Source: Oerskovia douganii
GTDB lineage: Bacteria > Actinomycetota > Actinomycetes > Actinomycetales > Cellulomonadaceae
Length of the DNA: 38,072 nucleotides
Direction: 5' to 3'
Assembly: GCF_015142735.1 (NCBI RefSeq)
Contig: NZ_JACSPN010000005.1
Span: 1 to 38,072 of the forward strand
Positions within the stretch are counted from its first letter, which is position 1; each line of letters starts with the position of its first letter. A model generated the notes under the pieces. It was given only the letters and a program-made list of their open reading frames with translations, searched no databases and was not told the DNA's origin. Positions 1 through 38,072 of the stretch are shown here, one piece after another. The position numbers and the translations under genes were made by a program.

Positions 1-27
1 GAGTTCGAGCTGTACTACGACCTCTGA
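1..27 (+). CDS. 3' end of an unidentified gene
   Basis: The window opens in a reading frame ending EFELYYDL and a TGA stop at 25-27. Only eight residues are visible, so the product cannot be identified. It lies on the same strand as the PTS genes that follow, so it could belong to the same sugar locus, for example a regulator or a permease. A short inverted repeat follows nine bases later, as expected at the end of a transcription unit. Confidence 0.4.
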   Translation, partial: EFELYYDL

Positions 28-35
28 TCGTCGGT

Positions 36-57
36 GCTCGCGGTGGTAGTCGCGAGC
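36..57. terminator. Candidate terminator hairpin
   Basis: Arms GCTCGCG (36-42) and CGCGAGC (51-57) are perfectly complementary around an 8-nt loop, just after the stop codon at 27. There is no T-tract, which is common for terminators in very GC-rich actinobacteria. The stem is only 7 bp, so the call is moderate. Confidence 0.4.
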
Positions 58-74
58 TCCTGACCTGCAGTGAT

Positions 75-105
75 GGCCCCCCCGCCCCCCCCCCGGGGGG
101 GCGCC
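75..105. repeat. C/G homopolymer cluster upstream of EIIB
   Basis: Seven C (77-83), one G, ten C (85-94) and seven G (95-101) follow one another. The C10G7 part is self-complementary and could fold back on itself. It lies about 40 bases upstream of the EIIB start, in the probable promoter or leader. Such tracts slip during replication and are also error-prone in sequencing, so the exact run lengths should be treated with caution. Confidence 0.6.
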
Positions 106-143
106 TCGACGTACGTCCGCACCAGCACACGAAGGAGCACGAC

Positions 144-374
144 ATGAGCAAGGCAGAGCAGATCCTCCAGGGGCTCGGCGGGGATGCCAACGTCCTCGAC
201 CTCGAACCCTGCATCACGCGCCTGCGCGTCGAGGTCGAGGACCCCACGCTGGTCGACGACAAGGTCCTCACCGCTGCGGGCGCCATCGCGGTCGTCCGGA
301 CGGGCAACGCGATCCAGGTGATCGTCGGACCCGACGCGGACAACATCGCGTCGGACATCGAGGACCTCCGTTGA
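144..374 (+). CDS. PTS sugar transporter subunit EIIB (glucose family)
   Basis: This 76-residue protein is a stand-alone EIIB domain of the glucose/N-acetylglucosamine PTS family. In that family EIIB accepts phosphate from EIIA on a cysteine and passes it to sugar entering through the membrane permease EIIC. The signature around the phosphorylated residue is visible as EPCITRLRVEV, with Cys23 as the acceptor. The length is normal for a separate EIIB. A strong ribosome binding site, GAAGGAG at 131-137, lies 6 nt before the ATG. The stop codon overlaps the TTG start of the EIIA gene, so the two are translationally coupled. No EIIC gene is in the window; it may lie upstream. The sugar cannot be read from the sequence, but glucose, GlcNAc or a beta-glucoside are the family options. 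Confidence 0.9.
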   Translation: MSKAEQILQGLGGDANVLDLEPCITRLRVEVEDPTLVDDKVLTAAGAIAVVRTGNAIQVIVGPDADNIASDIEDLR

Positions 375-835
375 CCGCTCCCCTGACTGTCCTCGCGCCG
401 GTCACGGGGACGGTCGTCGAGCTCTCCGAGGTCGACGACCCGGTGTTCTCGGCGGGACTCGTCGGGCCGGGCATCGCGATCGCTCCCGACGCCGCCGAGG
501 GGGGCCTCGTGTCAGCGCCGATCACCGGAACCGTCGCGAAGCTGCACCCGCACGCGTTCGTCATCACGCACGAGAGCGGTCGGGCCGTGCTCGTCCACCT
601 GGGGATCAACACGGTCCAGCTCGCGGGCGAGGGGTTCACGCTGCACGTCGCGCAGGGCGACGTGGTCCACCAGGGCGCGACCCTGGTCACGTGGGACCCG
701 GCGGCGATCGAGGACGGGGGCCGGTCGGCCGTCTGCCCGGTGGTGGCGCTCGAGGGCTCGGCCGACGCGGTGACGCCGCTCGCGCCGGTCGGGACGTGGG
801 TCGCGCGCGGTGAGGACCTGCTCATCTGGGAGTGA
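371..835 (+). CDS. PTS sugar transporter subunit EIIA (glucose/Crr family)
   Basis: A 154-residue EIIA domain of the glucose type, cytoplasmic, which takes phosphate from HPr and hands it to EIIB. It opens with the family motif VLAPVTGTV. The active-site histidine is His76 in AVLVHLGINTV, and the second conserved histidine, His61, is in LHPHAFVITH. The end, GTWVARGEDLLIW, matches the usual C-terminus. The start is TTG at 371, which overlaps the EIIB stop (TTGA). This start gives the normal domain length with no leftover N-terminal sequence. The pair forms a two-gene unit followed by a strong hairpin at 843-884. In this family the unphosphorylated form can also regulate other transporters, but nothing here shows that directly. 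Confidence 0.93.
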   Translation: MTAPLTVLAPVTGTVVELSEVDDPVFSAGLVGPGIAIAPDAAEGGLVSAPITGTVAKLHPHAFVITHESGRAVLVHLGINTVQLAGEGFTLHVAQGDVVHQGATLVTWDPAAIEDGGRSAVCPVVALEGSADAVTPLAPVGTWVARGEDLLIWE

Positions 836-842
836 TCCGCAG

Positions 843-884
843 GGTCAGGACGAGCACGACCTCGCGGTCACGCTCGTCCTGACC
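843..884. terminator. Bidirectional terminator hairpin
   Basis: Thirteen bases at 843-855 are perfectly complementary to 872-884 around a 16-nt loop. The hairpin sits between the convergent ends of the EIIA gene (835) and the thioredoxin/NHL gene (894), so it can terminate both. No T-tract is present. Confidence 0.8.
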
Positions 885-893
885 TGACCGGGG

Positions 894-2981
894 TCATCCC
901 CGCAGGGGCAGGCTCAGCACCCGGGACGGGTCGTCCCCGGCCCCTGACGCGTCGACGACCACCCGCACGGGCACACCCCAGTCCTGCTGCGCCAGGTGGC
1001 ACGCGGGGAACACGTCGGGGTCGGGCGTCCCGTCGTCGAGCAGGGGCACGACGTCGCACGACGCGGCCTGCGCGGTCACGTGCAGCACGCCCTCGCCCAC
1101 CTCGGGGTTCACGACGAGCCCCCGCGACAGGTCGGTGCCCGTCCCGGCCCCGTCGAGCAGCAGCTCGGGCGGTGTCGCGCTCACGGTCAGCCGGGTCGAC
1201 GGCCCGAACCGGTCGTCGAGCTTCTGCCCGGGGGCGGGCGAGAACGGCACGTCGAGGCGCAGCTCCCCGGCCACGACCTCGGTCACGGGTCGCTGCGTGC
1301 GGTGCGCCCCGCCGTCGAGCACCTCTCCCGCGAGCGTCGCCGGGAGCGCGACGCGCGTGACGCGGTGCGCGGCCGACTCCACGACGAGCAGGTCGATGCG
1401 CGCCCCGGGCTCGGTGGTGCTGCCGGGAGCCCAGGGTTCGCCGTCCACGAGCACGACGACGCCGCTCGGCTCTGCCAGGCCCGTCGCCAGGGTCGTCACC
1501 CGGCCCGCGGCCGGTTCCTGACCGACGCCCGGGTCGGAGTCCGAGGCGGCCGGTGGGACGTAGCGGCGGATCGCCCCGTTGTAGGTGTCGGCGACGGCGA
1601 CGCTCCCGTCGGGCAGCGCGGCGACCCCGAGCGGGTGCTGCAGCAGGGCCTGGTCGGCCGCGCCGTCGCGGTGACCGAAGTCGAACAGCCCCTGCCCGAT
1701 CGCCGTGCGCACCTCGAGACCGTCGCCGAGCGCCGAGAGGCCGGGCGACTCCCTGAACCCGTCGACCCACCGCAGCGCTGACGTCTCGGAGTCCGCGACC
1801 CACAGCCGACCGTCAGGACCGGACGCGAGACCGGAGGGCTGCGCGAACCACGCCGCGGCGGCCGGGCCGTCCTCCAGGCCTTCGTTCATGGTCCCGGCCA
1901 GCAGCCCCAGCTTCCAGTCGTCGACCGCCCACAGGGTGTGGTTCCCGGCCATGGCGACGACGAACCCGAAGCCCGGGACCCACGCGACGTCCCAGGGCGA
2001 CGACAGCTTCACGCCCAGCGGGTCGTAGGTGAGCTCGGGGTCGAACGGGCTCAGGCGACGCTCACCCGGGAGATCGGGGGCGGTGGCGGCGACGTTCTCG
2101 ACCCCACCGACCATGAACTGGCCACCCGCCCCGGCGACCGTCGTCACGTGGCCGTCCGCGAGGCGCACCCCGCGCAGCGCGTGGTTCACGGTGTCGGCGA
2201 CCAGCACGTCGTAGTCGAGGTGGGCACGCAGCTCGGTCGGGACCAGGCACAGCCCGTTGGGCTCGCTGAACCGGGCGTCGTCGGGCCTGCCGTCGACGAG
2301 CCCGCGCTCGCCCGAGCCGATGCGCCGGACGAGCGTCTCGCCGTCGGGCGCGAGCTCGGCGAGCGAGTGGTGGCCCGCGTCCGCGACCAGGAGGTTGCCT
2401 CCCGGGAGCGCGATCGCCTTGGCGGGGAAGCGCAGCGTGCCCGCCGTCGGGGCGGGCGGCACGTAGACGTCGTCGCTCCCGGCCGCGAGGGACCGCAACG
2501 TGCCCTTGGCACGGTGCTCGGTCACGAGCTCGTCGACGAGCGCGGCGAGCGCCGACGCGTGCCCCTCGCCGGCCATCTGCGCGACGACGTAGCCCTCGGG
2601 GTCGATCACGACGAGCGTCGGCCAGGCCCGCGCGGTGTACGCGGACCAGGTGACGAGCTCGGGGTCGTCGAGGACGGGGTGACGCACCTCGTAGCGCTCG
2701 ACGGCCGCGGCGAGCGCGACCGGGTCGGCCTCGTGCTCGAACTTCGGGGAGTGGACACCGATGATGACGAGGTCGTCGCGACGAGCCTCCTCGAGCTCGC
2801 GCAGCTCGTCCAGGACGTGCAGGCAGTTGACGCAGCAGAACGTCCAGAAGTCGAGGACGACGACCCGCCCGCGCAGGTCGGCGAGCGACACGTCGCGGCC
2901 GCCGGTGTTGAGCCAGCCGCGACCCACGAGCTCGGAGGCGCGGACGCGGGGCAGGCGGGCGTGGGGGGTCGTGGAGCTCAC
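894..2981 (-). CDS. Thioredoxin-like/NHL-repeat protein (NHLRC2-like)
   Basis: A 695-residue protein with a thioredoxin-like domain at about residues 15-165, then an NHL-type beta-propeller to about residue 490, and a beta-rich C-terminal part. The redox motif is FWTFCCVNC, with CXXC cysteines Cys50 and Cys53. Propeller blades show as repeated segments such as PNGLCLVP, PWDVAWVP, PSGLASGPDGRLWVAD and PLGVAALPDGSVAVAD. The same order of domains is known from the NHLRC2 family, whose bacterial members lack a firm biochemical role; disulphide or peroxide chemistry is likely but inferred. There is no signal peptide, so it is probably cytoplasmic. The GTG start at 2981 has no clear Shine-Dalgarno sequence and may be leaderless. 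The next gene upstream diverges from it. Confidence 0.88.
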   Translation of the reverse strand: MSSTTPHARLPRVRASELVGRGWLNTGGRDVSLADLRGRVVVLDFWTFCCVNCLHVLDELRELEEARRDDLVIIGVHSPKFEHEADPVALAAAVERYEVRHPVLDDPELVTWSAYTARAWPTLVVIDPEGYVVAQMAGEGHASALAALVDELVTEHRAKGTLRSLAAGSDDVYVPPAPTAGTLRFPAKAIALPGGNLLVADAGHHSLAELAPDGETLVRRIGSGERGLVDGRPDDARFSEPNGLCLVPTELRAHLDYDVLVADTVNHALRGVRLADGHVTTVAGAGGQFMVGGVENVAATAPDLPGERRLSPFDPELTYDPLGVKLSSPWDVAWVPGFGFVVAMAGNHTLWAVDDWKLGLLAGTMNEGLEDGPAAAAWFAQPSGLASGPDGRLWVADSETSALRWVDGFRESPGLSALGDGLEVRTAIGQGLFDFGHRDGAADQALLQHPLGVAALPDGSVAVADTYNGAIRRYVPPAASDSDPGVGQEPAAGRVTTLATGLAEPSGVVVLVDGEPWAPGSTTEPGARIDLLVVESAAHRVTRVALPATLAGEVLDGGAHRTQRPVTEVVAGELRLDVPFSPAPGQKLDDRFGPSTRLTVSATPPELLLDGAGTGTDLSRGLVVNPEVGEGVLHVTAQAASCDVVPLLDDGTPDPDVFPACHLAQQDWGVPVRVVVDASGAGDDPSRVLSLPLRG

Positions 2982-3074
2982 CCGAGAATTCTGCCCCAGG
3001 CCGGGCGTCCGCCCGACACCCGGGTGCTAGCCTCGCGGTCTCGACGCGCGACTGTTCCTCGGGGTGGAGGCGGG

Positions 3075-3566
3075 ATGACCGACGACGTGGCACGCAGGGT
3101 CTCGCTCCGGGCTGCGCGGGAGGACGACCTCCCGACGCTGTTCGAGATCCAGCTCGACGACACGGCCCAGCACCAGGCCGCCTTCACCGACGCGACCGCC
3201 CGGGATCGCGACGCGTACCTCGAGAAGTTCCGGCGGATCCTGGCCGACGACACGATCGTCGCGAAGGTCGTCGAGATAGAGGGCGACGTGGTCGGCAGCG
3301 TGGCCGTCTTCCCGATCGAGGGCGACACCGAGGTCACCTACTGGATCCGGAAGGACTGGTGGGGCAGGGGGGTGGCGACAGCCGCACTGGCGGCGTTGCT
3401 CGCGGACGTGACCGAGCGGCCGCTGCACGCCCGGGTCGTCCAGGACAACCTCGGTTCCGTCCGGGTGCTGGAGCGCAACGGGTTCGTGCGCGTGGGCAGC
3501 GAGGAGTCGTTCGCTCCGGCGCGCGGCGCGACGGTCACCGAGCTGGTCCTCGTGCTGTCCGACTGA
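3075..3566 (+). CDS. GNAT family N-acetyltransferase
   Basis: A 163-residue GNAT acetyltransferase. The fold is recognisable from VSLRAAREDDLPTLFEI at the start, a VVGSVAVFPI strand, and the acetyl-CoA binding loop WWGRGVATAALAALL at about residues 95-109 (Q/RxxGxG/A type). HARVVQDNLGSVRVLERNGF is the usual C-terminal helix-strand, where a neighbouring residue and an asparagine position the substrate. It resembles RimJ/RimL-type enzymes that act on amines of proteins or small molecules; the substrate is unknown. The ATG at 3075 was chosen because GGAGG at 3066-3070 lies 4 nt before it and the family motif starts soon after. It diverges from the thioredoxin/NHL gene and converges on the next gene, with only 9 bases between the two ends. 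Confidence 0.9.
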   Translation: MTDDVARRVSLRAAREDDLPTLFEIQLDDTAQHQAAFTDATARDRDAYLEKFRRILADDTIVAKVVEIEGDVVGSVAVFPIEGDTEVTYWIRKDWWGRGVATAALAALLADVTERPLHARVVQDNLGSVRVLERNGFVRVGSEESFAPARGATVTELVLVLSD

Positions 3567-3575
3567 GAAACCGGC

Positions 3576-3887
3576 TCAGCCCGCTCCCAGCTGACCCGTG
3601 ACGCGCACGACGACCGCGACGCCCTCGATCTCCTGCGGCAGGTCGCGCTGGGCGTCGGCGTCGACGACGTTGACCTGGAGGCACCAGGTGTCGTCGGGCT
3701 GCTCGGGCGCCGCGGTGAGCTCTGCGGGCTGCGTCGGGTCGCCCGTGCTGTCGGCCCGGTCGGCATCGCTGGTGTCGCGGGAGCCGTCCGGTGCCCGCGT
3801 GAGCCCGATCCCCGTCACGCCGTCGTGGCCCGCGAGGGCCTGCTTGAGCGCGGCCTTCGCGTCCCGGGCCTGGTCGATGCTCGCCAC
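3576..3887 (-). CDS. Small protein resembling the N-terminal domain of its protease neighbour
   Basis: A 103-residue protein with no enzyme motif. The GTG at 3887 is preferred over an ATG at 3962 because GGAGGG lies 8 nt before it and the longer frame runs into the neighbouring gene. It begins with a charged helix (DQARDAKAALKQAL), then GVTGIGLTR, an acidic loop, a strand CLQVNVVD and PQEIEGVAVVVRVTGQL. This pattern, helix, GxGIGL strand, then an IxGVxVxVxxxG ending, resembles the N-terminal domain often found on bacterial Nal1-like trypsin-fold proteases, where a family would show GVGVG...IDGVPVDV. The upstream gene is such a protease and lies 55 bases away on the same strand. The product may therefore be a free-standing partner or inhibitor-like domain of the protease. 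That role is inference. Confidence 0.7.
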   Translation of the reverse strand: MASIDQARDAKAALKQALAGHDGVTGIGLTRAPDGSRDTSDADRADSTGDPTQPAELTAAPEQPDDTWCLQVNVVDADAQRDLPQEIEGVAVVVRVTGQLGAG

Positions 3888-3942
3888 TGGTGCCACCCTC
3901 CGACCGTCAGGCCGACCGTCCACGGCGAGCCGCGGCCAGGGC

Positions 3943-4974
3943 TCAGCGGGCGAGCCGGGCATCGAGCGCGGCGAGGACGGTGTCGATCGGGTTGACGTAC
4001 GTCAGCCCGCTCCCATTCTCTCCCCCGGTCTCCGACCCGGCAAAGAGCAGCCCGAGCGCGACGCCGTCCTCGCGGTACACGAGCGACCCCGAGTCGCCGC
4101 CGCGCGAGAACGGCCCGGTTCCCGTGGCCTCGACCTCGATCTGGTCGTCGAAGCGCAGCACCCCGAGCTCCTCGCCGTACCCGACCAGGACGTCGTCGAG
4201 CTCGATCGCGGTGACGCGCCCGGCCGTGACGGCCGTGGTGCGGCCGATCTTGCCGACCGTCTCGCCGCCGAGCGCGACGGCCGTGGTCGTGATGCGACCC
4301 ACGGGGTAGTCGAGGTCGACCTCCCCGTCGTCGAGCAGCGCGATCGCGGCGTCGACGGTCGCGGTCCGGCCGGCCGCGAGGGGCACGGTCGCGGCGAGGG
4401 TCCCCACCTGGTCGGCGGGGGCCCGTCCGCCGTCGGCGGGCCCCGGCTGCACGACGGCGTCGCCCACCCGGGCTCTCGGCGACCCGGCGAGCACGTGGTA
4501 GTTGGACAGGGCGTGGAGCGTGTCCCCGACCAGGACGAACGCGCCGAGCGTGCCGGCCGTGACGTCGACGTGCGCGATCGAGACGCCGGGGCGCAGCGGT
4601 CTCACCCGGCCCGTCTCCCCTGCTGCCCGGGCGGTCACGACGGGTGGTCGCGGTCCGGCACCGGTACCCGACCCGCCGAGCGCCCGGATCCGGCCGGTCC
4701 GCCGCACGTCCACGACGGTCCCGGCTTCCGAGGCGACGCGGCGTGCGATGCTCCGGACCTGCGGGACCCCCAGGCGGTAGCGGACCGCGATGCCGTACCC
4801 GCCGCCCTCGCGCGGCGCGAGGCCGAGCGCGAGCGCCGGGGCAGACCGTCCCTGCTCCGTCGTGCCGGGCATGGGCAGCCCGCTCGCGGTCGCGTCCGGG
4901 CCCGCGCGCTCCGTGAGGTCGCGTGCGAAGTCTGCGAGCTGCGCCTTGATCTCCCGTGCTTCGTCCCTGTCCAT
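3943..4974 (-). CDS. Trypsin-fold serine protease, Nal1-like
   Basis: A 343-residue protein with a chymotrypsin-fold protease domain over roughly its last 220 residues. The triad candidates are His in ALSNYHVLAG, Asp in TVDAAIALL and Ser in GGDSGSLVY. The spacing and the SNYHVLAG motif fit the Nal1-like group. The first ~115 residues form a separate domain (IKAQLADFARDL, then ALGLAPREGGGYGIAVRYR and TVVDVRRTGRI) that resembles the product of the next gene downstream. There is no signal peptide, so the enzyme appears to be intracellular. The ATG at 4974 (MDRDEAREIK) was chosen because sequence upstream of it looks non-coding; an in-frame start at 5046 exists. No Shine-Dalgarno site is visible. 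A strong hairpin lies 23 bases upstream. Confidence 0.85.
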   Translation of the reverse strand: MDRDEAREIKAQLADFARDLTERAGPDATASGLPMPGTTEQGRSAPALALGLAPREGGGYGIAVRYRLGVPQVRSIARRVASEAGTVVDVRRTGRIRALGGSGTGAGPRPPVVTARAAGETGRVRPLRPGVSIAHVDVTAGTLGAFVLVGDTLHALSNYHVLAGSPRARVGDAVVQPGPADGGRAPADQVGTLAATVPLAAGRTATVDAAIALLDDGEVDLDYPVGRITTTAVALGGETVGKIGRTTAVTAGRVTAIELDDVLVGYGEELGVLRFDDQIEVEATGTGPFSRGGDSGSLVYREDGVALGLLFAGSETGGENGSGLTYVNPIDTVLAALDARLAR

Positions 4975-4997
4975 GCGACGAGGTTGGCACAGCCCAC

Positions 4998-5028
4998 CGA
5001 CACGGACGTGACGCACGTCACCGTGTCG
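4998..5028. promoter_or_regulatory. Long inverted repeat upstream of the protease gene
   Basis: Arms CGACACGG (4998-5005) with ACGTG (5006-5010) pair with CACGT (5014-5018) and CCGTGTCG (5021-5028), leaving a 3-nt loop and a 2-nt bulge: 13 base pairs in all. It lies 23 bases upstream of the protease start, so it could be an operator or an RNA structure in the 5' leader. The rest of the 4975-5170 gap is less GC-rich than its surroundings and contains short palindromes such as GTGTACAC near 5118-5125. This suggests promoter DNA for both the protease and the gene at 5171. Confidence 0.5.
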
Positions 5029-5170
5029 TCGGGCTGTTCGCTTCACGACACGCCACTCCCAGGAAAACTTCTTCCTCGAAGTCGCGTCATGAAGTCATGG
5101 TTCGCCCCTCTTGAGAGGTGTACACAGTTTCTCCGCCGCGAGACCCGCGGCCCTCACCTTGAGAGTGATC

Positions 5171-5395
5171 ATGCACATCGACCACGCGTTCCGGCCCTCG
5201 ACCGACGAGATCCGTTGCGCCATCCTCTGGGCCCTCGACCACGACCGGGCCGCCCTCGTCGAGCACCGCACCTACGCCCACCTCAACCTGCTCAGCCCTC
5301 TGCGCCGTGCCGCGGACGCCCGTCTCGTCCGGCGCTGGCTCGAGGCCTCAGCGGTGTCGTCGGTCATGACCCAGTCGCTGGCCATGGCAGCGTGA
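5171..5395 (+). CDS. Small hypothetical protein
   Basis: A 74-residue protein (MHIDHAFRPSTDEIRCAILW...) that I do not recognise. It is predicted to be mostly helical and is soluble, with no signal peptide, membrane segment or metal motif. The ATG at 5171 is preferred over a TTG at 5111, whose extra residues look non-coding. The ribosome binding site is weak: GAGAG about 7 nt upstream. The segment upstream looks like a promoter region, and a clean hairpin follows at 5414-5435, which supports a real short gene. The gap between this gene and the next (5396-5531) contains a short coding-like tail, VDICTVNRLLGDKVL with a stop at about 5479, that could be a gene remnant, but it is too short to identify. 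Confidence 0.55.
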   Translation: MHIDHAFRPSTDEIRCAILWALDHDRAALVEHRTYAHLNLLSPLRRAADARLVRRWLEASAVSSVMTQSLAMAA

Positions 5396-5413
5396 CCGCG
5401 TGATCGACTTCGA

Positions 5414-5435
5414 CGACGCCGCCTCCGCGGCGTCG
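5414..5435. terminator. Terminator hairpin
   Basis: CGACGCCGC (5414-5422) and GCGGCGTCG (5427-5435) form a perfect 9-bp stem with a CTCC tetraloop, 18 bases after the stop codon at 5395. It is compact and GC-rich, without a T-tract. Confidence 0.65.
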
Positions 5436-5531
5436 ACATCTGCACCGTGAACCGGCTGCTCGGCGACAAGGTCCTCTGACCTCTCGTCGCACCCCGTCCG
5501 CACCGGTCCTCGTCGCACCGGGCGCGCCCGG

Positions 5532-5990
5532 CTACCGGCTGACGTCGACCCACCGGGCCCCCGCCAGCTCCGCGAGCCGGTCGGGCGTGATCGCGAACGC
5601 GCTCGTCGGGCTGCCCGCCGCCGGGTACACCGTCTCGAAGCCCTGCAGCGACACGTCGCAGTACACGGTCACGGGTCCGCTGTGCCCGAACGGACCGACA
5701 CCGCCGATCGGCTGCCCCGTCAGCTCCGTCGCGGCCTCGGCGTCGAGCATGCGCGGCTTGGCCCCGAACGTCGCCTTGAACTTCGTGTTGTCGACCCGCG
5801 CGTCGCCACGCGTCACGAGCAGGAAGCTGCGCTCGCCGTCACGCAGGGCCAGCGTCTTGGCGATCTGCCCCGGCTCGACCCCGAGCGTCGCGGCCGCCAT
5901 CTGGACCGTCGCGGTGTCCTCACCCGTGTCGAGGATCGTGAGGTCGGGCGCCTGGGCGTCGAAGAAGGCACGGGTACGGTCGGTGCTCAC
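5532..5990 (-). CDS. YbaK/EbsC family aminoacyl-tRNA deacylase
   Basis: A 152-residue protein of the YbaK/ProX deacylase family, which hydrolyses mischarged tRNAs such as Cys-tRNA(Pro) and so guards translation accuracy. Family features are VQMAAATLGVEPGQIAKTLALRDG, where the Lys of the AKTL motif is the conserved functional residue, then FLLVTRGDARVDNTKFKATFG and the glycine-rich GQPIGGVGPFGH. The length matches the family. A GTG start at 5990 is chosen because GAGGAG lies 4 nt before it and the domain begins right after. An ATG pair at 6044/6041 in the same frame lacks a ribosome binding site, but cannot be excluded and would add 17-18 residues. The exact tRNA substrate cannot be told from sequence. 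Confidence 0.88.
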   Translation of the reverse strand: MSTDRTRAFFDAQAPDLTILDTGEDTATVQMAAATLGVEPGQIAKTLALRDGERSFLLVTRGDARVDNTKFKATFGAKPRMLDAEAATELTGQPIGGVGPFGHSGPVTVYCDVSLQGFETVYPAAGSPTSAFAITPDRLAELAGARWVDVSR

Positions 5991-6140
5991 GGGACTCCTC
6001 GGGTCTGCGGCGACGGTGCCGCTCTGGGTGGTCGGAGACATCATCGCTCGCGGGTCGCGCGGACGGAAGCACCCCGGCTGCGCCCGTTCTCGACCAGGCG
6101 CAGCGTCGTCCTCGGCGCGACCCCGCGAGTCACCGGTCGC

Positions 6141-6938
6141 TCAGGCCACCGGAGAAGCGCCCGACGGCGGGGTCCCCACCTCCGCGACCGGCCGGGGCAC
6201 GTACGGCTCGCCCGTGAGGTCGGCCCGCTCGGTCCGGTCGAGGCGGAACCACCGGATGGCCTCGCGCGAGCGGCACCACGCGACCACGTACCAGGCGCGG
6301 CCCGTGTGGGCCAGGATCACGGGCTCGACGCGGCGCACCGACTCGTTCCCGCGCCCGTCCCGGTACCTGATCGCGAGCACGAGGGACCTGTCCAGCGACT
6401 GCTCGACCGCACGCAGGACCTGCAGGTGCACGCGGGCGTGGGGCACCGGGCCGCCCGTCCCGCCCTCGGCCGACCCGTGGGCGGACGGGACGGGGGTACC
6501 CGGGCGAGCGGCGCCGTCGGGCACCGCAGACTCCCCCGGGCCCGGACCGCGGTCGATCCACACCCTCCCCGCGAGCGCCGCCGCGCGCTCGCGGGCCTGC
6601 GGGCCGAGCGCGTCCCACACCTTGCCCTGGGCCGCCGCGGCGTCGACCGCGAACGGGCTGCCGGGCGGGAGCGCGGCGAGCGCGATCGCGACCGCGACGG
6701 CCTGCTGCGGCGTGAAGTTGACGGGAGGCAGGGACGCGGAGGGATCGAGCACGTAGCCGCCCCCCGGCCCGGCCTGCGCCCAGACGGGCAGGCCGGCCTG
6801 CTGGAGCGCCGAGACGTCGCGCTTGACCGTGCGCTCGCTGACCTCGAGGAGCCGGGCCAGGCGGGCGCCGGTGGTCCCGGCGCGTCCGGCGCGACGCAGC
6901 TCCTCGGCCATGGCGTAGAGCCGCTCGGTCTTGTTCAC
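6141..6938 (-). CDS. WYL-domain transcriptional regulator (YafY type)
   Basis: A 265-residue regulator with an N-terminal winged helix-turn-helix (about residues 1-60; RLARLLEVSERTVKRDVSAL is the recognition part) and a C-terminal WYL domain (about 170-255; RAWYVVAWCRSREAIRWFRLDR). WYL domains bind small ligands or nucleic acid and switch DNA binding; the ligand here is unknown. The GTG at 6938 was chosen because GAGG lies about 7 nt upstream and the helix-turn-helix starts immediately; longer versions of the frame run into the divergent hydrolase gene. The middle (residues ~130-160) is a Gly/Pro-rich insertion. The gene diverges from the hydrolase at 7021, and the 82-bp gap contains a perfect inverted repeat, the usual arrangement for a repressor controlling itself and its neighbour. 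Confidence 0.9.
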   Translation of the reverse strand: MNKTERLYAMAEELRRAGRAGTTGARLARLLEVSERTVKRDVSALQQAGLPVWAQAGPGGGYVLDPSASLPPVNFTPQQAVAVAIALAALPPGSPFAVDAAAAQGKVWDALGPQARERAAALAGRVWIDRGPGPGESAVPDGAARPGTPVPSAHGSAEGGTGGPVPHARVHLQVLRAVEQSLDRSLVLAIRYRDGRGNESVRRVEPVILAHTGRAWYVVAWCRSREAIRWFRLDRTERADLTGEPYVPRPVAEVGTPPSGASPVA

Positions 6939-6978
6939 GTGCCGTCCTCGTCGAGATCGTCGGAACCCCTCGGACAAT

Positions 6979-6998
6979 GGTGACAGACAGGTGTCACC
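6979..6998. promoter_or_regulatory. Probable operator of the WYL regulator
   Basis: GGTGACA (6979-6985) and TGTCACC (6992-6998) form a perfect inverted repeat with a 6-bp spacer in the 82-bp gap between the regulator and the hydrolase. It is 22 bases from the hydrolase ATG and about 40 from the regulator start, so a bound regulator could block both promoters. That the WYL protein is the binder is inference from position. Confidence 0.6.
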
Positions 6999-7020
6999 GA
7001 CCCCCCGGCAGGCTGGGGTC

Positions 7021-7761
7021 ATGACCACCTCGACACAGCACAGCAGCAACGACCAGCAGGTCCACGTCGTCCTCGTCCCGGGCTTCTGGCTCGGGGCCTG
7101 GGCGTGGGACGACGTCGTCCCCCACCTCGAGGCCGCAGGCCTCGCACCGCACGCCGTCACGCTCCCCGGGCTCGACGACGCCCGGACCGACCGCAGCGAC
7201 CTCACCCGGGAGGACCACGTCCAGGCCGTGCGCGACGTGATCGCGCCGCTCGAGGGCGACGTCGTGCTCGTGGGCCACAGCGGCGGCGGGCCCGTGATCC
7301 ACGAGGTCGTCGACAGGGACCCCGCGCGCATCCGCCGAGCGGTCTACGTCGACTCGGGACCGTTGGTCGACGGGGCCTCGCTCGCCCCCGACCTCCCGGC
7401 GGGGACGGTCGAGCTCCCCCTGCCCTCGTGGGACGAGCTCGCGGCCCAGGGGTCGAGCCTCGACGGGGTCGACGAGGCCGGGCTCGCACGGTTCCGCGCA
7501 CGGGCCGTCCCCCACCCCGCGGGCGTGGCCGGGGGCCGGGTGCGCGTGAGCGACCCCGCCCGGCTCGACGTCCCGGCGACAGCGATCTGCACGAGCCTGC
7601 CCGCCGAGATGGTCGAGCAGATGGCGAACCCCGGCCCGCCCCTGCACACCGAGCTCGGTGAGCTCGACGTCACGTACGTCGACCTGCCGACCGGGCACTG
7701 GCCCATGTTCTCGCGGCCGGCCGACCTCGCGACGGAGATCGTGCGGGCCGCGCGGGCATAG
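7021..7761 (+). CDS. Alpha/beta hydrolase
   Basis: A 246-residue alpha/beta-hydrolase-fold enzyme. The strand and oxyanion region is VHVVLVPGFWLGAWAWDDVV, the nucleophile elbow is GHSGGG with Ser87, and the catalytic histidine is in LPTGHWPMFS near the C-terminus. The length is normal for the esterase/EstC-like group. The substrate is unknown. The ATG at 7021 has only a weak ribosome binding site (CTGGGG). It is divergently transcribed from the WYL regulator and is the only gene in its unit, since a long hairpin follows the stop. It is therefore the most likely regulated target of that regulator, perhaps in detoxification of an ester or related compound; this is inferred from context only. 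Confidence 0.9.
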   Translation: MTTSTQHSSNDQQVHVVLVPGFWLGAWAWDDVVPHLEAAGLAPHAVTLPGLDDARTDRSDLTREDHVQAVRDVIAPLEGDVVLVGHSGGGPVIHEVVDRDPARIRRAVYVDSGPLVDGASLAPDLPAGTVELPLPSWDELAAQGSSLDGVDEAGLARFRARAVPHPAGVAGGRVRVSDPARLDVPATAICTSLPAEMVEQMANPGPPLHTELGELDVTYVDLPTGHWPMFSRPADLATEIVRAARA

Positions 7762-7777
7762 TCCCGCCGGGACGGAC

Positions 7778-7817
7778 GACGAGGTCGGGCCGCGCGGTCC
7801 GGCGGCCCGACCTCGTC
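7778..7817. terminator. Bidirectional terminator hairpin
   Basis: Fifteen bases at 7778-7792 are perfectly complementary to 7803-7817 around a 10-nt loop. It lies between the convergent ends of the hydrolase (7761) and the GH94-like gene (7847) and can serve both strands. Confidence 0.85.
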
Positions 7818-7846
7818 CTCGGCGCGTCCTCGCCGCGCCTGCACGG

Positions 7847-9628
7847 CTAGGACCCGGCGGTCACCGTGACCTCGACGAGCGCAGCCTCGCCCAGGCCCCC
7901 CGGGGACACGACGACGCCACGGTCGCGGTAGTCGCCTGCCCGCGGGGCGGCCGGCACGTCGACGAGATCCTCCGGCACCGAGCCGGCACGGACCCGCACG
8001 CCCTCGCCCCGCTCCCCGTCCCGCTCCAGGACCCGGAACACGACGTGGCGCACCCGCCCCCCGAGCTCGACGTCGACCGAGAGGCCGTCGGCCGACGCCG
8101 GCAGGACCGGGTCGACGAGGAGCGCACCCGCCTGCTCGGCGAGGCCGAGAACGCCCTGCACGAGCTGGCGCAGGTAGATCCCCGGCCCGCTCGAGTAGAC
8201 CCGCCACCCGCCCCGCACGGCCACGGACCCGTCCCGGAGCCGGTCGAAGTCGCGCGCGAAGCTCGCCCGGTCGGGGAAGTCCGCGTCGCTCGACGAGAAG
8301 TACGCGTTGCGCTGGCGGGGCGCGGCGTGCGCGATGCGGGACCCGAGGTCGACCGGGCTGATGCGGAGCAGCTCGTCGAGCGTCCGTCCGCGGCCGAGCG
8401 CCGCGAGGGCCTCGGCGTAGCGGATGTGCGCGTGCACGTACATCAGGCCGACCTCCCGCCCCACGTTCGCGGCCTGCTCGGCGCGCTGGAACGTGCGGGG
8501 GACGCCCTCGTCGAACGCGGCGGGGTGGTCCATGAGCCGCACGCCGTCGGGGAAGTGCAGGTGCTCCAGGACGAGGCGCTCGTGCTGCTCGGCCTCCCCA
8601 CGGGTGAAGACGCCCGCGATGATCGACTGGTTCATGGGGATGAGCCGGTAGCGCATGCCCGTGCTCGTGTCCCGCGGGTGGATGACGAGCTCGTCGCCCT
8701 GCTCGCCGTGCCGCACGTAGCCCGCCATGACGCCGTCGACGAGCGCACGCTCGCGCAGGTCGGTGCGTACCGCCGACGCGAGCGCCCCGGCCCGTGCCGA
8801 GAGCGTCCCCAGCTCCTCGCGACCGGTCGTGGTGCGGGCCAGGAGGTCCGCCGCCTGGACCAGCAGGGCCGACGTCCAGGTCGAGGCCAGGTTCGTGCGC
8901 ATCCGCGGGTCGGCCGGCTGGAGGGTGTCGTCCCAGTCGCCCTCGCCGTAGGCGGGCAGCGACGTGCCCGGCAGGAGGTCGGTCTCGAGATGGTCCAGGA
9001 TCCGGGCGACGTGGTCGAGGACGGTCGCGGCGGCGTCGGGCCCCTCGGAGGCGGGGCGGCGGCGCGCGTGGTCCCAGAAGGGGAGCACCTCGTCCAGGAC
9101 GCCCAGGTCGCCGCTCGCCTCCAGGTACTGGGCGAGCGCGAAGAGCGGCCACACCACGACGTCGCCGTGCGACGAGTCGTTGTAGCGCTCGGCGTAGGCG
9201 TCGAACATGAACCACTGGGGGAACCCGCCCCAGGTGTGCTGGTGGGCGAGGACCCGCAGCACGATCTGCCGGGCCACGTCCTCCCGGCCCCCGGCGAGCG
9301 CGAGCTCGAACGGCCCCTGGCACACGTCGCGGGTCCCCCAGGCCGCGCCCGAGTACTGCTCGAGCCCGTGCGGCACCAGGAAGTGGATCAGGGCGTCGTG
9401 CGCGTACCAGGGCACGAGCAGGTCGAGCTCCTGCGTCGCGAGGTCCGGGTGGGGCTGGAACCGCAGGCCGCGGACCAGCCCGCGCACGGTCTCCAGGTGC
9501 CCGGCGAGCGTGGCCTCGAGGTCGTCGAGCGGGTCGTGCTCGGGTGCGACCAGCGCGAGCGCCCCGGCGTCCCCGTGCGCCGAACCGGTGATCGCCACGG
9601 TCAGCGCGCCGGAGCCCGTGCTGGTCAT
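7847..9628 (-). CDS. GH94-like glycoside phosphorylase, probably 5'-truncated
   Basis: A 593-residue frame that carries the (alpha/alpha)6-barrel catalytic part of a GH94/GH36-type phosphorylase-like protein. Recognisable segments are PWYAHDALIHFLVPHGLEQY, SGAAWGTRDVCQGPFELA, HTWGGFPQWFMFD and GEGDWDDTLQP, the last matching the catalytic-acid Asp motif (DWND type) of cellobiose phosphorylases. Full-length relatives have a large N-terminal beta-sandwich domain and are several hundred residues longer. Here the frame opens (MTSTGSGALTVAITGSAHG) in what looks like the end of that domain. The ATG at 9628 has GGGAGG 16 nt upstream, too far for a good ribosome binding site. A beta-glucosidase that also lacks its front lies head-to-head. 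The protein is probably inactive or altered. Confidence 0.75.
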   Translation of the reverse strand: MTSTGSGALTVAITGSAHGDAGALALVAPEHDPLDDLEATLAGHLETVRGLVRGLRFQPHPDLATQELDLLVPWYAHDALIHFLVPHGLEQYSGAAWGTRDVCQGPFELALAGGREDVARQIVLRVLAHQHTWGGFPQWFMFDAYAERYNDSSHGDVVVWPLFALAQYLEASGDLGVLDEVLPFWDHARRRPASEGPDAAATVLDHVARILDHLETDLLPGTSLPAYGEGDWDDTLQPADPRMRTNLASTWTSALLVQAADLLARTTTGREELGTLSARAGALASAVRTDLRERALVDGVMAGYVRHGEQGDELVIHPRDTSTGMRYRLIPMNQSIIAGVFTRGEAEQHERLVLEHLHFPDGVRLMDHPAAFDEGVPRTFQRAEQAANVGREVGLMYVHAHIRYAEALAALGRGRTLDELLRISPVDLGSRIAHAAPRQRNAYFSSSDADFPDRASFARDFDRLRDGSVAVRGGWRVYSSGPGIYLRQLVQGVLGLAEQAGALLVDPVLPASADGLSVDVELGGRVRHVVFRVLERDGERGEGVRVRAGSVPEDLVDVPAAPRAGDYRDRGVVVSPGGLGEAALVEVTVTAGS

Positions 9629-9790
9629 CCGGTGCGCCGTGGCGCCTCCCTGGCCACGACCCCCTCGGTCCTGCGCGACGCCCCGCTGCTCGCCGGCGAG
9701 GCGCTCGCCGAGCCGGACCTGCTCGCCGCCCTCGGCCTGGGCACCGACGACGTCCTGCTGCCAGAGCGCGACGCCGCCGGCACGCTGCTC
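9629..9790 (+). pseudogene. Unidentified coding-like fragment between the two truncated glycosidase genes
   Basis: The plus-strand frame reads like protein (SLATTPSVLRDAPLLAGEAL, then LAALGLGTDDVLLPERDAAG) with the codon bias of its neighbours. It has no own end: it stops making sense near 9790, where the GH1 sequence begins in another frame. I do not recognise the family. It is likely a leftover piece of a third gene brought in by the same deletion or rearrangement that cut the GH94-like and GH1 genes. Confidence 0.4.
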
Positions 9791-9798
9791 TCCTGCCG

Positions 9799-10536
9799 CT
9801 GCTGGACGCCGCCTCGCACGTCTTCACGATCAACGAGCCCAACATCCTCGCGATGATGATCACGGCCGCCAAGGGCACGGAGCAGCTCCAGGCGGGCAGC
9901 ATGCACGCGCCCGACCCCGTCGCGACCGAGCACCTCGTCGCGGCGCACCGCCGAGCGGTCGAGCTCGTCCGCACGGTCGGGGTGCCCGTGGGCTGGCCCG
10001 TGGCCCCGCAGCAGTTCTTCGCGGACCCCGGCGCCGAGGAGGTCCTGCGGGAGTACGCCTACCCGCGCGAGACCGTCTTCCTCGAGGCCGCGCGCGGCGA
10101 CGACTTCGTCGGCGTCCAGGCCTACACCCGCACCCGCATCACGGTCGACGGGCCCCTGCCCGCACCGGACGACGCCGAGAAGACGCTCACCGGCTGGGAG
10201 TACTACCCGCCCGCCATCGCCGAGGCCGCACGGCTGGCGCACGAGATCACGGGCCTGCCCGTCCTCGTGTCGGAGAACGGCATCGCCACGGCCGACGACG
10301 CGCGCCGCATCGACTACACGCGCGACGCGCTGCGCGCCCTGCACGCCGAGGTCGAGGCCGGCCTGCCGCTGATCGGCTACCTCCACTGGTCGCTGCTCGA
10401 CAACTACGAGTGGGGCTCCTACGCGCCGACCTTCGGGCTCGTCGCCTGGGACCCGGAGACGTTCGAGCGCTCCCCCAAGCCGAGCCTCGGCTGGCTCGGG
10501 TCCGTCGCCCGCGGCGAGACCTCGCTCGACGACTGA
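9799..10536 (+). pseudogene. GH1 beta-glucosidase, N-terminally truncated
   Basis: The last ~245 residues of a family 1 glycoside hydrolase, a TIM-barrel enzyme that cleaves beta-glucosides such as cellobiose. Both catalytic glutamates are still there: the acid/base in HVFTINEPNI and the nucleophile in VLVSENGIAT. The substrate-site segment GYLHWSLLDNYEW follows, and the end (FERSPKPSLGWLGSVAR) is typical. The first ~170 residues of the barrel, including the opening strands, are missing: upstream of about 9799 this frame turns into an Arg-rich non-coding translation. An ATG at 9853 would give 227 residues but starts after the acid/base glutamate. The fragment cannot fold into a complete barrel. 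The stop is at 10534-10536 and a strong terminator follows. Confidence 0.85.
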
Positions 10537-10549
10537 GACCGGTCCCCCT

Positions 10550-10589
10550 GCCCGGGGCCGCCGAGCACCCCTGCTCGGCAGCCCCGGGC
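10550..10589. terminator. Terminator hairpin after the GH1 remnant
   Basis: Eighteen bases at 10550-10567 pair with 10572-10589 with one mismatch, around a CCCC loop, 13 bases past the GH1 stop. TTCGTCGT follows. Its intactness suggests the GH1 3' end was a normal gene end before the 5' loss. Confidence 0.8.
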
Positions 10590-10616
10590 TTCGTCGTCCC
10601 ACCCGCCGTCCGCGAG

Positions 10617-10642
10617 GACCACCGGACGCGTAGCCGGTGGTC
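10617..10642. promoter_or_regulatory. Inverted repeat upstream of the small membrane protein gene
   Basis: GACCACCGG (10617-10625) and CCGGTGGTC (10634-10642) form a perfect 9-bp inverted repeat with an 8-nt spacer, about 120 bases upstream of the ATG at 10766. It may be an operator or a second terminator. I see nothing else in 10643-10750 except ordinary GC-rich sequence. Confidence 0.35.
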
Positions 10643-10765
10643 GACGAGGGCGGTGGGCGGACGCGGGCCGACGGGTCGACCGTCCCCGGGTGCGACCGCG
10701 CCGTCCGGGTGCATGCTGGAGGGAAGGGGTTCCACCCCGGAGCCCCCCGGCAGGGAGGTACGGCA

Positions 10766-10954
10766 ATGCTCGGAGTCGTCCAGGCCGCGAGCGTCGACGC
10801 CGCGGTCTACGTCCCCACGGGGTCCGGCCCCGCGAACTGGTTCCTGCTCTTCGGCATCCTGGTCGTGGCGTTCATCCTCGTGTTCATGATCGTCGAGCTG
10901 GTCCGCGCCGCCCGCGACCGGCGCCTGCCGCCGCACCGGCGCGCGTCGCACTGA
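10766..10954 (+). CDS. Small single-pass membrane protein
   Basis: A 62-residue protein with one clear transmembrane helix (WFLLFGILVVAFILVFMIVE, about residues 26-45) followed by a basic tail (RAARDRRLPPHRRASH), which predicts an N-out, C-in orientation. The ATG at 10766 has GGGAGG at 10753-10758, 7 nt upstream, a strong start signal for so short a gene. I do not recognise a family, and the function is unknown. It stands alone: a GH1 remnant and terminator lie upstream, and the S9 peptidase converges from the other side. The 138-bp gap after it (10955-11092) is very GC-rich, with no clear feature. Confidence 0.75.
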   Translation: MLGVVQAASVDAAVYVPTGSGPANWFLLFGILVVAFILVFMIVELVRAARDRRLPPHRRASH

Positions 10955-11092
10955 CCGACCCCCAGCAGGCCGCGCCCGGCCCGACGTGCGCCCGGCGCTC
11001 GTGCCGCGCTCCGGCGTCGGGCCCCCTTGCGCCGACCGACGCGCGCCCTGCGCGGGCGGGACGCGGCACGCGCCGCGCCGCGCCCCCGCGGG

Positions 11093-13420
11093 TCAGCCCA
11101 GCGTCGTCGGGAGCTGCGCCGCGCCCTCGCCCGGCGCCACGCCCAGCACCCGCTCCGCGAGGAACGCCTGCACCACCTGGTACCAGACGATCGAGTGCTG
11201 CGGCTGGAGCACCCAGTGGTTCTCGTCCGGGAAGTACAGGAAACGGTGGTCGGTGCTCCCGTCCGCGGCCGCCGGCAGGCCCGACGACGACAGCAGCTCG
11301 TACCAGAGCCGCAGCCCCTCGCCGATCGGGACGCGGTAGTCCTTGTCGCCGTGGATCACGAGCATGGGCGTCACGATGTCCGCGACGTAGCGGTGCGGGG
11401 AGTGCTCGGCCGCCATCTCGGGCGTCATCTCACGCTGCCAGTAGTACGACGCGTCGGTCGTCGGGCCGAACTGGTCCAGGGCCCACAGGCTCGCGTGCGT
11501 CACGATCGCCCTGAACCGGTCCGTGTGGCCCGCGACCCAGTTCGCCATGTACCCGCCGAACGAGCCGCCCATCGCGGCCGTGCGGGTCTCGTCGATCTCC
11601 GGCAGCGCCTCCGCGGCGTCCGTGATCGCGAGCAGGTCGGTGTACGGGGCCGCGCCCCACGCCCCCCAGCCGCGCTGCACGAAGTCCTGGCCGTACCCCG
11701 TGGACAGCGCCGGGTCCGGGAGGAGGACCGCATAGCCCTGGGCCACGAGGATCCACGGGTTCCAGCGCCAGCTCCACGCGTTCCACGAACCGAGCGGGCC
11801 GCCGTGGATCCACAGCAGCAGCGGGGCAGGGTTCTCGGCGCTCGCACCGTGCGGCAGCGCCAACCAGCCACGGACCCGCACGTCGTCCGACGCAGCGGTC
11901 TCGATCTCGGTGAGCGTCCCCGGCAGGTCGGGGCTCGCGACCGGGCCGCGCAGCGGGGCCGCCGCGACGGGCGTGCCGTGGCCGGCGGGGGCCGCGAGGA
12001 AGTCCGCCAGCTCGATCCGCACGGGGTGCGACGGTTCGAGGTAGCTCGTGCGCAGGGCGTACGCGGCCGACGCGTCGGGCGCGACGCGGACGTCGGTGAA
12101 CGTCGCGTCGTCCGAGGTCAGGCGTGACACCGTGCCGTCGACCCCGGAGCCGTCGGGCGTGAACGCGACGTGGAAGACCGGGCCGCGCCCGTCGTCGTCG
12201 GCCGTCACGAGCAGGCCGTCTCCTGTGGGGAGCCACGCCACCGACGAGGGCCAGCGGTCCCAGCTCGCGGCCAGCGAGCGCAGACCGTGGTTGGCCCCGC
12301 CGTCCCCCGGGTCGCCGTCCGACCCGTCGCCCGCCCGCAGCGGGACCACCGCGAGGCTCTGCACAGGTGCGTCCTGCGGCGTCGTGAGGGTGTCGCGCAC
12401 GAACACGACCCACGCACCGTCGGGAGAGATCACGGGCGAGCTCGCGTCCGCGCCGGGCTCGTCGACGAGCGTGCGGCGCTCACCGGTCGCGGTGTCGATC
12501 GCGACGAGGACCGAGCGCTGGGAAGCCCCCGGCCCGGGCACCTGCCACGTCGTCACGAGCGTGGTGCCGTCCGCGGACAGGTCCGCCGAGTGCTCGCGCA
12601 GCGCCGGCCCGACGGCGGACGTCACGTCCCGCAGCTCGACGCGCCCCGCGGGGAGGTCGGGGTCGGAGTCGGGGTCGGTGCCCGCTGCGTGCCCCGTGAG
12701 GGGGTCGACGTCGGCCGCGGGGTCGGCCGTGGGGTCGGCCGCGGGCAGCGGGCGCGCCGGCTCGTCCGTGAGCTGCGAGAGGTCGGCGACGAACCGGTGC
12801 GGCTCGGACGGACCCAGGTCGTGGTCCCAGTACCGCACCGGGTACCCCGTGTGGAGGATCGCGGCGACCTTCTTGTCCTTGCGAGCCTTGCGCAGCTCGG
12901 CGTCGTGCACCAGGTCGCGTGCACTGGGCAGGACGTCGGCCGCGAGCGAGAGGACGGGCGCGCTGCGCGCGACGAGCGGGGCCGAGACCCCGGCCGGGGC
13001 CGACGCGACGATGCGCGCCTCACCACCCGCGGCCGGCAGGAGCCACAGGGCCGAGGTCGGTTCGCCCTCGGTCGACGACGAGGCCTCGCTGTCGGGGCGC
13101 GCCGACGTGAAGAGCAGGTCGCCCTCGGCCGTGAACGCCGCCCCCGACTCCCCCTTGGTGCTGCGCGTCAGGCGACGGGCCGGCGCCTGACCGGTCGGGT
13201 CGACCTCCCACAGCGCCGACACGTACGCCGTGCGCTTCGCGTCGAGCGTCGCCACGCTCGTCACGAGCCGACGCCCGTCCGGGGACATCACGAGGCCGCC
13301 CGTGCGAGGGATCGCGACGTACTGGTCGAGGTCGTGGAAAGGGGTGGTGGGGCGCTGCTCGGGGTCGGTGAGGCCGGGCCCCGAGGGCTCGGGCGGGAAG
13401 CCAGGAGTGTCAGTGGTCAC
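11093..13420 (-). CDS. S9 family prolyl oligopeptidase-type peptidase
   Basis: A 775-residue serine peptidase of the S9 (prolyl oligopeptidase/acylaminoacyl-peptidase) family. The first ~500 residues form a beta-propeller with WD40-like PD repeats (GGLVMSPDGRRLVT, SPVISPDGAWVVFV). The last ~260 form the alpha/beta-hydrolase domain. The nucleophile is Ser620 in GGSFGGYMANW, the acid is Asp in HGDKDYRVP, and the His is in FPDENHWVLQP. The propeller restricts substrates to short peptides. There is no signal peptide, so it is cytoplasmic. The GTG at 13420 has AGGA 7 nt upstream. An Asp/Pro-rich insertion at about residues 215-250 (TADPAADVDPLTGHAAGTDP) is unusual and probably a surface loop. It is divergently transcribed from the lipoprotein gene. 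Confidence 0.92.
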   Translation of the reverse strand: MTTDTPGFPPEPSGPGLTDPEQRPTTPFHDLDQYVAIPRTGGLVMSPDGRRLVTSVATLDAKRTAYVSALWEVDPTGQAPARRLTRSTKGESGAAFTAEGDLLFTSARPDSEASSSTEGEPTSALWLLPAAGGEARIVASAPAGVSAPLVARSAPVLSLAADVLPSARDLVHDAELRKARKDKKVAAILHTGYPVRYWDHDLGPSEPHRFVADLSQLTDEPARPLPAADPTADPAADVDPLTGHAAGTDPDSDPDLPAGRVELRDVTSAVGPALREHSADLSADGTTLVTTWQVPGPGASQRSVLVAIDTATGERRTLVDEPGADASSPVISPDGAWVVFVRDTLTTPQDAPVQSLAVVPLRAGDGSDGDPGDGGANHGLRSLAASWDRWPSSVAWLPTGDGLLVTADDDGRGPVFHVAFTPDGSGVDGTVSRLTSDDATFTDVRVAPDASAAYALRTSYLEPSHPVRIELADFLAAPAGHGTPVAAAPLRGPVASPDLPGTLTEIETAASDDVRVRGWLALPHGASAENPAPLLLWIHGGPLGSWNAWSWRWNPWILVAQGYAVLLPDPALSTGYGQDFVQRGWGAWGAAPYTDLLAITDAAEALPEIDETRTAAMGGSFGGYMANWVAGHTDRFRAIVTHASLWALDQFGPTTDASYYWQREMTPEMAAEHSPHRYVADIVTPMLVIHGDKDYRVPIGEGLRLWYELLSSSGLPAAADGSTDHRFLYFPDENHWVLQPQHSIVWYQVVQAFLAERVLGVAPGEGAAQLPTTLG

Positions 13421-13493
13421 TGCACCGTCCTATCACGGGGGCTGCCCACGGTGCGGGTGCCGGTGCGAGCCCGCGCACGCGCATACTGGACCC

Positions 13494-13955
13494 GTGCCCA
13501 AGGTTCCTGTCCTCGCCCTGACCGTGAGCGCCGCCGTCGGGCTGCTCCTGACCGGGTGCGGGTCCGACCCCGCACCGGACCTCGACGAGACCGTCCTCGC
13601 CGCCGTCGACGCCGCAGGCGACGCCGACGGCGAGCTCGACCTCATCAGCACCACGCACTTCGACTGGCAGAAGGCCGTGATCGTGTGCCCGGGCGACGAC
13701 ACCACCGAGGTGGCCCAGGCCGCGGGGACCACCGACGGCCCCGTCCAGGGCGAGCTCCCCGAGACGGTCGACGTGGGAACCGGCTACCTCGTGTTCGTCA
13801 ACGACAACCAGGTGACGCAGACCGCGGAGCTGCGGCTCGCGCGGGCCGACGTGTGCTCGCAGGAGCTCCCGGTCGCCGACCGTGTCCTGAGCCCGGGCAC
13901 GGCCCTGCGCGTCGAGCCCGGCACCGGTGACGGCTGGGTCGTGACGGCTGGCTGA
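13494..13955 (+). CDS. Small lipoprotein of unknown function
   Basis: A 153-residue secreted lipoprotein. A short basic start, a hydrophobic stretch (VLALTVSAAVGLLLTGC) and the lipobox LTGC at about residues 18-21 mark it for lipidation and anchoring on the outer face of the membrane. The mature part (LISTTHFDWQKAVIVCPGDD, then VGTGYLVFVNDNQVTQ) contains two further cysteines that could form a disulphide. I do not recognise the family. The GTG at 13494 has no Shine-Dalgarno site but sits 6 nt after CATACT (13482-13487), the typical layout of an actinobacterial leaderless gene. Three imperfect copies of CGCTGCCGAG at 13971-13980, 13988-13997 and 14004-14013 follow the stop and run into the palindrome at 14010. 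Confidence 0.8.
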   Translation: MPKVPVLALTVSAAVGLLLTGCGSDPAPDLDETVLAAVDAAGDADGELDLISTTHFDWQKAVIVCPGDDTTEVAQAAGTTDGPVQGELPETVDVGTGYLVFVNDNQVTQTAELRLARADVCSQELPVADRVLSPGTALRVEPGTGDGWVVTAG

Positions 13956-14009
13956 GCCGGGCCTGGGCCGCGCTGCCGAGCTGGCCCCGCTGCCGAGCTG
14001 CCCCGCTGC

Positions 14010-14064
14010 CGAGAACGGGGTTGAGGTCGTCATCTGACGCATGACGACCTCAACCCCGTTCTCG
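14010..14064. repeat. 53-55-bp palindrome, copy 1 (overlaps the DUF559 stop codon)
   Basis: Positions 14010-14033 are perfectly complementary to 14041-14064 (24 bp) around a 7-nt loop, CTGACGC. The core 14012-14064 matches copy 2 (15152-15204) at 51 of 53 positions; the only differences are the first and last loop bases. It lies between the convergent lipoprotein and DUF559 genes, and encodes the last 11 codons and the stop of the latter. It can act as a terminator, but identity of the full stem sequence between copies points to a dispersed repeat family rather than chance terminators. Confidence 0.9.
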
Positions 14065-15034
14065 AGCGCGCAGAACCTCGTGCTCGGTCCAGGAAGCTCC
14101 TGATCTCGGCTCCGACACGTCCCTGCGTCGCCAGGTCTCGAGCCGTGAAGCGCAGCAGTGCCGCACCCCGCGAGGCGACGAGGCGGTTCTGCCGCAGCCG
14201 GTCCGCGAACAGGGCCTCAGGCGATCCGTGCACCCCTGCACCGTCGATCTCCGCGATCAACCACGCCCCGTCCGGGAGGCGCCAGCCCAGGTCACCCCGG
14301 GCGAGGAACTCCCCGGCCTCTCCCGTCAGCACGACCTGCAGGTCGTCCGGCGGGACACCTGCATCGAGACGGTCGAGCCGGGCGAAGGTCTCGAGCGGGG
14401 ACTCGGCCCGTGGGTCGCCGAGCTCCCACCACGAGTGGGTCCGGGCGACGCCTCGACGGCCTCGAGCCAGGTCGTGCGCCCGGTCGAGGCCTCCGGCGTC
14501 GAGCAGCCGACCGTGCAGTGCACTGTCCATCAGGGCCACGGCGTAGCGGCGCGACACCTCCGGAACGGCCTGGGCGAGGGCCCAGTCCGGCGTGGCGACG
14601 TACCGCTCGCCCACCCGGTGGACCGTCATCCCGTCGTCGAACTGCCGGAGCACGATGCCCTCCCTGGACTCGGTCGCACGGCCACCCGGGAGGGCGGCCT
14701 GCGGGGTGATCCGCAGCGGCAGCCCCTGCACCCCGAGCAGGGCCAGCGCACACGGTCCGACGGCGATCGCGTCCGGGCCGAACGCCAGGAGCGCCGCCCA
14801 GGCTGCGCGTCGACGCCGGTGGTCGGGCGCGCCGGGCACGTCGCGCCGGTCGGGGCGGACGGGGTTCGTGTCGTAGACGCCGCGGGTCACCCGGCTCCAG
14901 CGTCGTTGCTCGACGAGGCGGGAGCGTCGGTGCGAGCGCACCTCGTTCGCGTCGCACTGCGCTGCCGACACCAACCCCTCCTGGCGGTACGCGACGGTCA
15001 GGAGGGGCTCGGGGAGCGGCGACAGAGGGCGCAT
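14030..15034 (-). CDS. AbiEi-like winged-helix/DUF559 nuclease-fold protein
   Basis: A 334-residue protein. Residues ~8-55 (EGLVSAAQCDANEV...RRWSRVTRGVYDT) look like the N-terminal winged helix found in AbiEi-type antitoxins and related actinobacterial proteins. The C-terminal ~110 residues match DUF559, a Vsr-like variant of the restriction-endonuclease fold: ESPLETFARL, GDLGWRLPDGAWLIAEIDG, DRLRQNRLVASRGAALLRFT. The acidic residues of ESPLE, GDLGW and AEIDG are the likely metal site. Many such proteins occur singly in actinobacteria, and their role is not established. The ATG at 15034 has no clear ribosome binding site. The last codons (SRTGLRSSCVR) and stop are encoded inside palindrome copy 1, and copy 2 lies 118 bases upstream of the start. 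Confidence 0.8.
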   Translation of the reverse strand: MRPLSPLPEPLLTVAYRQEGLVSAAQCDANEVRSHRRSRLVEQRRWSRVTRGVYDTNPVRPDRRDVPGAPDHRRRRAAWAALLAFGPDAIAVGPCALALLGVQGLPLRITPQAALPGGRATESREGIVLRQFDDGMTVHRVGERYVATPDWALAQAVPEVSRRYAVALMDSALHGRLLDAGGLDRAHDLARGRRGVARTHSWWELGDPRAESPLETFARLDRLDAGVPPDDLQVVLTGEAGEFLARGDLGWRLPDGAWLIAEIDGAGVHGSPEALFADRLRQNRLVASRGAALLRFTARDLATQGRVGAEIRSFLDRARGSARSRTGLRSSCVR

Positions 15035-15151
15035 CGCGGCATCACAGCACGGGTCACGAGCGGCCCGACCGTGGGACGAGAGCCTCTGTGGACGGACCGG
15101 TCCGCCCGGCGTCCTGTGGATCGTCGTCGAGAACGAGGTTCCCCGCGGTCC

Positions 15152-15204
15152 AGAACGGGGTTGAGGTCGTCATTTGACGAATGACGACCTCAACCCCGTT
15201 CTCG
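15152..15204. repeat. 53-bp palindrome, copy 2 (downstream of the copD/ctaG gene)
   Basis: Arms 15152-15173 and 15181-15202 are perfectly complementary (22 bp) around TTGACGA. It begins 12 bases past the stop of the CopD/CtaG gene (15217, minus strand), where it can terminate that gene. It matches copy 1 at 51 of 53 positions. A decayed half-copy, CGAGAACGAGGTT at 15128-15140, differs by one base from the arm of copy 1. The remaining sequence between the DUF559 start and this repeat (15035-15127) shows no other feature. Confidence 0.9.
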
Positions 15205-15216
15205 GCGACGAAGGGA

Positions 15217-17415
15217 TCAGTCCTTCGTGTCCTGCTCCGCCATCTTTGCGAGCATCCGGTTGTACTCGTCCATCTCGACGTCGCCGTCCTTGTCCACGCG
15301 CCGGTCGCGGCGTCGGGCGTCCTTCTCGTCGGACCGCGCCCACATGACCGCGACGACGATCGCGAGCGAGAGCGTCGGCAGCTCGCCGATGCCCCACGCG
15401 ACGCCGCCGCCGCGCTGCTGGTCGGCGATCGCGCTGATGCCCCAGTCGTGCCCCATGAGCCCGAACCACTCGGGCACGAGGAGCTGCGTCCCGGTCGTGA
15501 GCGACACCCCGAAGAACGCGTGGAACGCCATGGTGACGAGCAGGAGCAGGAGCCGCTGGGGCCAGCCGGGTCGGCGCGGGCCCGGGTCGATCCCGACGAG
15601 CGCGTTGGCGAACAGGTACCCGGCGAGCGTGAAGTGCAGGAGCATCACGAGGTGCCCGACGTACGTCGTCATCGCGAGCTCGAACGCCGGGGTGTAGTAG
15701 AAGACGATCATCGACCCGGCGAAGTTGATCGCGGCGACGATCGGGTTGGCGAAGAACTGCCCCCACCTCGAGGTCACGAGCGCCAGGACCCACTCGCGCG
15801 GGCCCCGCGAGCCGTCCTTGCGCACGGGCACGGCCCGCAGCAGCAGGGTCACGGGCGCGGCCAGCACGAGGAAGATGGGCACGACCATCGCGAGCACCAT
15901 GTGCTGGACCATGTGCGCGCTGAACAGCACGTGGCCGTACACCGCGGGCCCACCGTTGGTCACCCAGAACAGCACGAGGATCCCCGCGCACCACGAGACG
16001 GTGCGGCCCAGGGGCCACTTGTCGCCGCGCCTCGCGAGCCGCCGGACCCAGCGCAGGTAGACGACGAGGGCCGCGACGCACGCGAACGCGGGCAGCAGGT
16101 CCCAGCGCCACTCGCTGAACCAGCGGCCGAGGTCCGGCTCGGGGGGCAACGGGTGCCCGGTCACGAGCTCGGCCGGGGTCGGGAGCGCGATCGGCTCGTC
16201 CGGCACGGGCGGCGCCGTGGAACCGAGCGCGACGGCCACGCCCGACACCGCGCCCATGACGAGCAGCTCGACCGCGACGAGCCGCCAGAACAACCAGGTC
16301 GCGGCCTTCTCGGCGGCGGCCTTCCCCGGGGCAGCGCCGTTCGTCGCAGAGCCCTTCCCGACGGCGGAGCCCCCCGCCGTCCCCGGCCCGCCTGCGGCGG
16401 TGGTCGTCCGGGCGGCACCGCCGGCCGTGCCCGTCCTGCCGGTGGCCCCCGCCTGGAGCCGGCGCACGACGAGCTCGCGGTGCGCGAACCCGATCGCGCC
16501 GAGCACGACGATGAGGCCGACCTTGACGAGGATGAGGACCCCGTAGTCGGTGCTCAGGCCGTCGACGCCGCCGAGGCGGATCCAGGCGTTCGCGACGCCC
16601 GAGACGGCGACCGCCACGAAGGACCAGCCCGCGATCGCGGAGTAGCGCGAGACGGACGAGGCGAACGCGGCCCGGTCGAGGCCGCCGCGCAGCCGCACGA
16701 TCGCGAGCACGCCGAGCCCACCGATCCACAGGGCCGCGCCGCCGAGGTGGAGGAACATCGAGGAGATCGCGAGCTCGTGGCTCGCGGCGCCGGCGGTGTG
16801 ACCCGTGTTGGCCTGGAACGCGAGGGCGGTCAGCGCGAGCAGCGCCGTCCACAGGGCACCGGTCGCGGTGCGGACCGCGAGCGCGCACGCCGAGGTGACG
16901 GCGGCGACGATCACGACGCCGAGCAGGCTGCGGCCGAGCGAGATCTGGGTGACGAACGCTGCGAGCTGCTCGCCGAACCCGACGCTCGTGACGGGCATGC
17001 TCGACAGGACCGAGTAGCGCAGGATCGTCTGTGCCACGGTGAGCACCGCCCACACGGCCGAGGCCGCGCCCGCCACGCCGAGGGCCTTGCGCAGGGGCGG
17101 GCCGGCCGGGAGCACGCAGGCCGCGAGCACGAGCGACCCGATGGTCAGGGCGATCGCGAGCTCGGTCAGGGTCGTGGTGATCGGCAGACCCCAGCGGGCG
17201 ACCACCCCGGGGTCGGCGAACCCTTCGAGCGCCCGGAAGGCGCCGGAGAAGGCGCCCGCCGCGACGACCGAGAGGATCGCCACGACCACGGCCGCGGGCC
17301 CGGCGAGCACGAGCCACCAGGGGTTGCGCGGGTGGTCGGCGGCGTCCCGGCCGGCGGGCTGCGCGGTCCGGTCGGGCGCGGTTCCTGGGGTGCTGCGGGG
17401 GGCGGTGGCGGTCAC
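15217..17415 (-). CDS. CopD/CtaG fusion: copper resistance and cytochrome c oxidase assembly protein
   Basis: A 732-residue polytopic membrane protein. The N-terminal half (residues ~20-310) is CopD-like, with many transmembrane helices and histidines such as NTGHTAGAASHELAISSMFLHLGG. The C-terminal half (~430-700) is CtaG of the caa3-oxidase type, with HVLFSAHMVQHMVLAMVVP, LHFTLAGYLFANALVG and VTMAFHAFFGVSL supplying the histidine-rich helices. CopD moves copper across the membrane and CtaG helps deliver it to cytochrome oxidase, so a fusion is logical and common in actinobacteria. A Gly/Ala/Thr-rich linker (about 330-370) joins the halves. The GTG at 17415 was chosen because TACCCT (17427-17422) lies exactly 6 nt before it, indicating a leaderless transcript; a longer frame to 17619 looks non-coding. 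Confidence 0.9.
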   Translation of the reverse strand: MTATAPRSTPGTAPDRTAQPAGRDAADHPRNPWWLVLAGPAAVVVAILSVVAAGAFSGAFRALEGFADPGVVARWGLPITTTLTELAIALTIGSLVLAACVLPAGPPLRKALGVAGAASAVWAVLTVAQTILRYSVLSSMPVTSVGFGEQLAAFVTQISLGRSLLGVVIVAAVTSACALAVRTATGALWTALLALTALAFQANTGHTAGAASHELAISSMFLHLGGAALWIGGLGVLAIVRLRGGLDRAAFASSVSRYSAIAGWSFVAVAVSGVANAWIRLGGVDGLSTDYGVLILVKVGLIVVLGAIGFAHRELVVRRLQAGATGRTGTAGGAARTTTAAGGPGTAGGSAVGKGSATNGAAPGKAAAEKAATWLFWRLVAVELLVMGAVSGVAVALGSTAPPVPDEPIALPTPAELVTGHPLPPEPDLGRWFSEWRWDLLPAFACVAALVVYLRWVRRLARRGDKWPLGRTVSWCAGILVLFWVTNGGPAVYGHVLFSAHMVQHMVLAMVVPIFLVLAAPVTLLLRAVPVRKDGSRGPREWVLALVTSRWGQFFANPIVAAINFAGSMIVFYYTPAFELAMTTYVGHLVMLLHFTLAGYLFANALVGIDPGPRRPGWPQRLLLLLVTMAFHAFFGVSLTTGTQLLVPEWFGLMGHDWGISAIADQQRGGGVAWGIGELPTLSLAIVVAVMWARSDEKDARRRDRRVDKDGDVEMDEYNRMLAKMAEQDTKD

Positions 17416-17611
17416 CCGACCAGGGTAGGCGGCTCGCGGTGCATCGCGGTATTCCCGCGGTCCGCTGCGTTCCTCGCCCGCGACGGGCCCGCCGTGGCCC
17501 GAGCGCCCCGACCGGGCGTGCGTCCGCGCTGGCATACTGGGCCGGGTTCGCAACGGCGTCCCCTCCGGGGCGAGGCGCCCTGACCGCCCCGAGCCCGCGA
17601 AGGACCCCACG

Positions 17612-18610
17612 ATGGCCACAGGTCACGGCAGCATCTCCACGACGGACCTGGACCGCGCGGGCCACCTGCTCAAGCGGGTCGAGCAGGTGTTCGACCAGCG
17701 CGTCGTCGGGCAGGAGGCCCTGCGCACGGCCCTGGTCAGCTCGCTCCTCGCCGGTGGCCACATCCTGCTGGAGTCGGTCCCGGGCCTCGCCAAGACCACC
17801 GCGGCCCAGACGCTGGCGGCGGCGATCGACGGCTCGTTCCACCGCATCCAGTGCACGCCGGACCTCATGCCCAACGACATCGTGGGCACGCAGATCTACA
17901 ACTACGCGACCGGGGCGTTCACCACGCAGCTCGGGCCCGTGCACGCGAACCTGGTGCTGCTCGACGAGATCAACCGGTCGAGCGCCAAGACGCAGTCGGC
18001 GATGCTCGAGGCCATGCAGGAGAAGCAGACGTCGATCGGCGGCGAGAACTTCCCGCTGCCCTCGCCGTTCATGGTGGTCGCGACGCAGAACCCCATCGAG
18101 GAGGAGGGCACGTACGTGCTGCCCGAGGCCCAGATGGACCGCTTCCTCATGAAGGAGGTGCTGACCTACCCTGCACCGGCGCAGGAGCTGGAGATCCTGG
18201 ACCGCATCTCGACGGGCCGCATGACGGCGCCCATCACGGCCGAGCCCGTCAGCATCGAGGACGTCGTGTTCCTCCAGCGCCTGGTCGACGACGTGTACGT
18301 CGACGAGTCGATCAAGCGGTACATCGTCGACCTCATCAACACGACGCGCCTGTCGGGGCCGCGGCCCGTCCCGGGCCTGGCGCAGCACGTGCGCGTCGGG
18401 GCGAGCCCTCGCGGCGGGATCGCGCTCATGCGTGTGGGCCAGGCGCTCGCGATCCAGGCCGGGCGGGCGTTCGTCGTGCCGGACGACATCAAGGCCGTGC
18501 GCTACGCGGTCCTGCGCCACCGCCTGGTGCGCACGTTCGACGCGCTCGCGAACGACGTCCCGCCCGAGCAGCTCATCGACGCCGTGTTCGACGCGGTCCC
18601 CACCCCGTAG
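17612..18610 (+). CDS. MoxR family AAA+ ATPase
   Basis: A 332-residue MoxR-type AAA+ ATPase, thought to act as a chaperone that activates VWA-domain partners. The P-loop is LLESVPGLAKTT with Lys61, Walker B is LVLLDEINRSSAKTQSAMLEAM, sensor 1 is VVATQNPIEEEGTYVLPEAQ, and the C-terminal lid region is present. The first P-loop glycine is replaced by Ser55 (usual form GVPGLAKT). The ATG at 17612 has GAAGGA 7 nt upstream. A possible -10 element, CATACT, lies at 17533-17538 in the 196-bp gap that separates it from the divergent CopD/CtaG gene. It is the first gene of a six-gene unit with DUF58, VWA and TPR proteins, the standard MoxR set. Confidence 0.95.
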   Translation: MATGHGSISTTDLDRAGHLLKRVEQVFDQRVVGQEALRTALVSSLLAGGHILLESVPGLAKTTAAQTLAAAIDGSFHRIQCTPDLMPNDIVGTQIYNYATGAFTTQLGPVHANLVLLDEINRSSAKTQSAMLEAMQEKQTSIGGENFPLPSPFMVVATQNPIEEEGTYVLPEAQMDRFLMKEVLTYPAPAQELEILDRISTGRMTAPITAEPVSIEDVVFLQRLVDDVYVDESIKRYIVDLINTTRLSGPRPVPGLAQHVRVGASPRGGIALMRVGQALAIQAGRAFVVPDDIKAVRYAVLRHRLVRTFDALANDVPPEQLIDAVFDAVPTP

Positions 18611-18621
18611 GGCGCAGGTCC

Positions 18622-19617
18622 ATGACAGACGTGTCGCGACTGGCCCAGGTGCGGGCCAGGCTCGAGCTCCCGCTGGCCCGGCGGGCCTCGGGGCTGCTCG
18701 AGGGGCGGCACCGGTCGATCCTCAAGGGGCACGGGCAGGACTTCGACGACCTCCACCTGTACGCGCCGGGCGAGGACGTGGGCGACATCGACTGGAAGTC
18801 GAGCGCCCGTGCGGGCATCCCCGTGGTGCGCCGCTTCGCCCGCGAGTCCAACGTCAACCTGGTCCTCGTCGTGGACACGGGCCGCAACATGGGCGCGACC
18901 GCGGCGAGCGGGGAACCGAAGGCGGACGTCGTGGCCTTCTGCTGCGCTCTCGTCGCATACCTCGCGCGCGACCGTGGCGACCGGGTCGCGCTCGTCGCGG
19001 GGGACGCGGGGCGGCTCGTGCAGCTCCCGCCCCGTGCCGGGACGCAGGACCTCGAGCTCCTGCTCCGCACGGTCGAGGGGCGGCTGGGCGTCGACGCACC
19101 GGCGAGCGACCTGAACCGCGCGCTCGACCGCGCCCTGCACGCGTTCCGTCGCCGCTCGCTCATGGTCGTCGTGACCGACGAGGCCCGCCCGGGTCCCGAG
19201 CACGAGGTCCTGCTGCGGCGCCTGCGCGTGCGCCACGAGGTCATGGTCGTCGCGGTCGCGGACCTGTCGCCGGTCGGGGCGCCGCCGCCCGTGCCAGGCA
19301 CCGCACCGTCCGCAGCCGCACCGTCCGCAGCCGCACCGGCTGGACCGGCCGCCCCAGCGGGGCCCGCCGGGCGGACCCGCGCGCGCCGCGGCCTCGGCCC
19401 GGTCGCCGACGTCGACGGCACGCTCGACCTGCCGCCCTTCCTGCGCGGCCGGGCGGACGTCGCGGCGGGCGCGGCGCAGGCCGCGCAGGCCCGGCGCGAG
19501 TCCGTGGTGGCCCTGCTGCGCACCCTCCAGGTGGAGGCCGTGAGCGTGACGGGGACCGACGACGTCGTGCCGCGTTTCGTCGAGCTCCTGGGGAGGCAGA
19601 AGCGTGCCCGACGATGA
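18622..19617 (+). CDS. DUF58 domain protein
   Basis: A 331-residue DUF58 protein, the regular companion of MoxR ATPases. Its signature YAPGEDVGDIDWKSSAR lies at about residues 49-65, followed by a degenerate VWA-like fold (LVLVVDTGRNMG; SLMVVVTDEARPGPEHE). It lacks membrane helices. A Pro/Ala-rich low-complexity stretch near residues 225-255 arises from tandem repeats of ACCGTCCGCAGCCGC-like units at about 19304-19340 and looks like a flexible linker. The ATG at 18622 follows the MoxR stop by 11 bases. The 3' end overlaps the next gene by 14 bases, so translation is coupled. The function is not established; a role as a MoxR partner in envelope assembly is inferred. Confidence 0.9.
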   Translation: MTDVSRLAQVRARLELPLARRASGLLEGRHRSILKGHGQDFDDLHLYAPGEDVGDIDWKSSARAGIPVVRRFARESNVNLVLVVDTGRNMGATAASGEPKADVVAFCCALVAYLARDRGDRVALVAGDAGRLVQLPPRAGTQDLELLLRTVEGRLGVDAPASDLNRALDRALHAFRRRSLMVVVTDEARPGPEHEVLLRRLRVRHEVMVVAVADLSPVGAPPPVPGTAPSAAAPSAAAPAGPAAPAGPAGRTRARRGLGPVADVDGTLDLPPFLRGRADVAAGAAQAAQARRESVVALLRTLQVEAVSVTGTDDVVPRFVELLGRQKRARR

Positions 19618-20119
19618 GCTCTACGCCCCGGTCCTGTACAGCGGCTGGTGGGCGGCCCTCGGGGTCCTCCTGCTCCTGCTGGTCGTGGGATGGGTCGTGT
19701 TCGCGGTCCTGTCGACGCGCGCGTCGGCGCAGGAGAAGGCGTTGTCCGTGCCTCCTCACCTGGTGAGCGGCCCCTACGACCCGTACGCGGGTCTGCGCGC
19801 CGAGTTCGAGTCCCGTCTCGCGGGTGTCGAGCAGCGCTATCTCGCGGGCGAGCTCGACGAGCGCGCCCTGCACCTGGCGCTGTCCCGGGAGGTCCGCGGC
19901 TTCGCGTCGGGCCGGCTGGGGGTCGACGCGTCGGTCCTGACGCTGTCCGAGATCGAGCGCCTGACCGGGGCCCAGCACCTGACGCGCCTCATCGCGCGCT
20001 ACTACCGGCCGTCGTTCGCGGAGGACGACGGCGAGCAGTCGGCGCACCGGGAGCAGGGTGTCTCGCCCGGGGGCAGGGAGTCCATCGACCGTGCCCGCTC
20101 GGTGGTGAGGACGTGGTGA
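19604..20119 (+). CDS. Membrane protein of the MoxR operon (DUF4381-like position)
   Basis: A 171-residue protein with one N-terminal membrane helix (WWAALGVLLLLLVVGWVVFA, about residues 15-34) and a cytoplasmic helical domain with basic and acidic stretches (FESRLAGVEQRYLAGELDER). In other MoxR operons a small membrane protein of the DUF4381 type stands between DUF58 and the VWA genes; the position and layout fit, but I could not confirm the family by motif. The GTG at 19604 has GGGGAGG about 6 nt upstream. It overlaps DUF58 by 14 nt and the next gene by 4 nt (GTGA). It probably links the cytoplasmic ATPase to the membrane-bound VWA proteins. Confidence 0.75.
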   Translation: MPDDELYAPVLYSGWWAALGVLLLLLVVGWVVFAVLSTRASAQEKALSVPPHLVSGPYDPYAGLRAEFESRLAGVEQRYLAGELDERALHLALSREVRGFASGRLGVDASVLTLSEIERLTGAQHLTRLIARYYRPSFAEDDGEQSAHREQGVSPGGRESIDRARSVVRTW

Positions 20120-21195
20120 CCGCACTGACCCCGGGGCCGCAGGGCGCCTCGATCCTGTGGCCGTGGCTGCTCGCCGCGGTCCTGGTCCTGGCCCTCGCGG
20201 CGGGTGCGGCGGCCTGGTGGCTCGCGCGCCGCCGTCGGGAACGGGCGCAGAAGGCGCGGCCCGACGACGTCACGTGGGTCGCGAACTCGGCGTACCTCGC
20301 GCAGGTCCCCGCGTTCGCGGCCTGGGTGCGCCGCTACCGGGCGCTGCAGGTCGGGGGGCTCGTGGGCCTGCTCGTCGCGCTGGTCGGCGTCGGCGCGGTG
20401 GCCGCGCGCCCCGTCGAGACCGAGGTGGTCGTGGACCGGCTGGGGACCCGGGACATCGTCCTGTGCCTCGACGTGTCCGGCTCGATGACGGCCTACGACG
20501 GCGAGATCCTCAAGGTCTACTCGGAGCTGGTCGACAACTTCGAGGGCGAGCGGATCGCGCTGTCGATCTTCAACTCGACCTCGCGCACCGTGTTCCCCCT
20601 GACCGACGACTACGCCCTGGTCCAGGAGGAGCTCGCGGCGGGCGTCGCGGCGTTCGACAAGGACCCGAGCACGCTCGACTTCAGCAGCGGGCGCGACGAG
20701 AAGGACATCCTCGAGTTCCTCACGTACACCGCGGGCACGCTCGCGAACGAGTCCGCCGCGAGCCTCATCGGCGACGGCCTCGCGAACTGTGCGCTGCAGT
20801 TCGACGAGGAGGCCTCGGACCGGTCGCGCTCGATCATCCTCGCGACCGACAACTACGTCGCGGGCGAGCCGATCTACACGCTCGAGGAGGCCACGGCGCT
20901 CGTCGCCTCGCGCGACATCACGCTGCACGGGATCTACGGCGGCTCCGAGCTGTACGCGGGCACGCCCGAGGAGGTCGAGTACCGCGACGTGGTCGAGGCG
21001 GGCGGCGGGCTGTACTTCCTCGCGGGCGACCCGCAGGCTGTCGAGGGCATGGTCGAGGAGGTCGTCACGCAGCAGGCGGTCGAGCTCGACGCGACCCCCG
21101 AGGTGATCGTGACGGACCTGCCGACGCTCCTGTTCCTCGTGGGGACCGCCGGCGTCGCGCTCCTCCTCGTCGTCGCCTGGAGGCTGCGCGAATGA
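20116..21195 (+). CDS. VWA domain membrane protein (BatA-like)
   Basis: A 359-residue protein with two N-terminal membrane helices (about 15-37 and 77-97), a VWA domain between about residues 112 and 315, and a C-terminal helix (LLFLVGTAGVALLLVVAW). The metal-ion site is complete in its first element: Asp119-Val-Ser-Gly-Ser in CLDVSGSM. ILATDNYVAGEP supplies the later acidic residue. The helices at both ends place the VWA domain on one side of the membrane, as in aerotolerance (Bat) proteins. A GTG at 20116 overlaps the previous stop (GTGA); GTG at 20113 is an alternative. VWA proteins are the usual substrates of MoxR ATPases, so this is likely remodelled by the ATPase encoded at 17612. Confidence 0.9.
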   Translation: MTALTPGPQGASILWPWLLAAVLVLALAAGAAAWWLARRRRERAQKARPDDVTWVANSAYLAQVPAFAAWVRRYRALQVGGLVGLLVALVGVGAVAARPVETEVVVDRLGTRDIVLCLDVSGSMTAYDGEILKVYSELVDNFEGERIALSIFNSTSRTVFPLTDDYALVQEELAAGVAAFDKDPSTLDFSSGRDEKDILEFLTYTAGTLANESAASLIGDGLANCALQFDEEASDRSRSIILATDNYVAGEPIYTLEEATALVASRDITLHGIYGGSELYAGTPEEVEYRDVVEAGGGLYFLAGDPQAVEGMVEEVVTQQAVELDATPEVIVTDLPTLLFLVGTAGVALLLVVAWRLRE

Positions 21196-22244
21196 CCGTC
21201 CAGCCGTTGATCCCCCTGTGGGCGTGGGCCGTGGTGTTCGTACCGCTGCTCGGGCTCGCCGTGTGGCAGCTCGTGGTCGCGCTGCGTGCGTCGTCCGGCT
21301 CGGGCGGGGCCCGCCAGGGGGTTCCCGCCGGGCCACGCGGCGCCTGGGCCCGGCGCACCGCGCTCGTCGCCGTCCTCGCCGTGGTCGGCCTCGGGCCCTC
21401 CGTCCCCGTGACGGAGCGCGACACGTCGGTCGCGAACGTCGACATGTTCTTCGTGGTCGACCGCACGGGATCCATGGCCGCGGAGGACTTCGACGGCACG
21501 GACGAGCGCCTCGTGGGCGTGCGCCACGACATCGCGAGCCTGACGGGTGACATCCCGGGGGCCCGCTACTCGATCATCTCGTTCGACTCCCAGGCCTCGC
21601 GCCAGCTCCCGCTCACGACCGACGCCCGCGCCATCACGTCCTGGGCCGACACGTTCAAGCGCGAGATCACGCTCTACTCGAAGGGGTCGCTCACGGACCG
21701 GCCCCTCGACGAGCTGTCGGCAGCGCTCCAGGGGGCCGCGACGGACCGCCCGTCGAACGTGCGCCTCGTGTTCTTCCTGTCCGACGGCGAGCAGACCGCG
21801 AGCGGCGAGCCCCGCTCGTACGAGGACCTCGCGCCCTTCGTGGACGGTGGCGCCGTCCTGGGCTACGGCACCCCGGAGGGTGGTCGCATGAAGGAGTACG
21901 CACCGGGCGAGGACCCGGCCACCGCCGCGTACATCAAGGACCCGTCGCGGTCGACGATCACGGACACCGAGTCGCCCGACGCGCTGTCCGTGATCGACGA
22001 GGAGAACCTGCGCGCGGTCGCGACCCAGCTCGGGGTGCCGTACGTGCACCGCGAGACCGCAGGCCCGACGGCGGAGCTCGTCGCGGGCGTCGACCCCCAG
22101 CAGGTCGCGGCGGACGGCCGGCGCACGGTCACGTCCTACCGGCCCGTGGTGTGGCCGCTCGCGCTCGTGGCCGCGGTGCTCCTCGGGTTCGAGGCGTGGG
22201 CTGCCGGCCGGTCCGCGGCCCGACGCGTGGGGGTGCGCGCATGA
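21192..22244 (+). CDS. VWA domain membrane protein (BatB-like)
   Basis: A 350-residue second VWA protein. Its layout matches the first: N-terminal helices (about 7-29 and 52-70), a VWA domain, and a C-terminal helix (VVWPLALVAAVLLGFEAWAAG). The metal site reads Asp90-Arg-Thr-Gly-Ser in FFVVDRTGSMAAED, a DxTGS variant, while FFLSDGEQ gives the later acidic position. A long insertion, GTPEGGRMKEYAPGEDP to ITDTESPDAL, differs from the first VWA protein and may contact a partner. The ATG overlaps the previous stop by 4 nt (ATGA), and its own stop overlaps the next start likewise. The two VWA proteins probably form a heteromer; that is inference from pairing. Confidence 0.9.
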   Translation: MTVQPLIPLWAWAVVFVPLLGLAVWQLVVALRASSGSGGARQGVPAGPRGAWARRTALVAVLAVVGLGPSVPVTERDTSVANVDMFFVVDRTGSMAAEDFDGTDERLVGVRHDIASLTGDIPGARYSIISFDSQASRQLPLTTDARAITSWADTFKREITLYSKGSLTDRPLDELSAALQGAATDRPSNVRLVFFLSDGEQTASGEPRSYEDLAPFVDGGAVLGYGTPEGGRMKEYAPGEDPATAAYIKDPSRSTITDTESPDALSVIDEENLRAVATQLGVPYVHRETAGPTAELVAGVDPQQVAADGRRTVTSYRPVVWPLALVAAVLLGFEAWAAGRSAARRVGVRA

Positions 22245-23248
22245 GCGACAACGGTGTCCCGCCGCGCCCCGGCCCGTTCTTCCCGCAGACCGGTCGGCCC
22301 GGCACGCGCTCCCCCCAGCGGGCGGCGATGCGCTCGAGGAGGCTGCGCCGTCGGGCACTGCTGCTCCTGCTGCCCGTGCCCCTGCTGGTCGCCGCGCTCG
22401 TCCTCGGCACCAAGCTCGCCTTCCTGCCCGTGATCGCCTCCTACGCCTCCGGGCGCTACGACGCGAACGACTACTCGGAGGCCGCCACGAACTTCGGCCT
22501 GCAGAAGACGATGAACGTCGTCGACCCGTGGAAGGCCTGGTACAACACGGGTACCGCACTCCACCGGTCCGGCGACGACGTCGCCGCGATCTCGGACCTG
22601 CACCGCGCCTACGACCTCGCCGAGGACGAGGCACCCGCGGTGCGCTGCCGCATCCAGGTCAACCTCTCGATCTCGTACGAGACCTCGGGCGACTTCGAGA
22701 CGACCATGGCCGAGGACTACCTCGCCCAGAAGGTGGCGCTCGAGGAGGCGCTCGCCGCTCGCGACGCGGGCCAGGACTACAACCAGTTCCTGGTCGACCC
22801 GGAGGGCGACGGCACGGACATCGACCCCCAGGACCTGCAGGACGAGGCGACCACCTGGTTCTCGTACGCCGAGCGGTCCTACGCGACCGCCGAGCAGGTC
22901 CGGGGGTGGCCGGGCTGCGAGGACCAGCCGGAGCAGGAGAAGGAGCAGAACCAGGAGTCGACCCAGCGCCTGCAGGACAAGCAGCAGCAGGCGAGGGACG
23001 CCCAGCCGGAACCCGACCCCACCGCCCCGGAGACCCCGGACGGGGAGGAAGAGGGCGAGACCCCGGACGGGGCCGACCAGAGCGAGCAGGAGCGCGCCGA
23101 GGCCGAACGGCAGGAGAAGCTGCAGCAGCAGGACTCCGAGGCCCGGGACGACGAGGAGCAGAGCCGCCAGGAGTACGAGGAGTACTTCGGCGGCGACGAG
23201 CCGACGGGCGGCGCGGGCGACGGGGGCGGTTCCTCGAAGAACTGGTGA
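22241..23248 (+). CDS. TPR-like membrane protein with charged tail
   Basis: A 335-residue protein, last in the operon. It has an N-terminal basic stretch, one membrane helix (LLLLLPVPLLVAALVLGTKLAF, about 40-61), then a region resembling tetratricopeptide repeats (YDANDYSEAATNFGLQKTMN, WKAWYNTGTALHRSGD), and a C-terminal ~110 residues rich in Gln, Glu and Asp (EQEKEQNQESTQRLQDKQQQ) likely to form a coiled coil or stay unfolded. BatC/BatB-C proteins in other MoxR operons have the same combination of helix and TPR. The ATG overlaps the previous stop by 4 nt. The charged tail is probably a docking surface. No BatD-like protein follows; the next gene, 24 bases on, is on the other strand. Confidence 0.8.
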   Translation: MSDNGVPPRPGPFFPQTGRPGTRSPQRAAMRSRRLRRRALLLLLPVPLLVAALVLGTKLAFLPVIASYASGRYDANDYSEAATNFGLQKTMNVVDPWKAWYNTGTALHRSGDDVAAISDLHRAYDLAEDEAPAVRCRIQVNLSISYETSGDFETTMAEDYLAQKVALEEALAARDAGQDYNQFLVDPEGDGTDIDPQDLQDEATTWFSYAERSYATAEQVRGWPGCEDQPEQEKEQNQESTQRLQDKQQQARDAQPEPDPTAPETPDGEEEGETPDGADQSEQERAEAERQEKLQQQDSEARDDEEQSRQEYEEYFGGDEPTGGAGDGGGSSKNW

Positions 23249-23272
23249 CGGTGCCGTCGTCCTGCCGGCGGC

Positions 23273-23758
23273 TCAGTCGTCGAGGCCGTCGACCAGCAGG
23301 GTCCGCGGGCCCGGGCCCTCCTCCGCGAGCACGTCGTGCGGGTTGGCCAGGACGCACTTGCGCAGCGACAGGCAGCCGCAGCCGATGCAGTCGGTGAGAT
23401 GGTCCCGCAGGCGCACGAGCTGTTCGATCCGGGCGTCCAGGTCGGCGTGCCACATGCGGGAGAGCCGCCGCCAGTCCTTGGCGTCCGGGGTGCGGTTCTG
23501 CGGGAGCGTCGCGAGGGCCTCGCGGACGAGGGCGAGCGGGATGCCGACACGCTGCGAGACGCGGATGAACGAGACGCGCCGCAGGGTCTCGCGCGGGTAG
23601 CGACGCTGGTTGCCCGGGGTGCGGCGGGCCGTGAGCAGGCCTTCACGCTCGTAGAAGTGCAGGGCGGACACCGAGACGCCGCTGCGGCGCGCGAGCTCGC
23701 CGACCGTGAGCTCGTCGTCGGGCTGGGGCCCCTCGTCAGGCATGATTGCTCCAGGCAT
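23273..23758 (-). CDS. soxR: Redox-sensitive regulator SoxR (MerR family)
   Basis: A 161-residue MerR-family regulator. The N-terminal helix-turn-helix reads LTVGELARRSGVSVSALHFYEREGLL, and the dimerisation helix follows. Near the C-terminus are the four cluster cysteines of SoxR, Cys124, Cys127, Cys129 and Cys135, in CIGCGCLSLRKC, the C-X2-C-X-C-X5-C pattern of the [2Fe-2S] cluster. SoxR is activated when redox-cycling compounds oxidise this cluster, and then untwists promoters with long spacers. Start choice is uncertain: ATG at 23758 and ATG at 23743 both have a GGAG site (6 and 5 nt upstream). The gene diverges from an MFS exporter, with a SoxR-type promoter between them, so it most likely controls that exporter. 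Actinobacterial SoxR typically responds to redox-active drugs or pigments. Confidence 0.95.
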   Translation of the reverse strand: MPGAIMPDEGPQPDDELTVGELARRSGVSVSALHFYEREGLLTARRTPGNQRRYPRETLRRVSFIRVSQRVGIPLALVREALATLPQNRTPDAKDWRRLSRMWHADLDARIEQLVRLRDHLTDCIGCGCLSLRKCVLANPHDVLAEEGPGPRTLLVDGLDD

Positions 23759-23792
23759 TCGTCACTCCGTCCATCGACGAGACGAACGGGCC

Positions 23793-23823
23793 TTGACCTC
23801 GACAATGGTTGAGGTTCGAGACT
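23793..23823 (+). promoter_or_regulatory. SoxR-type promoter of the MFS gene
   Basis: A -35 element TTGACC (23793-23798) and a -10 element GAGACT (23818-23823) are 19 bp apart, the over-long spacer typical of SoxR/MerR promoters. The spacer holds a near-palindrome, ACCTCGAC (23796-23803), AATG, GTTGAGGT (23808-23815), with one mismatch, resembling the CCTCAAG/CTTGAGG soxbox. The -10 lies about 70 bases before the MFS ATG. Confidence 0.8.
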
Positions 23824-23894
23824 AGTCGAAGCGCTCGATCGAGCGCACCTGACGCGCAGCCCCCACCGGACCGCGCCCACCCCTGCGAGGAGAC

Positions 23895-25424
23895 ATGGAA
23901 CCACCACGCCCCGAGGCGCCCGAGGCAGAGATCGCCGCCGCGATCGGCGACGCCCACGCGCCCGACTCCTCGCCCGGACCTGCCACGGCGACAGGCACGA
24001 CCACCGCGACGGCGACGGCCGAGAGGTCGGCCGCGACGCCGGCGGCAGACCCGCAGGCCCCCGCCCGCCCCGCGGTCGGCGCGGGCCTGTCCCCCACGAC
24101 GCAGCGCACGGTCCTCGTCGGGATGGTGGCCCTGGTCCTGCTCGGCGCGTTCGAGTCGCTCGCGGTCGCGACCGCGATGCACACGGTCGCGACGGCCCTC
24201 GACGGCATGGCGCTGTACGCGGTCGCGTTCGCGGGCTCGATCGCCGCGAGCGTCGTGGGCATGGTCGCGGCCGGACGCTGGTGCGACCGGTTCGGCCCGG
24301 GTCCGTCGCTGTGGGTGGGCGTGGGCCTGTTCCTCGCGGGGCTCGTGGTGTCCGGCCTGGCGCCGGTCATGGGGGTGTTCGTCGCGGGCCGGGTGGTCCA
24401 GGGGCTCGGCACCGGGATGTACATCGTGGCCCTGTACGTCCTGGTCGCGCGCGTCTTCCCCGAGGACCGGCGCCCGTCCGTGTTCGCGGCCTTCGCCGCG
24501 GCGTGGGTCGTGCCCTCGCTCGTGGGGCCCGTGATCTCGGGGCTGATCGTCCAGCACGTCGGGTGGCGCTGGGTCTTCCTCGCGGTGCCCGTGCTCGCCG
24601 TCCCGGCCGTGCTCATGATGCGCCCGGGGCTGCGGGCCGTCGCGCGCGACCGGGGCGAGGTCGCTCCGGCGGACCGGACCGGGAGCGCGGCCCTCTGGTG
24701 GGCCGTGGCCGCAGCCGTCGGGATCGGTCTGCTGCACTTCGCCGGCCAGCAGGAAGGTGCCGCCCTGTGGGTACCGCTCGTCGCCGCCCTGGCCCTGGTG
24801 GTGGTCAGCGTGCCTCGCCTGCTCCCGCACGGCACGGCCCGCGTCGCCCGCGGCCTGCCGTCGGTCATCGCGATCCGCGGCCTGATCGCTGCGGCCTTCA
24901 CCGGGACCGAGGTCCTGCTCCCCCTGCTCCTCCAGTCCGAGCGGGGTCTGTCCCCGACCGAGGCCGGCGGGGTCCTGACGTTCGGAGCGATCGGGTGGTC
25001 GGTCGGCGCGTGGCTGCGCGGGAAGGCCCACTGGGGGTGGACGCACGCGCAGTTCGTCCTGATCGGGACGCTGTTCATCGCGGGCGGCATCTCCGGGACG
25101 GTGCTCCTCGCCTGGGTCGCCGTGCCTCCGATCGTCGGGATGCTCGCCTGGACCTTCGCGGGACTGGGCATGGGGCTCGTCCACCCGACGCTCTCGGTGC
25201 TCACGCTCGCCCTGTCCCCCGAGGACCAGCAGGGCGCGAACAGCTCGGCGCTCCAGGTGTCGGACGCGCTGTCCGCGGCCATCGCGCTCGCCGTGACGGG
25301 GTCCATGCTCGTGGTGCTGCGCGAACCGCTCGGGCTCCTGGCCTACGTCGTGTGCTTCGGGGCCATGGTCGCGATCGCGCTGCTCGCGGCGTTCGTCTCG
25401 CCGCGGACCCGCGTCCCGGCGTGA
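23895..25424 (+). CDS. MFS multidrug-type transporter, SoxR-linked
   Basis: A 509-residue major facilitator protein. The first ~65 residues are a soluble Ala/Thr/Pro-rich tail (repeated TATAT and PA runs), followed by about 14 hydrophobic segments, which fits the DHA2 class of proton-driven drug exporters. The loop between helices 2 and 3, GRWCDRFGPG, matches the MFS signature; GRVVQGLGTGMYIVALYVL is the motif C-like region. The ATG at 23895 lies just after GAGGAG. It diverges from soxR and its promoter has a soxbox and a 19-bp spacer, so it is likely induced by redox-active compounds and exports them. The substrate is not readable. It ends 53 bases from the convergent chelatase gene, and no clear terminator is seen there. 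Confidence 0.9.
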   Translation: MEPPRPEAPEAEIAAAIGDAHAPDSSPGPATATGTTTATATAERSAATPAADPQAPARPAVGAGLSPTTQRTVLVGMVALVLLGAFESLAVATAMHTVATALDGMALYAVAFAGSIAASVVGMVAAGRWCDRFGPGPSLWVGVGLFLAGLVVSGLAPVMGVFVAGRVVQGLGTGMYIVALYVLVARVFPEDRRPSVFAAFAAAWVVPSLVGPVISGLIVQHVGWRWVFLAVPVLAVPAVLMMRPGLRAVARDRGEVAPADRTGSAALWWAVAAAVGIGLLHFAGQQEGAALWVPLVAALALVVVSVPRLLPHGTARVARGLPSVIAIRGLIAAAFTGTEVLLPLLLQSERGLSPTEAGGVLTFGAIGWSVGAWLRGKAHWGWTHAQFVLIGTLFIAGGISGTVLLAWVAVPPIVGMLAWTFAGLGMGLVHPTLSVLTLALSPEDQQGANSSALQVSDALSAAIALAVTGSMLVVLREPLGLLAYVVCFGAMVAIALLAAFVSPRTRVPA

Positions 25425-25477
25425 GGCCCCGCGTCCCGGCGGTGACGGGCGGCGTGGGCGGACCTGGGCCGCTCGCG

Positions 25478-26317
25478 TCAGCCGAGCGCCAGCGCCGCGA
25501 CTCCCTCGGCGTACCGGTCGAGCACGATCGACGTGAGGCGCGGGTCCGGCGCGAGCGGCGCGGTGACGACGTCGGCGCCCGTCCCGAGGAGGCGGTCGTG
25601 GAAGAACCCGGGTGCGAGCAGGTAGGCCGCGACGACCACGCGCGGGGCGACGCTCCCCTCCCGGGGGGCCGTCGTCGTGGCGAGGGCCTCACGTGCGGCC
25701 GCGACGGCGTCGCGCACCGACGGGGTGGCCATGGCGCCGAACCCGACCGTGACGGGACCGTCGTGGTGCGCGCGCAGGTGCTCGGCGACGGCCTCGACGT
25801 CGCGGGCGGCCGCGGCCTTGCTCGACCCGGCGGCGGCCAGGACGACGGCGTCGTGCGGTCGCACGCCGGCCTGCGCCAGGCGGTCGGCGAGGATCTGCGC
25901 GAGCCGCGGGTCCGGGCCGAGGGCTCCGGCGGCGACCGCGGGGCCGTGCTGCGGGCCGCGACCCTCGTGGGCCGGGGAGACGGCCTCGGTGATGTCGACG
26001 TTCACGTGGAAGCCCGCGGACAGCAGCAGCGGCACCACGACGGCGGCCCCACCCTGCCCCTCGCCCGCGGTGGGCGGCGCGACGGCCTGCGTGACGACGT
26101 CGGCCACGGCGGGCTGCTGGACGTCGACGAACGCCTCCCGCACGTCGAGCTCGGGACGCGCTGCCCGGACGTCGTCGAGGATCGCGCGGATCGCGGCCTG
26201 CCCGGCCACGTTGTCCGTCCCGTGCGAGCAGCCGACGAGCACGGGTGCGCCCGCACCTCCGGACGGGGCGCTCTCCCCGGTCGCGTCGGAGGGGAACCCC
26301 AGGATCTCCGTGCTCAT
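25478..26317 (-). CDS. CbiX-type sirohydrochlorin chelatase
   Basis: A 279-residue two-domain CbiX/SirB-type chelatase. The N-terminal domain has LVGCSHGTDN, where the His is a metal/active-site residue, and LLLSAGFHVNVDI; the C-terminal domain repeats the pattern with VTVGFGAMATPSVRDA and VVAAYLLAPGFFHDR. The family inserts Fe2+ or Co2+ into sirohydrochlorin; in this nirBD operon iron insertion to give siroheme is the natural role. Siroheme is the cofactor of NirB. The ATG at 26317 overlaps the stop of the upstream regulator gene by 4 nt (ATGA), and GGAG lies 6 nt before it. It is the last gene of the nirB operon. Domain duplication in one chain is common in actinobacteria. Confidence 0.85.
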   Translation of the reverse strand: MSTEILGFPSDATGESAPSGGAGAPVLVGCSHGTDNVAGQAAIRAILDDVRAARPELDVREAFVDVQQPAVADVVTQAVAPPTAGEGQGGAAVVVPLLLSAGFHVNVDITEAVSPAHEGRGPQHGPAVAAGALGPDPRLAQILADRLAQAGVRPHDAVVLAAAGSSKAAAARDVEAVAEHLRAHHDGPVTVGFGAMATPSVRDAVAAAREALATTTAPREGSVAPRVVVAAYLLAPGFFHDRLLGTGADVVTAPLAPDPRLTSIVLDRYAEGVAALALG

Positions 26318-27531
26318 GCCAGCTCCAGTCGATAGCCACGTTTGACGACGGTCTTGACGAGGGTGCGGTCCCCGGCGGCCTCGCGCAGGCGGGCGACCGC
26401 GACCTCGGCGGCGTGCGGGTCGCGCGAGTCCCCGGGCAGGGCCGCGAGGACCTGGTCGCGGGTCACGATCTCCCCGGCGCGCGCGGCGAGCAGCCGCAGG
26501 ACCTCGAGCCCCGTGGGCGACAGCGGGAGGACCCGTCCGTCGAGCACCGCGACGCGCGACCGGATCTGCAGGTTGCCCGCCACGGTCACGAGCGCGAGGG
26601 TCTCGGCGTGCTCGTAGTGCCCGACGAGCGTGCGGACCAGCGCCCCGAGCCGGCCGCGGTCCGGCTGGAGCGTCGGGATGCCGCGGTGCGCGAGAGGACG
26701 GGCCGTGATGGGACCGACCGCCGCGGCGACCATGGCACCGCTCACGCACCGCGCCACGACGGCGTCCCCGACCCCCTCGGCCTCCGCCGCAGCGAGCCAG
26801 GCCTCGGCCCCCGGGGCCGACGTGAAGACGACCGCGTCGATGTCCCCGCCCGCGGCCGCGTGGACCGACGCCCGGAGCGCGGCCTCGTCCGGGGGCGGAC
26901 CCCAGCGGTACACGACGAGGCTCGCGACGTCGGCCCCCGCCTGCGCGAAGACCACGTCCAGGCCGTCGGCCCCCGCACCGTGGTGCTGGACCGCGATGCG
27001 CAGCCCGTCGACCCCTTCACCGAGCAGCACGTCGGCGATCTCGCCCGACGTCTCCGACTCGGCGACCCAGTCGGCCTGGAGCCCTGCGGCCTGGATCGCC
27101 CCGCGGGCCTTGGGGCCGCGCGCCACGAGACGGGCCCGGCCCAGGACGGCCAGGAGGTCGTCGGCCAGCCCGTGCGCGTCGGCGGCCTCGATCCAGCCCC
27201 GGAAGCCGATGCCCGTGGTCACGACCACGACGTCCGGCGGGCGGGCGACGAGGTCGCGCGTGCCCGCGAGCAGGGCCTCGTCGTCCTCGTTGGGGACCAT
27301 GCTCAGAGCGGGGGCGTGGCGGATCTCGGCACCCCGGCGGGCCAGCGCGGCGGCCAGCTCGGCCGAGCGGCGGTCGGCCGTGACGAGGACCGTGCAACCG
27401 GCCATGACCTGCCCCAGCGCGGGTCGCCGCTCGTCGGCGGGGTCCGCGCCCGACGCGGGGTCCGCGGGCGGCGGGCCCGACGGCGCAGCGCCCGTCCCGA
27501 CCGTCGGCGCACCCTGGGCCGCAGCCGTCAC
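26314..27531 (-). CDS. nnaR: HemD-winged-helix fusion protein, NnaR-like nitrate regulator
   Basis: A 405-residue protein in two parts. Residues ~45-290 form a uroporphyrinogen-III synthase (HemD) fold (CTVLVTADRRSAELAAALAR, VVVVTTGIGFRGWIEA, AVVFTSAPGAEAWL). Residues ~300-405 are an OmpR-type winged helix (LPLSPTGLEVLRLLAARAGE and VKTVVKRGYRLEL). Actinobacterial proteins of this build include NnaR, a co-activator that works with GlnR to switch on nitrate and nitrite assimilation. Its position inside the nirBD operon, behind GlnR-type boxes, supports that assignment. HemD activity would also supply the siroheme precursor, but whether this copy is catalytic is unknown. GTG at 27531 overlaps the cobA stop by 4 nt (GTGA). 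The first ~40 residues are a Pro/Ala-rich tail. Confidence 0.85.
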   Translation of the reverse strand: MTAAAQGAPTVGTGAAPSGPPPADPASGADPADERRPALGQVMAGCTVLVTADRRSAELAAALARRGAEIRHAPALSMVPNEDDEALLAGTRDLVARPPDVVVVTTGIGFRGWIEAADAHGLADDLLAVLGRARLVARGPKARGAIQAAGLQADWVAESETSGEIADVLLGEGVDGLRIAVQHHGAGADGLDVVFAQAGADVASLVVYRWGPPPDEAALRASVHAAAGGDIDAVVFTSAPGAEAWLAAAEAEGVGDAVVARCVSGAMVAAAVGPITARPLAHRGIPTLQPDRGRLGALVRTLVGHYEHAETLALVTVAGNLQIRSRVAVLDGRVLPLSPTGLEVLRLLAARAGEIVTRDQVLAALPGDSRDPHAAEVAVARLREAAGDRTLVKTVVKRGYRLELA

Positions 27532-28349
27532 CGGGCGGGCTCCGGGGCGGGCGCGGGACGGGCCGCCGGTCGCGTCGCCCCCGCCGGGGTGAGCAGGCCC
27601 TCCGCGGCGACGTCTCCCACGACGACGACCGCGGGAGCCCGGACGCCGACGTCCGCCGCGCGGCGAGCGAGCGTCCCGAGCGTGGCGCGCGTGACCCGCT
27701 GGTGCCGCGTGGAACCGGACTCGACCACGGCGACGGGCGTGGCGACGTCGGCCCCGGCGGTGACCGCCTGGTCCGTGATCTCGTTCAGCATCGACACTCC
27801 CATGAGGATCACCAGGGTAGCCGTGCGGTCGCGCACCGCGGCGAGCGCGACCGCGTCCAGGGGATCGTGGCCGTTGACGACGAGGAACGCGCCGACCGTG
27901 CCGCGGTGCGTGAGCGGGATGCCCGCGAGCGCCGGGACGGACAGGGCGCTGCTCACCCCGGGGACGACCTCGACGGGTACGCCCGCGGCCCGGCACGCCA
28001 GGACCTCCTCGCCGCCGCGGCCGTAGACGAACGGGTCGCCGCCCTTGAGGCGCACGACCCTGCGCCCGCGCAGGGCGTGCTCGACGAGGATCGCGTCGAT
28101 CTCGTGCTGCGGGACGGGGTGGTGGCCGGGCCTCTTGCCGACGTCGACGACCTCGACGTCCGGGGGAAGGTCGGCGAGGACGTCGACGGGACCCAGGCGG
28201 TCGGTCACGACGACGTCGGCGCTCGCGAGCGCTCGCCACGCGCGCAGCGTGAGCAGGTCGGCCGCGCCGGGGCCACCGCCGACGAGGACGACCGAGCCGC
28301 CGGGGACGGCGCCGGCGCCGGTCGTGCCGGTGGTGCCGGGGGGCGTCAC
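27528..28349 (-). CDS. cobA: Uroporphyrinogen-III C-methyltransferase
   Basis: A 273-residue SUMT enzyme that adds two methyl groups from S-adenosylmethionine to uroporphyrinogen III, giving precorrin-2 on the way to siroheme (or cobalamin). Signature segments are VVLVGGGPGAADLLTLRA near the start, VVRLKGGDPFVYGRGGEE, the SAM-binding motif, and PLTHRGTVGAFLVVNGH. It is the stand-alone CobA type, without the CysG oxidase-ferrochelatase module; the dehydrogenase step has no gene here. The GTG at 28349 overlaps the nirD stop by 4 nt (GTGA), and its own stop overlaps the next start. Placement directly after nirBD couples cofactor supply to nitrite reductase. The C-terminus is a Pro/Ala-rich tail. 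Confidence 0.93.
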   Translation of the reverse strand: MTPPGTTGTTGAGAVPGGSVVLVGGGPGAADLLTLRAWRALASADVVVTDRLGPVDVLADLPPDVEVVDVGKRPGHHPVPQHEIDAILVEHALRGRRVVRLKGGDPFVYGRGGEEVLACRAAGVPVEVVPGVSSALSVPALAGIPLTHRGTVGAFLVVNGHDPLDAVALAAVRDRTATLVILMGVSMLNEITDQAVTAGADVATPVAVVESGSTRHQRVTRATLGTLARRAADVGVRAPAVVVVGDVAAEGLLTPAGATRPAARPAPAPEPAR

Positions 28350-28801
28350 GGCGCGGGCTCGGTCGCAGGCGCCGGCGAGGTCACCGCGACGTGCACGACG
28401 CCGTCGCGCACCTCGACGGGCCACGTCGCCAGGTCGGGGCCCGTCGCGAGCACGGGGAGGAACCCGACCGGGTCGAGGCACCTGCCCGACTCCAGGGCGA
28501 AGACCTGCTTGTACATCGGGGACGCGACGGTCGGCACACCGTGCCGGGTCCCGACGATGCCGCGCGACATGACGTTCGCGCCGCTGAACGGGTCGAGCTG
28601 CTGGACCGCGAGCACGCGGTCGTCGGTCAGGCGGAAGAGCGCGACCTGCCGTCCTCCGACGAGGGCCGCGGCCCCGCGCTCGGCGGCGAGGTCCTCGACC
28701 CGGCAGACGGGCTCCCAGGACGTGCCCGTGTCCGGGACGGTCTCCACCCCCTGCTCGGGACGACCTGCTGCGGCCTCGATCCCCATCGTGCTCGTGCTCA
28801 T
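28346..28801 (-). CDS. nirD: Nitrite reductase small subunit NirD
   Basis: A 151-residue small subunit of the NADH-dependent assimilatory nitrite reductase. It has the Rieske-like fold but, as usual for NirD, not the cluster ligands: the segment at the second ligand pair reads VASPMYKQVFALESGRCLD rather than CxxH. ALFRLTDDRVLAVQQLDPF is the typical N-terminal strand pair. The first ~30 residues are a disordered extension. The ATG at 28801 overlaps the nirB stop by 4 nt (ATGA). The subunit probably stabilises or helps NirB in the cytoplasm. The gene ends 4 nt inside cobA. Confidence 0.92.
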   Translation of the reverse strand: MSTSTMGIEAAAGRPEQGVETVPDTGTSWEPVCRVEDLAAERGAAALVGGRQVALFRLTDDRVLAVQQLDPFSGANVMSRGIVGTRHGVPTVASPMYKQVFALESGRCLDPVGFLPVLATGPDLATWPVEVRDGVVHVAVTSPAPATEPAP

Positions 28802-31482
28802 CTCCGCACCTCCAGCGTCGTCCCCGCGACCAGGACCGCACCCGTCGCGGCCCCGTCGCGCTCGGCTGTCGTGGCCGGGCGCGGCTGCCCCCGCTCGGCG
28901 ACGTAGGCGAGGTCCGGGTCGGCCGTCGTCGGCGCGTTGACGAACGACCCGAACCGCTTGAGCTTCTCGGGGTCCTCCAGGACGGCGCGCCACTCGTCCT
29001 CGTACGTGTCGACGTGACGCGCCATCGCGGCGTCGAGGTCCGCGGCGATCCCCAGCGAGTCCTCGAGGACCACGGCACGGATCCCGTCGAGCCCGCCCTC
29101 GACCTCGTCGACCCACACCGACGTGCGCTGCAGACGGTCCGCGGTGCGCACGTAGTACAGGAGGAAGCGGTCGATCGTGCGGATCAGGGTCTCGTCGTCC
29201 AGGTCCTCGGCGAGGAGCCGCGCGTGCCGGGGCGTGAAGCCGCCGTTGCCGCCCACGTACACGTTCCAGCCCTTGTCGGTCGCGATCACGCCCACGTCCT
29301 TGCCGCGCGCCTCGGCGCACTCGCGGGCGCACCCCGAGACGCCGAGCTTGATCTTGTGCGGCGAGCGCAGACCTCGGTACCGCAGCTCGAGGCGCACGGC
29401 CATGCCGACCGAGTCCTGCACCCCGAACCGGCACCACGTCGACCCGACGCACGACTTCACGGTCCTCAGCGACTTGCCGTACGCCTGGCCCGACTCGAAG
29501 CCGTGCTCGACGAGGCGGCGCCAGATCTGCGGGAGCTGCTCGATCCGCGCACCGAACAGGTCGATCCGCTGGCCGCCCGTGATCTTGGTGTAGAGCCCGA
29601 AGTCCTGGGCGACCTGCCCGATCACGAGCAGCCCCTCGGGCGTGATCTCGCCGCCCGGGATGCGTGGCACCACCGAGTACGTGCCGTCCTTCTGCATGTT
29701 CGCCATGACGTGGTCGTTGGTGTCCTGGAGCGCGGCCTGCTCGCCCGACAGGATGTGGCCGTTGCCCAGCGAGGCCAGGATCGACGCGACGACCGGCTTG
29801 CAGATGTCGCAGCCACGGCCCGGGCCGGCGGCCGGGAGCCCGGCCGGTGCGGCGTCGTCGGGCACGTGCGTGGCCGCTGCCGGGACGCGTCCGAACCGCG
29901 CGATGATCTCGCTGAACGTGTGCAGGTCCGCGACGCGGACCGCGTCGAAGAGCTGCGCCCGCGAGAGCTCGAAGTGCTCGCACAGCGCGTTCGAGACCTC
30001 GATGCCGGCCTTCTCGAGCTCGGTCGTCGTGATCTTCTTGACCAGCGGGAGGCACGAGCCGCAGCTCGTGCCCGCCTTGGTGCACGACTTGACCGAGGCG
30101 ACGTCGGTGCACGCGTGCTCGGTCACGGCCGAGCGGATCGTGCCCGCGGTGACGTTGTTGCACGAGCAGACGGTGGCCTCGTCGGGCAGCTCGATCCCCG
30201 CCGCACCGCCGCCCGACGACCCCTCGGGCAGGAGGAACGCGCCCGGGTCGCCCGGCAGCTCGCGCCCGACCATGGGACGCAGCGACGCGTACGGCGTCGC
30301 GTCGCCCACGAACACGCCGCCCAGGAGGGTCCGCGCGTCGTCGGACAGCACGAGCTTCTTGTAGACGCCCGCGACCGGGTCCGCCCAGACGACCTCCATG
30401 GCCCCCTCGGTGCGCGCGAACGCGTCGCCGAAGCTCGCGACGTCCACGCCGCGCAGCTTGAGCCTGGTCGCCGTGTCCGCACCCGGGAACGTCGCCTCGC
30501 CGCCGAGCAGGCGGTCGACGACCACCTCGGCCATCGCGTAGCCCGGGGCCACGAGGCCCAGGCAGCGCCCCTCGATGCACGCGACCTCGCCGACCGCCCA
30601 CACGTGCGGGTCGTCAGTGCGGCACGACAGGTCGACGACCGCCCCACCGCGCTCGCCGACCGGCAGCCCCGCCCCACGGGCCAGCTCGTCCCGCGGCCGG
30701 ACGCCCGTCGCCATGACGACCACGTCGACGTCGAGCCGCCCGCCGTCCACGAAGTCGAGGCGGCCCACGTGACCCGTCGTCCGCGCGGGACGCATCTCCT
30801 TGGTCGCGGTGCTCACGCGCACCGCGATGCCCATGTCGTTGACGAGACGCCCGAGCGCCTGCCCGCCGCCCAGGTCGATCTGCGCGTCCATGAGGTGCGT
30901 GCCGAACTGGACGACGGTCGCCTGGGCGCCGAGCGCCGTGAGCGCACCCGCGGCCTCGAGGCCCAGGAGCCCGCCACCGATGACCGCGCCACGCACCGGG
31001 CGGTCGTACGACGACCCGGCCCGCTCCTCGCGCTTGGCCTCGACCCAGCCGCGCAGGGCCGCGACGTCGTCGATCGTGCGGTAGACGAACACCCCCGGCA
31101 GCTCGTTGCCGGGGATGGGCGGCCGGGCCGCGCTCGACCCCGTCGCGAGCACGAGCTCGTCGTAGTCGTGGACCCGGCCCGACCGGTCGGTGACCTGGCG
31201 CGCCTCGCGGTCGATCGAGTCGATCCGGCAGTCACGGACCAGGCGCACGAGCGGGTCGTCCCACAGCGCGGGGTCGCCGAGGTCGAGCTCCCCGGGGTCG
31301 CGTGCCGAGAAGTAGGAGGTGAGCGCGACGCGGTCGTACGGGTGGCGGGGTTCCTCGGCGAAGACGGTGACCCGCCACCTGCCGGCGGTGTCACGGGCGC
31401 GCAGCGCCTCGACGAGACGCTGGGCGACCATGCCGCCGCCGACGACCACGAGATGGCGGGGAGAGCTCGAAGGTGAGGTCAC
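28798..31482 (-). CDS. nirB: Nitrite reductase large subunit NirB
   Basis: An 894-residue NADH-dependent nitrite reductase that reduces nitrite to ammonium with six electrons in the cytoplasm. The N-terminal half is an FAD/NAD(P)H module (HLVVVGGGMVAQRLVEAL at the FAD site; GGGLLGLEAAGAL at the NAD site). Next is a BFD-like [2Fe-2S] domain (VCSCNNVTAGTIRSA near residue 435, with CGSC), then GRGCDICKP near 556. The C-terminal siroheme/[4Fe-4S] domain has its cysteines in CVGSTWCRFG (~677) and GVSGCARECAEA (~715), the C-X5-C and C-X3-C pattern. GTG at 31482 has AGGAG 5 nt upstream. It heads a five-gene operon (nirB, nirD, cobA, nnaR, chelatase) behind a GlnR-like box and a -10 element. Confidence 0.95.
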   Translation of the reverse strand: MTSPSSSPRHLVVVGGGMVAQRLVEALRARDTAGRWRVTVFAEEPRHPYDRVALTSYFSARDPGELDLGDPALWDDPLVRLVRDCRIDSIDREARQVTDRSGRVHDYDELVLATGSSAARPPIPGNELPGVFVYRTIDDVAALRGWVEAKREERAGSSYDRPVRGAVIGGGLLGLEAAGALTALGAQATVVQFGTHLMDAQIDLGGGQALGRLVNDMGIAVRVSTATKEMRPARTTGHVGRLDFVDGGRLDVDVVVMATGVRPRDELARGAGLPVGERGGAVVDLSCRTDDPHVWAVGEVACIEGRCLGLVAPGYAMAEVVVDRLLGGEATFPGADTATRLKLRGVDVASFGDAFARTEGAMEVVWADPVAGVYKKLVLSDDARTLLGGVFVGDATPYASLRPMVGRELPGDPGAFLLPEGSSGGGAAGIELPDEATVCSCNNVTAGTIRSAVTEHACTDVASVKSCTKAGTSCGSCLPLVKKITTTELEKAGIEVSNALCEHFELSRAQLFDAVRVADLHTFSEIIARFGRVPAAATHVPDDAAPAGLPAAGPGRGCDICKPVVASILASLGNGHILSGEQAALQDTNDHVMANMQKDGTYSVVPRIPGGEITPEGLLVIGQVAQDFGLYTKITGGQRIDLFGARIEQLPQIWRRLVEHGFESGQAYGKSLRTVKSCVGSTWCRFGVQDSVGMAVRLELRYRGLRSPHKIKLGVSGCARECAEARGKDVGVIATDKGWNVYVGGNGGFTPRHARLLAEDLDDETLIRTIDRFLLYYVRTADRLQRTSVWVDEVEGGLDGIRAVVLEDSLGIAADLDAAMARHVDTYEDEWRAVLEDPEKLKRFGSFVNAPTTADPDLAYVAERGQPRPATTAERDGAATGAVLVAGTTLEVRR

Positions 31483-31530
31483 GGGGGCTCCTGGGGGGGT
31501 GCGGTCCGGGTGAGGCGACTGCTGCTCCGG

Positions 31531-31584
31531 ACACTAGGGATGCGGCGTTTCCGCGCCGCACCCGCCCCTTTGCCCCGCCGTAAC
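31531..31584 (-). promoter_or_regulatory. GlnR-type box and -10 element of the nirB operon
   Basis: Read on the minus strand from 31584: GTTAC, 6 nt, GCAAA, 6 nt, GGTGC, 6 nt, GAAAC (ending 31547). This matches the alternating GTNAC/GAAAC half-sites spaced by 6 nt of the actinobacterial GlnR box; the outer two half-sites are exact, the inner two weak. Ten bases further is TAGTGT (31536-31531), a TANNNT -10 element, about 48 bases before the GTG start. The layout repeats that upstream of narK. Confidence 0.75.
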
Positions 31585-31588
31585 GTTC

Positions 31589-31619
31589 TTCTCACGCGGG
31601 GCGGGGAGCGGGCGTGAGA
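31589..31619. terminator. Candidate terminator of the narK-nasA operon
   Basis: TCTCACGC (31590-31597) and GCGTGAGA (31612-31619) form an 8-bp stem with a 14-nt G/C-rich loop. It lies about 60 bases past the stop of the last narK-operon gene (31680, minus strand) and just upstream of the nirB GlnR-type box. It separates the two units if it functions as a terminator. Confidence 0.5.
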
Positions 31620-31679
31620 TCGGGCTCGCGACGCGTGGACGTGGCGCCGTCGGGTGCTGGTCGCCACCGACCCGGTACC

Positions 31680-33491
31680 TCACCCCTGGACCGAGGCAGG
31701 CTCGAGGACGGACGACGACGCGGGCACCGGCTGCTCCGGGTCGGTTGTGCGCAGCCAGTCCGCGAGCCCGCACACGACGTCCTGGCACCCGCCGCACCCC
31801 GTGGTGGCGCGGGTCGCGCGCGCGATGTCGGCCGTGCTGCGTGCGCCTTCGCGCCAGCTCGCGACGACGTCCCCCTTGGTCACGCCGTTGCAGCGGCACA
31901 CCGTGGTCCGGTCGGGCATGTGCGTGGGGTCCGACGCCGGAGCAGCGGCCTGCGCGACGGGTCGCAGCAGGAGGTGGGCCGGGTCGGCGGGCACGGGGAT
32001 CCGGCGCGTGTAGGTCGCCGTGAGGTCGGCGCCGACCTGCGGCGCGCCGACCACGGTCGCTCCCACGAGGTAGCCGCCCGCGACGACGACCTCGACGTGC
32101 CGTCCCGCGTCGGGGTCGGTGAGCCGGAGCGTGCGGTGGCTCGGGTCGTGCGCGCGCCGCGCGCCGCAGACGCCCATCGCGACGACGTCGAGGCCCGCGG
32201 CCTTGAGACGCACGACGTCGGTCGGTGCGGCAGGGGGTGGCGGCCGGTCGGTCGGCGCCGTCGCCCGGGGCCGCGTCTCGCGGGGCGCCGGCCCCGGCAG
32301 GTCCCCCGCGCTCCGCCCGACGTCGAGCGCGATCCGCAGCGCCATGCTGGGCCGGGCGTCGTCGGTGAGGCGGACGCGCCTCGCGGCCCTCGCGGGGGCC
32401 GGTGCGTCGGCATGGCTCGTCGCGTCCGACAGCCTCTCCGCGAGCAGGGCCGCGAGGCGCCGCGACTGGTCCCAGCCCTGCGCGACGAGCCCCGTCCCTC
32501 CCTCGGGCGGCTGCGCGCAGTCACCGATCGCGTGCACGTCGGGGTCGTCGGGGCTCGCCAGCCCGTGCCCGACGACGACACCCCGGTCCACCGTCAGGCC
32601 GGCGGTCCGGGCGAGGGTCGCCTCGGGTACGGTCCCGCACGCCAGCACCAGCAGGTCGGCCGGGATCTCGTCGCCCTCGCCGGTCAGGTCCGGGGCGCCC
32701 GATCCGCCGCCTCCCCGCGCCCCCGGGGCGCCCGCGTCACGGGGCGAGCGTCCGACGTCGGGCACGAGGACGATCCCTGTGGCGACCGCTCCCCGGTCGC
32801 CGACCCCGTGCACCACGACCTCGCGCGTGCGGACCCCGGTCCGCACGGTGATCCCGAGGTCGGCGAGCGTGCGCGAGGCGGCGAGGCCCGCGTCGGGACC
32901 GAGCTGGCGGTCCATGGGGCTCGCCCCGCCGTGGACCACGGTCACCGCGAGCCCGCGCCGGGCGAGGCCGCACGCGACCTCGAGGCCCAGGACTCCGGCA
33001 CCGATCACGACCGCACGGCGTGCGTGCGTGGACGCGGCGACGATCTCGCGTGCGTCGTCGAGCGAGCGCAGCGCGTGGACCCCGGCGGGCAGGGTCCCCC
33101 CAGGACCCGGGTCGAGCCCCGGCACGTCCGGGACCCGGGCGGCCGAGCCGGTCGCGAGCACCACGGCGTCGTACGGGAACGCGCCGTCGCTCGTGAGGAC
33201 GGTGCGCGAGCCGCGGTCGATCGCGATCGCCGTGGCGCCCCGGTGGACCTCGGCGCGCTCGTCTCCCGTCGAGGGCAGGGTCAGCGCGCCGACGTCGGCA
33301 CGCCCTGCGACGACCTCGCTCAGCAGGACGCGGTTGTACGGCTCGTGCACCTCGTCACCGAGCACCGTGACGCGCAGGGGCCGGGCGCGGTGCGTCCCGT
33401 CCGGGCCGGCCACCGCCAGGAGGTCGGCCGCGAACCGGGACCCGACCATGCCGTTGCCCACCACGACGACCCGGAACGGCCTGAGCCTCAT
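31680..33491 (-). CDS. FAD/[2Fe-2S] electron-transfer subunit of assimilatory nitrate reductase
   Basis: A 603-residue protein that probably carries electrons from NAD(P)H to NasA, like the NasB/NasC-type subunit of other bacteria. It opens with an FAD-binding motif (VVVVGNGMVGSRFAADLL), and a second nucleotide site is AVVIGAGVLGLEVACGLA. The NADH-oxidase fold ends near residue 350 (DPDVHAIGDCA). A Pro/Arg-rich linker follows, then at the C-terminus a BFD-like [2Fe-2S] domain, TVCRCNGVTKGD ... TGCGGCQDVVCGL, with CxC and CxxC cysteines. The architecture mirrors the first half of NirB, without the siroheme domain, so the two are probably related by duplication. ATG at 33491 overlaps the nasA stop by 4 nt (ATGA). 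It is the last gene of the narK-nasA operon. Confidence 0.85.
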   Translation of the reverse strand: MRLRPFRVVVVGNGMVGSRFAADLLAVAGPDGTHRARPLRVTVLGDEVHEPYNRVLLSEVVAGRADVGALTLPSTGDERAEVHRGATAIAIDRGSRTVLTSDGAFPYDAVVLATGSAARVPDVPGLDPGPGGTLPAGVHALRSLDDAREIVAASTHARRAVVIGAGVLGLEVACGLARRGLAVTVVHGGASPMDRQLGPDAGLAASRTLADLGITVRTGVRTREVVVHGVGDRGAVATGIVLVPDVGRSPRDAGAPGARGGGGSGAPDLTGEGDEIPADLLVLACGTVPEATLARTAGLTVDRGVVVGHGLASPDDPDVHAIGDCAQPPEGGTGLVAQGWDQSRRLAALLAERLSDATSHADAPAPARAARRVRLTDDARPSMALRIALDVGRSAGDLPGPAPRETRPRATAPTDRPPPPAAPTDVVRLKAAGLDVVAMGVCGARRAHDPSHRTLRLTDPDAGRHVEVVVAGGYLVGATVVGAPQVGADLTATYTRRIPVPADPAHLLLRPVAQAAAPASDPTHMPDRTTVCRCNGVTKGDVVASWREGARSTADIARATRATTGCGGCQDVVCGLADWLRTTDPEQPVPASSSVLEPASVQG

Positions 33492-35749
33492 GCGATCACC
33501 TCCGACGCAGGGTCAGGTGCGACGGCGACTGCGCACACCTTGAACTCGGGCATCCCGGAGACCGGGTCGGTCGCGTCGGTCGTGATCCGGTTGACGCTCC
33601 CGGCCCCGCTCCAGTGGAACGGCATGAAGACCGTGTCGGGGCGGATCTTGTCGCTCCAGCGCGCGGGTGCACGGACCTCGCCCCGGGCCGACGTGAGCCG
33701 CACCGGGTCCCCGTCCTGGATGCCGAGGCGGAAGCCGAGGATCGGGTGCATCTCGACGGACGGTCCGGGCACGCTCCGGTCGAGCTCGGGGACACGTCGC
33801 GTCTGTGCGCCCGACTGGTAGTGCTGGAGCACGCGGCCCGTCACGAGGTAGACGGGAGCGTCCGGGCGGACGTCGTCGCTCGGCCCCACGTGGTCGACCG
33901 CGACCATGCGCGCGCGCCCGTCGGGGGTGCGGAAGCGGTCGAGGAACAGCCGCGGGGTGCCGGGGTGCGCCTCTCCCCCGGCGGGCGACACCGCCGGCAC
34001 GGGCCAGAACAGTCCCGGCCCGCCCGCGGCCTCGTCGGCGTCGAGGCGCGCGTGGCTGAGGCCGGAGTAGTCCGCGACGCCACCTGCCGAGGCCCGCGCG
34101 AGCTCGTCGAACACCTCGGCGGGGTCGAGCGGGAAGGGCACGGTCGAGCCCAGGCGGCGCGCGAGCTCGGCGAAGACCCACAGCTCGGACCGCACGCCGA
34201 CAGGCGGCGTCACGGCACGGCGGCGGCGGATCACGCGCCCCTCGAGCGAGGTCATGGTCCCCTCCTCCTCGGCCCACTGCGTCACGGGCAGCACGACGTC
34301 GGCACGCAGCGCGGTCTCGGAAGGCACCAGGTCGCACACCACGAGCAGGTCCAAGGCATCGAGACGCTCGGCGACGTACGTCGCGTTCGGCGCGCTGACC
34401 AGCACGTTCGAGCCGTGCACGAGCAGCGCCCGCGGCCCGCGCGGCGTCCCGAGCGAACGCAGCAGCTCGACCGCAGGCCTGCCCGGCCCGGGCAGGGACG
34501 CGGGGTCCACGCCCCACACCCCGGCGACGTGGGCGCGCGCGGCCGGGTCGCCGATCGTGCGGTAGCCGGGGAGCTGGTCGGCCTTCTGGCCGTGCTCCCG
34601 GCCGCCCTGCCCGTTGCCCTGCCCCGTGATCGCGCCGTACCCGGAGCCGGTCCGGCCGGGCAGGCCGAGCGCGAGCGCCAGGTCGATCGCCGCCGTGACC
34701 GTCGCGGTCCCCTGGGTCGACTGCTCGACGCCGCGACCCGTCAGGACGTACGCCCCGCGTCCACCGCGTGCGGGCGAGGCCGCCGCGAGCAGCCTCGCGA
34801 CGCGGCGGAGCTCGTCGGCCGAGATCCCGCACACGGTCTCGGCACGCTCGGGCCACCAGGCCGCGACCGCGCGGCGCACGTCGTCGACCCCGGACACGCG
34901 CGCCGCGAGGTACTCCTCGTCGGCGAGGCCCTCGGCCCACACGACGTGCAGGAGCGCGAGGAGCACCACGAGGTCGGTCCCGGGGACGGGCTGGAGGTGG
35001 AGGCCCTGGGACGGCGCGCCCGCCGCACCGCCGGCCTCCCCCGCCCCCGTGAGTGCGGCCGTCGCCGTGCGTCGCGGGTCCACGACCACGAGCCCGGCCC
35101 GCTCTCGCACGCCCGCGAGGTGCTGGACCGCGGGCGGCATGGTCTCGGCCAGGTTCGAGCCGAGCAGCAGCACCGCGTCGGCCCCCGCGAGGTCGGCGAG
35201 CGGGAACGGGAGCCCGCGGTCGGCGCCGAACGCGCGGTTGGCGCCCGCCGCGGCGCTCGCCATGCAGAAGCGCCCGTTGTAGTCGATGTTCGCGGTCCGC
35301 AGGACCGTCCGTGCGAGCTTGCCCAGCGCGTACGCCTTCTCGTTCGTGAGCCCCCCGCCCCCGAAGACCGCGACCGCGTCGCGCCCCGACTCCGCCTGGA
35401 TCGCCGTGATGCCGCGGACGACCCTCCCGAGCGCCTCGTCCCACGTCGCGGGCCGCAGCTCGCCACGCGTCACGGCCCCCGCCGCGTCGACCGCCCGGTC
35501 CCGCACGAGCGGCACCGTGAGCCGGTCGCTCGCGCCGAGCAGGCTCGCGCTGGTCCAGCCCTTCTGGCACAGCCCGCCCTTGTTGGTGGGGAACTCGCGC
35601 GGTGCGACGACCACGCGGGGCGAGGCTCCGCCGTCGGGCACCTCCGGGGGCGCGGGCGTGAGCGACATGCCGCACTGCAGCGCGCAGTAGGGGCAGTGCG
35701 TGTCCGCACCGCTGCCCGACGGCGCCGCCCGCCCGGGACGAGCGACCAT
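33488..35749 (-). CDS. nasA: Assimilatory nitrate reductase catalytic subunit NasA
   Basis: A 753-residue molybdopterin-guanine-dinucleotide enzyme that reduces nitrate to nitrite in the cytoplasm. The [4Fe-4S] cluster is bound by Cys19, Cys22, Cys26 and Cys61 (HCPYCALQCGM and GGLCQKGW), typical of nitrate reductases of the Nas/Nap group. FGGGGLTNEKAYALGKLAR and YNGRFCMASAA are family blocks, and SGAQTRRVPELDRSVPGPSV with MPFHWSGAGSVNRITTDATD mark the C-terminal cofactor-binding domain. Unlike some NasA proteins it has no C-terminal [2Fe-2S] domain; that function sits in the partner encoded next. ATG at 35749 has AGGA 8 nt upstream and lies 2 bases after the narK stop. No twin-arginine signal is seen, as expected for the assimilatory enzyme. 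Confidence 0.95.
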   Translation of the reverse strand: MVARPGRAAPSGSGADTHCPYCALQCGMSLTPAPPEVPDGGASPRVVVAPREFPTNKGGLCQKGWTSASLLGASDRLTVPLVRDRAVDAAGAVTRGELRPATWDEALGRVVRGITAIQAESGRDAVAVFGGGGLTNEKAYALGKLARTVLRTANIDYNGRFCMASAAAGANRAFGADRGLPFPLADLAGADAVLLLGSNLAETMPPAVQHLAGVRERAGLVVVDPRRTATAALTGAGEAGGAAGAPSQGLHLQPVPGTDLVVLLALLHVVWAEGLADEEYLAARVSGVDDVRRAVAAWWPERAETVCGISADELRRVARLLAAASPARGGRGAYVLTGRGVEQSTQGTATVTAAIDLALALGLPGRTGSGYGAITGQGNGQGGREHGQKADQLPGYRTIGDPAARAHVAGVWGVDPASLPGPGRPAVELLRSLGTPRGPRALLVHGSNVLVSAPNATYVAERLDALDLLVVCDLVPSETALRADVVLPVTQWAEEEGTMTSLEGRVIRRRRAVTPPVGVRSELWVFAELARRLGSTVPFPLDPAEVFDELARASAGGVADYSGLSHARLDADEAAGGPGLFWPVPAVSPAGGEAHPGTPRLFLDRFRTPDGRARMVAVDHVGPSDDVRPDAPVYLVTGRVLQHYQSGAQTRRVPELDRSVPGPSVEMHPILGFRLGIQDGDPVRLTSARGEVRAPARWSDKIRPDTVFMPFHWSGAGSVNRITTDATDPVSGMPEFKVCAVAVAPDPASEVIA

Positions 35750-35751
35750 GC

Positions 35752-37218
35752 TCAGATCCTGGCCGCGGCCATGGGCGCGCCCCGCCGCTGGTACACGGCC
35801 CACGTCACCACGGCCATGACGGCGTAGACACCGATGAAGATCCACAGGGCCGGGACGAGCGACCCGGCGAGGTCGTTGGAGATCGCGAAGCCGCGCGGGA
35901 TGAGGAAGCCGCCGAACGCCCCGACGGCCCCCGCGATGCCGATGCAGCCGGCGGCCGCCTTGCGGACCCGGGTGCGGTGGGCCGCGCGCTCGTCGTCGGG
36001 CAGGGCCGCGGCGGCGAGCTCGCCCGAGGCCGAGAAGACCGCGGGGATCATCCGGTAGGTCGCGCCGTTGCCGATGCCCGTCGCGACGAACAGCAGCAGG
36101 AACGACCCGAAGAACACCCCGAAGCTGTGCGACTCCAGCGCCTGGATCGCACCGAACGCCCCGACCGCCATGACGCCGAACGCCGCGATGGTCACGCGGG
36201 CCCCGCCCACCCTGTCGGCGATCGTCCCGCCGAGCGGCCGGGACACCGAGCCCACGAGCGCGCCGAGGAACGCGATCGAGAGCGTGACCTCGGGGAACTG
36301 GTTCCTGAGCAGCGTCGGGAACGCACCCGAGTACCCGATGAACGACCCGAACGTCCCGATGTAGAGGAACGAGATGATCCACGTGTGCCGGTTGCGGGTC
36401 GCCGCGGCGAACGAGCGGACGTCGGCCGTGGCGTGCGACAGGTTGTCCATGTACCGCCACGCGAGGAACGCCGCCAGCAGGATGAACGGGACCATCATGA
36501 GCCCCGCCCGTTCGAGCGCGATGCCCGCGCCCGCGACGATCACGAGCGGCACCGCGAGCTGGACCGCGGCCGTCCCGAGGTTGCCGCCCGCGGCGTTGAG
36601 GCCCAGCGCCCGGCCCTTCTCCTTCTCGGGGTAGAAGAACGAGATGTTGGCCATCGAGGACGCGAAGTTCCCGCCGCCGACCCCCGCGAGCGCCGCGACG
36701 AGCAGCATCACGCCGAACGGCGTCCCGGGGTTCTGCACGACGACGGCGAGCGCGACCGTGGGCACCAGGAGCAGGAGCGCCGACACGGCGGTCCAGTTGC
36801 GGCCACCGAACAGCGGGACCGCGAAGGTGTACGGGATGCGCAGGGTCGCGCCCACGAGGCTGGGGACGGCGATGAGCCAGAACTGCTGGTCCACGGTGAA
36901 GGTGAACCCTGCCGCGCCGAGCTGCGGGACGACGATCGACCACAGGGCCCAGACCGCGAACCCGAGGAACTCGGCGAGGACCGAGATCCACAGGTTGCGG
37001 GTGGCGACCTGGTGTCCGCCGTCGCGCCAGAACGTGGGGTCCTCGGGGTCCCAGTGGTCGATCCAGCGCCCGCGACGGTGCGGGGCGCTCCGGGGCGCGG
37101 GGTCCGCGGCGGTACCGGGCCGTCCGACCGTGCCCGACGGCGCAGTGGCCGTCGGGAGCGCGGGGGCGGGCTGGTCGGTCGTGGTCGTGACCTGCGGGGG
37201 ACCTGCGGGGACGGACAT
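35752..37218 (-). CDS. narK: Nitrate/nitrite transporter NarK
   Basis: A 488-residue transporter of the NNP nitrate/nitrite porter family (major facilitator superfamily), about 12 membrane helices. The family's two signature regions are visible: GGGNFASSMANISFFYPEKE and GRALGLNAAGGNLGTA, and further on GIGNGATYRMIPAVF. The first ~65 residues form a cytosolic, Pro/Thr-rich tail. The ATG at 37218 is chosen because AGGAGG lies 4-5 nt upstream; longer frames cover the promoter. It imports nitrate (and may export nitrite) for the reductases encoded behind it. It is the first gene of the narK-nasA-FAD-protein operon and is preceded by a GlnR-like box 72 nt upstream. Confidence 0.93.
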   Translation of the reverse strand: MSVPAGPPQVTTTTDQPAPALPTATAPSGTVGRPGTAADPAPRSAPHRRGRWIDHWDPEDPTFWRDGGHQVATRNLWISVLAEFLGFAVWALWSIVVPQLGAAGFTFTVDQQFWLIAVPSLVGATLRIPYTFAVPLFGGRNWTAVSALLLLVPTVALAVVVQNPGTPFGVMLLVAALAGVGGGNFASSMANISFFYPEKEKGRALGLNAAGGNLGTAAVQLAVPLVIVAGAGIALERAGLMMVPFILLAAFLAWRYMDNLSHATADVRSFAAATRNRHTWIISFLYIGTFGSFIGYSGAFPTLLRNQFPEVTLSIAFLGALVGSVSRPLGGTIADRVGGARVTIAAFGVMAVGAFGAIQALESHSFGVFFGSFLLLFVATGIGNGATYRMIPAVFSASGELAAAALPDDERAAHRTRVRKAAAGCIGIAGAVGAFGGFLIPRGFAISNDLAGSLVPALWIFIGVYAVMAVVTWAVYQRRGAPMAAARI

Positions 37219-37273
37219 GGCGCCTCCTGGGTGGGGACCGGGCACGGCGAGCGGTGCTCGACCGATACCCGCG

Positions 37274-37327
37274 ACCGTAGGAAGCGCGTGTTTCTCCCGG
37301 GCACGGCGCCCGTTTCCCGTCCGTAAG
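37274..37327 (-). promoter_or_regulatory. GlnR-type box and -10 element of the narK operon
   Basis: Read on the minus strand from 37327: CTTAC, 6 nt, GAAAC, 6 nt, CGTGC, 6 nt, GAAAC (ending 37290), four half-sites in the 5+6 rhythm of the GlnR box; both GAAAC sites are exact. TACGGT (37279-37274) follows after 10 nt and fits a -10 element. The narK ATG is at 37218. The remainder of the 408-bp gap to the next gene (37328-37626) shows no further gene; TAGACT at 37510-37515 is a possible -10 for the plus-strand gene. Confidence 0.8.
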
Positions 37328-37626
37328 GCTTTGCGCACACCGTGCGCCGGCGGGCTGTGAGCGACGGCCTCGCGGGACGGTCGGCAGCAGGCGTGCCGAG
37401 CGGTCACTGTCGGCCCCCGAGAGAGGCCCGTCACGTCCGGACCGGGTGGAATCGCACCGAGACCCCGCCGCCCGGCGTTTCATCCTCCCTGGTGCTCCTG
37501 GTCCCGGTCTAGACTCGCGCCAGCCTCTTCGACGGTTGCCGGACTGGGTGGACTCCGGCCGCTGCACGACTGGGCGAACCACCGGGCCGACCGTCCAGTG
37601 GTTGAGATCGAGAGAAGGGTCCACGC

Positions 37627-38001
37627 ATGCCGCGACAGAGCAGCGCAGCATCCGGAGCGCTCAACCCCCTGCGCGCCCTCGCCGCACTCGTCCGTCTGGC
37701 AGGCACGGCAGGAGCCGGCCCACGAGGCGAGGCCGCCGACCAGAGCGCGGCCTTGTGCCGCGTGTGCGCCTGGTACCTCGACGAGCCGGGATGGACGCTC
37801 GACGGCCCCACGCACACGATCTGCGACTGCTGCGGGGCCGAGAGCGGGATCGACGACACGACCCCCGAGCGCATCGTCTCCTACCGCCGGAACTGGACCG
37901 ACGGCGGGCACGTCTGGTTCGACCCGTCGCGCCGCCCGGAGGGGTGGTCGTACGACCGCATGCCCTTCGACGCGGAACGTTGGAGCACGGCTCGCCGCTG
38001 A
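37627..38001 (+). CDS. Cysteine-rich small protein (CPCC-like zinc-binding type)
   Basis: A 124-residue protein with two cysteine pairs, CRVC (about residues 44-47) and CDCC (69-72), in ALCRVCAWYLDE and THTICDCCGAESGIDD, spaced as for a zinc knuckle. The following sequence, SYRRNWTDGGHVWFDPSRRP and GWSYDRMPF, matches a family of small bacterial proteins with an ICxCC-G-E/Q-G-x-D core and a conserved W...W/F...RPxxW tail. No function is established for that family. The first ~40 residues are a low-complexity Ala/Gly/Arg tail. The ATG at 37627 has AAGGG 7 nt upstream. It diverges from the narK operon with a possible -10 (TAGACT, 37510-37515). The contig ends 71 bases later. Confidence 0.8.
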   Translation: MPRQSSAASGALNPLRALAALVRLAGTAGAGPRGEAADQSAALCRVCAWYLDEPGWTLDGPTHTICDCCGAESGIDDTTPERIVSYRRNWTDGGHVWFDPSRRPEGWSYDRMPFDAERWSTARR

Positions 38002-38035
38002 GCGCCGGGCCCGGCCGGAGGGTCGACGAGCCCGG

Positions 38036-38072
<37 letters not shown>

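Follow-up and report, generated by a model that had tools for sequence, protein, structure and literature searches.

The best-described systems with which the locus analysed here can be compared are the REPtrons, in which REP or REPIN repeats go together with a RAYT (TnpA-REP) protein. The likeness extends to three traits: the repeats are short, dispersed extragenic palindromes, the protein gene is bracketed by its cognate palindromes, and the repeat types are lineage-specific, all of which also holds here. The systems differ in the enzyme, which is a Y1 HUH transposase in REPtrons and a protein with AbiEi-like and Vsr/DUF559-like parts in Oerskovia, and in the repeats themselves. That is, REP palindromes measure 20-40 bp and carry a GTAG (or CGTC) tag at the hairpin foot, whereas the palindromes of AbiEi-nuclease genes have a median length of about 60 nt in our set of homologues, and the Oerskovia A1 consensus has the foot GCCGAG...CTCGGC, in which no tag could be seen by eye. 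Unlike those of REPtrons, moreover, the Oerskovia palindromes lie at gene 3′ ends, and different types occupy the same sites in different species. Y1/RAYT transposases (PF01797) were matched in 0 of 7 Oerskovia genomes at E <= 0.001, with 5 of 14 control genomes positive, and RAYT-driven REPs were rejected on that ground. According to the available part of their description, CGTC repeats, a class of REPs, have no dedicated transposase (PMC3733652), and the accessible sections of three papers name tyrosine transposases or no enzyme at all for REPs (PMC3733652, PMC8266576, PMC12306157).

Two further systems share part of the arrangement. In TIRtrons, with their TIRYT proteins, inverted repeats stand on either side of a gene, and some of these repeats recur in moderate numbers across the genome, as here, but their proteins are tyrosine transposases, and it is in the Oerskovia unit that the terminal repeat is itself a palindrome (PMC3733652, portions of the text). 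The AbiEi antitoxins, e.g. AbiEi of S. agalactiae and Rv2827c of M. tuberculosis, combine a winged helix with a C-terminal domain, as does the Oerskovia protein (P0001). In the published excerpts considered, each binds 23-bp inverted repeats of its own, AbiEi two repeats with 3 bp between them and Rv2827c pairs spaced by 13 bp, with no binding of either protein to the sites of the other (PMC7319586). The palindromes around the P0001 gene have a similar geometry. Unlike these antitoxins, P0001 is fused to a nuclease-like domain, its putative sites are dispersed at gene 3′ ends, and a Pfam scan of three neighbouring genes, which gave a CtaG/CopD protein, an S9 peptidase and a protein with no match, showed no AbiEii nucleotidyltransferase toxin. 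The Vsr, DUF559 and MTES_1575 nucleases and TnsA have a PD-(D/E)XK-type core with conserved acidic residues, which is also predicted in P0001. Vsr-like homing endonucleases are grouped with these Vsr-type PD-(D/E)XK nucleases. An association with cognate palindromes, present for the P0001 family, was not found in the literature for any of them: the top matches on DUF559 or on palindromes and REPINs, by title and start of abstract, contained no such association, in a body of text with subscription papers and bioRxiv mostly outside it. Since no such association came up there, we regard the system as new, with a function that is predicted only.

The palindrome-bracketed unit and its protein

The window, that is, the whole 38,072-nt stretch of Oerskovia douganii DNA that was analysed, contains the following features (a dot indicates that no strand is assigned).

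14008..15206 (.) whole unit, 1,199 bp, with outer tips GCCGAG...CTCGGC, delimited by 79-nt inverted terminal repeats
14012..14064 (.) palindrome copy 1, type A, containing the 3′ end of the nuclease gene with its stop codon
15152..15204 (.) palindrome copy 2, type A, in the gap that separates the nuclease gene start from the stop codon of the upstream gene
14074..14086 (.) inner half-arm adjoining copy 1
15128..15140 (.) inner half-arm adjoining copy 2
14030..15034 (-) gene for a 334-aa protein, P0001, an AbiEi-like DNA-binding domain fused to a probable Vsr/DUF559-like nuclease
14861..15034 (-) residues 1-58, AbiEi-like winged helix, from AbiEi models and fold, limits by judgement
14450..14860 (-) residues 59-195, AbiEi C-terminal-like domain, from the PADLOC AbiEi match at residues 10-188, limits by judgement
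14075..14422 (-) residues 205-320, probable PD-(D/E)XK/Vsr-like nuclease domain, from weak fold matches and conservation, limits by judgement
15217..17619 (-) upstream neighbour, CopD/CtaG-type membrane protein, the syntenic flank in 7 of 7 Oerskovia genomes
13494..13955 (+) downstream neighbour, convergent, no Pfam match; about 6-8 kb away from the unit in six Oerskovia relatives

As originally described, the two palindromes share 51 of their 53 bases, the only differences being the first and the last base of the loop, and have 1,087 bp between them, and copy 1 encodes the last 11 codons and the stop codon of the 334-aa gene. The half-copy at 15128-15140, which had been described as decayed, is real, but a mirror-image half also lies at 14074-14086, so that each end of the unit has a palindrome as its outer and a half-arm as its inner part. 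In the window, the half-arm was matched 4 times when up to 3 mismatches were allowed; 100 shuffles gave 0.03 matches on average. The unit thus carries terminal inverted repeats like those by which transposable elements are recognised, 14008-14086 and 15128-15206 forming 79-nt arms that are 87% complementary. The layout is broadly alike in the four other type A orthologues of Oerskovia, some arms being degenerate. Inner half-arms are not general, however: of 73 genes put through a crude search, 16 had one upstream and 18 had one downstream. In type A orthologues the palindrome includes the stop codon of the nuclease gene (window 14030-14064), thereby adding a low-confidence tail to the protein, and in type B genes the stop codon comes before the palindrome.

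The AbiEi-like DNA-binding part that had been proposed for the protein is supported by models and by fold. PADLOC matched AbiEi at residues 10-188 (E 1.8e-7), and the AlphaFold2 model (mean pLDDT 89, with most of the palindrome-coded tail below 50) had an AbiEi antitoxin, 6y8q, as its best fold match (E 5.6e-5). Apart from a second AbiEi chain, the further fold matches had E values of at least 0.07; they include the Vsr-like RAP module of FASTKD4, Rv2827c and TnsA. Pfam AbiEi_4 matches 31 of 46 relatives and not P0001 itself. The proposed DUF559/Vsr-like nuclease fold is rated probable: P0001 has no match to DUF559 (PF04480) and reaches MTES_1575 at E 0.068 only, and the assignment of its C-terminal part to the Vsr-like nucleases follows from the weak fold matches, the conservation of motifs and weak Pfam matches among the 46 family members (MTES_1575 in 5, DUF559 in 3). 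The conserved residues of this domain are E211, E215, D248, E262, D264 and H269, the likely catalytic ones being chosen by judgement; E211, D248, E262, D264 and H269 are at least 90% conserved. With a dN/dS of 0.14-0.20 among five orthologues, the nuclease gene is under purifying selection. No protein domain concentrates covariation with palindrome type; the winged helix is the most variable domain, yet does not stand out in this respect.

Dispersal and turnover of the palindromes in Oerskovia

The half-arm, again with up to 3 mismatches, occurs 58 times in the whole 4.25-Mb genome against 1 match for a reversed control, and at least 34 type A palindromes, some of them degenerate, were collected. 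That more exist is evident from a further count, itself limited to 150 scored candidates per genome and including both strands. Their stems covary, with changes on both sides in 16 of 28 pairs, and the observed values were reached by none of 500 shuffles. The preference for gene 3′ ends that was to be looked for is present: 26 of the 34 copies lie within 30 bp of one, compared with 25% of random non-coding positions, and 32 are closer to a 3′ than to a 5′ gene end, compared with 46%; the median distance to a gene 3′ end is 17 bp. The gene ends are those of an ad hoc gene caller. Window copy 1 is the only one of the 34 with its midpoint inside a gene. The earlier suggestions that the repeats are terminators spread by gene conversion, or that they brought the gene in as a cassette, were partly right, given the position of the copies behind genes and the pairs that enclose genes other than the nuclease gene. 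A random scatter with no link to DUF559 genes, the outcome that would have spoken against the original prediction, was found by half: 32 of the 34 copies flank no nuclease gene. Only 2 homologues were found in the genome. In other genera, on the other hand, the majority of homologues have a matching palindrome of their own at both ends.

Two loci of this genome deserve mention in their own right. A 142-aa gene with no homology to the nuclease lies between two near-identical type A palindromes 0.6 kb apart (C11:51462-52110) and is perhaps a cassette carried by them; at C6:65745-67763, about 2 kb between two palindromes contain no called gene, although genes with an unusual composition may have escaped the gene caller there. 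Dispersal of the type C palindrome, which belongs to the paralogue in the same genome, was not seen in the 250 kb scanned, where paired arms occur around its gene only and elsewhere there are single matches with 2-3 mismatches. Type B gave no clean count, as the reversed control pattern scores too, probably owing to a shared core. Chance was rejected as the origin of the repeats, half-arm matches being far above reversed control and shuffles and flank matches above shuffles. A known Rfam RNA was likewise rejected, with miRNA-type matches only, none of which reached its gathering score and which may arise from any long hairpin, as was tRNA-linked integration, with no tRNA within the window. Ordinary unrelated terminators were set aside in view of the common sequence and the paralogue-specific pairing.

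The nuclease gene is found at the same place in all seven Oerskovia genomes, with flanks that are mostly 80-94% identical at the DNA level. Genomes G003 and G006 hold at that locus a B gene, whose product has 53-54% identity to P0001, together with B palindromes, and we read this A/B difference as an exchange of gene and palindromes as a unit. In the genome studied here, a stretch of about 6 kb present next to the unit in other species is missing, so that its gene-end palindrome is joined directly to the flank of a further palindrome site, which holds a single palindrome in four genomes and none in G004 and G006. Elsewhere, type A in one species corresponds to type B or a third type in another at seven orthologous sites (C11:63003, C15:57933, C16:42907, C16:46114, C55:52053, C55:53656 and C55:78112); it is kept in G002 and/or G004 at C11:79260, C11:98591, C55:76667 and C55:98051. 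At C11:102223, G004 has no palindrome, and at C11:54703 the same genome has about 0.9 kb extra, probably a gene, between two A palindromes. No target-site duplication was visible at the palindrome-less alleles of two sites, and these alleles may be deletions. Types A and B are also present in genomes where only the other gene type was found, and the four Oerskovia palindrome types have the outer tip GCCGA in common.

Several further arrangements were observed in the relatives. The third type (GAGAAGTGAGTAGATGCCCC; GAGAAGTGAGTAGATGCCCCTGATC...) occurs at several places in G004 and G002 (L334, L336, L338, L340), two of which hold type A in the window genome; no partner gene was found for GAGAAGTGAGTAGATGCCCC. 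Type B units in G004 and G002 (L084, L342) have two or three tandem half-arms behind the palindrome, every 22 nt, and look like a small array of putative binding sites. Beside the nuclease gene of G001 and G003 (L096/L098) there is about 1.35 kb extra, ending in the same half-arm and palindrome and placed between the nuclease unit and the sequence that directly follows the unit in other species. In G001, G004 and G005, another family of long palindromes, CGAGGTAG(A/G)ACGTG..., is placed alike in all three, some 9-10 kb from the unit on its downstream side. Plasmids and phages gave no match at E 1e-8 and 1e-5; a plasmid- or phage-borne element was therefore rejected.

Pairing of gene and palindrome across homologues

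All eight homologues in the seven Oerskovia genomes are flanked upstream and downstream by palindromic sequence, which in B genes is imperfect on the 5′ side, and the palindrome type follows the gene: A in five genomes, B in G003 and G006, and C at the second gene copy of the genome studied here. In profile searches, 101 of 200 genomes of the same family (E <= 1e-30) and 67 of 297 genomes of the order (E <= 1e-20) contained homologues, 53 of the latter lying outside the family. The loci compared are a non-random sample (30 + 60 + 20), the latter two portions being hand-picked, stronger matches first and spread over genomes. Upstream and downstream flanks match in 76 of 104 distinct genes, a set that includes a few named loci possibly outside the family and some near-duplicate pairs (e.g. 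the loci of G111 and G098), and do not match in the other 28; the threshold of 18 was the maximum of 416 mononucleotide shuffles, and 4.1% of 1,500 randomly paired flanks exceeded it. Matching flanks were found in 34 of 47 loci of the order sample and in 27 of 37 outside the family, leaving 10 of those 37 with none. A palindrome is present on both sides in 18 of these 27, the two at L303 being unlike each other, and the remaining ones have matching flanks with no palindrome listed on both sides. Among control genes, taken from palindrome-rich loci of the genome studied here only, 4 of 169 had matching flanks. A distant homologue in G003 that surfaced in the later order-wide search is also bracketed by a matching pair.

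The pairing is specific to each gene lineage. In 22 genomes with two or three homologues, a gene's own flanks match in 37 of 46 cases and cross pairs in 1 of 52. Among 91 genes with strong flank matches, the fraction of alike palindromes is 0.00 (rounded) in the 1,146 gene pairs below 40% protein identity and 1.00 in the 21 pairs above 80%. If such pairing is general, the palindrome beside a distant gene is expected to be dispersed in that genome or its kin only. Searches with four palindromes, picked for clear pairs, gave 0 to 4 matches per genome for the reversed-pattern controls. The G017-type palindrome reaches 32 arms in its own genome and none in the five others searched, and that of genus g7 has 46 to 158 arms in 5 of the 6 genomes of the genus and 0 in three others; the sixth, G036, has the gene and 0 arms of the genus pattern. 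The G333/G294-type palindrome has 15, 29 and 13 arms in G333, G294 and G307 and at most 3 in three genomes outside the genus. Two more genomes of the genus, G281 and G206, carry genes but have no more than 3 and 2 arms, respectively. In the weakest case, the G365 type, there are 15 arms, 4 of them at the gene, with 4 in the sister genome G463 and 0 to 3 elsewhere.

Mechanism, alternatives and meaning

With the structure, dispersal, pairing, orthogonality and turnover of the palindromes as its ground, the reading that we favour, and consider reasonably probable, is that of a two-part, genome-dwelling element resembling REP/RAYT but built on an unrelated enzyme, in which each gene lineage has its own palindrome. 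Points against this reading are the absence of a visible target-site duplication, the palindrome types present where only the other gene type was found, the few or missing arms in G036, G281 and G206, the lack of dispersal of type C in the 250 kb scanned, the homologues with no matching flanks, the limited occurrence of inner half-arms, the missing DUF559 match of P0001, the even spread of covariation over its domains and the negative plasmid and phage searches. The AbiEi-like domain would read the protein's own palindrome, made of a pair of inverted arms of about 22-30 nt that in some cases are accompanied by half-arms, and the Vsr/DUF559-like nuclease domain would nick or cut there. Repair or recombination could then copy single palindromes to other sites and, occasionally, the whole palindrome-gene-palindrome unit. 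The copies would persist chiefly right behind gene 3′ ends, and the shared outer tips could serve exchange between palindrome types. Each gene lineage would evolve its own palindrome sequence, so that paralogues in one genome are orthogonal. By analogy with the sites of AbiEi and Rv2827c, whose geometry the palindromes resemble, each protein may bind its own palindrome through its AbiEi-like part. We infer that the protein would recognise or process the hairpin, as had been hypothesised, and that the cutting, the copying reaction and the spread of the palindromes would be driven by it. The view of the repeats as a conserved, dispersed and apparently mobile element tied specifically to the DUF559-like gene is borne out by their dispersal, their pairing and the exchange at the locus.

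A homing system would account for part of the same evidence. That is, the nuclease would cut competing palindromes or palindrome-bearing gene ends, and the gene unit would be copied by repair between shared palindromes, the scattered palindromes being by-products or landing sites. The alternation of A and B units at one locus and of A, B and the third type at the same intergenic spots would fit this, as would the outer tip common to the four Oerskovia types and the TnsA and Vsr-like folds weakly near the model. Yet the gene lies between two whole palindromes rather than within a split site, the scattered copies collected have no nuclease gene except for the window pair, and swaps of single palindromes require no copying of the gene, so that we hold homing to be unlikely. 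Still less probable, in our estimation, is that the protein is an AbiEi-like autoregulator with the palindromes as operators, the scattered copies as its regulon and the nuclease part as a relic. AbiEi-type proteins do bind paired 23-bp inverted repeats within the promoters of their own genes, according to the part of the study at hand (PMC7319586), and a palindrome lies upstream of the gene, at a median of 112 nt before the start codon (73 genes). The scattered copies, however, are at 3′ ends and not at promoters (in 32 of 34 the closest gene end is a 3′ one), another copy stands at the 3′ end of the nuclease gene itself, and the likely catalytic residues are conserved.

There is very little to recommend two remaining explanations. 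The palindromes could be terminators spread by general gene conversion or by another enzyme, with the gene as a passenger, in keeping with their long stems and their median distance of 17 bp from gene 3′ ends; this would leave unexplained both the bracketing of one gene family across families and the paralogue-specific sequences, and we think it highly improbable. Equally slight are the chances of a restriction-like nuclease directed against foreign DNA, with the palindromes as self marks or decoys: the N-terminal part does match AbiEi models of a defence library, but no obvious partner is encoded by the three adjoining genes scanned (CtaG/CopD, S9 peptidase and the gene with no match).

In terms of a two-part element with its own palindrome per gene lineage, AbiEi-nuclease genes with their private dispersed palindromes look like a counterpart, not described until now, of the REP repeats with their transposases. 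We give somewhat better than even chances to the broader proposal that the REP-transposase principle was invented a second time, independently, by a large actinobacterial family of AbiEi-nuclease fusions that multiply and move private palindromes among gene ends, where those of rival enzymes would displace each other at shared sites. Having no kinship with RAYTs but palindromes of its own in many genera, such a nuclease family would show how REP-like repeats can arise without RAYTs, and the AbiEi-nuclease system would account for the gene-end palindromes of these actinobacteria. It supplies many orthogonal enzyme-site pairs, with which the mechanism of spread is directly testable, and gives a lead to the function of AbiEi/DUF559-like fusions, whose role has been unknown. 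If the proposal is true, many natural pairs of protein and DNA specificity would be on offer, and the gene-end palindromes of many high-GC genomes would be a battlefield of orthogonal selfish or domesticated elements.
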